Of a stretch of DNA of 64,000 nucleotides, positions 1-64,000 are shown in pieces. A model generated the notes under the pieces. It worked only from the letters and a program-made list of their open reading frames with translations. It ran no database searches and was not told where the DNA came from. The stretch is taken from the NCBI GenBank assembly GCA_014192065.1, contig BJHH01000002.1, positions 372,001-436,000 of the forward strand, in the 5' to 3' direction. How positions within the stretch are numbered: position 1 is the stretch's first letter; every line of letters begins with the position of its first letter. The DNA is from Gemmatimonadota bacterium. GTDB taxonomy: Bacteria > Gemmatimonadota > Gemmatimonadetes > Gemmatimonadales > Gemmatimonadaceae. A program made the translations under genes and the position numbers.

Positions 1-71
1 CTGGCGGGTGGCCCGGCTTCGGGTTCATCGTGTCGGAAGCGGAGCTCAAACGACTGAAGGAGCCGAACTAG
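1..71 (+). CDS. C-terminal fragment of an unidentified protein (partial, runs off left edge)
   Basis: The third forward frame is open from base 3 and ends at a TAG at 69-71, giving a natural-looking tail (GFGFIVSEAELKRLKEPN). The stop overlaps the stop of the convergent dehydrogenase gene within a single CTAG. Only 22 codons are visible, so the family cannot be named. The charged helical ending looks like the close of a soluble domain. Reality of the gene is inferred from residue composition and the tail-to-tail layout. Confidence 0.4.
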   Translation, partial: GGWPGFGFIVSEAELKRLKEPN

Positions 72-1102
72 AACCCCAGCGCACGATCGTACACGTTCAG
101 CAGCGGCTTCACATCCAGGTACCGCCGCAGGTTGTCGCAGAAAATGTCGGTGATACGCTCGTTCTCACGATCGGCGGTACTCGCCGAGTGCGGGCAGACG
201 ATAACGTTGTCCATCTCCCAAAAGGGACTCGAAGGCGGCAGCGGTTCGGTTGCGAACACATCGAGTCCCGCGCCACGCAGGTGACCGGAGCGGAGTGACG
301 CGATCAGCGCGGGTTCGTCCACGAGCGCGCCGCGGCCGATGTTAATGAACAGGGCGCCCTTGGGGAGCATCGCCAATTCGCGTGCGCCAATCATCTGCTC
401 GGTTTCTTTCGTGCGCGGCGTGATGAGCACGAGGTTCTGGGCTTCTTTCAGCGCGACGTGCAGGTCATGGGGTCCGTAGAGCGCGTCGAGGTGCAGGTCG
501 GCGGGCACGATGCCAGCGATCGTCCGTTTCACCCCGATCGTGCGCATGCCAAATGCCTTGCCCATGCGGGCGACTTCGGTGCCGATGTTGCCCATGCCGA
601 CGATCACGAGCGTCTGGTCCTTGAGGTCAGCGGTCGCAAACCGCTCCCAATGTTTTCGGCGCTGATCGGCCAGCGTTTCGAGAAACTTCTTGTGAAAAGC
701 CAACAGCACCAGCACGCACCACTCGGCGAGTGGCTGTGCATGCACTCCTGAGCAGGTCGTGAACGTCACGTTCGGCATCTGCGTGGCATACGAGTGCTTG
801 GCCATGAACTCACCAATACCGGCGCTGGTCGCCTGGATCCACCTGAGCTTCGGCGCCAGCGTCGCGAGATCGGCGGCGTTGGACTTGTCGAAGTCAAAAA
901 GAATCTCCGACTCGGCCAGCATCGCTCGCCACCGCGTTTCGCCTTCCGCCGTGCGCGTGAACTCACCGGGCCAGTGGTCGGCCGGATAGCGCGGCGTGTA
1001 CAGCAGCTCGGGATGGTAGTGGACGGTCAGCCGAGCGTCGACAGCGCGGATGCGATCGACGTACTCGGGCTCGAGATAGGAGGCAATCAGGATGGTGGGC
1101 AC
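68..1102 (-). CDS. D-2-hydroxyacid dehydrogenase
   Basis: NAD(P)-dependent oxidoreductase of the D-isomer-specific 2-hydroxyacid dehydrogenase family, 344 residues, cytosolic; it should interconvert a 2-keto acid and a D-2-hydroxy acid. The Rossmann loop GMGNIG lies near residues 169-174. The catalytic Arg (INIGRG, about 257), Glu (TEPLP, about 286) and His (CPHSAS, about 305) are all present, so it looks active. I chose the GTG at 1100-1102, which starts at the first beta strand (VPTILIASYL). The open frame continues upstream to 1393 but that stretch has no family resemblance and runs into the divergent gene. The substrate cannot be told from sequence. Confidence 0.88.
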   Translation of the reverse strand: MPTILIASYLEPEYVDRIRAVDARLTVHYHPELLYTPRYPADHWPGEFTRTAEGETRWRAMLAESEILFDFDKSNAADLATLAPKLRWIQATSAGIGEFMAKHSYATQMPNVTFTTCSGVHAQPLAEWCVLVLLAFHKKFLETLADQRRKHWERFATADLKDQTLVIVGMGNIGTEVARMGKAFGMRTIGVKRTIAGIVPADLHLDALYGPHDLHVALKEAQNLVLITPRTKETEQMIGARELAMLPKGALFINIGRGALVDEPALIASLRSGHLRGAGLDVFATEPLPPSSPFWEMDNVIVCPHSASTADRENERITDIFCDNLRRYLDVKPLLNVYDRALGF

Positions 1103-1277
1103 AGGATAAAAATGGCGATGGGTGACGCGAAAGGGGTGAATGGCGACGGACGCCGCCGCCCTGCGTGAACCGGTCCTCGTACGACTCGGCGAGCCGAGCC
1201 ACTGCTGCAGAAGCCCGCCGCGGCGAAGGCGCAGCAGGCGGCATAACTTGTCCGAGCCCTGACCTGGAACACTGCCC

Positions 1278-2177
1278 ATGCTCCGATTGCTGATTGTTGC
1301 CTCCGCCGTATGCGTGCTCAGCGCCTCGCCCGAGGCGCGCGCGCAGGCCGGACGCGACCAGTCGTCCGCCGCGTCGGTCTCACCCAATGGCAAACAGCTC
1401 GGCTACCTGTGCGACCGCGGCGACGGCTCGCAGGTCTGTGTCAGCAACGTAGACGGCTCGCAGGAACTGCAACTCACCCAGGGTCCTATTCCCTACGGCC
1501 GCCCGCGCTGGAACCGGGACGGATTGCGCCTCAACTACGCAGTGTTCGAGAATGGTGTGTCGCTGTTGTTTGAGAGTGCACCGGACGGCGGTCAGTCAGT
1601 TCGTGTGGCGACGGTGCCAGGCCGGAACCCAATCCTGCTGCCCGATCCCAAGAGCGTACTTTTTTCGACGCCCGATGGGCTCACCATGCAGATCATGGTC
1701 TCGTACCGTGACGGCTCGAACGCCAAGCGCATTTCGGACGGCGTCGGCGCGATTTCCAACGCCGTGATTTCGCCGGACGGCAAGCAGGTCGCGTTCACGC
1801 GGAACGTGCGCCCGGCCCCGCTCTCTGTCTGGGTAATGAACATCGACGGCACCAGCGCGCGTCAGGTGACCCGGTTTTCAGCAGGGGACGGCGGCCCCCA
1901 GTTCCCCGCCTGGTCGCCTGACGGAAGACAGCTGGCCGTGCAATCCGCCGTACGGAGTCCGCGCGACACCACGAAGTTTATCGGCCACATCTGGGTCGTC
2001 GAGCTCGCCACCGGCAAGGCGACGAAGCTGGCACCGCACGACGCACCGTACGTGGACGAGATTCCGGACTGGTTTCCCGACGGCAAACGCATTGCATTCC
2101 AGAGCGACCGGAGCGGCAGGATGGCAATCTGGATCATGAACGCCGACGGCACGGGCGCTCGGCAGGTCACGAAGTGA
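1278..2177 (+). CDS. Secreted TolB-like PD40 beta-propeller protein
   Basis: 299 residues with a Sec signal peptide (LLIVASAVCVLSA, then a probable cut after ARAQA). The rest is a run of PD40 blades, each with the S-P-[ND]-G-K/R signature, for example SPNGKQLGYL, SPDGKQVAFTR, SPDGRQLAVQS and FPDGKRIAFQS, followed by IWIMNADGTGARQVT. These resemble the C-terminal propeller of TolB, but the N-terminal TolB domain is missing. It is likely a periplasmic protein-binding propeller. It is read divergently from the dehydrogenase, with about 175 bp between the two starts, where both promoters must lie. Confidence 0.85.
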   Translation: MLRLLIVASAVCVLSASPEARAQAGRDQSSAASVSPNGKQLGYLCDRGDGSQVCVSNVDGSQELQLTQGPIPYGRPRWNRDGLRLNYAVFENGVSLLFESAPDGGQSVRVATVPGRNPILLPDPKSVLFSTPDGLTMQIMVSYRDGSNAKRISDGVGAISNAVISPDGKQVAFTRNVRPAPLSVWVMNIDGTSARQVTRFSAGDGGPQFPAWSPDGRQLAVQSAVRSPRDTTKFIGHIWVVELATGKATKLAPHDAPYVDEIPDWFPDGKRIAFQSDRSGRMAIWIMNADGTGARQVTK

Positions 2178-2235
2178 CGGCAACCTGACGGCGAATGCGG
2201 CATCACGACATTTCAACCGAACACCACGGAACCGT

Positions 2236-3687
2236 ATGACAGCAAACAAGACACCCGAGCATCCGCTGCAACTGAGCGGCGCAGAGATGCGCGCCCTCGG
2301 CGCGCGCGCAATGGAAATGGTCGTCCGTCACTTCGAGAACAACCGCGACGAACCGGTCGCGTGCACATTGCCGCGCGCCACGACGGAGCTCCTGCTGCGC
2401 ACGCCGCTGTCCGAGCACGGCACGCCGGTGAACGAGCTGCTCGATATCGTCGCGCGCGACGTGTTTCCCAATTCGCTCAAGACCGACCATCCCCGGTTCT
2501 ATTCGTTCGTGCCGAGTCCGACGAACTTTGTGAGCGTGGTGGGCGACCTACTCACCAGCGGACACAACGTATTTGCCGGCCACTGGATGGCAGCATCGTC
2601 CGCGGCGCAAGTCGAACTTACCGTGCTCGACTGGCTCAAGGAGCTCATCGGATTCCCGGCCGACGGCGCCGGCATCTTCGTGAGCGGCGGCTCGATGGCG
2701 AACCTGTCTGCCATTGCCGCCGCGCGCGACGACCGGCTGGGCGGCCCGGCGGCTGACGCGGTGGTGTACTGCTCGGACCAGACACATTCGTCGGTTGCCA
2801 AGGGACTGCGCCTGATCGGATTTGCGCCGAACCAACGACGCATCGTTGCCACCGACGACGACCTGCGCCTGTCGATTCCCGCGCTCGAGGCGGCGATCCG
2901 CGCCGATCTGGCCGCGGGGCTTCGGCCGTTCTGCGTCGTGGCCAATGCCGGTACCACCAACACGGGCGCCGTCGATCCGCTCGGGCCATTGGCGCAGCTC
3001 TGCGCACGCGAAGGACTCTGGCTCCACGTGGACGGTGCGTATGGCGCCGCCGCCGTCATCACCGAGCGCGGGCGCGCTGCGCTCGCCGGCATCGAGCTCG
3101 CCGATTCGGTCACGCTTGACCCGCACAAATGGCTCTTCCAACCCTACGAACTCGGCTGCCTACTCGTCCGTGACGCGGGCGCATTGCGCCGTGCGTTCCG
3201 CATTGAGGACGACGACCATCCCGACTACCTCGTCGACGTCGTCCGGCACGTCAAACACGACGTGAACTTCTTTGAGTACGGCCCGCAACTCACCCGCTCC
3301 TTCAAGGCGCTCAAGCTCTGGCTCTCGCTACGCGCCTTCGGCCTCGCGGAGTTCCGCCGCGCCGTGGACGTTGGATTCGATATGGCCGAGCATGCCGAAC
3401 GCACGCTCCGAGCGAGCGGCGCGTGGGAAGTCGTCACGCCAGCACAGATGGGAATCGTGACCTTCCGTTGGCGGGACGATACGAAGACGCCGCAGGAGAT
3501 CGACGCCATCACCTCGCGCACCGTAGACCTGATGCGCGAGGACGGCTACGCGCTCGTGATGTCCACGATGCTGCGTGGCCGCCCGGCGCTGCGGCTCTGC
3601 CCGATCAACCCTGGCACCACCGCTGCGGAAATCGACGAAACGATCGCGCGATTACAGCGTTTTTCCGCTCAGGGGAATCCTGCCTAG
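2236..3687 (+). CDS. PLP-dependent aromatic-L-amino-acid decarboxylase family protein
   Basis: 483-residue group II pyridoxal-phosphate decarboxylase, the family of DOPA, tryptophan and tyrosine decarboxylases, which convert amino acids to amines plus CO2. The PLP lysine is in DPHKWLF (K298). The Asp that pairs with the pyridine nitrogen is in VDGAYG (D266) and the ring-stacking His is in QTHSS (H184). Length is typical of the family and all active-site elements are intact. It lies 58 bp after the propeller gene on the same strand, so they may be cotranscribed. Preference for aromatic substrates is inferred from family similarity only. Confidence 0.87.
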   Translation: MTANKTPEHPLQLSGAEMRALGARAMEMVVRHFENNRDEPVACTLPRATTELLLRTPLSEHGTPVNELLDIVARDVFPNSLKTDHPRFYSFVPSPTNFVSVVGDLLTSGHNVFAGHWMAASSAAQVELTVLDWLKELIGFPADGAGIFVSGGSMANLSAIAAARDDRLGGPAADAVVYCSDQTHSSVAKGLRLIGFAPNQRRIVATDDDLRLSIPALEAAIRADLAAGLRPFCVVANAGTTNTGAVDPLGPLAQLCAREGLWLHVDGAYGAAAVITERGRAALAGIELADSVTLDPHKWLFQPYELGCLLVRDAGALRRAFRIEDDDHPDYLVDVVRHVKHDVNFFEYGPQLTRSFKALKLWLSLRAFGLAEFRRAVDVGFDMAEHAERTLRASGAWEVVTPAQMGIVTFRWRDDTKTPQEIDAITSRTVDLMREDGYALVMSTMLRGRPALRLCPINPGTTAAEIDETIARLQRFSAQGNPA

Positions 3688-3723
3688 CGACGCACGATCG
3701 GGTAGGGCCAGCGTCCAGCCCGA

Positions 3724-4677
3724 CTATCGCGGCGGCAGCTTGCCGTCGATTTCGTCGTAAATCTTTCGTACCGCCACCGGTGCTTGCTGGTCGGCGATAA
3801 ACCAATCCTTGTACGGCCCCCAGCTGGCCTGCTTGATCGCGTCATCCGCCGAGAGGCCGAGCGCATGCAGCCGCTTCACTTCGGCGATCACGTCAACCAA
3901 CGCCTTGCGGAAGGCGACCAGTTCCTCGCGTGAGGCCGCGGACTCTTCAATGAAGCCGTGCCCTGGAATGAAGCGTCGCACATCGAGCGCCAGCGCACGG
4001 TCCACGGTCGCGATCCATTCCGAGGGAAACGCCGAGCGCATCGCGGGAAAGACGCGATTGAGATAGGCCTCGCTCATGAACAGGATCTTGTCGCGCGGGA
4101 TGTAGACGCTGAGGTCGCCACCGGTGTGGGCCCGTCCAAGAAAACGGACGCTCACGCCGATTCCGCCGACGTCGATGGTCTGTTCGTCCCCAGACATCGC
4201 GACCGGGGGAACAATGACGACGCGTGGCGCGGCGCCGGCCCGCCCAGTTGCGGCCGCTGCCGCCGAATCACGCACCAGCTGTGCGCGCGACGCGGCGTGC
4301 ACGACATAGGTGATGTCCTTGGGCAGCACCGCATTGCCAGCCGTATGGTCTCCGTGGTCGGAGCCCACCACGTACCACTTGACCGGGAGTGGTGTGATAG
4401 CGCGGATCTTGTCGAGCATCGTCTGCGTCGCAGCCGTGTTGCCTTGCCCATCGGCAATGAGGACGCCGTTCTTTCCCACGACGATCATGCTCACCGTAGT
4501 GAACCCAGGCTGCCGGATTTCTTCGTAGCCGTAGACGTCGGTGGCGAGTTTCACCACGCGCGGGAAGTCGGTGAGTTGCAGCCCGCGCTTGACCGGATCG
4601 GCCGTACGGGGCTGGGCGGCAAGGGTGCCGCTGGCGACCAAGAGCGCGAAGAGCGCGCGGATGACATGCTTATGCAT
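3724..4677 (-). CDS. Secreted metallo-beta-lactamase-fold hydrolase with altered metal motif
   Basis: 317 residues with a signal peptide (ALFALLVASGTLAAQ). The MBL fold is supported by the beta-strand/loop SDHGDHTAGN (106-115), RAHTGGDLSVYIP, and the late PGHGF histidine. In the usual HxHxDH motif the first histidine is replaced here by Ser106, while His108, Asp110 and His111 are kept. Secreted MBL proteins of this class are often annotated as quinoprotein-relay or beta-lactamase-like. The reaction is unknown. Its stop lies 37 bp from the end of the convergent decarboxylase gene, and its start is 37 bp from the divergent secreted protein. Confidence 0.82.
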   Translation of the reverse strand: MHKHVIRALFALLVASGTLAAQPRTADPVKRGLQLTDFPRVVKLATDVYGYEEIRQPGFTTVSMIVVGKNGVLIADGQGNTAATQTMLDKIRAITPLPVKWYVVGSDHGDHTAGNAVLPKDITYVVHAASRAQLVRDSAAAAATGRAGAAPRVVIVPPVAMSGDEQTIDVGGIGVSVRFLGRAHTGGDLSVYIPRDKILFMSEAYLNRVFPAMRSAFPSEWIATVDRALALDVRRFIPGHGFIEESAASREELVAFRKALVDVIAEVKRLHALGLSADDAIKQASWGPYKDWFIADQQAPVAVRKIYDEIDGKLPPR

Positions 4678-4714
4678 GGGGATTCACCGTTAGGGACTCC
4701 GGGAGAGGATACTC

Positions 4715-5194
4715 ATGACTCGCACCGCCCGCTATGCCGCCGTGGCCATCGCCGCGATGATGCTCGTCACCATCTCGCTGTCCGCCCAGGGTGCGGCGGC
4801 AGCCAACCCACGCTTTGGCCGGTGGAAACTCAAATCCGACGCGCCCGCGCCGCAGAGCAACATCATGACCTACGAAGCATTTGGCGCCGCGGGGATGAAG
4901 GTCACGATCGAGTCGGTCAGCGCGAGTGGTGATTCGACGTCATGGTGGTACACGACGGAGTTCGACGGCAAGGAGATGCCGGTCACTGGGAACCGCGGGC
5001 AGACGCACTCCGCCGTGCGCCGAGTTTCCGATCGGGTCACCGAGATCGTCAACAAGCGCGACGGCACCGTCACGCAGCTGCTGACGAACGTCCTCTCGCC
5101 GGACGGCAACACGATTGCCGTCATGTACATGCGCGACGACGGCACCGGAAAGACGACCGGCGTGACCTTTGCTACGTACGAGCGAATGCGGTAG
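4715..5194 (+). CDS. Secreted protein of unknown function
   Basis: 159 residues. A clear signal peptide (AAVAIAAMMLVTISLSAQG) precedes a small beta-rich domain starting NPRFGRWKLK, with strand-like segments (MTYEAFGAAGMKVTIESV, WWYTTEFDGKEMPV, VTQLLTNVLSPDGNTIAVMY). I do not recognise a named family. The pattern resembles small periplasmic lipocalin-like or calycin-type proteins, but this is only an impression. Only 37 bp separate its ATG from that of the divergent MBL gene, so the two probably share a promoter region. Confidence 0.7.
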   Translation: MTRTARYAAVAIAAMMLVTISLSAQGAAAANPRFGRWKLKSDAPAPQSNIMTYEAFGAAGMKVTIESVSASGDSTSWWYTTEFDGKEMPVTGNRGQTHSAVRRVSDRVTEIVNKRDGTVTQLLTNVLSPDGNTIAVMYMRDDGTGKTTGVTFATYERMR

Positions 5195-5251
5195 CGACTC
5201 CGCCGTCAGGCACCGTTGCGTGACGCGCGGCCTGCGAGACCGCGCACCGAG

Positions 5252-5360
5252 TCAGCGCCCGAACTGGCGCAAGTGATGGTCGATGTGCACCGTGCCGAGC
5301 AGTGCCTTGAACGTCCCGCACTCAGCCGCGACAGCCGCGTCAGCCGCGTCATGAACTCGT
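5252..5360 (-). pseudogene. Possible 3' remnant of a DinB/DUF1569-type gene
   Basis: Downstream of terC on the same strand an open stretch ends FKALLGTVHIDHHLRQFGR-stop, which matches the way DinB/DUF1569-like proteins end (a helix with the HxxHHLRQFG metal/packing motif). The same frame meets a stop only about 35 codons upstream and has no start. A neighbouring frame reads LLSNAHVPSICDSGAADEF, which could be the disrupted upstream part. I read the 217-bp gap as holding a decayed gene end. The short length makes this tentative. Confidence 0.3.
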
Positions 5361-5412
5361 CAGCGGCGCCGGAATCACAAATGGACGGCACGTGCGCGTT
5401 GGACAGGAGGGG

Positions 5413-6201
5413 TCAGACGGGTGGCTTATCGCTGACGGAATCGGCTGGTGCGGTCGACTGCGCGAATGGCTCGTGCAACTGCACCGGCACGACCGATTTC
5501 GCGCGTTTTCGCATCCGGATGTTGAGCATCTCGACCAACACCGAGAATGCCATCGCGAAGTAGACATACCCCTTCGGCAGATGTTGGTCGAACCCGTCGG
5601 CGATGAGCAGCACGCCAATCACAAGCAGGAACGCTAGGGCGAGCATCTTCACGGTCGGGTGGGCCGACACGAACCGACCGATGCCGCCCGCAAAGACCAT
5701 CATCAGCGCGACGGATGCGATCACCGCTGCGATCATGACCTCCACCTGCTTGGCCATGCCAACCGCCGTGATAATCGAATCGAAGGAAAAGACGATGTCG
5801 ACGACCACGATCTGGAGCAACACCGCCCGGTAGGCCGCCTGCACGGACGATGACTCCTGGCCGGCCTCGCCTTCGAGCAACTGGTCGATCTCCTTGATGC
5901 TCTTCCAGAGCAGAAAGAGGCCGCCGCCAATCAAGATCAGGTCGCGAGCAGAGATGGCGTTACCAATCACTGTGAACAGTGGCGCGGTCGCCCCAACGAT
6001 CCATGCAATACCGAAGAGCAGCGCGATACGCATCACCATCGCAAGGAGCAGCCCGATCCGCCGCGTCGCCTCGCGGCGTGCGACGGGCAGCTTGTCGACG
6101 AGGATGGCGATGAAGATCACGTTGTCAATGCCGAGCACGAGCTCCAGCACGGTCAGCGTGATGAAGGCGAGCCAGGCTTCGGGTTGGGTCAGTAGTTCCA
6201 T
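5413..6201 (-). CDS. TerC family integral membrane protein
   Basis: 262 residues and several transmembrane helices, in the order expected for TerC/Alx-type proteins. The N-terminal helix carries the hallmark ELVLGIDNVIFIAIL, with the acidic residues thought to bind Mn2+ or other cations. A second copy appears in VVVDIVFSFDSIITAVGMA. The family is linked to metal-ion homeostasis and export, and classically to tellurite resistance. The C-terminal 30 residues after RMRKR are polar and probably cytoplasmic. It starts 9 bp from the end of the upstream symporter gene, so the two are probably cotranscribed. Confidence 0.9.
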   Translation of the reverse strand: MELLTQPEAWLAFITLTVLELVLGIDNVIFIAILVDKLPVARREATRRIGLLLAMVMRIALLFGIAWIVGATAPLFTVIGNAISARDLILIGGGLFLLWKSIKEIDQLLEGEAGQESSSVQAAYRAVLLQIVVVDIVFSFDSIITAVGMAKQVEVMIAAVIASVALMMVFAGGIGRFVSAHPTVKMLALAFLLVIGVLLIADGFDQHLPKGYVYFAMAFSVLVEMLNIRMRKRAKSVVPVQLHEPFAQSTAPADSVSDKPPV

Positions 6202-6210
6202 GACGGGTGC

Positions 6211-7896
6211 TTAGTGCGGTTGGGTGGACGGGCGGTGGACGTCGCGGCTGAACGCGCTGATCGCGAGCCCGCTAGCCACCGCGGTGACGACGGCCACGAC
6301 GTTGTACCAGAGGAAACTCACGGTCGGGTAGGACCAGCTCACGAAACCAACTGCGACGAGACTGATGATCATGCCGAAGAAGGCGCCGGCCGCACGCGAC
6401 CGTGGGATCATCGCAAGAATGAAAACGCCAAGGATGGATCCGTAAAAGAACGATCCGAACTTGTTGACCACTTCGATGAGCGAACCGAGCGACGCCGCGT
6501 AGATCGCGACCACGCAGGCCACGAGCCCCCAAGCGGCCGTCGCGCCGCGGGACACAGCGAGATAATGCGAGTCGGAGGCCTCGGGCTTCACCCACCGCCT
6601 ATAGAAATCGATGACGGTCGAGGTCGAGAGCGACGACAGTTCGCCAGCGACCGCGCTCATCGCCGCCGCGATCACGGCGGCGATGAAGAGCCCCGCGAGC
6701 CCGATGGGCAGTTCGTTCAACACGAACTGCGGAATGATGTAGTTCACGTCGCGCGTCGAACTGCCGATCACCTGCTGGGCCTTCTTGAGCGCGTCGGTAC
6801 GAATCGCGCCGTACGCCGAATCGGCGGTCCGGAAATTGGCGCGCACCGTGGCCGCGTCGCCCCGCGGCGTACGCGCGACCTCGTTGGCCAGCCGCGCGCG
6901 CAGGTTCCACGCCGCGTTGGCCTCGCGTTCGAGTTGCACGAATCCACTGGGGTCGGCGGCCTGCACCGCGCGCGCGTGCGCCGGATTCCACATCATCGGC
7001 GGCGTCACGAACAGGTAGTACACAAACACCAGGACACCCACGAGCAGGATCAGCGCCTGGAGCGGGATTTTCCAGAACGCGCTCATGAGGTGCGAACTGC
7101 GCGCCTCGTCCACGCTGCGTGCCGTGAGGTACCGCTGCACCTGGCTCTGGTCGGTCCCAAAGTACGAGAGCATCAGGAAAGTGCCGCCGATGATCCCGCT
7201 CCAAAAGGTGTACGTTTTCGTCAGATCAAACGAGAAATCGAACACCTGCAGCCGGCCGGCCGCGCCGGCCACGGTCAACGCTGCATCGGGACTCACGGGG
7301 ATCTTCACGAGCAGCACGATCACGACGGCGATGAGCGCGGTCACGATCACGAACATCTGCTTCACGTCGGCCCAGGTCACCGCCTGCACGCCACCGATCA
7401 CCACGTACAGCACCGTCGGAATGCCGATCAGCGCGACGGAATAGATCATCGGCCAGCCGAAGATCGCCGAGAACACCACGGCTGGCGCCGCGATGATCGT
7501 TCCGCACGATAACCCGCGTGAGCAGAGAAAGAGCAGCGCCGTGAGTGACCGCGTCCGCGGACCAAACCGCCCCTCGAGGAACTCGTAGGCCGTATAAACC
7601 TTGGCCTTGTGCAGGTAGGGCACGATGGTCACGCCGAGGATGACCATCGCGACCGGCAGACCGAAGTAGAACTGCACGAACTTCATGCCGTCCACCGCGC
7701 CCTGTCCGGTGGTGCCGATCATCGTGATCGCCGAGAGCTGCGTGGCCATCACCGTGAGGCCCACGGCCCACCAAGGCAATGAGCGATTGGCAAGGAAGTA
7801 GCCTTCGATCGTCGTGAGTCCGCGCGCGCGCCGGATGCTGTCGCTCACCACATAGGTGAGGTAGCCGATCACGACCGCCCAGTTGATCCAGTGCAT
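6211..7896 (-). CDS. Sodium:solute symporter (SSS family)
   Basis: 561 residues with about 13-14 membrane helices typical of SSS transporters (SglT/PutP fold), such as GLTVMATQLSAITMIGTTGQGAVDG, which matches the Na+-site region of TM1-TM2. An unusually long polar loop (MMWNPAHARAVQAADPSG through ALKKAQQVIG) sits between helices about two-thirds along; such loops occur in SSS members of Gemmatimonadota and Acidobacteria. I start at the ATG at 7894-7896 (MHWINWAVVIGYL), 5 bp after the stop of a 31-residue ORF, rather than at the longer frame. The substrate is unknown; sugar, amino acid or carboxylate are all possible. Confidence 0.9.
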   Translation of the reverse strand: MHWINWAVVIGYLTYVVSDSIRRARGLTTIEGYFLANRSLPWWAVGLTVMATQLSAITMIGTTGQGAVDGMKFVQFYFGLPVAMVILGVTIVPYLHKAKVYTAYEFLEGRFGPRTRSLTALLFLCSRGLSCGTIIAAPAVVFSAIFGWPMIYSVALIGIPTVLYVVIGGVQAVTWADVKQMFVIVTALIAVVIVLLVKIPVSPDAALTVAGAAGRLQVFDFSFDLTKTYTFWSGIIGGTFLMLSYFGTDQSQVQRYLTARSVDEARSSHLMSAFWKIPLQALILLVGVLVFVYYLFVTPPMMWNPAHARAVQAADPSGFVQLEREANAAWNLRARLANEVARTPRGDAATVRANFRTADSAYGAIRTDALKKAQQVIGSSTRDVNYIIPQFVLNELPIGLAGLFIAAVIAAAMSAVAGELSSLSTSTVIDFYRRWVKPEASDSHYLAVSRGATAAWGLVACVVAIYAASLGSLIEVVNKFGSFFYGSILGVFILAMIPRSRAAGAFFGMIISLVAVGFVSWSYPTVSFLWYNVVAVVTAVASGLAISAFSRDVHRPSTQPH

Positions 7897-7901
7897 CGGG
7901 A

Positions 7902-7997
7902 TTACCCGTTGTACCGATACTGCAGCATGGCCAGCGCTGCCCAAACAACCAGTTCGGCAGCGAGGACCTTGATCAGGATCTTTCGAAATGCACCCAT
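7902..7997 (-). CDS. 31-residue single-span membrane protein upstream of the symporter
   Basis: A short ORF, MGAFRKILIKVLAAELVV..., runs from the ATG at 7995-7997 to a TAA at 7902-7904, five bases before the symporter start. It has a basic N-terminus (RK..K), one hydrophobic stretch (ILIKVLAAELVVWAALAML) and a short polar tail (QYRYNG). That layout is characteristic of a one-helix membrane peptide rather than chance translation. Tight spacing suggests translational coupling to the symporter, and it may be an accessory subunit or a leader peptide. No purine-rich ribosome site is obvious upstream. Confidence 0.55.
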   Translation of the reverse strand: MGAFRKILIKVLAAELVVWAALAMLQYRYNG

Positions 7998-8192
7998 GCG
8001 ATCGCTCTGAGGCTATTGCTGCGGAAAACCGCGAAGATCCGCGGTGAAGGATTCAGAGATTGACGAAGCACACCACGGCATACACCGACGGAAATCACCG
8101 TTGTTCTAGGTCCCCAAAAAGTAGTTGCCGTGGAGTCTCCGTGACACTCCGAGTAGCTCCTCCGCAACTCTCTGCGGCTCCGCTTGCAGATC
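7998..8192. other. Intergenic region with a CTCCGTG-type phrase
   Basis: This 195-bp gap between the PIG-L gene and the small membrane ORF probably holds the promoter of the latter. On the plus strand, 8137-8183 contains repeated short phrases (CTCCGTGACACTCCGAG, GCTCCTCCGC, GCGGCTCCGC) resembling those at 10891-10916 and 11061-11087, and AAAAAGTAG occurs at 8116-8124 as it does near 11008. I see no ORF or RNA gene in it. Confidence 0.4.
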
Positions 8193-10871
8193 CTACGGCG
8201 TCGGCCGCGAAGCTTGCGGTACGCCAGCGGACAGCAGGTTCACGAACAACCGCGCCGCACCAGGCACCGCGCCCGGCAGCTGCCTGAAAAGCGAGAGGGT
8301 CGTGTACACGTACACCCCCTTCCCTATCGGTGTCATCAGGATCGCCCCCCTGTTCTCCTTCTCGCCTGGGTCGTGCATCTCCAAGGGCGACTGGTACCGC
8401 GGATCGACGGTACTCGGCATGTACAGCGCGCGCTCCTGCACCCAGCCCTTCCAGTCGTCGTCGCCCAGCCTGTTCGGGAAGGTGAGCACCTTCGACTTCG
8501 GGTCGAGCACCGTCACCGGAGCAGCCTCGACCGTCACGCGCTCGGCGGGCTGCGACCAGGTCAGCGGAAACGGAAACACCTGGGGAGTGGAAGCAGGATT
8601 CTGTCCGTACTGGATGACCAACGTGCCACCATTCTTCGCAAAATCCATGAGACGCGGAGCGGAGGCAACGAGCGCGCGGTTGGCCTCAAACGCGCGCGTG
8701 CCAACGACCACGGTCGAGAAGCGCGATAGGTCCCACTGCGGCAGCTCCGCGGGCGTGATCACGGTGACCGGCACGCCGAGTTGACGCAGGAACACCGCGT
8801 TGTCGTCGCCCACACCCTGGACGTATGCCACCGTAAGCCGCTGCGGGACTTCGATTTCCACGGCATTCAGGTAGAGCCCCGACGTGCGATACCGGTAGAT
8901 CGGACGGATGTGGGGATAGATGATCGCACTGAATCCCTCGGCAAACAGACCGGTCGTTGGATCGCTACCCACGATGCCGAACTCGTGGCGGCCGGGCTTC
9001 AATACGCCGCGGAGGCGGAGGAAAATTTCCTGCTGCTCGAACGCTTCAATGGTGATCGACGGCGGCACCGAATCGACCGTGATGCCGGCCGGCGCCACCA
9101 CGCGAAGCGTAAAGGTGCGCGGCCCATTGGCAAACGACTTGACCGTCACTCGCAGCATGCGATCCATCGGCCGGCCGGCTGGGATCCATTCGAGATTGCG
9201 GTCGAACTCGAGCGTCACCGAAGGCACTCCACCGAACGGGCGGTGCTGGATGCCGAGCAGGGGGTCGGCACTGAGGAAGTGCACGGGGCCGGCACTCACC
9301 ACGGCACTCACGCCACCGAGCTCCAGCGTCAGGCGCACATCGGTCATCCGCCGCATCTCTTCGGAGACCGCGACGGACGGCACGAGGTCACTGGACACCG
9401 CCGACACGCGAGCCATGCCATCGAGCGGCGACTGTTTCGCGGCAAACATGGCCTCGTCTCTGCCGCCAATCCACCAGGGCCGAAGATCGGGCAGGCCGAT
9501 GATCCGCTGCGGGACGTCGATCGTGGCGCCAGGCTGCAACGTCATCGCCTCGAACCCGCTGCGCGCGCCACCGGTCACACGGACGTCGGCGATGGTAATC
9601 GCGGCCCTTCCATGATTCGTGATCGTGATCACGGCCGGCAGTGAATCGCCGAACGCCAGCATCTCGCGTGACACCACGGCATCGACGCGGAGTTCCGCTG
9701 CGGCCAGCAGCGCCTGCGTTGCGCGACGCTCGAGGGTTTCGAGGGCCGCGTCCAGATCGAGCTCTCCGGCCGTGCACCGCGGCGGCGCGCCTACTCCGGC
9801 CCGCGAGATGAACTGGGGCATGACTCGCACCGCACAACGCACAAACTGGCTCCGGACCTGCTGGATGGACGACGTCATCCGGGCAAGTATCGGCGCCACC
9901 CGCCACGGCTCGCGCAGGTTGAGCAGCGCATGCGCGGAGTCGGCCTTGATCGAGACCCCTTCGAGATTGTCCTGCACGCGGGCGGGCGCGGAAAGCAGCA
10001 GGCGCTTGAACGTGGTGTCGATACCGTCGAAGATGGACTTCTCTGCCGCGGGATCGACGCTCTCGTTGACGCGAGTCACGGCGCGCACGAGCGAGCCGCC
10101 GAACAACGCAAAGCCGCCACGCCCCGTCCGGACCGCGACGTCGCCGAGTCCCTGCGACCGGTGCTGGGAACGACTTTCGAGCGCGATCTCGTTGTACGTG
10201 CGACCAGCGACCGGATCATACTCATTCACCGGGATCGTGATCCCGGCGCCCCGCACATAGAATTTCAGCGGCATCCACGGTTCACCGTACCGGCGTACGG
10301 GAAAACGCACCGTATCGATCGCGGCGTCGAATGCCTCGCGCGCCACCAGCCCCGCAAACTCATGATGGCCGTGTCCGTCGGCGCGCGTGCCGCTCCAGAT
10401 CGAGTAGATCACCTGAGGCCGGAACGCGCGAATCACGGTGACGACGTCGCCGAGCACCGAGTCCCGGGGCCAGTGCTTGGCCGTTTCCTCGGCGTTCTTG
10501 GAAAACCCAAAGTCAAATGCGCGTGTGAAATACTGACGGCCACCGTCAATGCGCCGCGCGGCGAGGAGTTCTTCGGTGCGAATCGCGCCAAGCGGTTCGC
10601 CGAGTTCGTTGCCGATAAAGTTCTGGCCGCCATCGCCGCGCGTGAGCGAGAGATACGCCGTCTCGACCTGCCGCCCGCGCGCGAGCCACGCAATGGTCTT
10701 GGTGTCTTCATCGTCCGGATGCGCGCCAATGACGAGCACGCGCGCAGAGGTCGCGAGTCGGCGCACCAGCTGGTCGAGTTTCGGCGCGCCCCCGTCCTGG
10801 GCGTGCGCCGCTGGCAACGCGATCGTGATCGCGAGAGCAGCGCCCGTGAGGTTGGTACAGAATGCAGTCAT
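8193..10871 (-). CDS. Secreted PIG-L family (LmbE-like) deacetylase, large form
   Basis: 892 residues. A signal peptide ends near AAHAQ. The N-terminal 200 residues are a PIG-L/LmbE domain with the zinc motif GAHPDDE (50-55) and the late HGHHEFAG histidines (about 167-170). This family removes N-acetyl or similar groups from GlcNAc-type substrates. About 650 further residues form beta-sandwich-like segments (AITITNHGRAAITIADV, FTLRVVAPAGITV) and a last domain resembling a class I glutamine-amidotransferase-like fold (VVVGTRAFEANRAL). I chose the ATG at 10869-10871 because an AGGTGAGAA ribosome site and the signal peptide fit. The exported location points to periplasmic glycan or glycoside processing. 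Confidence 0.85.
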   Translation of the reverse strand: MTAFCTNLTGAALAITIALPAAHAQDGGAPKLDQLVRRLATSARVLVIGAHPDDEDTKTIAWLARGRQVETAYLSLTRGDGGQNFIGNELGEPLGAIRTEELLAARRIDGGRQYFTRAFDFGFSKNAEETAKHWPRDSVLGDVVTVIRAFRPQVIYSIWSGTRADGHGHHEFAGLVAREAFDAAIDTVRFPVRRYGEPWMPLKFYVRGAGITIPVNEYDPVAGRTYNEIALESRSQHRSQGLGDVAVRTGRGGFALFGGSLVRAVTRVNESVDPAAEKSIFDGIDTTFKRLLLSAPARVQDNLEGVSIKADSAHALLNLREPWRVAPILARMTSSIQQVRSQFVRCAVRVMPQFISRAGVGAPPRCTAGELDLDAALETLERRATQALLAAAELRVDAVVSREMLAFGDSLPAVITITNHGRAAITIADVRVTGGARSGFEAMTLQPGATIDVPQRIIGLPDLRPWWIGGRDEAMFAAKQSPLDGMARVSAVSSDLVPSVAVSEEMRRMTDVRLTLELGGVSAVVSAGPVHFLSADPLLGIQHRPFGGVPSVTLEFDRNLEWIPAGRPMDRMLRVTVKSFANGPRTFTLRVVAPAGITVDSVPPSITIEAFEQQEIFLRLRGVLKPGRHEFGIVGSDPTTGLFAEGFSAIIYPHIRPIYRYRTSGLYLNAVEIEVPQRLTVAYVQGVGDDNAVFLRQLGVPVTVITPAELPQWDLSRFSTVVVGTRAFEANRALVASAPRLMDFAKNGGTLVIQYGQNPASTPQVFPFPLTWSQPAERVTVEAAPVTVLDPKSKVLTFPNRLGDDDWKGWVQERALYMPSTVDPRYQSPLEMHDPGEKENRGAILMTPIGKGVYVYTTLSLFRQLPGAVPGAARLFVNLLSAGVPQASRPTP

Positions 10872-10890
10872 TGGTGTTCTCACCTGTGCA

Positions 10891-11087
10891 GACCGTGGAA
10901 CCACGGAGGTTCGCGGACCACCGCCGGAGCTTCGCGGAGACGACCACGAAACAAAAACTTGGGGGAACGGCAACGGCCTCAGGCTCCTGTCGTGGTCGTT
11001 TCCAGCAAAAAGTAGCGTGCCTAACGGGTGCAGGCTCCGCGGCGGGTCCGTGCTGTCACTCCGTGAACCTCCGTAGTTCCGCAGACC
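10891..11087. repeat. Imperfect inverted repeat in intergenic DNA
   Basis: Between the 2-oxoglutarate dehydrogenase and PIG-L genes, 10891-10916 and 11061-11087 are imperfect inverted copies of one another. Reverse-complementing the first gives CCGCGAACCTCCGTGGTTCC, against CCGTGAACCTCCGTAGTTCC in the second; 21 of 26 aligned bases agree by eye. A related phrase lies at 8137-8183. The 253-bp gap has no convincing ORF. It looks like an interspersed non-coding repeat or a remnant of one. Confidence 0.5.
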
Positions 11088-11124
11088 AAATCGGATGAGC
11101 ACCGACGCCTGCGGAGTCGCGGAG

Positions 11125-13941
11125 CTACACCACGTTCAACACGCTGCTCGACCGCCGCGGGCCAGGACCACGCGGAACGGCCGAAAGCGCATCGGCTACG
11201 ATCCGCGCCTGTTCCTCGGTGTGCGCCTGCGTGTACCCCTCAGCAGTGCTCGCGCGCTCAGGACGCCCCGCGTAGCGGATCGTCAACGTATTGCCCACCG
11301 TGGCGCGCAGCCGTGTGGCCACCCAAGTCCACGCTCCCTGGTTCTTCGGCTCTTCCTGCGCCCAGACCACCTCACGAAGCGCAGTGTATGCGTCGAGCAG
11401 TCCGGTCAGATGGGCGTTGGGCCAGGGATAGAGTTCCTCGACGCGTACCACCGCTACGTCGGCCGGAATCTCCTTGGCCGCAAGGTCGTAGTAGAGCTTG
11501 CCGCTGCAGAGCACGAGGCGCGTGACCGTTCCGCGTTTGCTCGCGCCCGCCGGATCGTCGATCACCGGATGGAAGGCGCCCTCGCTCAAGTCGATGAGGC
11601 GACACATCGCCTGCTGCAGTCGGAGCAGTGACTTGGGCTGCATCAGGATCAGCGGCCGCCGCGAACGCGTGAGCGCTTGGCGCCGCAGGAGATGGAAATA
11701 CTGCGCCGGGTTGCTGGGATAGGCGATGCGCAGATTTGACTCGGCGGCGAGCTGCAGGAACCGCTCGAGCCGCGCGCTCGAGTGTTCCGGGCCCTGGCCT
11801 TCGTACCCATGCGGCAGTAGCAACACCAATCCGGAATCCTGCGCCCACTTGGCACGGTCGGCCGCGAGGAATTGGTCGATGATCGGCTGCGCGACGTTCA
11901 CGAAGTCGCCGAACTGCGCTTCCCAGAGTGTCAGCGTGCCGGGCGTCGTTACGCTGAAGCCATACTCGAAGCCCATCACTGCCGTCTCTGAGAGCGGCGA
12001 GTTGTAGATCTCGAATGCAACGGTCTCGCCGCCGATGTGCTGCAGCGGCGTCCAGCCCTGGCCGGTCGTCACGTCGTGCAACACCGCGTGTCGGTGCGAG
12101 AATGTACCGCGCTCGACGTCCTGCCCCGTGAACCGCACGCTGATGCCGTCGGCGAGTATGCTCGCAAAGGCCAGTGATTCGGCGTGACCCCAATCGATGC
12201 CGCCGGCCGTGTCCATCACGTCGCGGCGGCGCTCGAGCTGCTTCGCAAGCCGCGGATGCGGATGGAAGGTGTCGGGCCAGGTGAGCAGCGCCTCGTTGAC
12301 CGACTGCAGCAAGTCCTGGCGCACCGATGTAACCAATGACGTGACCACTTCATCGGGAACCGACGCCAACTTTCCGACATCCGCCTCGCCTTTTGAGCTG
12401 TCGAACAGGCGCTGCAGTCTGTCCGCAACAGCGCGTTCGGCCGCAGCGACATCCGCCGCGGTGACCACGCCGTCCGCGACCAGCTTGTCGCCCCACAACT
12501 GCCCCACCGTGGGATGCGCCCGGATCAGGTCAGATTGTAATGGCTGCGTGTACGCCGGCTCATCGCCCTCGTTGTGGCCATGGCGCCGGTACCCAACAAG
12601 GTCGATCAGCACGTCACGACCGAACGTCGTTCGGTAGGCAACTGCGATGCGCATCGCAATGACGCACGCTTCAGGATCGTCGGCGTTGACATGAATCACC
12701 GGCATCTCGAATCCCTTCGCGAGATCACTGGCGAAGCGTGTGGACCGCGCGTCCGTGGGATCGGTGGTGAATCCGACCTGGTTATTCACGATGATGTGGA
12801 GCGTGCCGCCAACTGAATAACCGCGCAGATGCGCGAGGTTGAATGTCTCCGCGACGATCCCTTCGCCGGGGAACGCGGCATCGCCATGAATGCAGATGGG
12901 CACCACCGCACACCGGTCGCGCGCAGACGGACGATCCGCACGCTGCTGCCGCGCACGAACCAACCCCTGGAGCACGGGGTTCACGACTTCGAGATGGCTC
13001 GGATTCGGCACCAGGGTGACATGCATCGCGAGGCCGTTCCGCGTCGTCATGTCGTGCTCGAAGCCGAGGTGGTACTTCACATCACCGGTGGCGGCGCTAT
13101 CGAGGTGGTCGTGCCGACCACGGAACTCGGCGAAGAGCTGCTCGATCGGTTTTCCCAGCACGTGCGTGAGCACGTTGAGGCGACCGCGATGCGCCATCGA
13201 GATGGCCACTTGGCGGGCGCCGGCCGCGGCCGACTCGTCGAGCGCGACATCAAGCATGGGCACGAGGGTATCGGTCCCCTCAATCGAGAAACGCTTGTAT
13301 CCCACGAAGGCGCGACCGAGAAACCGCTCAAGGCCCTCGACCTGTGCGAGCCGGGTGAGCAGCACGCGTTTCTCATCGGGCGTCAGCGGCCGGGTGAGTT
13401 GCTCGGCGGTGAACAGCTGGCGGAACCACTGCCGCTCCGCGTCCGTTCCGCAATGCACGAACTCGGTGGCGATGTTGCGCGTGTAGCGGTGCTTCAGCCG
13501 ATCGGCGACGTCGCGACCAGTTGCCAAATGCGGAAAACCAAGCGCCTCACCGCTGACGAGTTCGAGATCGGACTCGGTGATGCCGTAGTACTCGACCCTG
13601 AGTTCCGCCGCACCAGGAGGAGGGCTGCCAAGTGGGTCGAGTTGCACGGCGAGGAAGCCGTAGCGGCGAATCGAATTGAGGTAGCGCGAGATCCCTACGA
13701 CCCGTCGCGCAAAGTCCTGGTCTGACTGCGGAACCGCGGACGGAACCGCGGACGGAGCGACAGACGGGGACGGCAGGGCCGCGGTGCCCACACCGTACTG
13801 CTGCGCGAGCAGAAAGAACTGCCGCCATGACTCCTCAACAGAGGACGGATCGCCAAGCCAGCGCTCGTACGTTTCCGCTATATACGCGTCATTGAAAATC
13901 GAGGTGACGGACTCTGGCATCGGCTGCGAAATTTTTCCCAT
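11125..13941 (-). CDS. sucA: 2-oxoglutarate dehydrogenase E1 component
   Basis: Thiamine-diphosphate-dependent E1 of the 2-oxoglutarate dehydrogenase complex, catalysing decarboxylation of 2-oxoglutarate in the TCA cycle; about 938 residues. It begins with the short E1 N-terminal segment (SIFNDAYIAETYERWL..SVEESWRQFF). MAHRGRLNVL, the ThDP/Mg region GDAAFPGEGIVAETFN..VNNQVGFTT, and YRRHGHNEGDEP follow. The transketolase-like pyrimidine domain and the C-terminal domain (YPWPNAHL..) complete it. The start is uncertain between ATGs at 13941 and 13920. No E2 or E3 gene is adjacent, so the complex is encoded at scattered loci. Confidence 0.93.
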   Translation of the reverse strand: MGKISQPMPESVTSIFNDAYIAETYERWLGDPSSVEESWRQFFLLAQQYGVGTAALPSPSVAPSAVPSAVPQSDQDFARRVVGISRYLNSIRRYGFLAVQLDPLGSPPPGAAELRVEYYGITESDLELVSGEALGFPHLATGRDVADRLKHRYTRNIATEFVHCGTDAERQWFRQLFTAEQLTRPLTPDEKRVLLTRLAQVEGLERFLGRAFVGYKRFSIEGTDTLVPMLDVALDESAAAGARQVAISMAHRGRLNVLTHVLGKPIEQLFAEFRGRHDHLDSAATGDVKYHLGFEHDMTTRNGLAMHVTLVPNPSHLEVVNPVLQGLVRARQQRADRPSARDRCAVVPICIHGDAAFPGEGIVAETFNLAHLRGYSVGGTLHIIVNNQVGFTTDPTDARSTRFASDLAKGFEMPVIHVNADDPEACVIAMRIAVAYRTTFGRDVLIDLVGYRRHGHNEGDEPAYTQPLQSDLIRAHPTVGQLWGDKLVADGVVTAADVAAAERAVADRLQRLFDSSKGEADVGKLASVPDEVVTSLVTSVRQDLLQSVNEALLTWPDTFHPHPRLAKQLERRRDVMDTAGGIDWGHAESLAFASILADGISVRFTGQDVERGTFSHRHAVLHDVTTGQGWTPLQHIGGETVAFEIYNSPLSETAVMGFEYGFSVTTPGTLTLWEAQFGDFVNVAQPIIDQFLAADRAKWAQDSGLVLLLPHGYEGQGPEHSSARLERFLQLAAESNLRIAYPSNPAQYFHLLRRQALTRSRRPLILMQPKSLLRLQQAMCRLIDLSEGAFHPVIDDPAGASKRGTVTRLVLCSGKLYYDLAAKEIPADVAVVRVEELYPWPNAHLTGLLDAYTALREVVWAQEEPKNQGAWTWVATRLRATVGNTLTIRYAGRPERASTAEGYTQAHTEEQARIVADALSAVPRGPGPRRSSSVLNVV

Positions 13942-14104
13942 TCGGCGGTCGGCGTGCGGTGTGACGACGGTTAACAATAAGCCCGCGACGGGGTGATATG
14001 GCCACGGATTCGGGGCCTACACAGCCCACCATCTGACAGATTTTCCCGAGAAATCCGCCCGCCGCACCGGTTCCAGCACTGACCCCTGCGCATAGATTCT
14101 CCGG

Positions 14105-15529
14105 GTGACCGCCCCAGCCCCGAAGCCAGCCAAGCCGCTCGACCGCTCGATCGTCGAGGGACACATCTCCTCCGCGGTCTGGAAGCTCGCGTGGCCGTCG
14201 GTCATGACCAACGTCATCGGTGGACTGCAGGGCGTGGTCGACCACGCCATCGTCGGCCACATCGTCGGGTTCAACGGCAATGCCGCGGTCGGCGTGAGTT
14301 GGCAGATCTTCCTCGTCGTCATCGTCTTCATTTCGTCCCTCTTCACGGGCATGAGCGTGCTCGTGGCGCGGTTCGCCGGCGCGGGCGACCACGACAAGAT
14401 GGACCGCACGGTCTATCAGGCGTTCCTCACGGCCGTGTTTATGTCGCTCGGCATTCTCGCGCCGGTCGGCTACTTCGCGGCCCCATGGCTGCTGAGCCTG
14501 GTAAATGCCTCGGCGGCCGTGCAAGCCGAAGCGCTGCCGTTCCTCCGGATCATGTTCACGTTCAGCCTCGGCATGCTGATGTTCTTCATGCTCGGAGGCG
14601 CACTGCGTTCAGCCGGTGACGCCAAGACGCCGATGAAGCTCGGTATCGCCGTCACGGTGTTGAACGTGGCGTTCAACCTGATTCTCATCCGCGGACTCGG
14701 CCCGATACCCGCGTACGGCACCAAGGGCGCGGCGATGGGAACGGTCGCAGCATTCGGCCTGGTTGGCATCTACTCGATGTACAAGCTGCTGAGCGGCGGA
14801 TGGGCGGTGTCGTTCCCGAAGCATCACGGATTCGCGCCCGACTGGGTGATCATCAAGTCGCTGTTCAAGTTCGGTTTGCCGACCGGCATCCAGGGTATCG
14901 CGATGAACGTCGGCGGCGTGCTAATGCTCGGGTTCGTCGGGTCCGTCGCGCACGGTGCGGAGGCCCAGGCGACGTTCGCGGTGGGCTACACCCAACTCTT
15001 TTCGTTCATTACCTGGACATCACAGGGACTGCTCGGCGCAGCGGCTGTGATCGCGGGGCAGAACCTCGGTGCTGGCAAGCCGGAGCGCGCGGTCGAAGGG
15101 GTGCACGTGGCCGCGCGGTACGGGCTTATCGGCGCGGCGGTCATCGGCGCGACATTCCTGTTGATTCCGCGGCTGCTGCTCGGGCTATTCGGCATGTACA
15201 ACCCGCTCGTCGTGGACATCGGCATTCAGTTGTTGCGCGTGCTCGCGCTGTCGGGATTGTTCGTGACTGTGGCGCTGACGTACACTGGCGGGCTGCAGGG
15301 CACGGGCGACACGAAGAGCCCACTCTACATCTCGATCATCTCGCAGGTCGCGATTCCGCTCGGCATCTGCTTCCTGGTGCGGCAGTTCGGAACGCTCGAG
15401 CCGATTCAGATCTGGCTCGCGATCCTCGCCGGACACGCCACCCGCTGCGTCCTGAGCGTGGTGCGGTTCAGGCAGGGGAAGTGGCGCGACATCAGGGTGG
15501 ATCTGGGAAAAGGGCCGGCGTCGGCGTAG
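14105..15529 (+). CDS. MATE family efflux transporter
   Basis: 474 residues, GTG start, with twelve predicted helices in two similar halves (KLAWPSVMTNVIGGLQGVVDHAIVGHI.. and LFKFGLPTGIQGIAMNVGGVLML..), the classic MOP-superfamily arrangement. MATE proteins export cationic drugs or metabolites in exchange for Na+ or H+. The first half keeps the family-typical Asp in VDHAIVGH. It is divergent from the E1 gene with about 160 bp between; nothing nearby identifies the substrate. Confidence 0.9.
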   Translation: MTAPAPKPAKPLDRSIVEGHISSAVWKLAWPSVMTNVIGGLQGVVDHAIVGHIVGFNGNAAVGVSWQIFLVVIVFISSLFTGMSVLVARFAGAGDHDKMDRTVYQAFLTAVFMSLGILAPVGYFAAPWLLSLVNASAAVQAEALPFLRIMFTFSLGMLMFFMLGGALRSAGDAKTPMKLGIAVTVLNVAFNLILIRGLGPIPAYGTKGAAMGTVAAFGLVGIYSMYKLLSGGWAVSFPKHHGFAPDWVIIKSLFKFGLPTGIQGIAMNVGGVLMLGFVGSVAHGAEAQATFAVGYTQLFSFITWTSQGLLGAAAVIAGQNLGAGKPERAVEGVHVAARYGLIGAAVIGATFLLIPRLLLGLFGMYNPLVVDIGIQLLRVLALSGLFVTVALTYTGGLQGTGDTKSPLYISIISQVAIPLGICFLVRQFGTLEPIQIWLAILAGHATRCVLSVVRFRQGKWRDIRVDLGKGPASA

Positions 15530-15556
15530 ACGCTTCGCCATGCCGGTGCGCCGCCT

Positions 15557-15715
15557 TCAGTCCGGTTCGAACGCCGGTACGCCGAGCTGCTTCGCTGCCG
15601 CCAGTAGGCGTTTGTCGTAACTGGCGATTTGCAGGGGGCGATGCAGCCCGCTGAGGTAGAGCGCCGACGCGAGGTGGAGTGCGTCGAGCGTACGCAGCCC
15701 CGTAGGAAATGGTGC
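15557..15715 (-). pseudogene. C-terminal remnant of a PIN-domain (VapC-like) toxin
   Basis: The frame ending in TGA at 15557-15559 reads PFPTGLRTLDALHLASALYL...IASYDKRLLAAAKQLGV, a convincing last third of a PIN ribonuclease: the LRTLDALHLASA helix with its catalytic Asp, and the SYDKRL segment. Upstream of about 15716 the similarity stops. The frame runs through a tandem CTCGCGTGTG pair (15721-15740) into the end of the methyltransferase gene, with no start codon or first half of the domain. No VapB-like antitoxin lies next to it. I interpret it as a broken toxin-antitoxin relic. Confidence 0.6.
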
Positions 15716-15744
15716 TCGCGCTCGCGTGTGCTCGCGTGTGCAGC

Positions 15745-17040
15745 CTACGTCGCCACTAGCCGAACCTTGATTCCGCCGTTCGAGAACTTCACCAGCTCGG
15801 CGAACGGCAGCTTCGTCTGCGCCTCGAGCGACCGCTCCGCAGAAACCAGCGCCACACGCCAGCCGCCGAGCTTCGTGCGCGCGACATTGCCGAACTGCGC
15901 GTACAGGTTGCGCAGGTCGCTCGCATCGCCGACGCGCGCACCGTACGGTGGATTGGCGATCAGCATGCCGACTCCAGACGGCGGCTCGATCGCTGAGAGC
16001 GCGCATTCGGTCACCGTGAGGTCGGCCGTGACGCCGGCGCGTGCGGCATTGCCGAGCGTGGCCTTCACCGCCCCCGCATCGCGATCCGATGCGAAGATCG
16101 GCGCCGCAGCTGACGCGCGCTCCGCGGCTTTCGCATCTACCCGGCTTTGCCTAGCGGCGTCCGCGTCAAAACCTGGCCACGACTCACACGCGAAGGTTCG
16201 GCCAATGCCCGGCGCGATGTTGCGTGCGATCAGCGCCGCCTCGATCGCAAAGGTCCCCGCCCCGCACATCGGATCAATGAACGGCACGGATCCGTCGTAG
16301 CCGAGCGCAAGCAGACAACCGGCGGCGATCGTCTCGCGGATCGGCGCCTTGGCGGTGGCGAGTCTGTACCCGCGACGATGCAACAGTTCGCCCGAAGCGT
16401 CGGCGCTGATGGTCACCACATCGTGGGCGACGCGCACAATGAAGAGCTGCGCCGCAGGACTTTCATCCTCGTCGTCACCGCCGCCAGCGCGCACAACTTT
16501 CGCGTTGGGAGCCGCCGCCATCAGCGATTTCGCCAAACGCTCCGCCACCGCGTCGGAATGATAGAGTCGCGACTTCTTGCAGGTAACCCGAAAGGCCACG
16601 TTCCGGCCCGTCGGGAGGTAGTCGCGCCAACGAACGGGCTTCGCGCGCCGCTCGAGTTCGGCGAATGACCTCGCCGAGAATTCGGCGACGCGCACGAGCA
16701 CACGAGTGGCGGTGCGCAGCTGCAGGTTGGCCGCCACGAGCGCGCGGTCATCGGCGCGGAAGCTTACGCCGCCCTCGGACTTCGCGACTGCCGCTACGCC
16801 GAGTGTCCGCAGTTCGCCCTCAGTGAGCGATTCGAACCCCGGGGTGACGATCGCGAAGCAGTCGCGGAATTGAGGCGCGGCCGGCTTTGCCACCGGTATC
16901 ACGGCCGGTACCACCACCAGTTTTGCCGCTGATTTCTGCACGGGTTTCGCCACCGGCTTCGCCACCGGTTTCACGACGGATCTGTCATACGGGTTCGCAC
17001 TCCGTCTCACCGGCGCGCCACGACCTCGCGGCTTCCTCAT
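15745..17040 (-). CDS. THUMP-domain class I SAM-dependent RNA methyltransferase
   Basis: 431 residues. A basic, repetitive N-terminal tail (KPVAKPVAKPVQK..., about 22-52) is followed by a THUMP-type RNA-binding region (about 58-215) and a Rossmann methyltransferase domain with DPMCGAGTF (256-264) and the N2-guanine/adenine-type motif NPPYG (363-367). This matches the RlmL-N/Trm14-like group that makes N2-methylguanosine in rRNA or tRNA. Its ATG overlaps the msrQ stop as ATGA, implying coupled translation. The open frame continues upstream to 17517 but that part is a shadow of msrQ. The exact RNA target is not known from sequence. Confidence 0.85.
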   Translation of the reverse strand: MRKPRGRGAPVRRSANPYDRSVVKPVAKPVAKPVQKSAAKLVVVPAVIPVAKPAAPQFRDCFAIVTPGFESLTEGELRTLGVAAVAKSEGGVSFRADDRALVAANLQLRTATRVLVRVAEFSARSFAELERRAKPVRWRDYLPTGRNVAFRVTCKKSRLYHSDAVAERLAKSLMAAAPNAKVVRAGGGDDEDESPAAQLFIVRVAHDVVTISADASGELLHRRGYRLATAKAPIRETIAAGCLLALGYDGSVPFIDPMCGAGTFAIEAALIARNIAPGIGRTFACESWPGFDADAARQSRVDAKAAERASAAAPIFASDRDAGAVKATLGNAARAGVTADLTVTECALSAIEPPSGVGMLIANPPYGARVGDASDLRNLYAQFGNVARTKLGGWRVALVSAERSLEAQTKLPFAELVKFSNGGIKVRLVAT

Positions 17041-17678
17041 ACGGGCGAACCGACCGTTCTTGCCGCCGTCGTGGCCTTCCGCGACCAGCGCGACAGCCGC
17101 CAACCGAAGAGCAAGGAGAGCATCAACGCGTAGGTGAGCGGATCGGTGAGATCCTTCTTTACCGCCATTGCGTAGTGGATCACGCCGAGGATGGCGATGA
17201 CATACAGCAGGCGGTGGAGCCGCGCCCAGTTGCGGCCGAGCCGCCGGATCATCGCCTTGGTCGACGTGACCACGAGCGGAATCATCAGCACCAGCGCCGT
17301 CATCCCGAGGTAGATGTACGGACGCTTGAGCAGGTCCTTCTTGAGGTCGGTCCAGTCGAGCTGCACGTCGAGGAAGGCATACGCAATCCAGTGCAGCGTC
17401 AGGTACCCAAATGCGAAGAGCCCGATCGTGCGCCGATGCTTCGCGAGCCAGTTCCAGCCAGTGAGTTGACGGAGCGGCGTCACGGCGAGCGTGACGACGA
17501 GCAGCCGCAGCGTCCACCGACCGAGGAAATGCTCGCCTTCCTTGATTGGGTTCGACCCGAAGTAGCGAGTGCCGCCGAGGATGTCGGAGGCCAACCCCGT
17601 GATCGCCAGCGCCGGTGGAATGCAGAGCGCAACGATAAGCAGCACGCTAAACCCGCGCGGCTGCTTGATCGCGCGCAT
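17037..17678 (-). CDS. msrQ: Protein-methionine-sulfoxide reductase haem-binding subunit MsrQ
   Basis: About 213 residues with six membrane helices and the ferric-reductase-like haem-ligand histidines (KHRRTIGLFAFGYLTLHWIAY, WARLHRLLYVIAILGVIHY). MsrQ passes electrons from the quinone pool to periplasmic MsrP, which repairs oxidised methionines in envelope proteins. The length matches known MsrQ when started at the ATG at 17676-17678. An earlier ATG at 17789 would overlap msrP by 44 bases. It is followed without a gap by the THUMP methyltransferase gene. Confidence 0.87.
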   Translation of the reverse strand: MRAIKQPRGFSVLLIVALCIPPALAITGLASDILGGTRYFGSNPIKEGEHFLGRWTLRLLVVTLAVTPLRQLTGWNWLAKHRRTIGLFAFGYLTLHWIAYAFLDVQLDWTDLKKDLLKRPYIYLGMTALVLMIPLVVTSTKAMIRRLGRNWARLHRLLYVIAILGVIHYAMAVKKDLTDPLTYALMLSLLFGWRLSRWSRKATTAARTVGSPV

Positions 17679-17745
17679 TCGTTCGGCGAATGCAAGAGCA
17701 GGCGTTGTCGGTGGCGTTTGCAAAAGCGGTAGCCGGTCTACCGCC

Positions 17746-18693
17746 CTAATAATTCTTCCGCAAATCCATGCCGGAATACATCGAGGCAACCTGGTCTGCG
17801 TATCCGTTGAACATGAGCGTCTTCCGCCGGGCGAACTCGCCGATGCGACGCTCCGAGGCTTGGCTCCAACGCGGGTGGTCCACTTCGGGATTCACGTTGG
17901 AATAAAACCCGTACTCATTCGGCGACGAGAGCTGCCAGCTGTTGCGCGGCTGCTTGTCCACGAGCCTGATGTGCACGATCGACTTGATGCTCTTGAATCC
18001 GTATTTCCACGGCACGTGCAGGCGGAGCGGCGCGCCATTCTGGTTGGGCAGGTCGCGGCCATAAACGCCGGTCGCGAGCAAGGTCAACGGATGCATCGCC
18101 TCGTCCAGCCGCAGTCCCTCGACATACGGCCAGTCGAGCACGCGCAACGCCTGCCCTGGCATGCGGCGCGGATCGAACAGCGTCGTGAATTCCACGAACT
18201 TCGCCTGCGACGTCGGCTCGGCACGCTTCAGCACGTCGGCCAGCGGAATGCCGCGCCACGGAATCACCATCGACCACGCTTCCACGCACCGGTGCCGGTA
18301 GATGCGGTCCTCAAGCTTGCTCGGTTTAATGAAGTCTTCGAGTTGGTAGTCGGCCGCCTTCTTCACCAGGCCGTCCACCTTCACCGTCCACGGTTTCGGA
18401 TTGAAGCCCTTGGCCAACTCGGCGGGATCTTCCTTGCCTGTACCGAACTCGTAGAAGTTGTTGTAGCCCGTGACGTCTTCCCACGGCGTGGGCTTATCGC
18501 CTGGCTGGAGTCCGTACGGTGTACCCTGAGCCACGGGGGAGCCACCCTGTGCGAGGGCGCGCAATGAGCCCGGCACGAGCGCGCTCGCGGCAAACGCGCC
18601 GCCGGCTGCCGCCAGCCAATCGCGGCGGTTCCAGTATGCTGCTTCCGGGGTCAGTTCCGACGAACGAATGTCTGCGGCAGGTCGAATCAACAT
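17746..18693 (-). CDS. msrP: Protein-methionine-sulfoxide reductase catalytic subunit MsrP
   Basis: 315-residue molybdopterin oxidoreductase of the sulfite-oxidase family. A twin-arginine signal ([18 protein letters not shown]) fits export of the folded cofactor protein. The molybdenum-ligating cysteine is in [10 protein letters not shown] (C136). Length, Tat signal and the neighbouring msrQ together identify MsrP. A strong GGAGGAG ribosome site precedes the ATG at 18693. A TATAAT box on the minus strand (18724-18719) in the 80-bp gap with mscS is a plausible -10 element. Confidence 0.92.
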
Positions 18694-18718
18694 CGTGGGC
18701 TCCTCCGTGAGCTATGGT

Positions 18719-18724
18719 ATTATA
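18719..18724 (-). promoter_or_regulatory. Candidate -10 box for msrP
   Basis: On the minus strand 18724-18719 reads TATAAT, 26 bases before the msrP start codon and just upstream of its GGAGGAG site. No good -35 box is visible at the usual spacing (the best is ATAAAA at 16 bp), so the promoter may be activator-dependent or read by an alternative sigma factor. The box lies 50 bp from the start of the divergent mscS gene. Confidence 0.35.
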
Positions 18725-18773
18725 CGTACCCGTCGACCGGTTTTATCGGCCTACCCCGATCCCCCACCCCTCC

Positions 18774-19811
18774 ATGAACAGTCCCGCCTGGCTGGAGACG
18801 ATGCTACTCGGCAACACGGTCCTCGACTGGGCAGTCGCTTTGGGCTGGGCGTTCGGAGCGACGGCCGTCATCGTGCTGGTACGTCGCGTGGTGTCGCACC
18901 GGCTTGCCGTGCTCGCCGCGCGCACTGAGACGGTCGCCGACGACGCGGTGATCGAGGCGCTCAAGAGCATCAAGAAGACCTACGTTCTCCTGCTCGCCGT
19001 GGGCAGCGCCCTCGCCTGGCTGCACTTCCCGGACGCGGCTCACACGGCAATCCGCCGAGCGATGATCGTGATCGCCGTGCTGCAGGTCATTCGCACCGGC
19101 AACGTCGTGGTGGATTTCCTCGCCGGACGATACGCCGCGCGCAAGGACGGTCTCGACCGGACGACACTGCGCGCGCTGAGTTATGTCGGCCGATTGATCC
19201 TCTGGATCACGGTCATCCTCGTAGGCCTCGAAGCGGGTGGCTTCGAGGTCAAAACGCTCCTCACGGGCCTCGGCGTGGGCGGCATTGCCATCGCGCTCGC
19301 CGTCCAGAACATCCTTGGCGACCTGTTCGCAGCGATGTCGATCGTGCTCGACAAGCCGTTTGTCGTGGGCGACGCAATCGCAGTCGACCAGTTCGAGGGC
19401 GACGTCGTCCACATTGGACTCAAGTCCACGCGGGTCCGCAGCGTGAACGGCGAGGAGGTCGTGTTCGCCAATGCCGACCTGCTCAAGAGCCGCCTCCGCA
19501 ACCTCACGCGCCGCGATGGCCGTCGGTACGTGATCACGCTGTTGCTTGCTCCGTCGACAACAGCTGAGCGTGTTGGCCACGTACCGGCGCTCGTCGCCGA
19601 AGCGGTGGCCGAGGACGGGCGAAGCACCTTGCAGCGCTCACACCTCATCGCGGCCGGCCTCAACGGACCGGAAGTCGAGACGTCGCTCTTCATCCCGGGA
19701 ATGGATTTCACGCAGGGTTTCGAGATCCGGCAGGCGGTCCTGCTCGGAATTCTCCAGCGGCTCGAGCGCGAAGGGATCATCCTCGCCCGGTCGGCGACCG
19801 TCGCGCCGTAG
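18774..19811 (+). CDS. MscS family mechanosensitive ion channel
   Basis: About 345 residues. Four hydrophobic helices are followed by the MscS pore/beta-domain signature: LLTGLGVGGIAIALAVQNILGDLFAAMSIVLDKPF (pore helix TM3 and start of the beta domain) and VVHIGLKSTRVRSVNGEEVVFANADL. It is a small-conductance channel that releases solutes on hypo-osmotic shock; medium-size members may also respond to other stresses. I start at the ATG at 18774 (MNSPAWLETM) since the frame upstream (MVLYVPVDRF...) lies in the promoter gap. Confidence 0.9.
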   Translation: MNSPAWLETMLLGNTVLDWAVALGWAFGATAVIVLVRRVVSHRLAVLAARTETVADDAVIEALKSIKKTYVLLLAVGSALAWLHFPDAAHTAIRRAMIVIAVLQVIRTGNVVVDFLAGRYAARKDGLDRTTLRALSYVGRLILWITVILVGLEAGGFEVKTLLTGLGVGGIAIALAVQNILGDLFAAMSIVLDKPFVVGDAIAVDQFEGDVVHIGLKSTRVRSVNGEEVVFANADLLKSRLRNLTRRDGRRYVITLLLAPSTTAERVGHVPALVAEAVAEDGRSTLQRSHLIAAGLNGPEVETSLFIPGMDFTQGFEIRQAVLLGILQRLEREGIILARSATVAP

Positions 19812-19839
19812 CAGCAGCACGCCACGTCCGCCCCATTTG

Positions 19840-20970
19840 TTATTCGATCGTCTTCCTGAAGCGGCGCACACTGATCGTGAGGAATAGTGCGGCGAGCCCG
19901 ATCAGCGACAGCGTCGGTTGCCACACATCGCCGAAGGTGACGCCCTTGAGCAGAATACCCCGAAGCACCTTGAGGAAATAGGTGAGCGGAAGCCCGAGCC
20001 CAAGCCACTGCGCGGGCTCCGGCATGGCGACACGGGGGAAGATGTAGCCCGAGAGCAGAATATTAGGCAGCATGAAAAAGAACGACAGCTGCATGGCCTG
20101 CGCCTGACTTTTCGCGATGGTCGAGATCAACAGGCCAACACCGAGACTGGCGAACATGAACGGAAGCGCCAGCAGGTAGAGGAGTGGGAGGCTGCCCTCA
20201 ATCGGGATATGGAAGATCAGCTTGCCGAGGCCCATGACGACCGACATCTGCACATAACCCACGAGCATGAACGGCGCGAGCTTGCCGAGCATGAGGCTCG
20301 TCTTGCCGATCGGCGTGACGACGAGCTGCTCGAGCGTACCGCGCTCACGTTCGCGCACGATTGCGGTACTGGTGATGAGCGTCAGCGTGATGGTGAGCAG
20401 CACACCGATCACGCCAGGCACGATGAAAATCGCGCTGCGTTGCGCCGGGTTGAACCAGGGCCGCACGCGCATCTCCAGCGGCGGCGCCACACCGAACCGT
20501 TCCGCGACGATCTGGGTGGAGAGCGCCCCCGCTGCGAGCTGCGCGCCCGCCATGGCCGCGGACGACGCTTGGGGGTCAGCCGCATCCACGATCATCTGCG
20601 CGGCCGCGGTGCGGCCGGCGCGGAGGTCGCGGGCATAGTCAGGAGGAATCACCAACGCCGCGGCGGCGCGCGCGCCAAGGATCTCGCGTCGCAAATGCTC
20701 GCGATCAGCCACCGCGCCGACAATGTCGAAGTTGCCAGTATTGCCGATCACAGCGATCAGTTGCCGGCTATCGGCCGTCCGTGATTCATCGAGCACGACC
20801 GTTGGCAGATGACGCACGTCCGTCTGAATCGCATAACCGAAGAGCACGAGTTGCACCGCCGGGAGGACGGTCATCATCCCGAACGTGAGCCGGTCGCGCC
20901 GCATCTGGATGAACTCCTTCCAGAGCATCGGCCAGAACCGCGAGACCCGGATGCGTGTGAGGAGGCTCAC
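19840..20970 (-). CDS. ABC-2 type transporter permease (YhhJ/YbhS-like)
   Basis: 376 residues: one N-terminal helix (FGMMTVLPAVQLVLFGYAI), a large periplasmic domain of about 150 residues, then five C-terminal helices including the ABC-2 signature IVRERERGTLEQLVVTPI. This is the membrane half of a HlyD-assisted ABC exporter. The GTG start at 20968-20970 overlaps the ATPase stop as GTGA. The frame extends further upstream to 21312, but only as a shadow of the ATPase. The substrate is unknown; homologues export drugs or lipophilic molecules. Confidence 0.88.
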   Translation of the reverse strand: MSLLTRIRVSRFWPMLWKEFIQMRRDRLTFGMMTVLPAVQLVLFGYAIQTDVRHLPTVVLDESRTADSRQLIAVIGNTGNFDIVGAVADREHLRREILGARAAAALVIPPDYARDLRAGRTAAAQMIVDAADPQASSAAMAGAQLAAGALSTQIVAERFGVAPPLEMRVRPWFNPAQRSAIFIVPGVIGVLLTITLTLITSTAIVRERERGTLEQLVVTPIGKTSLMLGKLAPFMLVGYVQMSVVMGLGKLIFHIPIEGSLPLLYLLALPFMFASLGVGLLISTIAKSQAQAMQLSFFFMLPNILLSGYIFPRVAMPEPAQWLGLGLPLTYFLKVLRGILLKGVTFGDVWQPTLSLIGLAALFLTISVRRFRKTIE

Positions 20971-21773
20971 CGCGAGCCCCCGGCGGCCACGCCGTACTGG
21001 GCCTCGTCCTGACGCTGCAGCTCGATGAAGACGTCCTCGATGCTCGCCTGGCCGAAGTGGGCCGTGATCTCGCGCGGAGTACCAAGCGCGATGAGGTGGC
21101 CGCGCGAGAGAAAGGCGAGTCGCTGACAGCGCTCGGCTTCGTCCATGTAGTGCGTCGTCACGAGGATGGTCGTGCCTCGCGACGCGAGTGCGTAGATGGA
21201 AGTCCAGAAGTCGCGACGTGCCGCCGGGTCTACGCCAGCGGTCGGCTCGTCGAGAAAGAGCATCTCCGGTTCGTGCGCGGTGGCGCAGGCAAGCGCAAGC
21301 CGCTGTTTCCATCCACCAGACAACGTGCCCGCCAGCTGATTACGACGCTCGTCGAGGCCGAGCGCGCAGCTGTGTTCTGCGAGGCGCCTCGTGCGCGCCT
21401 CGCCATGCAGGCCATACACCGTGGAATAGAAGCGGAGGTTTTCGGCAACGGTGAGATCGTCATAGAGCCCGTACCGCTGCGACATGTAGCCGATGCGCGC
21501 GCGCACGCGCTCACCCTGCGTCTCGACGTCAAGCCCAACCACTTCGGCCGAGCCGGAAGTCGGCGCCATCAGCGCGCACAGCAGGCGGATTGTAGTCGTC
21601 TTGCCAGAGCCATTCGGCCCGAGCAGACCGAACACTTCGCCGCGATAGATCGTGAGGTCGAGCGAGTCCACCGCGACGCGCGCGCCAAACTCCTTACGCA
21701 GCGCGCGCGTGACGACGGTCGGCGTGCCGACAGCGGACATGCCTGGCGTGGTGTCCACCGCCGATCCGCTCAC
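20967..21773 (-). CDS. ABC transporter ATP-binding protein (exporter)
   Basis: 268 residues with a full nucleotide-binding domain: Walker A GPNGSGKTT, signature LSGGWKQRLALA, Walker B MLFLDEPTAGVDP and switch His in VTTHYMDEAER. It energises the ABC-2 permease encoded just downstream. Its ATG overlaps the stop of the HlyD-type gene (ATGA, 21770-21773), so the order fusion protein, ATPase, permease is one coupled operon, like E. coli ybhGFSR and yhiI-rbbA-yhhJ. Confidence 0.93.
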   Translation of the reverse strand: MSGSAVDTTPGMSAVGTPTVVTRALRKEFGARVAVDSLDLTIYRGEVFGLLGPNGSGKTTTIRLLCALMAPTSGSAEVVGLDVETQGERVRARIGYMSQRYGLYDDLTVAENLRFYSTVYGLHGEARTRRLAEHSCALGLDERRNQLAGTLSGGWKQRLALACATAHEPEMLFLDEPTAGVDPAARRDFWTSIYALASRGTTILVTTHYMDEAERCQRLAFLSRGHLIALGTPREITAHFGQASIEDVFIELQRQDEAQYGVAAGGSR

Positions 21774-22753
21774 GGCGTTTTCGTCGCTCCCGCGGGCGTC
21801 TCGAGGTGCACGGTGATTGGCAGGCCGGCCTTCAACAGGCCGGTGGTGTCGGCAAACGCGATTTTCACCGCGAACAGCAAGTCGTTGCGTTCCTTCTCAG
21901 TGAGCGCAACCCGCGGCGTAAACTCGGCTTTGGTGGCGATCGTCGCGACGCGTCCCTGGAACTCTCGGTCTGAATACGCGTCGAGCACGGCCTGCACCTG
22001 GCGCCCGGGCTGGACGCGCGAGAGTTGTGCCTGCGACACAAAGACCCGCACCGTCTGGTGTTTCACGTCGGCCACGGTCACGACGGCACGCCCAGCGGAG
22101 ACCACTTCGCCCGGTTCGACGTTACGGCTGCTGATCACGCCATCAACCGGTGCGCGGAGCACGAGGTCGGCGGCGGTGGCGCGTGTCCCCTCGGCGGCCG
22201 CGGTGGCTAGGTCGGATTCCGCGCGCGCGGCGGCCACGCGTTCGGCTCGCGCCCCTTCGCGGAGTAGCGCGAGTGATGCCCGCGCCGCGTCGCGGCGCGC
22301 GGCTGTTGACGCGGCGAGCGTGCGGGAGGCGTCGTATTGCTGCGCACTGACCGTCTGCCGGTCGGCGAGCCCCTTGAAGCGATCGGCATCGCGCGCCGTG
22401 CGGCCAGCGTCGGCCTCGGCGGCGGCGAGCTCGGCCTCCGCGCGCCGCAACTCTTCGGCCCGGGCGCCGTGCTCGAGCTCATCGAGCGCGGCACGAGCCG
22501 CATGGACCCGGGCGCTACGCTGCTGTTGCTCGGCGGGGAGCGAGGGCTGCGTAAGGACCGCAAGCGTGTCGCCGGCGCGAACCGATTGACCTTCGATCAC
22601 CAAGACCCTGGCGACGCGTCCAGGGACCGTGGCGCTAACCTGCACCTCGACCACTTCGAGCGTTCCGGTGGCCTCGATCGAGTCGGGCGCGGCCTTGCCG
22701 CATGCGGCGGTTATCGTGGCCGCAAAAATGAGTGCTATTCGTTCGCTGCGCAT
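21770..22753 (-). CDS. HlyD family periplasmic adaptor lipoprotein
   Basis: 327 residues. A lipoprotein signal (AATITAAC, Cys18) anchors it to the membrane. A biotinyl-lipoyl half-motif (SATVPGRVARVLVIEGQSVRAGDTLAVL) is followed by a long Ala/Arg/Glu-rich coiled-coil hairpin (about 75-200), the second lipoyl half (LRAPVDGVISSRNVEPGEVV) and beta-barrel domains. It is the membrane-fusion partner of the ABC exporter and usually bridges to a TolC-type channel, which is not encoded here. The tandem lacO-like repeat lies 48-83 bp upstream of its start. Confidence 0.88.
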   Translation of the reverse strand: MRSERIALIFAATITAACGKAAPDSIEATGTLEVVEVQVSATVPGRVARVLVIEGQSVRAGDTLAVLTQPSLPAEQQQRSARVHAARAALDELEHGARAEELRRAEAELAAAEADAGRTARDADRFKGLADRQTVSAQQYDASRTLAASTAARRDAARASLALLREGARAERVAAARAESDLATAAAEGTRATAADLVLRAPVDGVISSRNVEPGEVVSAGRAVVTVADVKHQTVRVFVSQAQLSRVQPGRQVQAVLDAYSDREFQGRVATIATKAEFTPRVALTEKERNDLLFAVKIAFADTTGLLKAGLPITVHLETPAGATKTP

Positions 22754-22800
22754 ACTGAAAAGTATGCCGAACCGGCCGCGAGGGGGTGAAGGAGCGGAGG

Positions 22801-22836
22801 AACGCTCACAATTGCGTTATAACGCTCACAATTGCG
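22801..22836. promoter_or_regulatory. Tandem 16-bp direct repeat resembling lac operator half-sites
   Basis: AACGCTCACAATTGCG occurs twice, at 22801-22816 and 22821-22836, a period of 20 bp (about two helical turns). The junction makes a perfect 12-bp palindrome, GCGTTATAACGC (22814-22825). On the minus strand each copy contains AATTGTGAGCG, identical to the left half of E. coli lacO1. The site sits between the divergent exporter operon and the DUF6526-like gene, so one regulator could control both. No LacI-type gene is present in the window. Confidence 0.6.
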
Positions 22837-22916
22837 ATCGGACGCTGCAAATCTCCGATCCCCGAAGCCAAATTGCACGATATTCGGCTCTTCCACTTCG
22901 TTCGCGAGTGTACGCC

Positions 22917-23354
22917 ATGTCAACGCAGGCACAGGACTACGGGTCGCACCGCCGCTGGGTGCCCCTGTATCACTACGTCGTTATGCCGATCCTCTTGATC
23001 AACGTCGCATATTCGATCTGGCAGGCCGTGCAGATCCGGAGCGGCGACAACGCCTGGGCCGCGGCACTGGCTGTCGCCTTCCTGATCGGTATTTCGTATT
23101 CGCGGATCATGGCGAACAAGGTGCAGGACCGGGTTATCCGACTCGAGATGCAGCTCAGGCTGCGTACAATCCTGACAGGCGCTGTGGCGGCGCGGATTAG
23201 CGACCTGACGCCCCGGCAGCTCGTCGGGCTGCGGTTTGCCAGCGATGCCGAACTTCCCGCGCTGGTTGAGCGCTGCCTGTCCGGCGAGCTGGCCACGGGC
23301 GAAGCGATCAAGAAGCAGATCAAGAACTGGCAGGCCGACTGGTTGCGCGCGTGA
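22917..23354 (+). CDS. DUF6526-like membrane-anchored protein
   Basis: 145 residues. After a polar N-terminus there are two helices (YHYVVMPILLINVAYSIWQAV and AWAAALAVAFLIGISYSRIM), then a soluble part with RLEMQLRLRTIL, LTPRQLVGLRFASDAELPALV and a charged end. This arrangement matches the DUF6526 family, whose role is unknown. I start at the ATG at 22917 (MSTQAQDYGSHRRW). Its stop overlaps the start of the CDGSH gene as GTGA, so the two are coupled. Confidence 0.78.
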   Translation: MSTQAQDYGSHRRWVPLYHYVVMPILLINVAYSIWQAVQIRSGDNAWAAALAVAFLIGISYSRIMANKVQDRVIRLEMQLRLRTILTGAVAARISDLTPRQLVGLRFASDAELPALVERCLSGELATGEAIKKQIKNWQADWLRA

Positions 23355-23611
23355 CCGCCGCAAACATTCCGGCGGCAGCCGAGCCGATGACGCCAAGCCG
23401 CGTCGAGATCAAGGTTCGCAAGAACGGATCGCTGCTCGTCACGGGCGATTTTTCGCTCGTCGACCACGAGGGCAAGGAGATCGCGCGGAATAACGACAAG
23501 CCGAACGTTTCACTCTGCCGCTGCGGCCACTCAGCGCGGAAACCGTTCTGCGACGGCGCGCACAAGGCGTGCGAATTCATCGATCCACCAGATCCACAAC
23601 CGGCGGTCTAA
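23351..23611 (+). CDS. CDGSH iron-sulfur domain protein
   Basis: 86 residues, GTG start overlapping the previous stop. The C-terminal half has the CDGSH signature CRCGHSARKPFCDGAH: three Cys and one His that bind a 2Fe-2S cluster. The spacing C-x-C-x(2)-S-x(3)-P-x-C-D-G-A-H is intact. Such proteins handle redox or iron-sulfur cluster transfer. A strong hairpin terminator follows 13 bp after the stop. Confidence 0.9.
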   Translation: MTAANIPAAAEPMTPSRVEIKVRKNGSLLVTGDFSLVDHEGKEIARNNDKPNVSLCRCGHSARKPFCDGAHKACEFIDPPDPQPAV

Positions 23612-23624
23612 GTCGGCCAGAAAG

Positions 23625-23660
23625 AAAAGGCCCTGGCCTGCTCGCAGGCCGGGGCCTTTT
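23625..23660. terminator. Bidirectional rho-independent terminator
   Basis: AAAAGGCCCTGGCCTGC and GCAGGCCGGGGCCTTTT form a long GC-rich stem with one mismatch and a two-base loop, ending in TTTT on the plus strand and likewise on the minus. It separates the convergent CDGSH gene and the conserved hypothetical gene and can serve both. Confidence 0.85.
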
Positions 23661-23680
23661 GCTGCGAGACGGGCGAGCGA

Positions 23681-24178
23681 CTACTCCGCCGGCAAGAGTG
23701 TCGCGTGCCAGCCAGCTGACACCGGCCCCTCGAATGCGGTGCGGTAGGCGGCCGCGGTCGTCAGCGTCGTGTCGAACACCAGCGTGTCTGGTCCAACCTC
23801 AAGACGCTTGGCCATCGTCTCGAACTCCTGCCTCGTGATGGAATGCACGAGCTGCAGTCCATCCCGGTAGAACACGCGGCCACCACTGACCAGTGAACTT
23901 CCGATGGCCCGCTCGAGTCCCTGCAGAATCCGAAACAGTCCGTCGATCGAGCACCCCGAGGCCCCTTCGGATTGCTGGTCAACGCCAATCACGAGAAACC
24001 GTTCGTCCCGCCAATCCCGTGCGGCCGTCAGTGGATGACCGTGCGCCTTCCACTGAAGGAGAAAGGCGTCCACTTCGGCAAGCATCCGTCCGGCATCAAT
24101 GTCGTCCACGGGCGAAACGGTGCCAAAAATCCAGACGCGGGCGTCATCGGGAAGTTGAGTGAACGACACGACGGGCAT
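23681..24178 (-). CDS. Conserved hypothetical protein
   Basis: 165 residues, soluble, no signal peptide. It has the feel of a recurrent family (VWIFGTVSPVDD, HPLTAARDWRDERFLVIGVDQ, ASGCSIDGLFRILQGLE, GRVFYRD, DTLVFDTTLTT, GWHATLLP), which I remember as a widespread hypothetical protein in Gemmatimonadota and related phyla without an assigned activity. The conserved GCSID with Cys and Asp could be an active or binding site, but that is speculation. Confidence 0.7.
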   Translation of the reverse strand: MPVVSFTQLPDDARVWIFGTVSPVDDIDAGRMLAEVDAFLLQWKAHGHPLTAARDWRDERFLVIGVDQQSEGASGCSIDGLFRILQGLERAIGSSLVSGGRVFYRDGLQLVHSITRQEFETMAKRLEVGPDTLVFDTTLTTAAAYRTAFEGPVSAGWHATLLPAE

Positions 24179-24252
24179 GACAGACTCCGCTACGGCTCAG
24201 GGTCGATTGATGGGGGCAGGTTCACCTGCGTCCGACACGAGCCAGAAATCTA

Positions 24253-25152
24253 TCAGCGGCCCGGGGACTTCAGTGCGGCACAGAGCGCGTCGTCAATGGT
24301 TGGCTGGTCGAACACGAATCCGGCCGCCTGCAGCCGCGCCGGTCGTACGCGCTGGCTCGCCAATGCCGCACCGTCAGCCATCTCGCCGAACATCGCCCGC
24401 AGGGCAAACGCGGGCACTGGCAGCACGGCGGGGCGACGAAGCACGCGCCCCAGTGTCGCGGTGAACTCCTCATTGCGCACGGGGGTGGCGCTCGCGACGT
24501 TCACCGCACCTTCGATCCCCGAATGGTCAATGAGGCGCAGGACGACGCGCACGAGGTCGTTCAGTGAAATCCAACTCAACCACTGTTGGCCACTGCCCAA
24601 GCGACCGCCGAGTCCAAGCGAAAACGGCAGGCGTAACTTCGCGAGCATGCCGCCACCGGGGCCCAGCACGACGCCAAATCGCATGCATACGACGCGCATA
24701 CCTGCCTCACGAGCGGGCTCGGTAGCTCCCTCCCATAATCGGGTCACTTCCGATAAAAAATCGGTGCCGGTGCTGCTCGACTCATCGAGCCACTCGTCGC
24801 CGCGACTGCCATAGTAGCCCACGCCCGACGCGGAAAGAAACGCCGCCGGTGTCGGGATCACCGTTGCGGCGGCGCGGGCCAGTCGACCGGTGTTGACCAC
24901 CCGACTCCGAACGATCTCACGCTTTCGCGCCTCCGTCCATCTGACGCCGATCGATTCGCCGGCGAGGTGCACCACCGCGCGCGCACCCGCGAGGACGGTA
25001 AGCGCCGCGGTATCAAACTCGGCTTCGCCGGGTGGCCAAGCAACGTTGGCATCCGGCCCACGTCCGACCGTGACCACACGATCACCGCGCGCGCGCAGCG
25101 CGGCACAAACCGCACTCCCGATGAATCCGCGTGCGCCCGTGACGACGATCAT
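24253..25152 (-). CDS. TIGR01777 family oxidoreductase (SDR39U1-type epimerase)
   Basis: 299 residues. The atypical extended short-chain dehydrogenase fold is shown by VVTGARGFIGSAV at the N-terminus, VVHLAGESIG (the family hallmark LAGE), SASGVGYYGSRGDEWLDE, and the C-terminal domain MFGEMADGALASQRV..GFVF. Members are called nucleoside-diphosphate-sugar epimerase or cell-division-inhibitor-like, but no activity is settled. The ATG at 25150-25152 overlaps the stop of the glycosylase-like gene as ATGA. Confidence 0.88.
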   Translation of the reverse strand: MIVVTGARGFIGSAVCAALRARGDRVVTVGRGPDANVAWPPGEAEFDTAALTVLAGARAVVHLAGESIGVRWTEARKREIVRSRVVNTGRLARAAATVIPTPAAFLSASGVGYYGSRGDEWLDESSSTGTDFLSEVTRLWEGATEPAREAGMRVVCMRFGVVLGPGGGMLAKLRLPFSLGLGGRLGSGQQWLSWISLNDLVRVVLRLIDHSGIEGAVNVASATPVRNEEFTATLGRVLRRPAVLPVPAFALRAMFGEMADGAALASQRVRPARLQAAGFVFDQPTIDDALCAALKSPGR

Positions 25153-25568
25153 GCAGCCAACTCGAGATTGCGCCAGAGATACCATGCCGCGACTGTACGG
25201 TACGCGTGAAGCTCGTGCAGCGCGATTTCTCCCCCGTGCGACCGCGCGGCGAGTTCCTTCGCGTATTCGACTTTTCGCCCGCTCAGCCCGGCCGCGCGCA
25301 ATTTCGGCGCCCGCGTGGCGAGCAACTCCAGCGCCGTGGGCGAGCGCCCGCCATACAGTGCCTGCACACGACTAAAGATGGTTGCGGCGGCTTTGCCCGA
25401 CAGCTGCTGGTACACAATGCAGCGCAGCACGAACCCGAAATGCGTGTGGTCGCTCGTACCCTGCCATTTGCACGAACCAACTTTGGCGATCAGCGCTCCG
25501 AACGCCGGATCCACTCTCTTGAGATGCGTGACCGCGCGCCGCGCAACCGGAACAGCGGACGTCACCAT
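25149..25568 (-). CDS. DNA-3-methyladenine glycosylase-like protein lacking the HhH-GPD core
   Basis: 139 residues; relatives are about 200. The N-terminal AlkA-type part is clear (FGALIAKVG, HFGFVLRCIVYQQLSGKAAATIFSRV, LRAAGLSGRKVEYAKELA). After GEIALHEL the sequence jumps directly to AYRTVAAWYLWRNLE, which is the extreme C-terminus of the family. About 65-70 residues are missing in frame, including the helix-hairpin-helix (GIGxWTA) and the catalytic Asp. It therefore should not excise bases unless it does so by a new route. The frame is intact and coupled to both neighbours. Confidence 0.8.
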   Translation of the reverse strand: MVTSAVPVARRAVTHLKRVDPAFGALIAKVGSCKWQGTSDHTHFGFVLRCIVYQQLSGKAAATIFSRVQALYGGRSPTALELLATRAPKLRAAGLSGRKVEYAKELAARSHGGEIALHELHAYRTVAAWYLWRNLELAA

Positions 25569-26908
25569 CAGTACGAGTAGCCGAAGATGATGTTCATCTC
25601 GTCTTCCGACGTCAGCCCGAACCGCACCACCTTGGACGCGTCACCTCGATACGTGACCTCGGACGTGAGCCCCTCGCCCGCCTGCAGCACGAGCGGAGTC
25701 GGGAGCGTGAGGATCAACGGGTGGTCCCATGCCTCGTTCTGGTAGACCAACTCACCGTCGCGAGCACCACCCGAAATGCGCACGACAAATTTCAATCCGC
25801 GCTTGTGCATGTGGGAGGTCAGCATCACGACTCGCGTGAGCTTGGTGAACTTGAACGTTTTCCGAATCGTGGTGTCGCGACCGACCGGCAATGTGAGGGC
25901 GGTGTTGTTGAGGTTCAGCGCGGCGGCTTCGAACTGCACTTGCGACGCTGATACGGTGTAGAGGTTCGCTTCGGCCTCACCCGTGATCGCCTTGGCCGTG
26001 CTGTTCACATAGTGGGAGTTCACGTCGAGCACAGTGCCGGCCGGCACTCGCATCGCAACACCGGCCGGAAAGGTGAAGTCGCTGGCCGCCGCCTGCGAAC
26101 CGCCGAAGAAGACGTGATACCCCATAGCGGCGATCGTGCCCAGTTGGTAGGTGCCGTCGCTGTTCTTGAGGTCGCGAACGATACCCGCCTGTGGGATCAC
26201 CAGCGATGGCGTGTTCGCGGCAAAAGAGTAGATGACGAAATGGTGGCTCCCGGTGCGCATGTTCGTCTGCACGCGATTCACCCAGGTCTCCTGGGTATTG
26301 CTCACCGGTGCATACAGAAACACTTCACGTTCGGAACTCGCGTTGATACTGAACGGTATCATTCGCAGTTGAAATCCGCCGGTAGGCGCAATGAGCGGCA
26401 CGTACGCCGGCGCCGCGACCGTTCCGGAGAGCAGACTCGGACTGATGTCGTCCGACGTGCGGCTCGCTCCACCCGCGATCCACTGACGGATGAACTCGAT
26501 CTGGCCTGCAGGAAGCGGCTGGCCGCCATATGGCATGGCGGCGCCATAGTCACGCGCGTGGTGGCCGTTCGCGAACCCGTTCACCTTGTGCCAGAGCAGG
26601 CTCGAGTCGGGTTTGCCCGGCACGACGCGACGCAGTCCGTCGGCTTTTGCAATGGGCTGCGTCGCAGGCGCATTGACCAGCGACTGGTACACGCCAGCCC
26701 CGGTCAACACGAGACCTGAGTTGCTGGTGTTGCCCGGTGTATGACAGGCTGAGAAACCACACGACGACTCGAGTACCTGCGTCTGCAATCGTGCGAACGA
26801 GGTGGACACGCCCGCCGACGCCCCGTCGGTCGGCGTTGATTTCTCTCCGCCGCACGCAGTGAGCGCCAGCGCAAGTGAAATCGCGCCCGGTAGAGGTTTC
26901 AGTTTCAC
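25568..26908 (-). CDS. Lipoprotein with CX4CH haem-type site and copper type II monooxygenase-like domains
   Basis: 446 residues. A lipoprotein signal ends LALTAC (Cys19). A cytochrome-like N-terminal part has CGFSACH (50-56) and a late AMPYGG..LPAGQIEFIRQWI, as in secreted c-type cytochrome modules. The following two domains resemble peptidylglycine-hydroxylating monooxygenase: GSHHFVIYSF (copper A), then MLTSHMHKRGLKF and the Met ligand region EDEMNIIFGY (copper B). It may oxidise a small substrate in the periplasm. The GTG start at 26906-26908 has an AAGGAG site 8 bp upstream and overlaps the nuclease stop (GTGA); its own stop overlaps the next ATG. Confidence 0.8.
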   Translation of the reverse strand: MKLKPLPGAISLALALTACGGEKSTPTDGASAGVSTSFARLQTQVLESSCGFSACHTPGNTSNSGLVLTGAGVYQSLVNAPATQPIAKADGLRRVVPGKPDSSLLWHKVNGFANGHHARDYGAAMPYGGQPLPAGQIEFIRQWIAGGASRTSDDISPSLLSGTVAAPAYVPLIAPTGGFQLRMIPFSINASSEREVFLYAPVSNTQETWVNRVQTNMRTGSHHFVIYSFAANTPSLVIPQAGIVRDLKNSDGTYQLGTIAAMGYHVFFGGSQAAASDFTFPAGVAMRVPAGTVLDVNSHYVNSTAKAITGEAEANLYTVSASQVQFEAAALNLNNTALTLPVGRDTTIRKTFKFTKLTRVVMLTSHMHKRGLKFVVRISGGARDGELVYQNEAWDHPLILTLPTPLVLQAGEGLTSEVTYRGDASKVVRFGLTSEDEMNIIFGYSY

Positions 26909-28434
26909 ATGAGCTCCTTCAGTTTCGCCACCAATTTCACCATTGCCTCGGTATCCCGGTGACAATATGCCAACAGGTCGGTGCGAAGCGCAGCCTGTGC
27001 ATCGGCATCCAGACCCTGGTCGAACAGGAGGCGATAGATCCCCGCCGTCGCCGCTCCGCCATCCTGGATCACGAGGTCCGAATAGTCGAGGTCCACAAGC
27101 GCCGGCAGGACCTTTTTGAGACTGAACGAGCCGTGGAACTCAGGATCGTACACATGGTCGCGCACGATCGGCAGCAGATCCACAATGCGGTCGCTGATGT
27201 CCATCAGCGCCGACGCGTGCTCCGGAAACCAATCGGCAAGTTCCCGGATCCGTGCCTTCTCAAACGCTTCGTAGTACACGACAACGCACGCTGCACCGGC
27301 GCAGGCGTCAATCAGCTCCGTAATCAGTTGCGGACGCGGATCACTGCCGCGTCTGGCGAGGTACTGACGCGTGGTGTCGTCCGCAAACCCCTCCCGGTGC
27401 ACACTGAACTGCACCGTGACCATGGCTTGCGGCCCACACCCGGGCCAGCGCGGCACGGCCAGCTGTACCGTCTCAAAATCGAGATAGGCGATCGGACGTG
27501 CGATCGCAGTGAGCGCATTCGCTAGGCCCGGCTCAACGATCCGGGTTCCGGTCGTCACCGCGCGCACCTGCCGCTTGGCCGGTGCATTCGGGGCGTCGGA
27601 TGCACTCAGGTCGCTGATCATCGTTTTGCCTTCAGCGGCGAGTGTTCTCGCCTGCTTCTTGGCATAGTACAACTCGCTGACGTGATGGTCCGGCAACGTG
27701 TCGTGGCAGCGTGCGTGGAACGGGCATTCGTCCGGATCGGTACACTGGTCGCCGACCGACACCTTGGGCGGCTCGGCGTCACGTAGCATCGCATGCATCG
27801 TGCGCACGGCGGCGGGGAGCGCCAGTACCACCGGCGCGGTACGCGCCGTGACATCGACGGACGTGAAGAGATTCGACAGGTCCGGGTGACGACACTCCGG
27901 ATTCAGGTACATCAGGTTGGCTCGAGCGATCGGCACCTTCGCCTCACCAGCCACCCACCGCTGCACGGCGATGTCGGTCAGGTGGAGCGCGACCTTCTTC
28001 TCTCGGTCACGATCCTTCTCAGGCCACTTCGACGATTTCACCTCGGTCATCACCCAGGCGTCACCGTCGCGGGCCATGATGTCCGCACGTACGCTCGCGC
28101 CGGCGGCGGTGAACCCGGGCTCGAACAGGAGCCGCTCCCCCCGCTCCATCGCCTCCGCCGTGCGCTTCACCACTTCGATCTGCGCAACTTCGCGCCCTGG
28201 GGCAAGGTGCACGCCATCACCCATCGCCAGCCGCGCCCGAGCGCCTACGAGGTGACCCTCCGCAAAGCGCATCTCCGCCTCAGCATCGGGCACGAGCTCC
28301 GGCGCGTACGCTTCGTGAAACTCGAACCAGAGTTTCTGGTGGCACCGCAGTCCCGAAAGCACATCGCGCTTGTCCAGCGTCGCACCCGATGGCGCGCCGG
28401 ATTCTTGCGCCGCGCGTGCTGGCTCGCCGTCCAT
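26905..28434 (-). CDS. DUF2779 protein: Cas4-like PD-(D/E)XK nuclease fused to RNase H-fold exonuclease-like domain
   Basis: About 509 residues. The N-terminal half looks like a RecB/Cas4-type nuclease: an early cysteine (LRCHQKLW), catalytic RADIM (Asp) and VMTEVKSS (Glu, Lys), and a later trio CTDPDECPFHARC. Together the four cysteines could hold a 4Fe-4S cluster as in Cas4 and AddB. The C-terminal DUF2779 half starts with the acidic motif YLDFET, typical of DEDD 3'-5' exonucleases, and ends with a Tyr/Asp-rich YCHRDTEAM. DNA processing is inferred. A start at 28434 has a GAGGG site; an ATG at 28452 is the alternative. Confidence 0.8.
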   Translation of the reverse strand: MDGEPARAAQESGAPSGATLDKRDVLSGLRCHQKLWFEFHEAYAPELVPDAEAEMRFAEGHLVGARARLAMGDGVHLAPGREVAQIEVVKRTAEAMERGERLLFEPGFTAAGASVRADIMARDGDAWVMTEVKSSKWPEKDRDREKKVALHLTDIAVQRWVAGEAKVPIARANLMYLNPECRHPDLSNLFTSVDVTARTAPVVLALPAAVRTMHAMLRDAEPPKVSVGDQCTDPDECPFHARCHDTLPDHHVSELYYAKKQARTLAAEGKTMISDLSASDAPNAPAKRQVRAVTTGTRIVEPGLANALTAIARPIAYLDFETVQLAVPRWPGCGPQAMVTVQFSVHREGFADDTTRQYLARRGSDPRPQLITELIDACAGAACVVVYYEAFEKARIRELADWFPEHASALMDISDRIVDLLPIVRDHVYDPEFHGSFSLKKVLPALVDLDYSDLVIQDGGAATAGIYRLLFDQGLDADAQAALRTDLLAYCHRDTEAMVKLVAKLKELM

Positions 28435-28457
28435 CGGAACGCCCTCGCCCATCTCCG

Positions 28458-30821
28458 CTACGGCCTCACGGCGTTGTCATTGCCGCGAAGGATTGCACCC
28501 CAGATGAGCGGATAAGTGGATTCAGTTTGGCCGCGATACTGCGGCCGGAATCCGAACAACACCACGTGACCCTTGCCCTTGGCAACGTCGACGAGAGCCG
28601 CCTTGCCGTTCAGTTTCTCCGGGCCGAGCAACCAACCCGACAGCAACGCGTTGCCAGTGGCCGGATATCTCGCAACCACGACGGCCGACGGATCGGTCAC
28701 TTCGAACGCCGCGCTATTCTCGAACCAGACGGCCGGAGTCGGTGCGTTGAAGGTCTTCGCGACGGGATGTGATTTGTCGACTTCGACGGCGAAGAGCGAG
28801 CCTGGCGCGTAGAAATCCGTGTTCCGCACCCCGTTGAGCACGTTCTTCACCGGCAGCTTCATCGCCTCGATGGCGTATTCGGAGGCATCGTTGAATGCAA
28901 TCAGGGTGCCGCCCGCCTCAACGAATGCGGTGAGCGCGGCAGCGCCCAGTTCGCCAAGGCCACCCTTGAGCGAATCGGGATAGGTGTTGCCCACTCCGCG
29001 AGCGATCGCGCTTGGGCTTTGTTCGGGGATGATGATCGCGTCATACTTGGCGATCAGGTTGCCCGCCCGGACCTCCTTGTCGCGCAGCGATGTGTAAGGA
29101 ATCTTGTACGTGTCGAACACGTACCGCGTCCACCCTTCATCCATCGCCGCGTCATAGCTCTTGTAGAGGCCGATTCGCCGACTGCTCGTGCCCGAGAGCA
29201 TCGGCGCGTTGAACGTAGCCTCCTTCACCTCGGCGATCAGCCTGCCGGTCGCGGGTTCGGCGCCCATGAGCGTGGCGACTTCGACGCCGAACAACAACGG
29301 TAGGGTGTGCGCGGTGACGTCATATGGACGCTTCGGCGGACCGCCGGGATATTCGAACAGGTTCGGATACTTCTGGCGTTCGAGCAGCGACTTCGCGTAG
29401 CCACCAAACGGCTGCTTGACGAGCACGGCGTAACTGCCCGCTGCGTACGTCTTGCCATCGACGCTCACGGGCGCGGTCGTCTCGCGGATCTCAACCTGAC
29501 CGTGCTGCAGCGTCCAAAGCATCCGGTGCAGTGCACTCGCGCTGGCCTGCGCCTTCGGAATAATGAACGCGCTCGGCCACGGATCCCTGCCCCACGGTGG
29601 CATCGCGCCGAGCGCGCGTTCGCCAATCGCGGCGTAGCTCTCGAGCCAGGCACGACGATCCCGTGCGGCGTGCACGAAGAGCGCCCATGAGGCGGACGTC
29701 TGATAGTCCACGATTTCCTGGAGCCCCCACTTTCCGCCGGGCCAGACCACGGGGTGGTTCCAACTCGGCAGACGCGCGTCGTAGCCGCGACTGGTACCGA
29801 GGCGGTCGAATGGTATGTCGACCGGCGTGGCGAGCCGCGCGCTCGCTGTCTCGGTCAGGATCCGGGCGCCGCGGTGCACCAGCGAATACTGCCGCGCCGG
29901 ACTCCACTGGTCATAGCTGGCGTTGTTGGCCACGCCGGTTTTGCCGTCCGCGATGAGTCTCCAAGTCATTTGCAGGCCGAGCGCGTTCGTGCTCGACGTG
30001 AGAATCGGATCGATGTTCGGTTCGATCGGGTCCATGTACGGCGGTACGAAGATGCGACTGGCGTTTCCGCCCTGCTGGTGAACGTCGTTGACGATCTGCG
30101 GATCCCACGGTGTGTAGAGCGAGTCCACTGTATAGCGGGTCTCGGGCTGCGTGAACGCGTACCAGTCGCGGTTGTTGTCGTGCCCCGTGTAGTAGTGGTA
30201 CAGCTCAGGCGGGTTCGTGCCCTCGGCAGGCGTGTTCAGCGTCGAGCGATACCAGTCGCCGACAATGTCCACGCCATCGGGGTTCTGGCTCGGCACGAGC
30301 ATGATGATTGTGTTGGCCAGCACCATCTTCGCCTCGTCCGTTTCCGCGCGCGCGAGACGGTCGGCGAGGTTGAGGCAGGTATTCCAGCCTCCGACTTCTG
30401 TCGAGTGGATCGAGCAGGTCACGAGGATGACATTTTTTCCCTCAGCGATCAACTGCTCTTTCGAGTCAGCCGCGGTACGCACGCGCGGATCCATCAGCTT
30501 GCGCTGAATTGTGCGGTACCGTTCGATGTTCGCGAGAGTGGAGGAGTCGGCGACAAAGGCCACGAGGAATGGGCGACCGAGCACCGTCTTGCCCAGTGTG
30601 CGTAACGACACGCGTGACGAGGCTTTGTCGAGTGCGGTCAGGTAGTCCGTGACCTGCTTCCAGCTCGGCAACTTGCGATCGGTGCCTGGCTTGAAGCCGT
30701 ACATCTGCTCAAAGCTGGGGAGGCGGTTCGCGGTGGAGGTCGTCTGCGCGAACACCGGCATGGCGACGGAAAGCGCGCACGCCAGCGACGCGGCGCGATG
30801 GATCAAGCAGTTTCTGGTCAT
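28458..30821 (-). CDS. Secreted M14-family zinc metallopeptidase
   Basis: 787 residues with a signal peptide (LACALSVAMPVFAQ). The carboxypeptidase A-type zinc motif is HSTE (139-142), with the distal His in VNDVHQQGG (about 248), and GHDNNRDW lies between them. The catalytic domain occupies about the first 350 residues; the rest, with LIAKYDAIIIPEQSP and an AGGTLIAFND segment, looks like a glutamine-amidotransferase-like domain. This layout is common in large secreted M14 peptidases of soil bacteria. Its stop is 23 bp before the nuclease start, heading the minus-strand run. Confidence 0.88.
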   Translation of the reverse strand: MTRNCLIHRAASLACALSVAMPVFAQTTSTANRLPSFEQMYGFKPGTDRKLPSWKQVTDYLTALDKASSRVSLRTLGKTVLGRPFLVAFVADSSTLANIERYRTIQRKLMDPRVRTAADSKEQLIAEGKNVILVTCSIHSTEVGGWNTCLNLADRLARAETDEAKMVLANTIIMLVPSQNPDGVDIVGDWYRSTLNTPAEGTNPPELYHYYTGHDNNRDWYAFTQPETRYTVDSLYTPWDPQIVNDVHQQGGNASRIFVPPYMDPIEPNIDPILTSSTNALGLQMTWRLIADGKTGVANNASYDQWSPARQYSLVHRGARILTETASARLATPVDIPFDRLGTSRGYDARLPSWNHPVVWPGGKWGLQEIVDYQTSASWALFVHAARDRRAWLESYAAIGERALGAMPPWGRDPWPSAFIIPKAQASASALHRMLWTLQHGQVEIRETTAPVSVDGKTYAAGSYAVLVKQPFGGYAKSLLERQKYPNLFEYPGGPPKRPYDVTAHTLPLLFGVEVATLMGAEPATGRLIAEVKEATFNAPMLSGTSSRRIGLYKSYDAAMDEGWTRYVFDTYKIPYTSLRDKEVRAGNLIAKYDAIIIPEQSPSAIARGVGNTYPDSLKGGLGELGAAALTAFVEAGGTLIAFNDASEYAIEAMKLPVKNVLNGVRNTDFYAPGSLFAVEVDKSHPVAKTFNAPTPAVWFENSAAFEVTDPSAVVVARYPATGNALLSGWLLGPEKLNGKAALVDVAKGKGHVVLFGFRPQYRGQTESTYPLIWGAILRGNDNAVRP

Positions 30822-30900
30822 GATTCGGGCTGTTGGGGTGTTGCCAACGTTCGGGATCGGCGAGCGCGTAGTCAAGCATTTAACGATGACAAACAGACGA

Positions 30901-30923
30901 GGCCGGCTCGACCTGAGCCGGCC
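30901..30923 (-). terminator. Hairpin terminator after the VPS10-like gene
   Basis: GGCCGGCTC (30901-30909) pairs perfectly with GAGCCGGCC (30915-30923) around a five-base loop. On the minus strand the stem is followed by a moderately T-rich stretch (CGTCTGTTTGTC). It lies 22 bp past the stop of the VPS10-like gene and upstream of the M14 peptidase gene. Confidence 0.6.
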
Positions 30924-30944
30924 CCGCATGCGTTCACCCGACAG

Positions 30945-33900
30945 TTAGCGTTTCGGCATCCAGAGATCTTCGAGCACCGTCACGCCTCTGGCGTATTCCT
31001 TGCCATTCACCGTGAGCTTCACGACGTAACTGCCTGGAGCTGCGCCCGAACCACCACCGCCGCGACCGCCCGTCGCGCCCGAGCAACTGCCTGCGTTCGG
31101 GTTCGCGGCCGGAGGTGCAGCCGCCGGTGCCACACCAGCCGCGCCTGCCCCGGCCGCGCCGCCAGCCGGTGGTCCACCACGTCCACCACGTCCACCACCA
31201 CCGGCACCGGCACCGGCACCGGCACGCCCACCGCCACTAGGCGCGGCATTGAACAGCGGGGCAACGAGCGTCCATTGCACGCGATTGATCCCGACCGACG
31301 CCTTGATTGTGTTTTCGCACACCGCGCGGCCAGCGGCATCGGATATCGACAGCTTCGCGTCGCCAGCAGACTTCATATAGAAGTGGATCGCCGTCCCGCG
31401 CGCCGGATTCTCTCCCTCGAAGATGCGCTGTCCACCCGTCGAGATGTCGGTCCTGATGTCTGCAAGGTACGCGACCGCCGGCCGCACATCAAACAACATG
31501 GCATCCGATGCCAGCACCTGCGGCGTGAGCTGTTGGAGCGGCGTGATGTCGTCGGCAATCCAGAGACTGCGCCCGTGGGTCGCGACGATCAGGTCACCGT
31601 CACGCGGATGCACGAGAATGTCGTCGGTGCGCACTGTGGGATATCCGTTCATGAACTTCTCCCACAACTTGCCCGCGTCGAGCGAGATGTAGAGACCGAA
31701 CTCCGTTCCGACGTAGAGGAGGTTCTGGTTCTTCGGATCCTCCTTCACAACCAGCACGTTGCCGGATGGTGGCAACCCACCGCTCACGCTCGCCCAGGTG
31801 CGGCCGTAGTCGCGTGTGACGAAGACGTACGGCTTGAGGTCGTCGGTGCGGTGCCCGTCGATCGCCACGTACGCGGTCCCCGCGTCGAAGTGCGATGCGT
31901 CGATGCGCGAAATCCAGTACGGGCTGTCGCCGGAGAGTGCCCCGGCGGGAAGACCGGTGATCTGCTTGCCGACTTCCGTGAAGGTGGCGCCATTGTCCCG
32001 ACTCACCTGCACATTGCCGTCATCTGTGCCAGCCCACACCACGCCGCGCGCGACGGGCGACTCGGAGATCGAAATGATCGTGCCGTACGCCGTGAGGCCG
32101 TCGTTCTTTGAGAGCTGGGCCACCGAGCCCGGAGTGCCCATGACCGCGATTTTGCATCGGTCGATCTGCTTCGTGAGGTCGGCGCTCGCGACATACATGT
32201 CGCCGCGACTGTCGGACCGAAATAGCCTGTTGCCGCCGAACCAGAGCTGGCTCGGGTTGTGAGGCGACAACAGGAACGGCGTATTCCAGTTGAAGCGATA
32301 CAGGTCCCCGGCTACGCCATTCACCACGTTGCCCGCGCCGGCAGCACCGCCGCGGCCGCCACCACCACCCGCGCCACCACCCGCGCCACCACCCGCACCA
32401 CCACGACCGGCTGCGCCCGCGGCGGCGATAACACGCCCATCAACACACGAGCCAGGCGCCGGTGCCGGCACAGTGCCTACAGCCGGCGGCGGCACAGGAC
32501 GCACGCTCACGGTGCGGCCGGTGCTCAGGTCGGTTCGCACCGCACGGCCATCCTGCGCCGACGAGTAGACGATGTTCTTGTCCGTTGGATCGACGGCCGT
32601 CTGGAATCCGTCGCCGCTGTTTTCGAAGCTCACGCGGAACCAGTCATTGTCGCGAATGCCGATGCGACTGCGCACGGCGCTCGGCCCGCTCCACCCATCG
32701 TTGTCTTGCAGACCGGTGTACACATTGTACGGCCTGTTCATGTCGGCGCTGACCCAGTACGCGAGGGCAGTCGCCATCGTGCGGATGTAGTCCCAGGTCA
32801 GACCCTGATCCCACGACACGGCGAGCCCGGCGTCCGACCCGCGAATCAGATGGTTCGGGTTCGCCGGATCGATCCAAAGCGCGTGATTGTCCACGGTCTC
32901 ATTGCCAAACCCAGTCTGTTCGTCGATCCCAATGAACGTCTTGCCACCGTCGAGCGACTTTGACGCCCGGACGTTGCCGACGTAGATCGTCTTGTCATTG
33001 CTCGGATCAACACGAATCTGGCTGAAGTACATCGGGCGGCCGTTACAGTTGCTCACGATCGTCCACGTACGGCCCTTGTTCTCCGAGCGATAGACGCCAG
33101 GGCGCGCCTTGCTCAGCGCGGGCGCGGGCGCGTTGGTATCCACCGGCGCGGCGCCCGGTGCTCCACCGCCGCCGCGGCCCCATCCCTTGCCGGGCCCACC
33201 ATTGGTGCACCAGTCGTAGCCGCCACGTCCGCCGCCGCCGACCGCCACCGCCGAGTCCGGACCGCCGTCGGTCTCGATCTGCGCGTACACCACGTCGGGC
33301 TTCGAGCGCGACACGTCGAGCGCAATGCGACCGTACGTTCCCGGCGGAAGCCCGTCAGTCAGCTTCACCCACGTGCGGCCAGCATCAGTCGTTTTCCAGA
33401 GCGCGCTGCCCGGTCCGCCGCCATTGAAACAGCAACCTGTCCGTCGGCGCTGATAGCTCGCCGCGTAGAGAATGTTGGAGTTCGATTGGTCGATGGCGAT
33501 ATCCGTGAAGCCCGTGTTGTCGTCGACGTATTTAACCTTGGTCCAGTTCGCCCCAGCGTCCGTGCTCTTGTAGACACCGCGATCGGGGCTGGGGCCAAAG
33601 AGGTGGCCCGGCGCCGCGACGTAGATCGTATTCGAGTTCTTCGGATCGATCACGATGCGCGCGATGGTCTGCGTTTCGCGAAGTCCGATGTGGGTAAACG
33701 TCTTGCCGGCATCGGTGGTCTTGTAGATGCCGTCGCCGAACGACGAGGTCTGGCGGTTATTGGGCTCGCCCGTGCCGATGTACACGATGTTCGGGTTGGT
33801 CTGGTCGATGGCGATGTCGCCGATCGACGCCGAGCCATACTGCTCAAAAACGGGTGCAAACGTGGTGCCGGCGTTCACCGACTTGTACACGCCACCGACG

Positions 33901-34145
33901 GCGAATCCGATCCAGATGATGCGCGGGTCCTTATCAGAGACCGCGACGTCGTCGATACGTCCACCCATGCTCGTGGGGCCGATGGACCGGAACCGAAACG
34001 TCGATAGCAGCGGGTTCGGCGAACGGTTGATGACGCCGGTGTCCTTGCGGATCAGGTTGGATTGGGCGCTCGCGAACGACGCGGCGAAGAGGGCGAGAGT
34101 CGCCGTTGCGAGGCGAACAAAGCGGACAATGGCAGTGGCGGGCAC
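30945..34145 (-). CDS. Secreted sortilin/VPS10-like BNR-repeat propeller protein
   Basis: About 1066 residues with a signal peptide (LATATLALFAASFASAQ). Repeated blades of the type VYKSVNAGTTF, IYKTTDAGKTFTHIG, GVYKSTDAGANWTKV and LWKTTDAGRTWVKL are BNR/Asp-box repeats and define a ten-bladed-type propeller as in sortilin and exo-xyloglucanase folds. Three Gly/Arg-rich inserts interrupt it. A C-terminal module ends SYVVKLTVNGKEYARGVTVLEDLWMP, which resembles a secretion or FlgD-like Ig domain. I start at the GTG at 34143-34145, behind a GGAG site. The ligand or glycan target is unknown. Confidence 0.85.
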   Translation of the reverse strand: MPATAIVRFVRLATATLALFAASFASAQSNLIRKDTGVINRSPNPLLSTFRFRSIGPTSMGGRIDDVAVSDKDPRIIWIGFAVGGVYKSVNAGTTFAPVFEQYGSASIGDIAIDQTNPNIVYIGTGEPNNRQTSSFGDGIYKTTDAGKTFTHIGLRETQTIARIVIDPKNSNTIYVAAPGHLFGPSPDRGVYKSTDAGANWTKVKYVDDNTGFTDIAIDQSNSNILYAASYQRRRTGCCFNGGGPGSALWKTTDAGRTWVKLTDGLPPGTYGRIALDVSRSKPDVVYAQIETDGGPDSAVAVGGGGRGGYDWCTNGGPGKGWGRGGGGAPGAAPVDTNAPAPALSKARPGVYRSENKGRTWTIVSNCNGRPMYFSQIRVDPSNDKTIYVGNVRASKSLDGGKTFIGIDEQTGFGNETVDNHALWIDPANPNHLIRGSDAGLAVSWDQGLTWDYIRTMATALAYWVSADMNRPYNVYTGLQDNDGWSGPSAVRSRIGIRDNDWFRVSFENSGDGFQTAVDPTDKNIVYSSAQDGRAVRTDLSTGRTVSVRPVPPPAVGTVPAPAPGSCVDGRVIAAAGAAGRGGAGGGAGGGAGGGGGRGGAAGAGNVVNGVAGDLYRFNWNTPFLLSPHNPSQLWFGGNRLFRSDSRGDMYVASADLTKQIDRCKIAVMGTPGSVAQLSKNDGLTAYGTIISISESPVARGVVWAGTDDGNVQVSRDNGATFTEVGKQITGLPAGALSGDSPYWISRIDASHFDAGTAYVAIDGHRTDDLKPYVFVTRDYGRTWASVSGGLPPSGNVLVVKEDPKNQNLLYVGTEFGLYISLDAGKLWEKFMNGYPTVRTDDILVHPRDGDLIVATHGRSLWIADDITPLQQLTPQVLASDAMLFDVRPAVAYLADIRTDISTGGQRIFEGENPARGTAIHFYMKSAGDAKLSISDAAGRAVCENTIKASVGINRVQWTLVAPLFNAAPSGGGRAGAGAGAGGGGRGGRGGPPAGGAAGAGAAGVAPAAAPPAANPNAGSCSGATGGRGGGGSGAAPGSYVVKLTVNGKEYARGVTVLEDLWMPKR
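31173..31223. repeat. In-gene short tandem repeats coding Gly/Arg-rich sequence
   Basis: Three 9-bp TCCACCACG-type units (31173-31199) run into four 6-bp ACCGGC units (31200-31223). On the coding (minus) strand they give GRGGRGG and AGAGAG residues in the VPS10-like protein. The unit sizes keep the frame, so copy-number change would lengthen or shorten the linker without disrupting the gene. Confidence 0.7.
32358..32403. repeat. 12-bp tandem repeat coding an AGGG linker
   Basis: GCCACCACCCGC is repeated exactly at 32373-32384 and 32385-32396, flanked by degenerate copies. Read on the minus strand it encodes AGGG units in the second Gly-rich insert of the VPS10-like protein, next to GAAGRGG. 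The repeat is in frame with the gene. Confidence 0.7.
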
Positions 34146-34218
34146 GGAGAGTAGCTCCAATCGGGGTGGCAACCTCTCGAATCTGTCGCCGCGGCACCGG
34201 GGCGGCTAGGATTCGTCT

Positions 34219-34995
34219 ATGCATCTACGCACAATCACCCTCGCGTCGCTGATGGCCGTGACTCTCCCGGCCCAGTCGCAACGGTCCGCACTCCCTGCCG
34301 ATACCCTCAAGTGGCCCACCGGCACCTTCTCTATCCTCGCGATGGACCCCGCCACGGGCGAAATCGGCGGCGCGGTGCAATCACGCGTCTTCTCCGTGGG
34401 GAACGGCGTGCTCTGGGCCGAGGCAGGGTTCGGCGTCGTTGCGACCCAGGCTATCATCGATGTGAGCTACGGACCACAAGCGCTCGAACTGCTGCGCAAA
34501 GGGCTCAGCGCTGAGCAGGTCGTGAGGCAGGTGCTCGCCAGCGACACCGATCCCGATTCGGTGGGTTGGGCCAAGGCCGGTCGCCAATTCGCCGTACTCG
34601 ACGCGAAGGGAACCCTGTTCGCCCACACTGGCCCCAAGGCCAGCGAATGGGCCGGCAACAAATACTGCGTGGCACCGCATAAATGCTCGGCGCAAGGAAA
34701 CATCCTCGCCGGTTCCGCCGTCGTCGACTCGATGGTTGCCGCATTCGAGCGCACCGAAGGGCCACTGCGCCTGCGCCTCGTGGCGGCGCTCGAGGGCGGG
34801 CAGCGCGCCGGCGGCGACAAACGCGGCCAGCAGTCCGCCGCAATGCTGATCGTGAGTACGAAGAAGAACTGCGGCATCTGGCTGCACAACGACGTGATCC
34901 TGCGACTTCAGGTTGACGACAGCCCGGAACCGATCAAGGAGTTGCGGCGACTGGCGGAGAACCGCGCGGCCGGGAGAAAGGCGGCTGGCTGTTAA
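34219..34995 (+). CDS. Secreted DUF1028 family protein
   Basis: 258 residues. After a short signal peptide (TLASLMAVTLPAQS) the DUF1028 domain is complete: TFSILAMDPATGEIGGAVQS, WAEAGFGVVATQA, SYGPQALELLRKG, HTGPKASEWAG, GNILAG and the conserved AGGDKRGQQSAAMLIV. The family has an Ntn-hydrolase-like fold but no agreed activity. It is divergent from the VPS10-like gene with 73 bp between the starts. Confidence 0.9.
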   Translation: MHLRTITLASLMAVTLPAQSQRSALPADTLKWPTGTFSILAMDPATGEIGGAVQSRVFSVGNGVLWAEAGFGVVATQAIIDVSYGPQALELLRKGLSAEQVVRQVLASDTDPDSVGWAKAGRQFAVLDAKGTLFAHTGPKASEWAGNKYCVAPHKCSAQGNILAGSAVVDSMVAAFERTEGPLRLRLVAALEGGQRAGGDKRGQQSAAMLIVSTKKNCGIWLHNDVILRLQVDDSPEPIKELRRLAENRAAGRKAAGC

Positions 34996-34999
34996 CGCC

Positions 35000-35056
35000 T
35001 TGACGGCATGATCACCTTGAATCTGATATTGTATACGATATATTACATGCCATGTA
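35000..35056 (+). promoter_or_regulatory. Promoter and palindromic operator region of the XRE/nucleotidyltransferase pair
   Basis: An AT-rich island in GC-rich surroundings. TTGACG (35000-35005) and TTGAAT (35018-35023) are -35 candidates, and TATATT/TATTAC (35039-35046) a -10 candidate. A near-perfect 16-bp palindrome centred on GTATAC spans 35026-35041. A perfect 13-bp one, TACATGCCATGTA, spans 35044-35056 and covers the XRE start codon at 35052. With the second -35 choice the transcript would begin at or near the ATG, that is, almost leaderless; no ribosome site is visible. Autoregulation by the XRE protein is inferred. Confidence 0.5.
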
Positions 35057-35462
35057 CGATGTCGATGCCGCACCGATAGTTCGCCGCGTTCGCGAGGCGT
35101 CTGCACTTTCACAGCGCGAACTCGCTGACCGCGCTGGCACGACCCAGGCCGTCGTGTCACGCGTGGAGTCGGGTGTGGCCAGTCCGTCGTTCGACATGGT
35201 TCGACGGCTCGCCAATGCCGCTGGATTCGAGCTCCGCCTCGAGTGTGTGCCCCACCGCGTGACCGATCCTGTCGTGGACGCGTACAAACCCGGCGTGGAC
35301 CAGTCGCTGCTCATTGCCAATCTGCGCAAGTCACCGCGCGAACGGTTCAGCACCCTCCTGTCCGCACGACGCTTCATTCTGAAGGTGCGACGCGTCGGCG
35401 AGGAAGCCCGCAATCGAGTCGCTGAGCCGACGGCAAAGTACGGCGGACAGGACGATGGATAA
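35052..35462 (+). CDS. XRE-type helix-turn-helix protein (candidate antitoxin/regulator)
   Basis: 136 residues. The N-terminal 65 residues are a lambda-repressor-like HTH (VREASALSQRELADRAGTTQAVVSRVESGVASPSFDMVRRLANAAGF). The rest includes RKSPRERFSTLLSARRFI, a region often seen in regulators paired with nucleotidyltransferases. Its last 8 bases overlap the start of the next gene. It probably represses the pair through the palindromes upstream. Confidence 0.85.
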   Translation: MYDVDAAPIVRRVREASALSQRELADRAGTTQAVVSRVESGVASPSFDMVRRLANAAGFELRLECVPHRVTDPVVDAYKPGVDQSLLIANLRKSPRERFSTLLSARRFILKVRRVGEEARNRVAEPTAKYGGQDDG

Positions 35463-35943
35463 CGACCTAGACAATATTCTCACGCGACTGCACGCAGCGG
35501 GTGTCGAGTTCATCATCGTCGGAGGCGTTGCCGCCAATCTTCACGGCTCAGCGCGCGTCACCGTCGACCTCGACCTGATGTACAAGCGCGGGGATGCGAA
35601 CATCACGCGGCTGGTCGGGGCGCTCGCACCGCTATCACCATACCTTCGTGGCGCACCGCTTGGCCTGCCATTTCGGTTCGACCATCCCACGGTCACCGCG
35701 GGCCTCAACTTCACACTCGACACGTCCTCTGGTCCACTGGACCTACTCGGCGAGATGGCCGGCGTCGGGCGCTACGAAGATGTCGTTCTGCACACGAACA
35801 CCATGGACATCATCGGCAATGACTCGCTCGTCATCGAACTCGATTGGCTCATTCGCGCCAAGCGCGCCGCCGGTCGGCCGAAGGACCTCGAAGTGCTCGC
35901 CGAACTGGAGATCCTCCGGGGCCTCACCGACAAGAACGGCTAA
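35455..35943 (+). CDS. Nucleotidyltransferase-fold protein (candidate toxin)
   Basis: 162 residues. The minimal nucleotidyltransferase core is visible: FIIVGGVAANLHGSARVTVDLDLM, which has GG and the T-x-D-x-D acidic pair, followed by a final helix typical of this fold (LIRAKRAAGRPKDLEVLAELE). Such proteins occur in toxin-antitoxin and abortive-infection systems (MNT- and AbiEii-like), where they modify tRNA or a partner protein. Pairing with an overlapping XRE gene supports that reading, but direct evidence is lacking. Confidence 0.8.
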   Translation: MDNDLDNILTRLHAAGVEFIIVGGVAANLHGSARVTVDLDLMYKRGDANITRLVGALAPLSPYLRGAPLGLPFRFDHPTVTAGLNFTLDTSSGPLDLLGEMAGVGRYEDVVLHTNTMDIIGNDSLVIELDWLIRAKRAAGRPKDLEVLAELEILRGLTDKNG

Positions 35944-35946
35944 CCG

Positions 35947-38265
35947 CTACCGCTGTCCGTCGAACGTCGCGTTCGGTTTCTTCACCGGCATCAGGTACTT
36001 CGCGTACCAGTCCAGCACCCGCTGGTGATAGTCGATGAAATCGGATTCCGTCGTGTTCGGCACGCCATGACCGCCGTTCGCGTAATTGGCCCATGTCACC
36101 GTCTTCCCGAGTCGCCGCAGCGCATAGTACATCTCGCGCGTGTTGATCGCCGGCACGTTGTGGTCCTCGCCTCCGGTCATCAACAGCAGCGGCGTCTTGA
36201 TGCGGTCGGCGAACATGATCGCCGAGTGCTCGATGTACTTCTGCGGTGCCTGCCAGAGTGTCGCACCGATCCGATCCTGGCTCTTCTCCGCTGCGTGAAT
36301 GTTGCGTACGCCAAGCCGTGGACTGTCGGTGTAGAACGAAATGATGTCCACCTTGCCGCTCATATTGATTGCGGCCTTGAACCGGTCGGTGTATGTGACG
36401 AGCAGGTTGGTCGCGTAGCCGCCATAGCTCGTACCATGGACGCCAAGCCGTGAGCTGTCGGCGATGCCGAGCCGGATGACTTCATTCGCAGCGGCGAGCA
36501 CCCCCTTCTGCCACGCCTCTTCCGGATAGCCGACCTCGAACCCGACACTCGGTTTCACGACGGCATACCCGTGTGATGCGAGCAGATTTGCGACCGCATC
36601 CCACGTGTCGTCGAAGAAATCTTCATAGATAAGGAAGACGGTCGGATACCGCGTGCCTTCCTGATAGTTCGCCGGCAGGTGCACCACCCCGTAGCGCGAC
36701 TTGCCGTCGGCGTCGAGGTACTTGATGAGCTGTGTCTTGGCGATGGGCTTCTGCGCGAGCTGCGGATTCGCCTCGATCACGCGACGCATATTGCCGAGCG
36801 ACGCGTCGGCCACGTAGAGATCCGCCACACGATTGCCATTCGCTACGCTGAGCACGGCCGTCGCGCCGTCCTTCGACAGGCGCAGGCCGTTGAAGTACTT
36901 CTCGCCGCGCACCAGTTCGGTCTTCTGTTTGGTGTCACGGTCGTAACGGAACACCGCACGGTCCCACTGCGTGCGCGAGTGCTCGGTGAAGTAGAGGTAC
37001 CGACCGTCCTGGCTCCAGGTGGCAAGCTGTGTACGGGGGAGCACCGTGTTCGAATCGGGGACGGCGATGATCAGTTCCTTGTCGCCAGTCGCCGCATCCA
37101 CCAGCCAGAGCCCCTCGCCGTTCGATGCCATGAGCGCGTCGCCAGCTGGACTCCAGCGCACGACGGTGAAGCGCTCTTTCGCCCGCTGCGCGCGGGCGGC
37201 CGCTGTGGTGTCGGGAGTTGCCGGAGCGGGCGTTGCGCCGCGGACTGGCATGGGCGGGCCGAGGACTAATCGGCTGGCCGTGTCGGCGATCGATCCGACG
37301 AACACGCGACCGTCGCGGCCAGTCGCGAAACGGCGGCCGTCGTCAGACCACGAGAGCGTCACGCCCTTGAGCGATGCGAATAACGTGCGTCCGGTGGTCT
37401 CGCCAAGAGACTGCGTCACGAGCTTCCACTCACGCCCGCCGATGATGTCGTAGTCAGTCTTCTTCGTGATGTCTTCCTGCACCGTGATCGCCGAGCCGTC
37501 CTTGGCGAGCGTCCACGGGCCGATGAGCCCGGTGGGAAGAATTGTTGCCACGGCGCCGGTCGAAACTGTCCACGTGGCAATGGCGCGTTCCGCATTGAGG
37601 CGGTTCATCGCGTCCCATTCCAGGAAGTCCTCGGTACCGTCGAGCACCGTCACCGGTCCCTTTGTCAGTTCGTTGAACCGCGCCTTCGCACGCGCCTTCC
37701 AACCGTCCGCGCGCAGAGCGAAGGCCAGGGCCTTTCCGTCCTCGGTCCACCTCAGCTCGCTGTTCTCGGCGACGTACTGACCGGCCGGCGTCTTGGCGAC
37801 ACTGATCCCGCCGGTGTTCCGGTCCCAGCTGCTGAGTTGAACCGCATCGTTTTCGATTGTGAGCAGTGCGAGTTTCGACGCGTCGGGCGACCACGCAGCG
37901 GCGCGCACGGTCTTCTTGATTGGAAAGGCGGCACGCTGCGCAAGCGACTTCGTGTCCACGATCAGCAGCCGCACTGGCGTGGTACGCAGATAGGTCGGGT
38001 CATTGTCGCGCGCGGCTTCCGCACCAAGTGCGTCTCGGCGGGATGAGACGGTCACGGCAAGCCAGCGGCCGTCCGCTGAAAGGTCCAAGACAGTCGTCGT
38101 GTTGATGTCGAGGAGATCGCGGATGCCGAGTGAATCGGCACGTACGGCATAGGCCGTTACCGGCGTGGTCCGAGCGGCGAGTTCCGGTGCGCGAATCGTC
38201 GCTGGAACAGCGGCGACTATGGTGAACGCGGCGGCGGGAGCGAGCGAGCCAAGGAAAAGACGCAT
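35947..38265 (-). CDS. S9 family peptidase (prolyl oligopeptidase-like), secreted
   Basis: 772 residues with a signal or membrane-anchor segment (FLGSLAPAAAFTIVAAV). An N-terminal propeller region (LDLSADGRWLAVTV, AWSPDASKLALL, VRWSPAGDALMAS) precedes the alpha/beta-hydrolase domain with nucleophile GTSYGG (S613), TGGEDHNVP (Asp about 701) and GGHGVP (His about 733). It should cleave short peptides in the periplasm. The start at 38265 has an AGAGG site. It ends 3 bp from the convergent nucleotidyltransferase gene. Confidence 0.9.
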   Translation of the reverse strand: MRLFLGSLAPAAAFTIVAAVPATIRAPELAARTTPVTAYAVRADSLGIRDLLDINTTTVLDLSADGRWLAVTVSSRRDALGAEAARDNDPTYLRTTPVRLLIVDTKSLAQRAAFPIKKTVRAAAWSPDASKLALLTIENDAVQLSSWDRNTGGISVAKTPAGQYVAENSELRWTEDGKALAFALRADGWKARAKARFNELTKGPVTVLDGTEDFLEWDAMNRLNAERAIATWTVSTGAVATILPTGLIGPWTLAKDGSAITVQEDITKKTDYDIIGGREWKLVTQSLGETTGRTLFASLKGVTLSWSDDGRRFATGRDGRVFVGSIADTASRLVLGPPMPVRGATPAPATPDTTAAARAQRAKERFTVVRWSPAGDALMASNGEGLWLVDAATGDKELIIAVPDSNTVLPRTQLATWSQDGRYLYFTEHSRTQWDRAVFRYDRDTKQKTELVRGEKYFNGLRLSKDGATAVLSVANGNRVADLYVADASLGNMRRVIEANPQLAQKPIAKTQLIKYLDADGKSRYGVVHLPANYQEGTRYPTVFLIYEDFFDDTWDAVANLLASHGYAVVKPSVGFEVGYPEEAWQKGVLAAANEVIRLGIADSSRLGVHGTSYGGYATNLLVTYTDRFKAAINMSGKVDIISFYTDSPRLGVRNIHAAEKSQDRIGATLWQAPQKYIEHSAIMFADRIKTPLLLMTGGEDHNVPAINTREMYYALRRLGKTVTWANYANGGHGVPNTTESDFIDYHQRVLDWYAKYLMPVKKPNATFDGQR

Positions 38266-38356
38266 GGAAACCTCTGCGGGAAGGCGGACGGTCAGCTCGG
38301 CGAAAATGTCCCCGTTTGGCACCGCGGCGCCAGTGGGGGACGGTGCTGAGACTTGG

Positions 38357-39127
38357 TCAGCGCGTCCAGATGATCATGAGCCCGCAGCTACTGCGCGTGC
38401 CGTTGTATCTGGCCGGGATGGACGCGGCGCTGGCGTAGTACTCGATGCCGGCGATGATGCCTGGCGGAAGCGAGTTGATGTCGAACGGCCGTTCGGTGGG
38501 GTCGCCCTGGTAGATGAAGATCCCGTCGAGCACGATCGCCGCCGGACAATCGCCAGGCGCGTTTCCACCGTTCGTCATGGCGCCACCGGGAAGCTGCATG
38601 CGGCCCCCGGCCACGATGGCCTCTCTGCCGGAGCGCTTCACTTCGACGCCGGGTACGGTCGTGCGGATGATGTCCGACGTCGTACTCCACGCCCGCTTGT
38701 CGAGCTCCGCCTGGGTGACAAAGCGGCCGCCGTTGCCGGCCAACCGTCGCTCTTCAAAATCCACGAGCTTGGCACGGACGGGCGCTTTGGTCTCGACCTT
38801 CACGTCGGGAAGCGCTTGCGCGTTCGGTGTCATCAGGAAGTCCGCTTCCAGGGCATCTTTCGCGGCGAATCGCACGCGCGTAGCGAGTGCGCCAAAACCA
38901 ATCTTCTTGGCCGTCACGATCTGTGCGCCAGGCTTGATTCCCACGAGCGTAAAGTTGCCGAGCGAATCGCTCACGGCCTGGAGTTTCAATTCGTCGATGG
39001 CGACCACGACGCCGGCGATTGGGCGCTCGGTGGAATCCGTGAGTACACGGCCGCGTAGGCTCGCTCCCTGGGCGAGCACCGTGACGGGCGCCAGGCCGCA
39101 CAGCAGGATCAGCGCGCGCCACGTCAT
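38357..39127 (-). CDS. CarboxypepD_reg/TonB-plug protein without barrel (copy 1)
   Basis: 256 residues with a signal peptide (ALILLCGLAPVTVLAQ). A CarboxypepD_reg-like Ig domain (LRGRVLTDSTERPIAGVVVAI...GNFTLVGI) is followed by a linker and a TonB-dependent-receptor plug-like region (DIIRTTVPGVEV, AIVLDGIF, GIEYYASAASIPARYN). The protein then stops at CGLMIIWTR, so the beta barrel is absent. It is a paralogue of the gene just upstream and overlaps it by ATGA. Function is unknown; a ligand-binding or carrier role at the outer membrane is a guess. Confidence 0.8.
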   Translation of the reverse strand: MTWRALILLCGLAPVTVLAQGASLRGRVLTDSTERPIAGVVVAIDELKLQAVSDSLGNFTLVGIKPGAQIVTAKKIGFGALATRVRFAAKDALEADFLMTPNAQALPDVKVETKAPVRAKLVDFEERRLAGNGGRFVTQAELDKRAWSTTSDIIRTTVPGVEVKRSGREAIVAGGRMQLPGGAMTNGGNAPGDCPAAIVLDGIFIYQGDPTERPFDINSLPPGIIAGIEYYASAASIPARYNGTRSSCGLMIIWTR

Positions 39128-40011
39128 CGGGTCCAGATCAGCATGAGGCCACAGGTGTTCCGCATGCCGTTGTACTTGGTCGGAATCGATGCCGCGCTCG
39201 CGTAATACTCGATACCCGCGATGACCGATGGTCCGATCGAGTTGATGTCGAATGGTGGCTCATCCCGCGAAATGGAGCCCGTGGCAGTCGGACTGCCATA
39301 GTTGCCCTGGTAGACAAAGATGCCGTCCAGCACCACGGCGGCGAAACAGGGACCGGGCTTGGCCCCGCCATTTGCCATGGCTCCGCCCGGCACCTGCATC
39401 CGGCCTCCCACGACATAGGCCTGCGATGGCCGCACGACATCGCGCATGATCTCCATGCCCGGGACCTTGGTGCGGATGATGTCCGCCGTGACACTGTATG
39501 CCCGCTTGTCGATCTCGTCCTGCGTGATGAAGCGGCCACCCACGCCCGCCGTCCTGCGCTCCTCGAACTCCGCCAACTTTGGCGGAAGCGCGCGCTTGGC
39601 ATTGACGTTCACGTCCGGAAGATCCTGCACATTCCGCGTCATCAGGAAATCAGCTTCGACCGCGAGGTTCGCGGTGAAGCGCACGCGGGTAGCCAGCGCA
39701 CCGAACCCAATCCGTTGCGCACGCACGATGTACTCACCCGGCGCGATGCCCGTAAGCACGAAGTGGCCGAGCGAATCGCTGATGGTGTGCCGTTTCAGTT
39801 CGTCGATGGCGACCACCACGCCAACAATCGGCCGATCGATGGAATCCGTGAGCGCGCGTCCACGCAACGTCGCGGACTGCGCACTCAGCGCGAGGGAAAC
39901 CAGCGGTACCAGGAGCGCTCCGTGCGTCGAACTCAGCACACGCTCCCTGACCGCTCGCCCTGCGCCAAATCGTTCGGAACTCACCACACGCCCTCCCGCG
40001 TCAGCCGTCAC
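39124..40011 (-). CDS. CarboxypepD_reg/TonB-plug protein without barrel (copy 2)
   Basis: Up to 295 residues; the same two-domain plan as copy 1 and about 60% identical by eye over most of its length, with a small insert (GNYGSPTATGSISRDE) near the end. It finishes NTCGLMLIWTR. The frame opens with a GTG at 40009-40011 overlapping the methyltransferase stop (GTGA). Later GTGs, for example at 39939, would give a tidier signal peptide (LSSTHGALLVPLVSLALSAQ), so the start is uncertain. A tandem duplication is the simplest origin. Confidence 0.78.
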   Translation of the reverse strand: MTADAGGRVVSSERFGAGRAVRERVLSSTHGALLVPLVSLALSAQSATLRGRALTDSIDRPIVGVVVAIDELKRHTISDSLGHFVLTGIAPGEYIVRAQRIGFGALATRVRFTANLAVEADFLMTRNVQDLPDVNVNAKRALPPKLAEFEERRTAGVGGRFITQDEIDKRAYSVTADIIRTKVPGMEIMRDVVRPSQAYVVGGRMQVPGGAMANGGAKPGPCFAAVVLDGIFVYQGNYGSPTATGSISRDEPPFDINSIGPSVIAGIEYYASAASIPTKYNGMRNTCGLMLIWTR

Positions 40012-41072
40012 TCCGCCTGCATATCCCGCAACACCCCCCTTGCTCCCTTCCCGGCCACAAAGATGAACTCGTTGTTCCGGAGTTTCCCCACCTTTCCGAC
40101 CTTTTCGCCGCGGGGGTTATAGATCCCGATCCGCGCGCCGACGTACCGCTTGTGCGACACCGGAATCGCGGCCACCTCGCCGTGCGAGTCCTCGAGCAAC
40201 GACACGATGTCTTCGAACGCGAAGAACCCCTCATCACTGAACGAGACGATCAGATGTTTCGCAGGCACCGTGCGCACCAGTGACGAGAACGCCCCCCACG
40301 CTTTCACGCGCGAGTTGAACGGGCTCTTCACCGTACGGCAATCCTCGCGCTTGCGCGCAATGCCATACGCCTCCGGCGCGTCGTGCCGCACGAGTGTTTC
40401 CCAAATGTGGTAGTTGGCGTGGTACGAATGCTGGTTGTATGGCGGATCGAGGTACGCGATGTCCACCTCGTCCATCTGCGATGCGAGCGTGTTCGCGTCC
40501 TGGCGCACGGCACGGCCACGCCCTGCGTTGAGTTCCGGCATTCGCAATGTGAGCGGATTGAACGAGCGCGGCGCCCACTGTTTGAGGTACGCCATCTGCA
40601 GACCAGTCGTCGAATCCACGCGGTCCGCCGCCTCCATCAAAGAGGTCAGCAGCACGGCGCGCTCCACACGGCCGTCCGCGACTTCCTCGATCGCATCACG
40701 GATGGCGTCGATCCGGCGACCATTCGCCGGCTGGAAGTAGCGCGACTGTTCGCAAAACGTTCGCGTGACATAGCCATCGTGGCCGGGCAGCGCGTTCAGC
40801 CGTGCAATCTTCTCGGCCAGCACGCGCTTGCGCACGCGCTTGGCGTCTGCCTCGATGTACGTCGTCGCCAGGACCTCGCCGTAGGTCGCCAGATCGTTCG
40901 CGGTGACGAAGTACCCAGCCTGCTTGAGCCCCTGCGCGACCCGAGTCGTGCCGGAGAACAGGTCACAGGCGGTGGTGGCGTGCTTGGTCGCACCCGTGCG
41001 CGCACGCAGCGCGTCGGCCACCGCCACGATGCGCGTGACCAGCGTTCGCTTGGATCCGATGTACTTGATCAC
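40008..41072 (-). CDS. D12-class N6-adenine DNA methyltransferase (orphan)
   Basis: 354 residues. The N-terminal MIKYIGSKRTL, motif I DLFSGTTRVAQGL (37-49) and motif IV IAYLDPPYNQHSY define an adenine-N6 (Dam/D12-type) methyltransferase. No restriction endonuclease or specificity subunit is adjacent, so it may be a solitary epigenetic enzyme or a type II relic. The recognition sequence is unknown. It overlaps the downstream plug gene and begins 25 bp after the upstream membrane protein gene, so it sits inside a transcription unit. Confidence 0.87.
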   Translation of the reverse strand: MIKYIGSKRTLVTRIVAVADALRARTGATKHATTACDLFSGTTRVAQGLKQAGYFVTANDLATYGEVLATTYIEADAKRVRKRVLAEKIARLNALPGHDGYVTRTFCEQSRYFQPANGRRIDAIRDAIEEVADGRVERAVLLTSLMEAADRVDSTTGLQMAYLKQWAPRSFNPLTLRMPELNAGRGRAVRQDANTLASQMDEVDIAYLDPPYNQHSYHANYHIWETLVRHDAPEAYGIARKREDCRTVKSPFNSRVKAWGAFSSLVRTVPAKHLIVSFSDEGFFAFEDIVSLLEDSHGEVAAIPVSHKRYVGARIGIYNPRGEKVGKVGKLRNNEFIFVAGKGARGVLRDMQAE

Positions 41073-41097
41073 CTGCAGCCCACCGACGTAGCTCGCG

Positions 41098-41601
41098 TCA
41101 GACGTACCGCGCGATCGCCATCGTCACGACGGTGATGAGCAGCAATGTCGCCACGAGGCGACCAAACATCATCGCCTTGCCACTCACCGCCTGGACCTCT
41201 GCCATCTTCGCCTCGCGCTCAGCGCCCACCGGCATTGCTGCCGCGGCGGCGGCGAGGTCGCCGGCCTTGAACGTGTTCGCGCGCATCCCGAACCAGCCCA
41301 TAGCGACGGCCAACACCGCCGTAACGGTGCCGACCTCAAGCGTCATCGCCTCGCGCGTGCGGGCCCAATCGGATCCGCCACCCATACGGATCATGTACAT
41401 CCAAAGACCGCTCGCAATCGCGATCAAGGCGATCATTGGCACCGCATTAAACATTCCGCGGCTCCGCAACGCGCCCATCATCTTGTCGCCATCAGATCCA
41501 ACCTCACGGACGGCGGGCATCAGATAACTGACCGTGAAAAAGAGCGTGCCGGCCCAAAATACGCCGGTGACAATGTGCACAATGCGAAGGAAGAGCCACA
41601 T
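41098..41601 (-). CDS. Four-helix integral membrane protein (DUF2269/CopD-like)
   Basis: 167 residues and four hydrophobic helices (RIVHIVTGVFWAGTLFFTVSYL, AVPMIALIAIASGLWMYMI, VGTVTAVLAVAMGWFGM, GRLVATLLLITVVTMAI). The first helix with RIVHIVTGVFWAG recalls the His-containing helices of CopD/DUF2269-like proteins, some of which bind haem. The match is loose. It is the first gene of a short minus-strand series leading into the methyltransferase. Confidence 0.65.
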   Translation of the reverse strand: MWLFLRIVHIVTGVFWAGTLFFTVSYLMPAVREVGSDGDKMMGALRSRGMFNAVPMIALIAIASGLWMYMIRMGGGSDWARTREAMTLEVGTVTAVLAVAMGWFGMRANTFKAGDLAAAAAAMPVGAEREAKMAEVQAVSGKAMMFGRLVATLLLITVVTMAIARYV

Positions 41602-41732
41602 GGAGATGATCTCCTCGACGCGCGCGAAGGCGCGGCGGTGAACGGTGAATCAGCGAATGCGGCACAACGCGCGGCGGCGGAACTAGACGAATCTACGCAA
41701 CACCTAAACGTGCGACGGGGTCGCGCGGCGCA

Positions 41733-43112
41733 TCACCGCCGGTCCACGACCACCTTACCACCCTTCATCACCCACTTCACACCCTTGAGTACCGCCTCGA
41801 CGTCCGACCGCGGATCGCCTTGGACCGCCACGATGTCGGCGAAATAGCCCGGTGCCACCCGCCCAATCCGATCCGTCATGCCAAGCACCTCGGCGCCGTT
41901 GATTGTGGCTGCCCCAAGCGCCTGCAGCGGAGTCATCCCCGCCTGAACGTACAAACCCAGCTCACGCGTGTTCTGCCCAAACATCATGTGCACGGCGTCG
42001 GAACCCATCGCGAGCTTCACGCCGGCCTTCAACGCGCGTCGCGCGGTCTCGAGGTTCTTCGCGCGGTATTGGTTGAGTCCTCGCACCTGGTCGTCGGTGT
42101 AGCCGTAGTCCGTGTGAAAATCCGCGTAGTACCGGTTATGGTCGATCGTCGGCACGTAGATCGTGCCTTGTTTGGCCATGAGCGCCAGCGTCGCATCGTC
42201 GAGCTCGATCGCGTGCTCAAGCGTGTTGGTGCCCGCGCGCACGGCGTCGCGGCCGCCCGGTGCTCCATAGGAATGGATCGCGATGCGCTTCCCGTACTTG
42301 TGCGCGGCATCCACCACCGCCTTCATCTCTTCATAGGTAAAGGTCTGGGTCGTCGAGGTGTCGGCACCCGTACCGCGCGAGCCGTACACCTTGATGACGT
42401 CCGCGCCTGAATCCACCTGCGCCTTGACTGCGCCGTCAAACTGCGCGATGTCGGTGATCTGGCCGCGCATCCATGCCGGAGTTGTCGGCACCGCAGGAGC
42501 GCCGCCAGCACGCCCTCCTCCTCCGGCCCCTGCTCCGGCGCCACTGCCAGCCGCCGCCATCGGTGCCACCGGTGCGCGCGGCTTCGACATCCCATACCCC
42601 GATACGAACATCCGCGGGCCAACCGCTTCGCCACGGTTGATCCGGTCGCGCATCATGACGTCCACGTAGTTCGATGCGCCCAAGTCGCGCACAGTCGTGA
42701 CGCCGGTCTCGAGCGTCAGCCGCGCATTCTCCATCGCCACCGTGGCGAGTTCAACAGGCGTCCGGCGTGTGTTGCCAGCGCCGAACGGGCGCGAACCGGG
42801 CGCATGATCCCAGTAGTAGGTCATGTGCGTGTGCACATCCACCATTCCAGGAATCGCCGAGTAGGCACGAAGGTCGGTAACGGTCGCGCCGGCAGGAATC
42901 GCACCGTCGCCGCGGCCAACACTCACGATCCGCTCACCCGCAATGACGACGACGGCGTCGTTCACGACCGCGCCATCGCCATTCACCAACCGCGCGAAAC
43001 GCAGCGCCGATACGGGACCGGCCGCGGCAACGGTACCAGCCGACGGTATTTGGGCGCAGCCAATGGAGATCGCCGTGGCGGCAACGAGCGTAACGCCGAG
43101 AGTCCGGTTCAT
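41733..43112 (-). CDS. Amidohydrolase lipoprotein (metal-dependent hydrolase)
   Basis: 459 residues with a lipoprotein signal (AISIGC, Cys19). The amidohydrolase fold is shown by the metal motif VDVHTHMTYY (His94/96), IAIHSYG, LEHAIEL and the late GSDAVHM (Asp). A short Gly-rich insert (GSGAGAGAGGGGRAGG, about 188-206) interrupts the barrel. Related enzymes cleave cyclic amides, imidazolones or prolyl dipeptides; the substrate is not fixed by sequence. It is divergent from the M14 gene with 183 bp between. Confidence 0.88.
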   Translation of the reverse strand: MNRTLGVTLVAATAISIGCAQIPSAGTVAAAGPVSALRFARLVNGDGAVVNDAVVVIAGERIVSVGRGDGAIPAGATVTDLRAYSAIPGMVDVHTHMTYYWDHAPGSRPFGAGNTRRTPVELATVAMENARLTLETGVTTVRDLGASNYVDVMMRDRINRGEAVGPRMFVSGYGMSKPRAPVAPMAAAGSGAGAGAGGGGRAGGAPAVPTTPAWMRGQITDIAQFDGAVKAQVDSGADVIKVYGSRGTGADTSTTQTFTYEEMKAVVDAAHKYGKRIAIHSYGAPGGRDAVRAGTNTLEHAIELDDATLALMAKQGTIYVPTIDHNRYYADFHTDYGYTDDQVRGLNQYRAKNLETARRALKAGVKLAMGSDAVHMMFGQNTRELGLYVQAGMTPLQALGAATINGAEVLGMTDRIGRVAPGYFADIVAVQGDPRSDVEAVLKGVKWVMKGGKVVVDRR

Positions 43113-43295
43113 CCGGGAACGTTGGCCAAAAACTCAGACCATAGCTAGCCACGTCAACCGGCTGTCTACGCGGCTCTACCGGCCGTATCAGCGCACCCGG
43201 TCCCGGATGCGTAACCTTCCATAAGAGAAGTCGCAATTGTTCGAAGTACCGGGCCAGCCGCTCGGTGACACTCATTTCCATTAGACGGAGGCAGG

Positions 43296-46200
43296 ATGTT
43301 CCGAATGACCGCGACAGCTTCGCGCGTCGCCATGGTTGCGATCGCCGGAGTACTGGCGCTCACCACCGCGACCAGCGTGCTCGGCCAGACACAGACGCAG
43401 GACGAGGAATACACAAAGCTCATCAAGCAGTTCTCGCGCGACCCGCGATTCCTGACCGACCTCGTCGACCATCTGCCCGCGTCGAAGACTGTGCCGACGC
43501 CGCTCAAGCACTTCGGCAACATCATGGGCGCTTGGAACGTGCTCCAGAAGAGCAACCAGATGGACAAGTACCTGATGGCGATCGCCAAGGCGGCACCGGG
43601 GCGCTCCAGGTACATCAACATCGGGAAGACGGAAGAAGGGCGCGACATGTCGGTGCTCATCCTCGGCAACGAGGAGACCATCCGCAACCTCGAGAAATAC
43701 AAGGGCTACCTGTCCGCCCTCACCGATCCGCGCAAAACCACCGAGCTGCAGGCGGCGCAGATCATCAAGACCACCGGCAAGCCGATCTACTGGCTCACCA
43801 GCGGAATGCATTCCACCGAACGCGGTGGCCCGCACATGCTGATGGAGCTGGCGTACCGTCTGGTCGTCGAAGAGACGCCGTTCATCCAGAATATTCGCAA
43901 CAACGTGATCACGATGATCACGCCAGTCGTCGAGCCCGACGGCCAGGAAAAGATGGTCGACAACTGGGCCTTCAACCGGAAGCGCCCAGCGGGCGAAGGC
44001 ACGCTCCCCCTGATGTACTGGGGCAAGTACGTCCAGCACGACAACAATCGTGACGGCATGGGCCAGATGCTCGCCCTCACGAAAAACATCGAGAAGTTCG
44101 GGCTCGAGTGGCATCCGACGATCCTGCACGACCTGCACGAAGCGCAGACCCTGCTCTACGCCTCCACCGGTACCGGCCCGTACAACGACCAGCTCGACGC
44201 CATCACCACGAACGAGTGGTGGGTGCTGGCGCAGAACGACGTCATTGAAATGACGAAAAAGGGCGTGCCCGGCGTCTGGACCTACGGGTTCTACGACGGG
44301 TGGACGCCGAACTACATGTTCTTCGTCGCGCACGGCCACAACGCCACGGGCCGCTTCTACGAAGTACAGAGCTACGGCCCTGACACGGTGAACCTCAACC
44401 TGAACCAGAGCCGCGAGTGGTTCCGCCCGAACCCGGCGGTTGGCGCCGTCAAGTGGGGCCCGCGCGAGAACACGAACATCCAGCAGGCGGCGGTGCTCTT
44501 CGCGCTGCAGCACATGGCCCGGAACAAGGACTTCTGGCTGGAGAACTACTGGATCAAAAACAAGCGCGCAGTGGACAAGGGGAAGAATGGCCCGACATTT
44601 GCCTGGCACATTCCCGCCACGCAGCGCCGTAAGGCCGACGCCGCCGACGCGGTGAACGCGCTCAGAGATCAGGGCGTTGAGTTCCACACCGCCAACGCCG
44701 ATTTCAAGGCTGGCAACGTGGACATCAAGAAGGGCGACTACATCATCCGCGGTGACCAGCCATTCCGCACCGTCGCCGATATCTACTTCGCGGTCCAGCG
44801 CTACTCGACGGCGAATCCCCAGCCCTACGACGACACCGGCTGGACCTTCCAGTATCTCCGCGACATCATCGTCACGCAGGTAACCGATCAGTCGGTGCTC
44901 GTGGCCGCGATGACGGAACTCAAGGGCAAGGCCACCGCGCCCGGCGGACTCAACGGCTCAGGACCGGTCGTCATCGTTGAGCACACCGGCGACAACAACG
45001 TCGTCACCTTCCGCTACCGACTGAAGGACGTGAAGATGGCCGCGGCCGAAGATGATTTCGATGCGGCCGGGAAGCGCTTCAAGGCCGGTGCGATCGTCAT
45101 CCAAAACGCCGACGCCGCAAAGATCGGTCCGGTACTCACAGAGCTCGGTCTGTCCGGATGGGCCGTTGCCTCCGCACCGGCCGTTCGCTCACATGACCTC
45201 GACATCCCGCGCATTCTTTACCTGCATAGCTGGAACCGCACGCAGGACGAGGGCTGGGTCCGCGCCGCGCTCGAGGCCTACGGCATTCCGTTCACGTATG
45301 TGGGCGACAAGGAGCTGGCGAATATGCCAAATCTCCGTCAGCGCTATGACGTGGTGATCTATCCGCACGTAAGTGGTACGGCCCAGTCGATGGTCGCCGG
45401 CGTCACGGCGCCAGGCACCTTGCCGATTCCGTACAAGAGCACGCCGGAGTTCCCATCGCTCGGCTTCCCAGATTCCACCGATGATGTGCGCGGCGGCATG
45501 GGAATCGAGGGATTGATGAACCTCTACAAGTTTGTGCAGGACGGTGGCATGCTGATGACAGAGGGCGCGACGTCCACGCTCTTCCCGGAGTACAACCTCT
45601 CGCCTGGTGTCACGGTCGAGACCCCGACAGGTCTCTTCGCACGCGGCACGATCGTGCGCGGCCTGATCACCGACGCCAGAAGCCCAATCATGTACGGCTT
45701 CAACGAGACGCAAATGCCGGTCTACTTCAACACCGCACCGATCCTGAACGTGGGCGGCGGCGGATTGGGTGGATTTGGTGGTGGGCGGGGCGGCGCCACC
45801 ACCATGCAGAACACGACGCCGATGGCGAGCGCTCCACAGGTATCGAGCATCAACATCGGTGGTATCGTTCCGCCCGCACCTGAGGCAGCTGCCGGTGGCG
45901 CAGCGGGTGGCGGTGGTCGTGGCGGCCGCGGTGGTCGTGGCGGTGGTGCGGGTGCTGCTGCTGGTGCCGCTGCTCAACCTCCGGCAGGAGCTCCGGCAGC
46001 AATCGCCGCGCAATTCGGTGGTGGTGGTCGCGGTGGAAACGCCGACAACACATCGCAACCGCGTGTCATCATGCGCTTCCCGACTGACACAACGCAGATG
46101 CTACTTTCGGGAGGACTCGCAGGCGGCGCGGCGCTCTCGAATCGCGTCCAGCTCCTCGACTCGCCGATCGGCAAAGGCCACGTCGTCTCGTTCGCCATCC

Positions 46201-46307
46201 GCCCGTACTGGCGCTGGCAGACGCAGGGCACGTACTCACTCGGATTCAACGCCATCCTGAACTGGAACGATCTCGACGCCGGCAAGGCGCCGGCACCAAC
46301 ACCGTAA
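43296..46307 (+). CDS. Large secreted M14-family zinc metallopeptidase
   Basis: 1003 residues. Signal peptide MVAIAGVLALTTATSVLG. Zinc site HSTERGG (H172, E175) and LHDLHEAQ (His281), with VVEPDGQEK and QHDNNRDGM between. A second half carries a glutamine-amidotransferase-like region (VVIYPHVSG, DGGMLMTEGATSTLF) and two Gly/Arg-rich stretches (residues about 826-840 and 875-930). A GGAGG site precedes the ATG. It likely works on peptides or cross-linked glycopeptides outside the cytoplasm. A strong terminator follows. Confidence 0.9.
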   Translation: MFRMTATASRVAMVAIAGVLALTTATSVLGQTQTQDEEYTKLIKQFSRDPRFLTDLVDHLPASKTVPTPLKHFGNIMGAWNVLQKSNQMDKYLMAIAKAAPGRSRYINIGKTEEGRDMSVLILGNEETIRNLEKYKGYLSALTDPRKTTELQAAQIIKTTGKPIYWLTSGMHSTERGGPHMLMELAYRLVVEETPFIQNIRNNVITMITPVVEPDGQEKMVDNWAFNRKRPAGEGTLPLMYWGKYVQHDNNRDGMGQMLALTKNIEKFGLEWHPTILHDLHEAQTLLYASTGTGPYNDQLDAITTNEWWVLAQNDVIEMTKKGVPGVWTYGFYDGWTPNYMFFVAHGHNATGRFYEVQSYGPDTVNLNLNQSREWFRPNPAVGAVKWGPRENTNIQQAAVLFALQHMARNKDFWLENYWIKNKRAVDKGKNGPTFAWHIPATQRRKADAADAVNALRDQGVEFHTANADFKAGNVDIKKGDYIIRGDQPFRTVADIYFAVQRYSTANPQPYDDTGWTFQYLRDIIVTQVTDQSVLVAAMTELKGKATAPGGLNGSGPVVIVEHTGDNNVVTFRYRLKDVKMAAAEDDFDAAGKRFKAGAIVIQNADAAKIGPVLTELGLSGWAVASAPAVRSHDLDIPRILYLHSWNRTQDEGWVRAALEAYGIPFTYVGDKELANMPNLRQRYDVVIYPHVSGTAQSMVAGVTAPGTLPIPYKSTPEFPSLGFPDSTDDVRGGMGIEGLMNLYKFVQDGGMLMTEGATSTLFPEYNLSPGVTVETPTGLFARGTIVRGLITDARSPIMYGFNETQMPVYFNTAPILNVGGGGLGGFGGGRGGATTMQNTTPMASAPQVSSINIGGIVPPAPEAAAGGAAGGGGRGGRGGRGGGAGAAAGAAAQPPAGAPAAIAAQFGGGGRGGNADNTSQPRVIMRFPTDTTQMLLSGGLAGGAALSNRVQLLDSPIGKGHVVSFAIRPYWRWQTQGTYSLGFNAILNWNDLDAGKAPAPTP
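45751..46045. repeat. Gly/Arg-coding low-complexity segment in the M14 gene
   Basis: GGTGGTCGTGGCGG-type triplet-rich sequence codes GGGRGG, GRGGRGGRGGG and GGGGRGG runs separated by Ala/Pro-rich linkers. The composition differs strongly from the flanking domains, though the reading frame is kept throughout. It is comparable with inserts in the VPS10-like, amidohydrolase and S9 proteins. Confidence 0.7.
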
Positions 46308-46326
46308 CCGGCGGTTCGAAGAAAGG

Positions 46327-46364
46327 GAAAGGCCCGCGCGGACGATGCAGTCCGCGCGGGCCTT
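46327..46364. terminator. Bidirectional rho-independent terminator
   Basis: AAAGGCCCGCGCGGA and TCCGCGCGGGCCTTT are perfect inverted repeats around an 8-base loop, with A and T runs at either end. It lies between the convergent M14 and alpha/beta-hydrolase genes and can stop transcription from both sides. Confidence 0.88.
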
Positions 46365-46402
46365 TCAATTCAATCGCGCCGAGACGCGGGTCGCGCCGGG
46401 TG

Positions 46403-47554
46403 TTACGGCAGCGGTTCCGGTTTGGTGATGCGCATGTCGGCTGGGAGATTCGCCCGCAAAAAGGCGAACAGCGCGCCATGTGTCACTGCCGGCTGCTCCC
46501 AGTGCGGCAGGTGCCCGGATGAATCGACCGGCACCAGCGTAGCCCTAGGCAGCGCCGCCATCAGCGCCACGCTCAGCTCGAACGGCACGGCTTGGTCCTG
46601 TTTGCCCCAAATCACGAGGACCGGACGGGCATGCTGCCCAACTTCGGAAAGCGCAATCTGCGTGTCCGTCGTCTGGTTGGCCTGAGCGAAAGACAGCCTG
46701 CTGCGACGGAATCCCTTGTACTGCATCTGCACCCGATACCGATCGTCCCATCCCGGAAATTTCTCCGGATTCAGAAAGTCGTCCAACTGGCCACTCGCCC
46801 AGTTCCGCGCCTGCCACTGATACACGAGGTCGCCAATCAGGTCCATCTCGATGTACCAGGGAAGCTGGCGCGGTCTCCGGATTGCGGGAGCCACATACAC
46901 CAACGCACCCACACGAGCCGGGTGCATCGCGGCGAAACTCGTAATGACCGTGCCGCCGTAAGACAGCCCCGCGAGGGTGATCGGTGTTGTCACACCAAGC
47001 GAGTCGAGCAGCCCGGCAAGTTGATGAACGTACACTTCCTGCGTGAGCGGGATCTTGGGACGGTCCGACCAGCCACGACCGAAATAGTCGTAGCGCAGCA
47101 CGCGATAGCCCGCCTGCTTCAACGAATCGAAGGTCGGCTGCCAGATGTAGCCAGGCACCGATGCTCCCGCGGCGAGCACCACGAGCGGCGCCGAGGCCGG
47201 TCCGGCCATTTCGTAGTGCGTCCAGCCGTCGCGCAGGCGCACAAACGAGCCGCCCGTGGTCGCGCGAACGACTTGCCGTGTCGAGTCGTCGATCACGAGC
47301 TTCTCGACGTCTATCACGCGCGTAAGGCCGTAGAGTCCGGCGGTGAGAACGAGCTTTGCCACCCAAAGAACGGCAAAGAGCCGCGCGACTCGCAGCACGG
47401 CGTCCCAACGTGACTTGGGTTTCACGGGAGGCGCTGCACCGCCCGTTCGGCCGGAACTGCCGGCGGTACCGCTGGATGTCGTGGGCCTGTTCACTAGCAG
47501 TGTTGCCACAGGAAGAATTGTCCGCTCGGCCAACTGAAGAGATGAAGGATACAT
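46403..47554 (-). CDS. Membrane-anchored alpha/beta hydrolase
   Basis: About 383 residues from the ATG at 47554. A hydrophobic anchor (LFAVLWVAKLVLTAGLYGL) is followed by the alpha/beta-hydrolase core: oxyanion region VVLAAGASVPGYIW, RYDYFGRGWSD, nucleophile elbow GLSYGG, Asp in WGKQDQAVPF and His in SSGHLPHW. The catalytic triad is complete, so it is probably an esterase, epoxide hydrolase or similar enzyme facing the periplasm. The start is uncertain; a GTG at 47494 or an earlier codon is possible, since no ribosome site stands out. Confidence 0.8.
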   Translation of the reverse strand: MYPSSLQLAERTILPVATLLVNRPTTSSGTAGSSGRTGGAAPPVKPKSRWDAVLRVARLFAVLWVAKLVLTAGLYGLTRVIDVEKLVIDDSTRQVVRATTGGSFVRLRDGWTHYEMAGPASAPLVVLAAGASVPGYIWQPTFDSLKQAGYRVLRYDYFGRGWSDRPKIPLTQEVYVHQLAGLLDSLGVTTPITLAGLSYGGTVITSFAAMHPARVGALVYVAPAIRRPRQLPWYIEMDLIGDLVYQWQARNWASGQLDDFLNPEKFPGWDDRYRVQMQYKGFRRSRLSFAQANQTTDTQIALSEVGQHARPVLVIWGKQDQAVPFELSVALMAALPRATLVPVDSSGHLPHWEQPAVTHGALFAFLRANLPADMRITKPEPLP

Positions 47555-47657
47555 CCGGTGCGCCGGAATCCCACCGGCGCACCGGCCGCCGTCCGCGGCG
47601 TCCATCGGGAATACGACCGCCACCACGCTCGCGGGCCGTCCGAAAGACCTGGGACAT

Positions 47658-47666
47658 TGGTATAGT
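47658..47666 (+). promoter_or_regulatory. Candidate extended -10 promoter for the sugar dehydrogenase gene
   Basis: TGGTATAGT (47658-47666) fits an extended -10 element (TG-N-TATAGT), 22 bp ahead of the ATG at 47688. No -35 box is recognisable, as is common for extended -10 promoters. Confidence 0.35.
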
Positions 47667-47687
47667 TCATGACCTTACCACCCCTCT

Positions 47688-49100
47688 ATGACCACACAAT
47701 TCTTTCGCGCTCTGGCCGTATGCACCGTTGCCACGGCATCTCTCGTGGCACAGCCCACCACGCGCCCGCTTCCACCGATTGACTCGGTCACAGGCGCCCT
47801 GGTCGTCAACGTCTCTGACTTTGCATCACTCCCGGATATCGGCGGTGTCGCAGCCCGGATGATGCTCCTGGTCGACGAGACAGGCTCCAAACGGCTCTTC
47901 GCCAACGACATGCGCGGGCCGATCTACAATGTGAGCTACGACGGGAAGTCCGTCACACGGTACATCGACACCAACGACAGCACCTGGGGTCAAGTCGTCC
48001 AGTCGCAGGGACGGGAGCGGGGTGTCCAGAGCTTTGCGTTCCATCCGCAATTCGCGCAGGCGGGGACGCCGGGATACGGCAAGTTCTACACCTGGGCCGA
48101 CCTGCGAAACAATCAGGCGCCGGTAGATTTCAAGCCGAAGGGCGGAAGCAATACGCATCATTCGGCGCTGCTCGAATGGACGGCGAAGAATGCCGCGGCT
48201 GCCACGTACGACGGCGGCCCACCGCGTGAACTCTTTCGCCTGGAGCAACCGTACGCCAACCACAACGGCGGAATGGCCGCGTTCAATCCGCTCGCTCGCC
48301 CGGGCAGTGCTGACTTTGGACTGCTGTACATCGGCAACGGCGACGGTGGGAGCGGCGGCGATCCTCAGAATGCTGCGCAGGACCTCTCGAACGCGTTCGG
48401 CAAGATCCTTCGCATCGACCCGAACGGCCGAAACAGCGCCAATGGCAAGTACGGTATCCCGGCGGCGAATCCGTTCGTACTGGCACCGAAACAGGGCGCA
48501 CTCAGCGAGATCTATGCCTACGGCGTGCGCAATCCACAGCGCTTCGCGTGGGATCCAGCCAATGGCACGATGTACATGGCCGACATTGGACAAAACATCG
48601 TCGAGGAGGTGTCGCCCGTCACCGCCGGCGCCAACCTCGGCTGGAACATCTGGGAAGGCAGCTACCGCTACGCTGGTCGCGACGGCGTGGACGCCACGAA
48701 CCCGCGAGGCGACGCGGCGATGACCTTCCCGATCGTCGAGTACGCGCATGGCGATCCGCTCTTGCAGCGCCAGACCGCGGTGACGGGCCTCCACGTCTTC
48801 AGGTCCAACGCGGTCCCAGCGCTGCGCAACAAGGTCCTCTTTGGTGACAACCCGCAAGGGGAACTCTTCTACTTCGACGCCGACAGGCTGCCGGCCGGCG
48901 GGGTCACAGGGATGCACCGCGTGTTGCTCCAGACCGCCGGAGCGGAACCCAAGCCGCTGCTCCATCTCATCCGCGAAAAGAACGCCTTACAAGCCAAACA
49001 GCCCGCGAGTCGCGCGGACCTACGTTTCGGAGCCGCGGCCGACGGACGCCTCTTCCTGCTCAACAAAGCGGACGGTACGATCCGCGTGCTGACGCGCTAG
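47688..49100 (+). CDS. PQQ-type glucose/sorbosone dehydrogenase-like secreted protein
   Basis: 470 residues with a signal peptide (ALAVCTVATASLVAQ). It is a six-bladed propeller of the soluble glucose dehydrogenase/Yli family: RGVQSFAFHPQF, NHNGGMAAFNP, LLYIGNGDGGSGGDPQNAAQDLSNAFGKILRIDP, AYGVRNPQRFAWDP, ADIGQNIVEEVS and GLHVFRSNAVPALRNKVLFGD. These carry the usual PQQ- and calcium-binding positions. It would oxidise sugars or sugar derivatives in the periplasm. An inverted repeat follows the stop. Confidence 0.88.
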   Translation: MTTQFFRALAVCTVATASLVAQPTTRPLPPIDSVTGALVVNVSDFASLPDIGGVAARMMLLVDETGSKRLFANDMRGPIYNVSYDGKSVTRYIDTNDSTWGQVVQSQGRERGVQSFAFHPQFAQAGTPGYGKFYTWADLRNNQAPVDFKPKGGSNTHHSALLEWTAKNAAAATYDGGPPRELFRLEQPYANHNGGMAAFNPLARPGSADFGLLYIGNGDGGSGGDPQNAAQDLSNAFGKILRIDPNGRNSANGKYGIPAANPFVLAPKQGALSEIYAYGVRNPQRFAWDPANGTMYMADIGQNIVEEVSPVTAGANLGWNIWEGSYRYAGRDGVDATNPRGDAAMTFPIVEYAHGDPLLQRQTAVTGLHVFRSNAVPALRNKVLFGDNPQGELFYFDADRLPAGGVTGMHRVLLQTAGAEPKPLLHLIREKNALQAKQPASRADLRFGAAADGRLFLLNKADGTIRVLTR

Positions 49101-49118
49101 TGCTCGTCGCCGGCGGTC

Positions 49119-49148
49119 CGGCGCTATCGCGCGAGCGCGGTAGCGCCG
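49119..49148. terminator. Possible hairpin between convergent genes
   Basis: CGGCGCTATCGCGC and GCGCGGTAGCGCCG pair with a single mismatch around a two-base loop. No T-run follows on either side, so it is a weak terminator candidate at best, though its place between two convergent stops fits. Confidence 0.4.
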
Positions 49149-49157
49149 AGACCTCGG

Positions 49158-52100
49158 CTACTTCTCTTTCGTCGTGTTGACCGGCATCGGTTCATTCCAC
49201 GGGAATGGTCCGGCCTTCTTGGCCCGCGGGTACACCTCGTCGAGCGTATTGCCGTCGTAGAGGCGCCCATTCTTCATGACGAATTTGATCGTGTTCGTGT
49301 GTTGGATGTTCTGAAGCGGATTCTTGTCGAGCACCACGAGGTCGGCGAGCTTGCCGGCCTCGAGTGACCCGAGGTCCTTGGCCAGGCCGAGTGCGTCGGC
49401 CCCGATGATCGTGGCCACCCGGAGCGCATCGTGCGTGGTCATCCCGCCCATCGCGATGCTCCAGAGCTCCCAATGGTATCCAAGTCCCTGCAACTGGCCA
49501 TGCGAACCCACGCCCGTCCGACCGCCGGCCGCGACGAGGTTCTTGATGTCGGCGCCGATCAGGTCCATCGCGTACTGCGAGTCGTGGAACCAGCCGGCGC
49601 CCGCACCGGTCGTCACCGCCCCCGGCGATCCGCCACGACGGAGGATCTTCCCTTCGAGGTCGCTCCATGGCGTGACGGTCTTGAGCTTCGTGTCGTTGAG
49701 CAGATCCATCTTCTCGAACCAGTAGTTCTCTGCCCATGGCGCGCCGTACGCCACGACAATCGTCGGCGTGTAGGCAATACCCGACTCGGCGAGCAGCTTG
49801 ATCAGGTCGGCTTGGAGCGGGAACGTCGGGATCGTGTGCTCGTGTCCGCTGTATCCATCGATCGCCTCGGTCACGTTCAGCTTGATGTCGAGCGACCCTT
49901 CTGTCGTGGGCATCAGCTTCAACTCATTCGCGGCCTGGATGACCCACTGCCGTTGCTCGCGGTTGCCCGTACCGTATTCCTTGAGCGTCTTGGTATCGTA
50001 GTACTCGGCGTAGCGCCTCAGGACGCTCCGTGCATGCGCGAGGTCGCGGATGTTCTCACCGTTGGCGTTGCCGGCACCAAAGAGCCCGGGGCCCGTCGAG
50101 TAGATGCGCGGTCCGAGGATATTACCAGCAACCACCTGATCTTCATACGAAAGCACATCGGTCGTGCCCGTCTGCGGATCGCGCCCGGTCGTGACTCCAT
50201 ACGCGAGGTTCGCGACGTACGACCACACCGGATCACGGTGCACCCCGCCGGCCGCACGGAAGTGGGAGTGCGTGTCCACAAATCCCGGCACGATGGTCTT
50301 GCCGCTCATGTCCATCACCTTGGCGCCGGCAGGAATCTTTACGCTGCCGCGCTTGCCCACGCCAACGATGCGATTGTTCGTGATCACCACATCACCGCTT
50401 TCGATCACTTCCGTGCCCTTCATTGAGACAATGCGCGCACCGCGCAGCACGATACTGCCGCTCGGCATGTCGCGCGGCGCCGCAATGCGAATGCGTGTCT
50501 CAGCCGGCTGGAAGATCGGGGCCGGAGCCCCGCCGCCGCGTCCACCGCGACCGCCAGCGCCGCCCGCTGAGTCGGCCGGAGCGACACGCGTACGACGAAC
50601 GGAGTCGTCGAACGCGCGGCCGCGATCTACGTCGTAGACGACATGCGCGTTGCCGATTGACCAGTGCACCCGCTTGCCATCCGCACTCCACGCAGGAAAC
50701 TGCGCGCCGATGTCGGAAAGTTTCCGCATCGGGAAGTTGCCGACCGCTTCACCTACGGTGACTGTCGGCGGTTCTGCGCCGACCCACGGCATGGTAACCA
50801 GATACACGTCGTTGCCCGCCTGCGCGAGCGCCTGGTCACCCGTCGGTGAGATCTGCACCCAGCTCGCACCGCCGCCACGTCCACCACCGCCACCATCACC
50901 GCCGGGCGCGGCGGCACGGGCTACGCGCAGATGCGTCTTCACATCCGTTCCGTCCCAACGCATCGAGACGAGCCCGCGCTGTCCAGCGTAGGCATAGATG
51001 CGCGTGCTGTCGCTGCGCACAAAATGCGGATTGTTCAGGCCGTCGGACTCGGCGATCACTGTCGCTGCGCCACCACCGGCGGGAAGCCAGACGATGTCGT
51101 TCTGGCCGCCGCCACCGCCGCCACCGCCAGCCGAGAGATCGCTGAACAGGCGGGCGGGTCCGCGCAACGCGAGAACGCGAGAACCGCTGGGCGAGTACAC
51201 TGGCTTCTGCCAGAAGGCGTTCTCCGTTGTCAGCTTCTGTGGCTGGCCGCTACCGTCGGCGCGCATCCTATAAAGGTTGCCGCCCTCCTTGCCTGGGAAG
51301 GTGGTGTAGACGATCCACTGACCGTCCGGGCTCCATGCCGGCTGGAACTCGCCTTCGGCGCTCGACGTCAGCCGTTTCGGCGTGCCGCCGGGGTAGTCCA
51401 TCGTGTAGAGGTGGTCGAGCGCGACAAGCGCGAGCCGGCGCCCATCCGGCGACGGCACGCCATCGCGAATCTGCTTGACGATAAAAGTCGCCGAGTCGCT
51501 GATCGGATAGTTGTGGTGCACATTGGGGCCGAGCGCCTGGACGACATCGGCCTCAAACGGGATTTCCGTAATCGCAGAGTTCTCGACGGCCACCTTCCAG
51601 ATCTTCCCCTGCCAAGTCGTCAACAGAAACTTCGAATCCGGGGTGAAGCTCATGCCCGGCAGTACGTCAAGCGAAGCCCGCGACTCGAGATCATCGCGCT
51701 GCACCGGCCCGACGAACCAGCGGTCATCGCCCGTCTTGAGGTCGCGGATGCGCAGGTACGTGTCTCGGATGTGGCGCGTGCCGTACACGAGCCAGCGCCC
51801 GTCCGGTGACAGCGTCGGACGGAACGCCGATCCCCAGCGGTTTTCTTTCGCGGTGACTTCGCCGGTTTCACGATCTAGAACCGCGAGGTGGTAGTCGCTC
51901 ATTGGCGTGTTGTAGATCCACGAGCCGCGCCGCTGCTCGAACCAGACGTACCGCGGATCGGGGCCGAACGCCGCGCCCATCTGCCGAAGCACATCAGCGC
52001 CGGCGGCAGCGCCGCGCCCACCAGCTGCCGCGGTGGCCGCCGAAATTAGTTGCTGGCCGCTGCCACCCTCGACGTGAAAGATCCACAGCTTTGTACCACG

Positions 52101-52604
52101 TTCGGCAATGACGTACTGGCCATCCGGCGTCCACTCGGGCGACTCGTAGTTGTTCTGCTTACCGCGCGTCAATTGCGTGGTGTCGCGCTTGTCGAGTGAC
52201 ATGGTCCAGAGGTTCCACCCGCCGTCCCGGTCACTGACGAACGCGATCTTCTTGCCATCCGGCGAGAACCGTGGCTGGCCGTCGAAGGCCATGCCGCGCG
52301 TGAGCGGTGTGGCTTTCCCGCCCGCGCTCGGCATCGTGTAGAGGTCGCCAAGCACGTCGAAAACGATCGTGCGGCCATCCGGGCTCAGATCGAGCGAGAT
52401 CCAGTTTCCAACCTTCGTGGTCCACGACGCAGTGCGCGTGGGCCGTAGCTGCAGTCCTTCCTGCATCGGATCGCGCGGCTGGGGCGGTTGTCCGCGCTGG
52501 CCGCTCGCCGATTCAGGGGAGAACGCACCCCACAAGGCAACAAGGATTGCGCCAGTGATGGCGAATCGGGACGGGCGCAATGAACGCACAAAGCTGTTCG
52601 GCAT
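49158..52604 (-). CDS. Secreted PD40-propeller/amidohydrolase fusion protein
   Basis: 1148 residues with a signal peptide (ITGAILVALWGAFSPESASG). The first 680 residues contain many PD40 blades (LDLSPDGRTIVFDVLGDLY, PRFSPDGKKIAFVSDRDGG, PEWTPDGQYVIAERG, PAWSPDGQWIVYTTF). The last 430 residues are an amidohydrolase: IVPGFVDTHSHF, YGVTTGRDPQTG, HEHTIPTF and GSHGQLQGLG. Gly-rich linkers (GGGGGGGG, GRGGRGGGAPAP) occur between domains. Such fusions are typical of secreted hydrolases in this phylum. The propeller may guide substrates to the barrel; the substrate is unknown. Confidence 0.88.
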   Translation of the reverse strand: MPNSFVRSLRPSRFAITGAILVALWGAFSPESASGQRGQPPQPRDPMQEGLQLRPTRTASWTTKVGNWISLDLSPDGRTIVFDVLGDLYTMPSAGGKATPLTRGMAFDGQPRFSPDGKKIAFVSDRDGGWNLWTMSLDKRDTTQLTRGKQNNYESPEWTPDGQYVIAERGTKLWIFHVEGGSGQQLISAATAAAGGRGAAAGADVLRQMGAAFGPDPRYVWFEQRRGSWIYNTPMSDYHLAVLDRETGEVTAKENRWGSAFRPTLSPDGRWLVYGTRHIRDTYLRIRDLKTGDDRWFVGPVQRDDLESRASLDVLPGMSFTPDSKFLLTTWQGKIWKVAVENSAITEIPFEADVVQALGPNVHHNYPISDSATFIVKQIRDGVPSPDGRRLALVALDHLYTMDYPGGTPKRLTSSAEGEFQPAWSPDGQWIVYTTFPGKEGGNLYRMRADGSGQPQKLTTENAFWQKPVYSPSGSRVLALRGPARLFSDLSAGGGGGGGGQNDIVWLPAGGGAATVIAESDGLNNPHFVRSDSTRIYAYAGQRGLVSMRWDGTDVKTHLRVARAAAPGGDGGGGGRGGGASWVQISPTGDQALAQAGNDVYLVTMPWVGAEPPTVTVGEAVGNFPMRKLSDIGAQFPAWSADGKRVHWSIGNAHVVYDVDRGRAFDDSVRRTRVAPADSAGGAGGRGGRGGGAPAPIFQPAETRIRIAAPRDMPSGSIVLRGARIVSMKGTEVIESGDVVITNNRIVGVGKRGSVKIPAGAKVMDMSGKTIVPGFVDTHSHFRAAGGVHRDPVWSYVANLAYGVTTGRDPQTGTTDVLSYEDQVVAGNILGPRIYSTGPGLFGAGNANGENIRDLAHARSVLRRYAEYYDTKTLKEYGTGNREQRQWVIQAANELKLMPTTEGSLDIKLNVTEAIDGYSGHEHTIPTFPLQADLIKLLAESGIAYTPTIVVAYGAPWAENYWFEKMDLLNDTKLKTVTPWSDLEGKILRRGGSPGAVTTGAGAGWFHDSQYAMDLIGADIKNLVAAGGRTGVGSHGQLQGLGYHWELWSIAMGGMTTHDALRVATIIGADALGLAKDLGSLEAGKLADLVVLDKNPLQNIQHTNTIKFVMKNGRLYDGNTLDEVYPRAKKAGPFPWNEPMPVNTTKEK

Positions 52605-52749
52605 GTGATGGCTGGGTGGAAGGCGAACCGTAATTATGGATGCTGAGCCACGGTTCGGCGACCACCGGCTTCGGAGTTTGTCTGTGTCGCGGAGCCACAG
52701 GGATTGGGCTAGCCCTAGCCACCAGCATCATTTTCGCGCAACGTTCGTC

Positions 52750-52764
52750 TATTATGGGGGGGGG
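52750..52764 (+). promoter_or_regulatory. -10-like box directly followed by a poly-G tract
   Basis: TATTAT (52750-52755) is followed at once by nine G residues (52756-52764), then TAGGGG. The likely transcription start falls inside or near the tract, 60-70 bp ahead of the DUF1800 ATG (52827) with its AGGAGG site. No good -35 box is visible. Such tracts can vary in length by slippage. Confidence 0.35.
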
Positions 52765-52826
52765 TAGGGGCTGGTATGCGGGTCCGTGCAGACGATGGCA
52801 ACGCCGGAAAGCACTAGGAGGCACCG

Positions 52827-54410
52827 ATGGGCGAAACTGCGCAGCTTCCCAAGGTCCGTCCACACGCGGACGAGGTTGTTCCAGACGACGCAAAGACACG
52901 ACGCGCCTTTTTGCTCGGCGCACTGGCCGGCGTGGCGACCGCGGCGACCGCGGCGACCGTTGCTCCGCAAACGGCGCAGGCACAGGGTCGGCGCCCGGCC
53001 GTGCTCAAGCGCGCCGCATCGCAGCCGGACCTCTTCGCGACCGGCGCCCTGGTCAACGCAGTCGTGGCACCAGCCGAATGGTCCAATCCCGTCGCGCGCC
53101 TCGTGCGCCGCGCAACCATGGGAATGTCGGACGCGGAGTTGTACTCCGCGAAGGCGATGGGTTACCAGGCCTGGCTTCAGTCGCAGCTCGACTACACGCG
53201 CATCGACAACACGGCAGTCGAGGCGGAAGTGGCGGCCCTGTGGCCCCAGCTCTCGCAGGACGGCGACACACTGTATGCCCTCGACCAGGGCACAATGCAG
53301 AACGCCCTGCAGGCACAGTGGATCTACCGCGCCATCCTCAGTCCGCGGCAGCTGCACGAACGGATGGTCGAGTTCTGGAGCGACCACTTCAACATCGAAT
53401 TCTCCAAGGTCGGATACCTGAAGGTCATCGACGACCGTGAGGTGATCCGCAAGCACGCCCTCGGCAAGTTCTCCGATCTACTCAAGGCAAGCACCAAGAG
53501 CCCGGCGATGCTCGCCTATCTCGACCAGACCGTGAGCCGCGTCGGCGCGCCCAACCAGAACTATGCGCGGGAACTGCTCGAACTGCACACGGTTGGCGTG
53601 GACGGCGGCTACTCCGAGGAAGACGTTGCCGGCCTGTCGCGCGCACTCACCGGCTGGACCATTCAGGGACGCGGCGTCTTCAACTTCAACGCTGCGCTGC
53701 ACGATTGGGGCGCGAAGACGGTGATGGGGATGACCATACCCGCCGGCTCACCGGCGCTTGGCGCCGCCGGCGTCCTGGAAGCCGAGCAGATCATCGAGAT
53801 GCTCGTCGCGCACCCCAAGACCGCCACCTACATCGCGACCAAGCTGCTCAAGTGGTTCGTGACACCCGATCCGACGGCGTCGCAGATCAGCGCCATCACG
53901 AGCGTGTTTCGCGCCACCAAGGGCGACATCAAGCTCGTCGTCCGCGCAGTGCTCAACAGCGGGTGGATGGCCTCGGCGCCGCTCAAGTTCAAGCGCCCGT
54001 TCCACTACCTCGTGTCGGCGATCCGTGCATCGAGGGCAACGGTCACGAATACCACGAATATGATTTCCCAGCTGAACGCGCTCGGACAGCCCCTCTACCT
54101 CTGGGAGACGCCCGATGGATTTCCGGACCTATTCGAATATTGGTCCGGCAATCTGATGCCGCGGTGGCAGTTTGCGACCACGGCATCGAACCTGCGCACC
54201 GGGCAAATCATCATCGACACGGCGCCCTATCTCGCCGGTACCTCCGATGCCGCCATCGACCTCGTCATTGCAAACTTTTTCGGCGGCGAAATGGACCTCG
54301 GCACTAGGACGGCGCTGTTGACCTTTCTCAGGGCCGGCACGTTCAACGACACCCGCGTACGCGAAACCATCTCGCTCGCCATCGCATCGGAGTCATTCCA
54401 ATGGTACTAG
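52827..54410 (+). CDS. DUF1800 family protein, Tat-exported
   Basis: 527 residues. A twin-arginine signal (KTRRAFLLGALAGVATAATAA) is followed by the DUF1800 signature (HERMVEFWSDHFNIEF, YARELLELHTVGVDGGYSEEDV, LTGWTI, KLLKWFV, LWETPDGFPD). The domain is helical and of unknown activity. It is nearly always next to a DUF1501 gene, as here, and its stop overlaps that gene's start by 10 bases. The pair is probably exported folded; a sheath-like or polysaccharide-related role has been suggested for some relatives but is not shown. Confidence 0.9.
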   Translation: MGETAQLPKVRPHADEVVPDDAKTRRAFLLGALAGVATAATAATVAPQTAQAQGRRPAVLKRAASQPDLFATGALVNAVVAPAEWSNPVARLVRRATMGMSDAELYSAKAMGYQAWLQSQLDYTRIDNTAVEAEVAALWPQLSQDGDTLYALDQGTMQNALQAQWIYRAILSPRQLHERMVEFWSDHFNIEFSKVGYLKVIDDREVIRKHALGKFSDLLKASTKSPAMLAYLDQTVSRVGAPNQNYARELLELHTVGVDGGYSEEDVAGLSRALTGWTIQGRGVFNFNAALHDWGAKTVMGMTIPAGSPALGAAGVLEAEQIIEMLVAHPKTATYIATKLLKWFVTPDPTASQISAITSVFRATKGDIKLVVRAVLNSGWMASAPLKFKRPFHYLVSAIRASRATVTNTTNMISQLNALGQPLYLWETPDGFPDLFEYWSGNLMPRWQFATTASNLRTGQIIIDTAPYLAGTSDAAIDLVIANFFGGEMDLGTRTALLTFLRAGTFNDTRVRETISLAIASESFQWY

Positions 54411-55741
54411 GAACAGACGAACTCGCGCACGACGACAGCTGCGGCTGTCAGGAATACCGCGATCTCTCGCGCCGACAGTTCGTGGGTGCGGCCGCTGGCA
54501 TCTCCGGCATGGCCGCAGCGGCGGCCGTCTTTCCGGAATGGCTGCCCAAGGTCGTGTTGGCGGAGACGTTCGCTGGTGAGCGCGACGTCATTGTCTCGAT
54601 CTTCCAGCGCGGCGGCGCCGACGGACTGAATCTCTGCGTGCCGTTCGGCGACCCGAGCTATTACACGGGGCGCAGCACGATCGCGATCCCGCGCCCAGAC
54701 GCGAACGTTGCGGCGAATCTCAAGGTCACCGCGCTCGACGGATACTTTGGTTTTCCGCCTGGAATGTCTCCGCTGCTTCCGGCGTATGCCGCGCGCAATC
54801 TGCTCGTGATGCATGCCGCGGGACAGACCTTCGTGAGTCGCTCGCACTTCGATGCACAGCGGTTCATGGAAGTCGGCAAGCCAGCCGACCTCAACTACGT
54901 CAGCGGATGGCTCGGCCGACACCTCGCACTCGTGCCTCCGATGCGCACCACCGCGCCGCTCCGGGCGCTTGGCCTAGCGTCGGGACTGCAGAAGTCGCTG
55001 GTCGGCGGGCCGAAGACGCTGCCAATTCCGAATCCTGCGAGCTTCACGATCGGCGGGGCGGCGAACACCATCGTCGCGCGCCAGTCAATACTCTCAGCCG
55101 ATTATACCAACGCCCCGGTACCGCTCAACGCCGCGGCGCTTGACGCGCTCAACACAATCGCGCTGCTCCAGACGGTGAACTTCACCGGCTACGCGCCGGC
55201 CAACAAAGCGGTGTATCCCAACAGCTCGTTCGGCCGTGCCCTCAAGTCCGTCGCGACCCTCATCCGAGCCGATGTGGGCATCGAGGCCGCCCAAGTGGAC
55301 ATCGGTGGATGGGACACGCACGCTGCGCAGGGCGGCGCCGTTGGCGCGCAGGCAACGCTCGCCAATGATTTCGCGTCGTCACTGGCCGCGTTCCACGCCG
55401 ATATCGTGGCCACGAACGCACGTGTCACCGTGGTCGTGATCTCGGAGTTTGGCCGTAACGCCAAGGAAAACGGTTCCCAGGGCACCGATCACGGGCGCGC
55501 CTCGACCATGTTCGCGATGGGTCAGGGCATCGCCGGTGGCCGCGTGTTGTCGCTCGGCACCAACGGCTTACCCGGCTGGCCTGGACTCGCCACCGACCAG
55601 CTCGAGAGCAAACAGGACCTACGGGTCACTCTCGACTATCGCGACGTGCTGTCGGAAATCGTGCAGAACAGGCTGGGCAACACGCAGGTGGCGCAGGTCT
55701 TCCCCGGGTGGAACGCGAAGTTCCGCGGTGTCACTCGGTAG
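54401..55741 (+). CDS. DUF1501 family protein, Tat-exported
   Basis: 446 residues. The twin-arginine signal (LSRRQFVGAAAGISGMAAAAA) comes after a polar lead with a Cys pair (DSCGCQEY). The DUF1501 core is of the alkaline-phosphatase/sulfatase-superfamily type: VIVSIFQRGGADGLNLCVP, VSRSHFDAQRFMEVG, DIGGWDTHAAQGG, VVVISEFGRNAKENGSQGTDHGRASTMFAMG. These include Asp, His and Asp/His pairs that could hold metals, but no reaction is established. It is translationally coupled to the DUF1800 gene. Confidence 0.9.
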   Translation: MVLGTDELAHDDSCGCQEYRDLSRRQFVGAAAGISGMAAAAAVFPEWLPKVVLAETFAGERDVIVSIFQRGGADGLNLCVPFGDPSYYTGRSTIAIPRPDANVAANLKVTALDGYFGFPPGMSPLLPAYAARNLLVMHAAGQTFVSRSHFDAQRFMEVGKPADLNYVSGWLGRHLALVPPMRTTAPLRALGLASGLQKSLVGGPKTLPIPNPASFTIGGAANTIVARQSILSADYTNAPVPLNAAALDALNTIALLQTVNFTGYAPANKAVYPNSSFGRALKSVATLIRADVGIEAAQVDIGGWDTHAAQGGAVGAQATLANDFASSLAAFHADIVATNARVTVVVISEFGRNAKENGSQGTDHGRASTMFAMGQGIAGGRVLSLGTNGLPGWPGLATDQLESKQDLRVTLDYRDVLSEIVQNRLGNTQVAQVFPGWNAKFRGVTR

Positions 55742-55753
55742 TCAATGCGCGTG

Positions 55754-56134
55754 CTACTGCACCGTGATCGAGGCGGACATACCGGGATGCGTCCGGCAGT
55801 CGTACGGGAATATCCCCTTCGTGTTGAAGGTGCGCGATACAATCTGATTACTGGTGACCGGGATGCTGGCCGGCGCGCCGGTCACTGCCTGAAAGGTCAC
55901 GTCATGCGCGACGCCGGTAATGTTGAACCGCACGATCGAGCCGACTGAAATGGTCAAGAAGGCGGGACTGAACACGAGACCTGGCGTGAACACATCTACC
56001 GTCGTCGTCACGGGAGTTGTCCCAGAATTCTGGCCTGGCGATGTGGGCGCGTCCTTTGAGCCGGAGCAGGCCGTGAGCATGGCACCGAGGGTACCGAGAA
56101 GCAGCGTGATGACAAATCGTTCGCGATGTGGCAT
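55754..56134 (-). CDS. Cupredoxin-domain lipoprotein
   Basis: 126 residues. Lipoprotein signal TLGAMLTAC (Cys23). The remaining domain has a plastocyanin-like type 1 copper site: His in VAHDVTF (77), then Cys113, His116 and Met119 in YDCRTHPGM. It should carry electrons on the periplasmic side. The ATG at 56134-56132 shares bases with the ATG of the divergent lipoprotein gene (CATG at 56132-56135). The longer open frame upstream is a shadow of that gene. Confidence 0.88.
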   Translation of the reverse strand: MPHRERFVITLLLGTLGAMLTACSGSKDAPTSPGQNSGTTPVTTTVDVFTPGLVFSPAFLTISVGSIVRFNITGVAHDVTFQAVTGAPASIPVTSNQIVSRTFNTKGIFPYDCRTHPGMSASITVQ

Positions 56135-56594
56135 GTCAGAAATATGGCGCAGAACAGTCACCACCGCTGTGCTCCTCGTCACGCTCACCACGGCCTGCAG
56201 TAAAGGCGAAGGAGCGACCGGCCCGGTCACACCGCCACCGCCGCCCACGCCAGTTGGGGGATACACGCTTCGGACGATCGATGCAAAGGTGATGCCGTAC
56301 GCTATGTATACCGAGCCCGATTACACGCTCGAAGTCATCAGCGGCACGCTCTCGGTCACGGCCAACGGGAAGTGGGTGTCAAAGTCTGTCGCGCGCGAAA
56401 CGGTCGCGGGCAACATTTCGACCTACTCCGACAGCACCTTCGGCACCTGGTCGCTCCTCGCGGGCGCGACCATGGCCGCATTCGTCAACACGGAAACCAC
56501 CATCACCTCGAACGCCACATGGACCGCGGCAGAGGTGACCGTCAACGAAGTGTACGGAACGGTCACGCGAAAGCTCGTCTACAAGCGCAACTAA
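56133..56594 (+). CDS. Lipoprotein of unknown function
   Basis: 153 residues with a lipoprotein signal (VTTAVLLVTLTTAC). A proline-rich tether (TPPPPPTP) is followed by a beta-rich domain (GTLSVTANGKWVSKSV, TFGTWSLLAGATMAAFV, VTVNEVYGTVTRKLVYKRN). No family is recognised; the alternating strands look like a small lipocalin- or streptavidin-type barrel. The start codon overlaps the start of the divergent cupredoxin gene. Confidence 0.7.
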   Translation: MSEIWRRTVTTAVLLVTLTTACSKGEGATGPVTPPPPPTPVGGYTLRTIDAKVMPYAMYTEPDYTLEVISGTLSVTANGKWVSKSVARETVAGNISTYSDSTFGTWSLLAGATMAAFVNTETTITSNATWTAAEVTVNEVYGTVTRKLVYKRN

Positions 56595-56601
56595 TTCGGA
56601 G

Positions 56602-57960
56602 CTAGCGACCCACCGCTGCGAAGCTCCGCTCGAGCACGTCGAGCGCGAACTCCACATCCGCCGCCGTGATGCACATCGGTGGCTTCACGCGGAGCACATT
56701 GCTATCGAGGCCACCCTTCCCGATGAGCAGCCCGGCCTCGCGCGTGGCCTCAAGGATGTCTGCCGCCTGACCCTTCGCCGGTTCGCGCGTTGCATGGTCG
56801 GTCACGAGTTCGATGCCCAGCATCAACCCCATGCCGCGCACATCACCGATCAGCGAGTACGACCGCTTGAGCTGCTCGAGGCCAGAACGAAACTCGGCGC
56901 CGCGCGCTTTGCAGTTCGCCTGCAGTCCATCCTCATCGATGATGTCCAGCACGGCGAGACCCGCCGCCATCGAGACGGGATTCCCGCCGAACGTATTGAA
57001 GTGCGTCCGGCCGGTCAGTGACTTCGCAATATCCATTCGTGTGGTCACCGCACCGATTGGTGCACCATTACCAAGGCCCTTGGCCATTGTGACAAAATCG
57101 GGAACGACACCCCAATTCTCGAAGCCCCAGTAATGATCGCCGGTACGGCCGAATCCGGTCTGTACTTCGTCCGCAATACAGAGTCCGCCCGCCGCGCGGA
57201 TGTGCCCATACACTTCCCTGAGATAGTTCGGTGCACCGTGCGTCACGCCACCGGCGCCCTGAATCGGTTCGGCGAGAAATGCGGCGACCTTCCCAGGCGT
57301 CGCCGTGCGGATGATGTCCCGCACGTCGTTGGACGCAAAGCGGGCGACCTCCTCGGGCGTACCGCTGAACGGTGAACGATAGGGATCCGGGTTGATCGCG
57401 TGGTGCACGCGACCGCCATGCTCGAGCGCGAACTTCCAGGTGTGCATTCCCGTGAAGCCCATCGCCGTCGCCGAGTTGCCGTGATAGGCGTGGCGCAACG
57501 TGATGATGTCCGAGTTGCCCGTGTGCAGACGCGCCATCGCGACGGCCAGTTCGTTGGCCTCGGTCCCGCTATTCGTGAAGTAGGTGACCTCGAGCCCCTT
57601 GGGCATCTTCGACGCCAGCTTCTTGGCCAGCATCGGAAAATTCGGGTGCAGGTAGATCGTCGTCGCGTGATTGAGCGTTCCAACCTGTGCCTGCACGCGC
57701 TTCACGTACTTGGGATGCTCGTGGCCGATGCTGATGGTGACGATTCCGGCGAGACAGTCGAGATACCTCCGCCCCGTCTCGTCCCAGAGGTACTGCATGT
57801 ACCCCTCAACGATGAGGAGCGGATCCTTGTAGATCGTGAAGATCGCGGGATTCGTGTACTGCGCACGCATCGCGACGATCTCGGCCTTGGACGGGCCCGT
57901 GTACTGGCGCGGAATGTGATCGGTTGGAGGAAGCGCGATCATCGGTTCGGTGGCGGTCAT
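56602..57960 (-). CDS. Class III aminotransferase (AGXT2-like)
   Basis: 452-residue PLP enzyme. The lysine is in TMAKGLGNG (K294), the Asp that pairs with the pyridine nitrogen in CIADEVQTGFGRTG (D264), and TNSGTEANELAVAMAR binds phosphate. The overall pattern fits the alanine-glyoxylate/3-aminoisobutyrate transaminase (AGXT2) group. Linkage to the methylmalonate-semialdehyde dehydrogenase 80 bp upstream supports a role in beta-alanine, 3-aminoisobutyrate or valine breakdown, where it makes the semialdehyde used by that enzyme. The precise amino donor is inferred. Confidence 0.88.
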   Translation of the reverse strand: MTATEPMIALPPTDHIPRQYTGPSKAEIVAMRAQYTNPAIFTIYKDPLLIVEGYMQYLWDETGRRYLDCLAGIVTISIGHEHPKYVKRVQAQVGTLNHATTIYLHPNFPMLAKKLASKMPKGLEVTYFTNSGTEANELAVAMARLHTGNSDIITLRHAYHGNSATAMGFTGMHTWKFALEHGGRVHHAINPDPYRSPFSGTPEEVARFASNDVRDIIRTATPGKVAAFLAEPIQGAGGVTHGAPNYLREVYGHIRAAGGLCIADEVQTGFGRTGDHYWGFENWGVVPDFVTMAKGLGNGAPIGAVTTRMDIAKSLTGRTHFNTFGGNPVSMAAGLAVLDIIDEDGLQANCKARGAEFRSGLEQLKRSYSLIGDVRGMGLMLGIELVTDHATREPAKGQAADILEATREAGLLIGKGGLDSNVLRVKPPMCITAADVEFALDVLERSFAAVGR

Positions 57961-58040
57961 GTTGCGGATCCCATTGAAGTGTTCCTGCCTCTCGTCGACT
58001 GCTGTCGCGCCGCAACCCCTGCCCTACGCCCGCAGCACAC

Positions 58041-59495
58041 TCAGCTCATCCAGTTCGTTCCGGCCTCGCGATTCCACTTCGTCGTCATCTTCTTGGACTG
58101 GGTCCAGAACTCGATGGATCCCTTCCCAGTAATATCGCCCACCCCGAACCGGGAATCATTCCATCCACCAAACGAGAACGGCTCGCGCGGCACGGGTACA
58201 CCGACGTTTACGCCCACCATGCCCGCGTTCGCACGCTCCATGACCTTGCGCGCCACACCACCGCTTTCGGTATACACCGACGCCGCGTTCCCATACGGCG
58301 ACGCATTCTCGATCGCGATCGCCTGGTCAACGTCGTCCGCCCGAATGATCGCGAGCACAGGCCCGAACACCTCTTCCTGCGCGATCTGCATCTCCGGCCT
58401 TACCTGGTCGATGATCGTCGGCCCGATAAAATATCCGTGCTCCTTGCCGGCGACGGTCACATGGCGGCCATCGACGATAACCTTGGCGCCCTGCGCTTCG
58501 GCTGCATTGATGTAGCCAATGATCCGCGCCTTGGCCTCAACCGAAATGACGGGACCAATGTCCTTGCCCGGCACCATCGCCCTCGCAATCTCGGCGGCGC
58601 GAGCGATGACGTGGTCGGTCGCAGAGACGGCGACCATGACCGAGGCCGCCATGCAGCGCTGACCCGCGCACCCCGACATGGAGGCGACGATGTTGGACGC
58701 CGCCATCTCCTGGTCCGCATCGGGCATCACGATCAGGTGATTCTTCGCACCGCCGAGCGCAAGGCATCGCTTGAGGTTGTTCGTGGCGCGGCGATACACG
58801 GCCTTCGCGATCTTGGTCGAACCGACGAAACTGATGGCGCTGATATCGGGATGGTCGCAGATCGCTTCGACCACCTCGCGGCCACCGTGCACCACCTGGA
58901 ACACCCCGGCAGGGAGTCCCGCTTCGGTCAACAACTCGGCGATCCGGCCGGCGGAAAGCGGAACGAGCTCCGACGGCTTGAGAATGAAGCAGTTGCCCAA
59001 TGCGATTGCGTTGGGAATCGACCAGTGGGGCACCATGTTCGGAAAGTTGAACGGCGCGATGCCGGCTACGACGCCGAGCGGAAACCGTTCGATGCGACAT
59101 TCCACGCCGCGGCTCACCTCGAGCACTTCGCCCGTCGCGATCTGCGGGAGTGAGCAGGCGAACTCACACAGTTCGGCCGCCTTTTCCACCTCTGCGCGGG
59201 CCTCGCTCACGATCTTGCCGTTCTCCTCAGAGATCAGCGCCGCAAGCTCGTCGATGTGCTGTTCGAGCAGCCTCTTGTAACGGAAGAAGACTTGCACTCG
59301 CTGCTTGATCGGCATTGCCGACCAGGCCGGAAATGCGCGCTTGGCGGCCGTCACGGCCGCGTGGAGTTCGGCGACCCCAGACAGGGGAACCCGCGAAATC
59401 ACGGTGCCCATGGCCGGATCGAACACGTCGAGAGCCGGCAGTTCCGCGGTAGCGAACGTGCCGCCAATATAATTGCGCACCTGAGGATACTTCAT
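58041..59495 (-). CDS. mmsA: CoA-acylating methylmalonate-semialdehyde dehydrogenase
   Basis: 484 residues. An aldehyde-dehydrogenase fold with APFNFPNMVPHWSIPNAIALGN, the nucleophile in GCAGQRCMAAS (Cys281) and GGAKNH, the variant typical of the CoA-dependent MMSDH subgroup that replaces the usual general-base Glu. It turns methylmalonate or malonate semialdehyde into propionyl- or acetyl-CoA. The start at 59495 (MKYPQVRNYIGG) agrees with the family; the frame upstream is not conserved. It forms an operon with the AGXT2-like gene. Confidence 0.92.
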   Translation of the reverse strand: MKYPQVRNYIGGTFATAELPALDVFDPAMGTVISRVPLSGVAELHAAVTAAKRAFPAWSAMPIKQRVQVFFRYKRLLEQHIDELAALISEENGKIVSEARAEVEKAAELCEFACSLPQIATGEVLEVSRGVECRIERFPLGVVAGIAPFNFPNMVPHWSIPNAIALGNCFILKPSELVPLSAGRIAELLTEAGLPAGVFQVVHGGREVVEAICDHPDISAISFVGSTKIAKAVYRRATNNLKRCLALGGAKNHLIVMPDADQEMAASNIVASMSGCAGQRCMAASVMVAVSATDHVIARAAEIARAMVPGKDIGPVISVEAKARIIGYINAAEAQGAKVIVDGRHVTVAGKEHGYFIGPTIIDQVRPEMQIAQEEVFGPVLAIIRADDVDQAIAIENASPYGNAASVYTESGGVARKVMERANAGMVGVNVGVPVPREPFSFGGWNDSRFGVGDITGKGSIEFWTQSKKMTTKWNREAGTNWMS

Positions 59496-59566
59496 ACGCT
59501 GAGAGTGTCGACGCGGTGGCTCATTCGCAAGCGCCGCCGCCTGGTGGTTCGGCACCCCCACCTCGG

Positions 59567-60682
59567 TCAGGCTGCCGCCGCGAGTTTCGACGCCCGCGCT
59601 GAACGCAGCATGGAAATCGACGTGTACAGCACAACAACGACGACGAGCCATCGCACCGTCGTCAGCGACATCGATTTCACAATGATCGCCGCGATGAGCA
59701 CGGCCGGCACACCGGCCATGGTCAGTCCGAGCGACGGGCGGAGCGCGTACGACCGCTTCTTCACGAACCGTTCGCTCGCGATCGGCATCAGGAAGGCACA
59801 CGAACCCATCATGATGGGGAATGCGGCCGTCGGGTTCATGCCAAGCAGCGAGATCATGATCAGGCAGGGTGCGTACATCCCGACGCCAAGCGTCATCAGT
59901 GCGCCGAGCATGAAGTTGCCAAGGAACGCCACCACGAGCAGCCCGCCCGACAGCGCAAGCGCCTCACCGCCGGGAATCATGGGCGCACCACGCATCTCGT
60001 CGAGATTCTTGATGATGAAGAGCAACGCCGCGATGGCAAGTGTCACGCCCATGCCAAGCTGGATGTTGCGCCGAGACCATCCGGCGACCACTCCCGCACC
60101 GAGCCGCGCGCCGAGCACCGAGGCGAGCAACAGGACCACGAGCGTGGTGAAATCAACTTCGACGATGGCAATAAAGATCAACGCTTCGGCGATCGTCGGG
60201 GGCGTATGGCCAACGTTGAGGGAACCTGGAATCAGCCGGTCGTCCGCCACTTTCCACGCCTTGAACATCGCGGTGGTCGGCGCAAACGAGCCGATGCCGA
60301 GCGTGTCGAAGAAGTTCGTGACGAACCCGATAAAGAGTTCGATCGGCTTGGGCCAGCCCGTCTTGCCCCGGTGCATCACGTACGGCACGGCGACGCCGAG
60401 GATCGTAATTGAAGCGATCGCGATTAGCATGCTCACGTTGGCGCCGTTCGGCCCAAACGGATAGCTGATCGTAAACGCACCAGCGTCGTACTGTACGCCG
60501 CCGCCGGCAACCCAACCGAACAGCAGTCCCAGCACCAGGCCGATCGCGAGTGCCAACGGCGACGGACTGCCTTCAGCAGCAGTCGCACCCTCTCCATCGG
60601 GCAGCACGTTGCGCACCCAGGTCACTGCGTAGTACGCGACGAACAGGCCAAGGGCCAGAAACAGCCATGCTTTCGGCGTCAT
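59567..60682 (-). CDS. TSUP (TauE/SafE) family membrane transporter
   Basis: 371 residues and about nine helices. The two TSUP half-motifs are seen in GFVTNFFDTLGIGSFAPTTAM and VAFLGNFMLGALMTLGVGMYAPCL. The family exports or imports sulfite, sulfonates and similar anions; the substrate is not determined here. The ATG at 60682 follows a GAGGGAACGCTGAG ribosome region. A link to the adjacent catabolic genes is possible only by neighbourhood. Confidence 0.88.
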   Translation of the reverse strand: MTPKAWLFLALGLFVAYYAVTWVRNVLPDGEGATAAEGSPSPLALAIGLVLGLLFGWVAGGGVQYDAGAFTISYPFGPNGANVSMLIAIASITILGVAVPYVMHRGKTGWPKPIELFIGFVTNFFDTLGIGSFAPTTAMFKAWKVADDRLIPGSLNVGHTPPTIAEALIFIAIVEVDFTTLVVLLLASVLGARLGAGVVAGWSRRNIQLGMGVTLAIAALLFIIKNLDEMRGAPMIPGGEALALSGGLLVVAFLGNFMLGALMTLGVGMYAPCLIMISLLGMNPTAAFPIMMGSCAFLMPIASERFVKKRSYALRPSLGLTMAGVPAVLIAAIIVKSMSLTTVRWLVVVVVLYTSISMLRSARASKLAAAA

Positions 60683-60771
60683 CTCAGCGTTCCCTCGTGG
60701 GTAGGGCGGGTGGTTGGAATCGGGCCGGGGTTCAATGTGGCACGCGCCGGCGGTCTGCACCACTCCACCGC

Positions 60772-63018
60772 CTAACGCCCCATCACTGGCGGTTTCTCGG
60801 CTTTCTTCAGGTACGTATCGAGCCACGACTCCATCTTCCCGAAGAAGTCCATCCAGCGCGAGTGCAGCAGTGTCTCGTGCACGTCGTCGGGAATGACCAT
60901 CAGCTCGTAGTAGATCTTGTTGGCCCGAAGCAATTGTACCAAGCCAACCGTCTGGCCGAACGCCACGTTTCGGTCGTCGTCACCGTGCAGCAGCAACACC
61001 GGCGACGTCCACTTGGCTATCTGCGAGATCGAACTCGACTTGTAGCTCACAGCCGCGGTGTCGAGCGTATTGCCCTGCAGGTGCACACCTGCCAGGTCCA
61101 CGCCGGTAATGAAGATGTCCGAGTTGCGTGCGAGGGCCTCAGCGGTGAGCAGCCCGCCATACGAAAGGCCCCAGATACCCACACGCTTTGGATCCACGTC
61201 GGCGCGCGTCTGCAGATACTTGCCCGCCGCGAGCACGTCGCCGTACTCGGACTTACCGTTGGCTGCGATGTTCGGTGCCTGCCGGAAACTCTTCCCGTAA
61301 CCGATACCACTCCGATAGTTCACGCTGATCACGATGTATCCCTGGCTCGCGAGCCACTGGTTCACCGCGTAGAAGACGTGATAGAACGAGAGGTAGTGAT
61401 AGCCAAGCAGCATCTGCCGTGATGGGCCGCCGTGGACGAAGACGATCGCCGGCCGTTTCTCGCCGGGCCTGATGTCCTTCGGCACGAAAATCTGGTTGTT
61501 GAACTTCATCCCGTCGGCCGCAGTGAGTGTCACGTTCGTCGGCACGACCTGCGCGTCCATCGGAAAATCTTTCGTCAGCGTCGGGTAGATGATCCGTTCG
61601 GTCGCCGCACCAGCGTTCGGCGTAACGGGCCAGATGCCCACGCCCTGCGGTCGGAGCGCCGTCGCGGACAGCGTCGCGACGTACTGACCCGACGCGAGCG
61701 GTTTCGGCGATGTCTGGATCTCTGCCGTCGTGACCTGCACCGCCTGGCCACCAGACGTTGGCACTTTCCAGATGTGGCGACGATCGATATCGCCGACATT
61801 CGTCGAGTAGAAGAGCCACTTCCCGTCCGTCGAGATCCCCGTGTGCTCCATCTGCCCTTCGCCAGGCGTCAGCACGATGGGCTGCGCATTCGGCGTGACC
61901 GCGCTCAGCGAATACATCCGCGTCCACTCTTCCGGCTCGAGTTGAAAGAGCAGCGAGTTGTCTGCCCATTCAATCGAGTTGATAGCCATGTACACGCGGT
62001 CGCCTGGCGCCGCATGCCAGAGTTCGCGCGCTAGGCCAGTCGCGGGATCGCCCACCATGATCTTGAGTGCGGACCCGTTCTCGAATGCGGAGCTGTAGAG
62101 TCCGGGCCGCGCGTCGGTAGGCCCGGCCTGGCCACGCCCACCGCCACCGCCACCGCCGCCGCCACGCCCCCCCGGCGCGTTGCCGCGACCGGTCAGTACC
62201 GCGGCACTGCCGGCGGCGGCGCCCGGCGCCAACATTTGGCCGAACGACAGGCCTGGGCGCCTCAGGAACGCGATCTGCTTTCCATCGACAGACCAAGTCG
62301 GGCTCGTATCGAAGTCGACGAATGGCGACATGTAGTGCACCGTGCGCTTTTTGACGTCATAGATCGCAATGAAAGAATGGTCGTTGCGGTTCGTCACGAA
62401 CGCGATCTTCGACCCGTCCGGCGACCACCGCGCATTGCTTTGCGAACCCCACGCCTTGATGAAGGGTTCTTCGCCCTTGTCCATTTTGCTCGACTGGGCC
62501 GTCTGGAACACGGCGGCACGGTACACCTGACCGTCCTTGAGGAAGAGGACGGAACGGCCGTCCGGCGACAGCACGGGACTGCTGCCCTGCGACACGCGCC
62601 ATGCTGGCCCACCCGACGTTCGCACGGCCCAAATGGCGCGTTCGGCGCCATTGGGATCGGCCGTCGGATTGGCGACCCAACCCTGCCCGTTCGGATTCAG
62701 TCCGCGAATGAACGCCACGACCGAACCGTCATCCGAGATCGTGACATCGGTCAGTTCGGTGCCATCGTCGGTGAGGAAACTCGTGAGCCGTTTCGCCTTG
62801 AAGTCGGGCGCGGCCGCGAAGTAGACGTTTCGCTTCCCTTCCTCATAGACCTGCCACGCAATCTTGTCGGCCTTCTTGGCCGCCACCATGAACTGCGGAT
62901 ACCCTGGGGCCAGCCATTGCTGGATCGTCGGCTTGCTTTGCGCAAACAGCGGCGCGGACGACAGGATGACGACGGCAGACACGGCCGCGCCGGTGATCAA
63001 TCGGGTGGAGAGTCGCAT
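60772..63018 (-). CDS. Secreted S9 family peptidase with TolB-type propeller
   Basis: 748 residues with a signal peptide (AAVSAVVILSSAPLFAQ). PD40-like blades (PVLSPDGRSVLFL, ARWSPDGSKIAFVTN, PTWSVDGKQIAFLR) are followed by the hydrolase domain: GLSYGG (S619), HGDDDRNVAFG (Asp about 681) and DDVHETLL (His about 714). A Gly/Arg-rich insert (GGRGGGGGGGGGRGQ) lies near residue 300. It should cut dipeptides or oligopeptides. The start at 63018 is preceded by GAGGG. Confidence 0.9.
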   Translation of the reverse strand: MRLSTRLITGAAVSAVVILSSAPLFAQSKPTIQQWLAPGYPQFMVAAKKADKIAWQVYEEGKRNVYFAAAPDFKAKRLTSFLTDDGTELTDVTISDDGSVVAFIRGLNPNGQGWVANPTADPNGAERAIWAVRTSGGPAWRVSQGSSPVLSPDGRSVLFLKDGQVYRAAVFQTAQSSKMDKGEEPFIKAWGSQSNARWSPDGSKIAFVTNRNDHSFIAIYDVKKRTVHYMSPFVDFDTSPTWSVDGKQIAFLRRPGLSFGQMLAPGAAAGSAAVLTGRGNAPGGRGGGGGGGGGRGQAGPTDARPGLYSSAFENGSALKIMVGDPATGLARELWHAAPGDRVYMAINSIEWADNSLLFQLEPEEWTRMYSLSAVTPNAQPIVLTPGEGQMEHTGISTDGKWLFYSTNVGDIDRRHIWKVPTSGGQAVQVTTAEIQTSPKPLASGQYVATLSATALRPQGVGIWPVTPNAGAATERIIYPTLTKDFPMDAQVVPTNVTLTAADGMKFNNQIFVPKDIRPGEKRPAIVFVHGGPSRQMLLGYHYLSFYHVFYAVNQWLASQGYIVISVNYRSGIGYGKSFRQAPNIAANGKSEYGDVLAAGKYLQTRADVDPKRVGIWGLSYGGLLTAEALARNSDIFITGVDLAGVHLQGNTLDTAAVSYKSSSISQIAKWTSPVLLLHGDDDRNVAFGQTVGLVQLLRANKIYYELMVIPDDVHETLLHSRWMDFFGKMESWLDTYLKKAEKPPVMGR

Positions 63019-63097
63019 GAAGCCCTCGGTGCAGGTCGAACTTAAGTGACGCACGGCGCGGCCGGAACGCTAGGCAGGTCCCCCCGGCAGGCCGGGC

Positions 63098-64000
63098 TTA
63101 GAACGCGATCATCTGCGTGAATTTCACCACGATGCTTCGGCCGGCCATGGGCGCGTCCGGCGTGGTGAACCGCTGTTCATTGAACACGATGAATAGGTCC
63201 GAGAGCGGATGGTGGATCAGATTGAATCGAATGTTCGCGTTGAACTGCTTGATCGCCGCGTCGTACTGGGTCAGCGCATCGAGGAACATGTTCGTGGTGA
63301 ACGAATAATTCGCGCGTCCGGTCCAGACCGTGGCCGTGAATTTCTGCTTCGGCCGGTCAAGATCGGCGCTCGTGTGCTGCACGCCGGTGGCAAGCCGGAA
63401 CCGGTAGGTAGGACGCATCGTTACGGTGGCGTTGAGCGCGTTCTGCGTGCCGCTCCAGAGCCCGCCATGCGAGGCGGTGAAGTTGAACGAGAGCGGACGC
63501 GCCGCGTTGCTGTTGTACAGCCAGCGCCACTCGGTCCACTGGTACCCGCCGGGCGCGAGCCGCTGCGCCTTGGGATCACCACGGTTGAGCCGCAGCGAAT
63601 CCGTGATGAACTCGTATCGCGCATTCGCCGAAAGTTCGGTGAACCCGCCGTCGTTGAAGAACCACGAGTTAGCCGTGTGTAGGTTTTTGCCGATCGGCCG
63701 CCCCAAGAGATCGTTGTAGTAGTTCCAGGTGATGTGCGGGTGCAGTTCGCGCACGCCATGGGCCTTCCACCACGCCGGCCGCGGGCGAATCCCGGCGTCG
63801 AGAAACCACTTTCGGACGTTGGTGCGCTTATAGTACGCGAGGTCGTCCTGGAAGCCTTCGCCGATCTCGAGCGCCGCCGCCTTCACATGGACGAACTGAC
63901 CCTCATAGTTAAGCGACGTGCGCCAGGTGTACTGACCACCGGTCTTCCCTGGCGTCTCGGATGCGACCGCGAACGAGTTCCAGTCGAGCTGCTTGAAGAA
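63098..64000 (-). CDS. C-terminal part of a DUF5916/CBM9-like outer-membrane protein (partial)
   Basis: The frame is open from the stop at 63098 to the window edge (301 codons) and continues beyond it. The visible part is beta-barrel-like, with alternating aromatic strands (HITWNYYNDL, RYEFITDSLRL, QWTEWRWLYN, FTATVWTGRANYSF). It ends with the SDLFIVFNEQRF..VKFTQMIAF pattern seen in DUF5916 proteins whose N-terminus carries a CBM9-like domain. The final Phe suits BAM-dependent outer-membrane insertion. The N-terminal domains are off-window. Confidence 0.8.
   Translation of the reverse strand, partial: FFKQLDWNSFAVASETPGKTGGQYTWRTSLNYEGQFVHVKAAALEIGEGFQDDLAYYKRTNVRKWFLDAGIRPRPAWWKAHGVRELHPHITWNYYNDLLGRPIGKNLHTANSWFFNDGGFTELSANARYEFITDSLRLNRGDPKAQRLAPGGYQWTEWRWLYNSNAARPLSFNFTASHGGLWSGTQNALNATVTMRPTYRFRLATGVQHTSADLDRPKQKFTATVWTGRANYSFTTNMFLDALTQYDAAIKQFNANIRFNLIHHPLSDLFIVFNEQRFTTPDAPMAGRSIVVKFTQMIAF

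Follow-up and report, generated by a model that had tools for sequence, protein, structure and literature searches.

The window analysed here, a stretch of 64,000 nucleotides of Gemmatimonadota DNA taken at its full length, carries a gene for a sodium:solute symporter (SSS) directly preceded by an open frame of only 31 codons. Two questions follow: does so short a frame encode a protein and, if it does, does this protein serve the carrier?

The microprotein gene and its locus

A 31-residue membrane ORF had been predicted at this place without mention of a strand. It exists on the minus strand, where it reads 7997..7902 from ATG to TAA and encodes MGAFRKILIKVLAAELVVWAALAMLQYRYNG; a plus-strand reading of 7902-7997 is not an ORF. 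The predicted distance of 5 bp between its stop and the symporter ATG is exact (7901-7897), and the description as one helix behind a basic N-terminus is correct, the only hydrophobic stretch being preceded by R5, K6 and K10. The conserved core of the protein can be written FR..L..VL..E....L.LL..LQ.RY. The features of the locus are collected in Table 1. A gene for a TerC-family membrane protein (5413-6201, minus strand) starts 9 nt past the symporter stop.

Table 1 Features of the microprotein locus, in window positions
Feature	Position	Strand	Description
Sodium:solute symporter gene	6211..7896	-	561 aa; SSF fold; TIGR00813 above cut-off
Spacer	7897..7901	-	5 nt, microprotein stop to symporter ATG (at 7896)
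Microprotein gene	7902..7997	-	31 codons + TAA; basic N-terminus, one predicted transmembrane helix
Intergenic gap	7998..8192	-	195 nt, PIG-L stop to microprotein ATG
PIG-L (LmbE-type) hydrolase gene	8193..11102	-	open frame of 969 codons, upstream of the microprotein gene

An RNA element or riboswitch in the gap upstream of the microprotein gene was considered and rejected, as the Rfam search of this gap gave nothing above the gathering score and a single chance match (E 0.5). A search of the same gap for a sigma-70-like promoter gave none.

The ORF taken by itself is unremarkable. A mechanical filter for transmembrane (TM)-like ORFs of 25-70 aa that end between -45 and +4 from a start fires for 4 of the 38 gene-sized ORFs of the window, among them the microprotein and the symporter's own tail, and bare ORF statistics were for this reason rejected as evidence. 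The remaining two, of 67 and 65 aa, terminate immediately upstream of the large genes at 40008-41072 (-) and 58041-59801 (-), and may be small membrane genes or the tails of longer ones. It is conservation that takes the microprotein beyond chance.

The symporter

The carriers of the SSS/SLC5 group include SGLT1/2, NIS and SMCT. The window's carrier belongs to the SSS family both by PF00474 (SSF; 152.5 bits, cut-off 22.8), which is its only Pfam match above cut-off, and by TIGR00813 (238.1 bits, cut-off 184). Assignment to the VC_2705-type symporters was rejected (72.4 bits with TIGR03648, whose cut-off is 320.75), and the corresponding small-subunit model, TIGR03647 (DUF4212), does not match the 31-aa protein. 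Plasmid records yielded only distant SSS proteins, of at most 31% identity, and no orthologue of the symporter.

The small ORF and the symporter share one frame in seven loci. The fold of the carrier was approached through the orthologue at locus L165, where both lie in one frame and were folded as a read-through chain with the stop read as serine. The model is confident overall (mean pLDDT 91.4, pTM 0.90); the microprotein is modelled as one helix (residues 9-39, pLDDT 73-79) in a chain that forces it and the carrier together. The best structure matches of the carrier part are SSS proteins, with SiaT (5nva) at Z 43.6 and rmsd 2.4 over 465 residues, and the carrier also aligns with NIS, SMCT1 and SGLT1/2. 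These alignments, which for SiaT cover the whole carrier length and for SGLT2 end near residue 572, leave the small helix uncovered, which is uninformative for a single helix. Judged by this model of an orthologue, the carrier has the SSS/LeuT-type fold, and we infer that it is a complete carrier of 13 helices to which the small protein would contribute one more.

Conservation in Gemmatimonadota

A symporter search of 61 relatives gave 30 loci with a close orthologue, and a homologous frame lies immediately upstream in all 30. The stop-to-start distance ranges from -1 to 37 nt, and several loci (e.g. L003, L008, L012 and L018) show an overlap of the start codon with the stop before it, in the form TGATG, ATGA or GTGA. 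Among the 27 aligned forms of the microprotein, V11, L22 and Q26 are invariant. In the 18 pairs with 4-22 nucleotide differences, which share sequences and do not amount to 18 independent tests, dN is lower than dS throughout; the microprotein genes of L010 and L011 differ at 7 sites, all of them third positions. Selection at the protein level is visible in these comparisons.

The whole phylum was covered by searching 298 genomes separately for the microprotein profile and for the symporter and joining the results by position. The microprotein was counted at E<=1.6e-4, which retains 129 of the 185 genomes that match at E<=1, weaker matches being ignored; a symporter match occurs in 153 genomes, of which G151, G166, G193 and G205 were left out of the join as they had no listed place. 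All 129 strong profile matches are directly upstream of a symporter of 58-100% identity. Conversely, 129 of the 131 placed close symporters (58-100%) have the microprotein, and contig ends truncate the remaining two: the contig of G142 ends at the locus, and in G178 the symporter match begins at base 3. The spacing between the two genes ranges in this join from -1 to >100 nt. The symporter matches in G074, G115, G131, G181 and G284 contain one internal stop codon.

As a control, 20 SSS paralogues from the same genomes were put through the mechanical filter, and none has a TM-like ORF in that position, while the filter is positive for 29 of the 30 close loci and for 69 of 80 loci from a broader scan (the named loci, see below). 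The distances between microproteins and those between their symporters are correlated over 104 loci (r=0.73; the highest value among 2000 permutations was 0.075), a figure in which shared ancestry is kept and for part of which common descent accounts.

These results bear on the most sceptical reading of the locus, according to which the frame is not a separate gene and represents either the symporter's own N-terminal part, misread, or a frame left open by chance. High-GC DNA does yield many open frames, and TM-like ORFs close to an AUG arise by chance, as the filter's hits in the window illustrate. Nevertheless, the frame is conserved, each gene keeps its own stop and start, and the phase relative to the symporter varies over all three possibilities, being 17, 8 and 5 in the 30 close loci and 58, 9 and 8 in 75 named loci. 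This reading is scarcely credible. The frame is almost certainly a genuine, overlooked microprotein gene linked to the symporter, and the proposed tie between a small membrane protein and an SSS carrier stands on both the close loci and the profile matches.

Relatives of the microprotein in other symporter loci

A further 18 Gemmatimonadota symporters are more distant (44-48% identity, here class B) and have no match to the microprotein profile. Ten of the 18 loci were read, and all ten have, at the same place, a different-looking small ORF of about 50-60 aa with an acidic N-terminus and the consensus G.IGIFPSW...Y..VV.YT...I..L...T..L; homologues of the window's PIG-L occur in eight of them. 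Direct comparison of the two Gemmatimonadota profiles gave a weak match (probability 20%), yet in the expected register.

A genome-wide scan with both symporter classes led to the 80 named loci, which come from Gemmatimonadota, Acidobacteriota, Bacteroidota and Ignavibacteria and from single MAGs labelled Aminicenantes, Chlorobiota, Gammaproteobacteria, Myxococcales and Deltaproteobacteria. In 78 of them a small TM ORF occurs near the symporter, and in 76 it is adjacent upstream; in L139 and L160 the small gene is 3.7 kb and 0.9 kb upstream, and L108 and L120 are without it. Stop and start overlap by 4 nt, mostly as ATGA, in 55 of 75 adjacent named loci. The forms found in Acidobacteriota beside the symporters closest to that of the window (L107, L117, L122, L127, L128 and L146) look intermediate.

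The relationship between these forms was examined with a profile made without any Gemmatimonadota sequence. The window protein's group scores a median of 12.8 bits with it, against a decoy maximum of 10.3, and 21 of the 27 members exceed 99% of shuffles and TM decoys; all nine class-B forms reach at least 15 bits. By this profile evidence, the microprotein group belongs to a wider SSS-linked family of predicted single-helix proteins of 31-60 aa. The family is absent from Pfam and NCBIfam, in which no model matches the microprotein beyond sub-cut-off chance matches. The DUF485, DUF997, DUF3311 and DUF4212 models match neither the 31-aa protein nor 16 other forms, and a literature search found no description of this small protein.

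Eight loci (L133, L141, L149, L157, L168, L171, L172 and L176) have a second TM-like ORF of about 60-70 aa before the single-helix ORF, its end lying some 105-114 nt ahead of the symporter. By its appearance it is a two-helix protein common to Sphingobacteriales-type genomes.

Bacteroidota offer a view of how stable the pairing is. The symporter is present (E<=1e-80) in 60 of 148 genomes, and 42 give a match to the microprotein profile. Thirty-seven of these matches are adjacent to the symporter, four are about 15 kb away and one is in a genome without a symporter match. Nineteen symporter genomes have no profile match; in 16 of these, the filter and inspection by eye revealed, immediately before the symporter, a TM-like ORF of 33-54 aa, which brings the symporter genomes with an adjacent small gene to 53 of 60. 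Three symporter loci (L232, L237 and L238) are without it, and in them the stop of PIG-L overlaps with the start of the symporter. Since these three genomes keep the symporter without the microprotein, the small gene is not universally required and can be lost.

The original prediction would have been undermined by absence of the frame from relatives with the same symporter. That comparison has now been made, and the frame was found in all of the close loci, as well as in the large majority of the named and Bacteroidota loci.

The loci in which the two genes have moved apart are of interest for another explanation. The small ORF could be a leader for translational coupling, with the ribosomes that finish it loading the symporter start and the peptide itself doing little. 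Spacing that is tight or overlapping almost everywhere agrees with this, and a precedent exists in Pseudomonas, where CbrX, a 58-aa peptide, is encoded upstream of the SLC5-domain kinase CbrA: according to the available excerpts of PMC6591292, expression of CbrA is driven by the translation of CbrX and not by its sequence, as a frame-shifted peptide of equal length still works. Nevertheless, a mere leader fits poorly with amino-acid-level selection, invariant V, L and Q columns and a homology recognisable between phyla, as it does with the breadth of the spacings already described. Moreover, the gene is kept in L139, L160 and four Bacteroidota genomes although it is apart from the symporter and unable to couple. 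A leader peptide hence seems an unlikely explanation.

The PIG-L hydrolase and the possible substrate

The third gene usually found at these loci encodes a PIG-L hydrolase. By our reading, its likely start in the window is near 10871, with a signal-peptide-like beginning, MTAFCTNLTGAALAITIALPAAHA. The protein is about 890-970 aa long and has a large C-terminal part without Pfam match; none of its NCBIfam matches reaches the cut-off, and the highest-ranking model is that of mycothiol conjugate amidase (47.7 bits against 277). A PIG-L homologue is directly upstream in 20 of the 30 close loci. Among the 70 named loci having >3 kb of upstream DNA, 42 have PIG-L upstream and on the same strand.

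This frequent proximity raises the possibility that the microprotein is a partner or membrane anchor of the hydrolase and not of the symporter, and L139, where bsh genes separate the small gene from the symporter but leave it next to PIG-L, would agree with it. Yet ten of the 30 close loci have the microprotein without PIG-L directly upstream, and in six Acidobacteriota loci (L102-L104, L106, L115 and L116) PIG-L follows the symporter while the small gene still precedes it. A fusion of the two was sought in seven loci with long open frames and rejected, no PIG-L match being in the same frame. Finally, the three Bacteroidota loci that lost the microprotein retain both PIG-L and the symporter. 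An association with PIG-L instead of the carrier is therefore very improbable.

Bacillithiol genes are within about 5 kb in 7 of the 80 named loci, with curated BshA, BshB1 and BshC matches in L139, L177, L117 and L103. In L139 (Aminicenantes), BshC, BshB1 and BshA occupy positions 1195-4992, between the microprotein gene and the symporter. A link to the presence of BshC was also considered and is uninformative, as BshC occurs in 287 of the 298 phylum genomes, including that of the window. In the Bacteroidota genomes G347 (locus L239), G359, G375 and G421, about 15 kb separate the microprotein gene from the symporter; the block between them in L239, a Flavobacteria-like locus, contains NagB (above cut-off), a ROK kinase and a short PIG-L, and SusC/SusD-like genes were noticed by eye on the other strand. 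Both the bacillithiol genes and the NagB block centre on glucosamine derivatives, which suggests an amino-sugar or a bacillithiol fragment as substrate, a lead that we hold with low confidence. A literature search found no paper joining a PIG-L family deacetylase with a solute symporter.

Proposed role of the microprotein

The reading that we favor, with a probability of roughly 0.7, is that the microprotein serves this SSS clade as an accessory subunit of one helix, by analogy with the action of MAP17 on SGLT2 or of CbrX on CbrA's SLC5 domain. It would be the Gemmatimonadota form of a broader family that accompanies a single SSS clade in several phyla. The 31-residue protein would be produced together with the symporter through tight translational coupling and cross the membrane once, its N-terminus being probably cytoplasmic and its C-terminus, by the positive-inside rule, at the outer face. 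The N-terminus of SSS carriers likewise begins at the outer face. We infer that the microprotein physically partners the carrier, its helix packing on the outside of the 13-helix protein and aiding folding, stability or activity. The likely place of action of the PIG-L hydrolase, which has a putative signal peptide, is outside the cytoplasm, where its target would be an amino-sugar compound whose product the carrier would import.

Known small-protein regulators of transporters are mostly under separate control. The microprotein could be such a regulator, acting on carrier turnover or inhibition in the manner of MgtR, MgtS or SgrT and not as a structural subunit. Small single-helix proteins do so to other transporters, according to the excerpts available of a review (PMC10710835), but here the gene is in the same operon as the carrier, in a fixed order, and is presumably made in step with it. 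This alternative seems slightly less probable still than the leader peptide.

On a wider scale, it is possible, though we put it forward as a tentative scenario, that a phylum-spanning, unannotated family gives a clade of 13-helix symporters a detached extra helix, making them two-subunit carriers comparable to SGLT2-MAP17, and that together with a secreted PIG-L they form a salvage system for amino-sugars or bacillithiol fragments. Whatever its role, the pairing of one SSS clade with a conserved gene for a single-helix protein recurs across Gemmatimonadota, Acidobacteriota and Bacteroidota. If the accessory role is true, small-subunit control of SSS carriers would become testable in tractable bacteria such as Pedobacter, Mucilaginibacter, Dyadobacter and Pontibacter, and in practice it would be advisable to co-express the small protein when expressing these carriers.

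Comparison with known systems

Small membrane genes beside an SSS gene, as in the window, are found in the DUF485, DUF4212, DUF997 and DUF3311 families. Their proteins are longer than the microprotein and have about two helices. The pairings are DUF485 (YjcH) with ActP, DUF997 (YhdT) with PanF, and DUF4212/TIGR03647 beside SSS genes. The acs-yjcH-actP operon and the DUF3311 gene beside the MctP gene are described in the available excerpts of the literature.

Other known one-helix proteins, such as KdpF and CydX, bind and tune a membrane transporter or enzyme. AcrZ, MgtS, MgtR and MgtU also bind and tune such proteins, with other partners, and in the available excerpts of the review that describes them no SSS carrier paired with a small transmembrane protein was found (PMC10710835).

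For carriers of the SLC5/SSS type, a precedent of a small membrane accessory is MAP17 (PDZK1IP1), which acts with SGLT2/SGLT1 and which human SGLT2 requires for its activity (available excerpts of PMC12605011). The role of the microprotein would be analogous, although MAP17 is eukaryotic and longer and, unlike the microprotein, has a PDZ-binding tail. The only comparable bacterial case that our literature search found is CbrX. The original prediction had called the small partners of SSS carriers poorly known, which is fair for bacteria, but CbrX, bound to the SLC5 domain of CbrA, offers a direct precedent.

CbrX was shown by cryo-EM to bind the SLC5 domain and is dispensable for growth on histidine, according to the available excerpts of a preprint (PMC13022988). 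As far as these excerpts go, the two systems share a conserved gene for a small membrane peptide directly upstream of an SSS-fold gene, coupling being in our case deduced from the spacing. They differ in several respects: CbrX forms a hairpin of two helices whose ends are both inside, whereas the microprotein has one hydrophobic stretch, modelled as one helix; the partner of CbrX is a sensor (an SLC5-STAC-histidine kinase), that of the microprotein a free-standing carrier; and CbrX is confined to Pseudomonadaceae, whereas the microprotein family spans phyla. The hairpin and the kinase partner of CbrX indicate that the microprotein is not CbrX. Taken together, CbrX and MAP17 make a bound accessory peptide plausible, although CbrX, through its mode of expression, also keeps the leader peptide alive as a rival.
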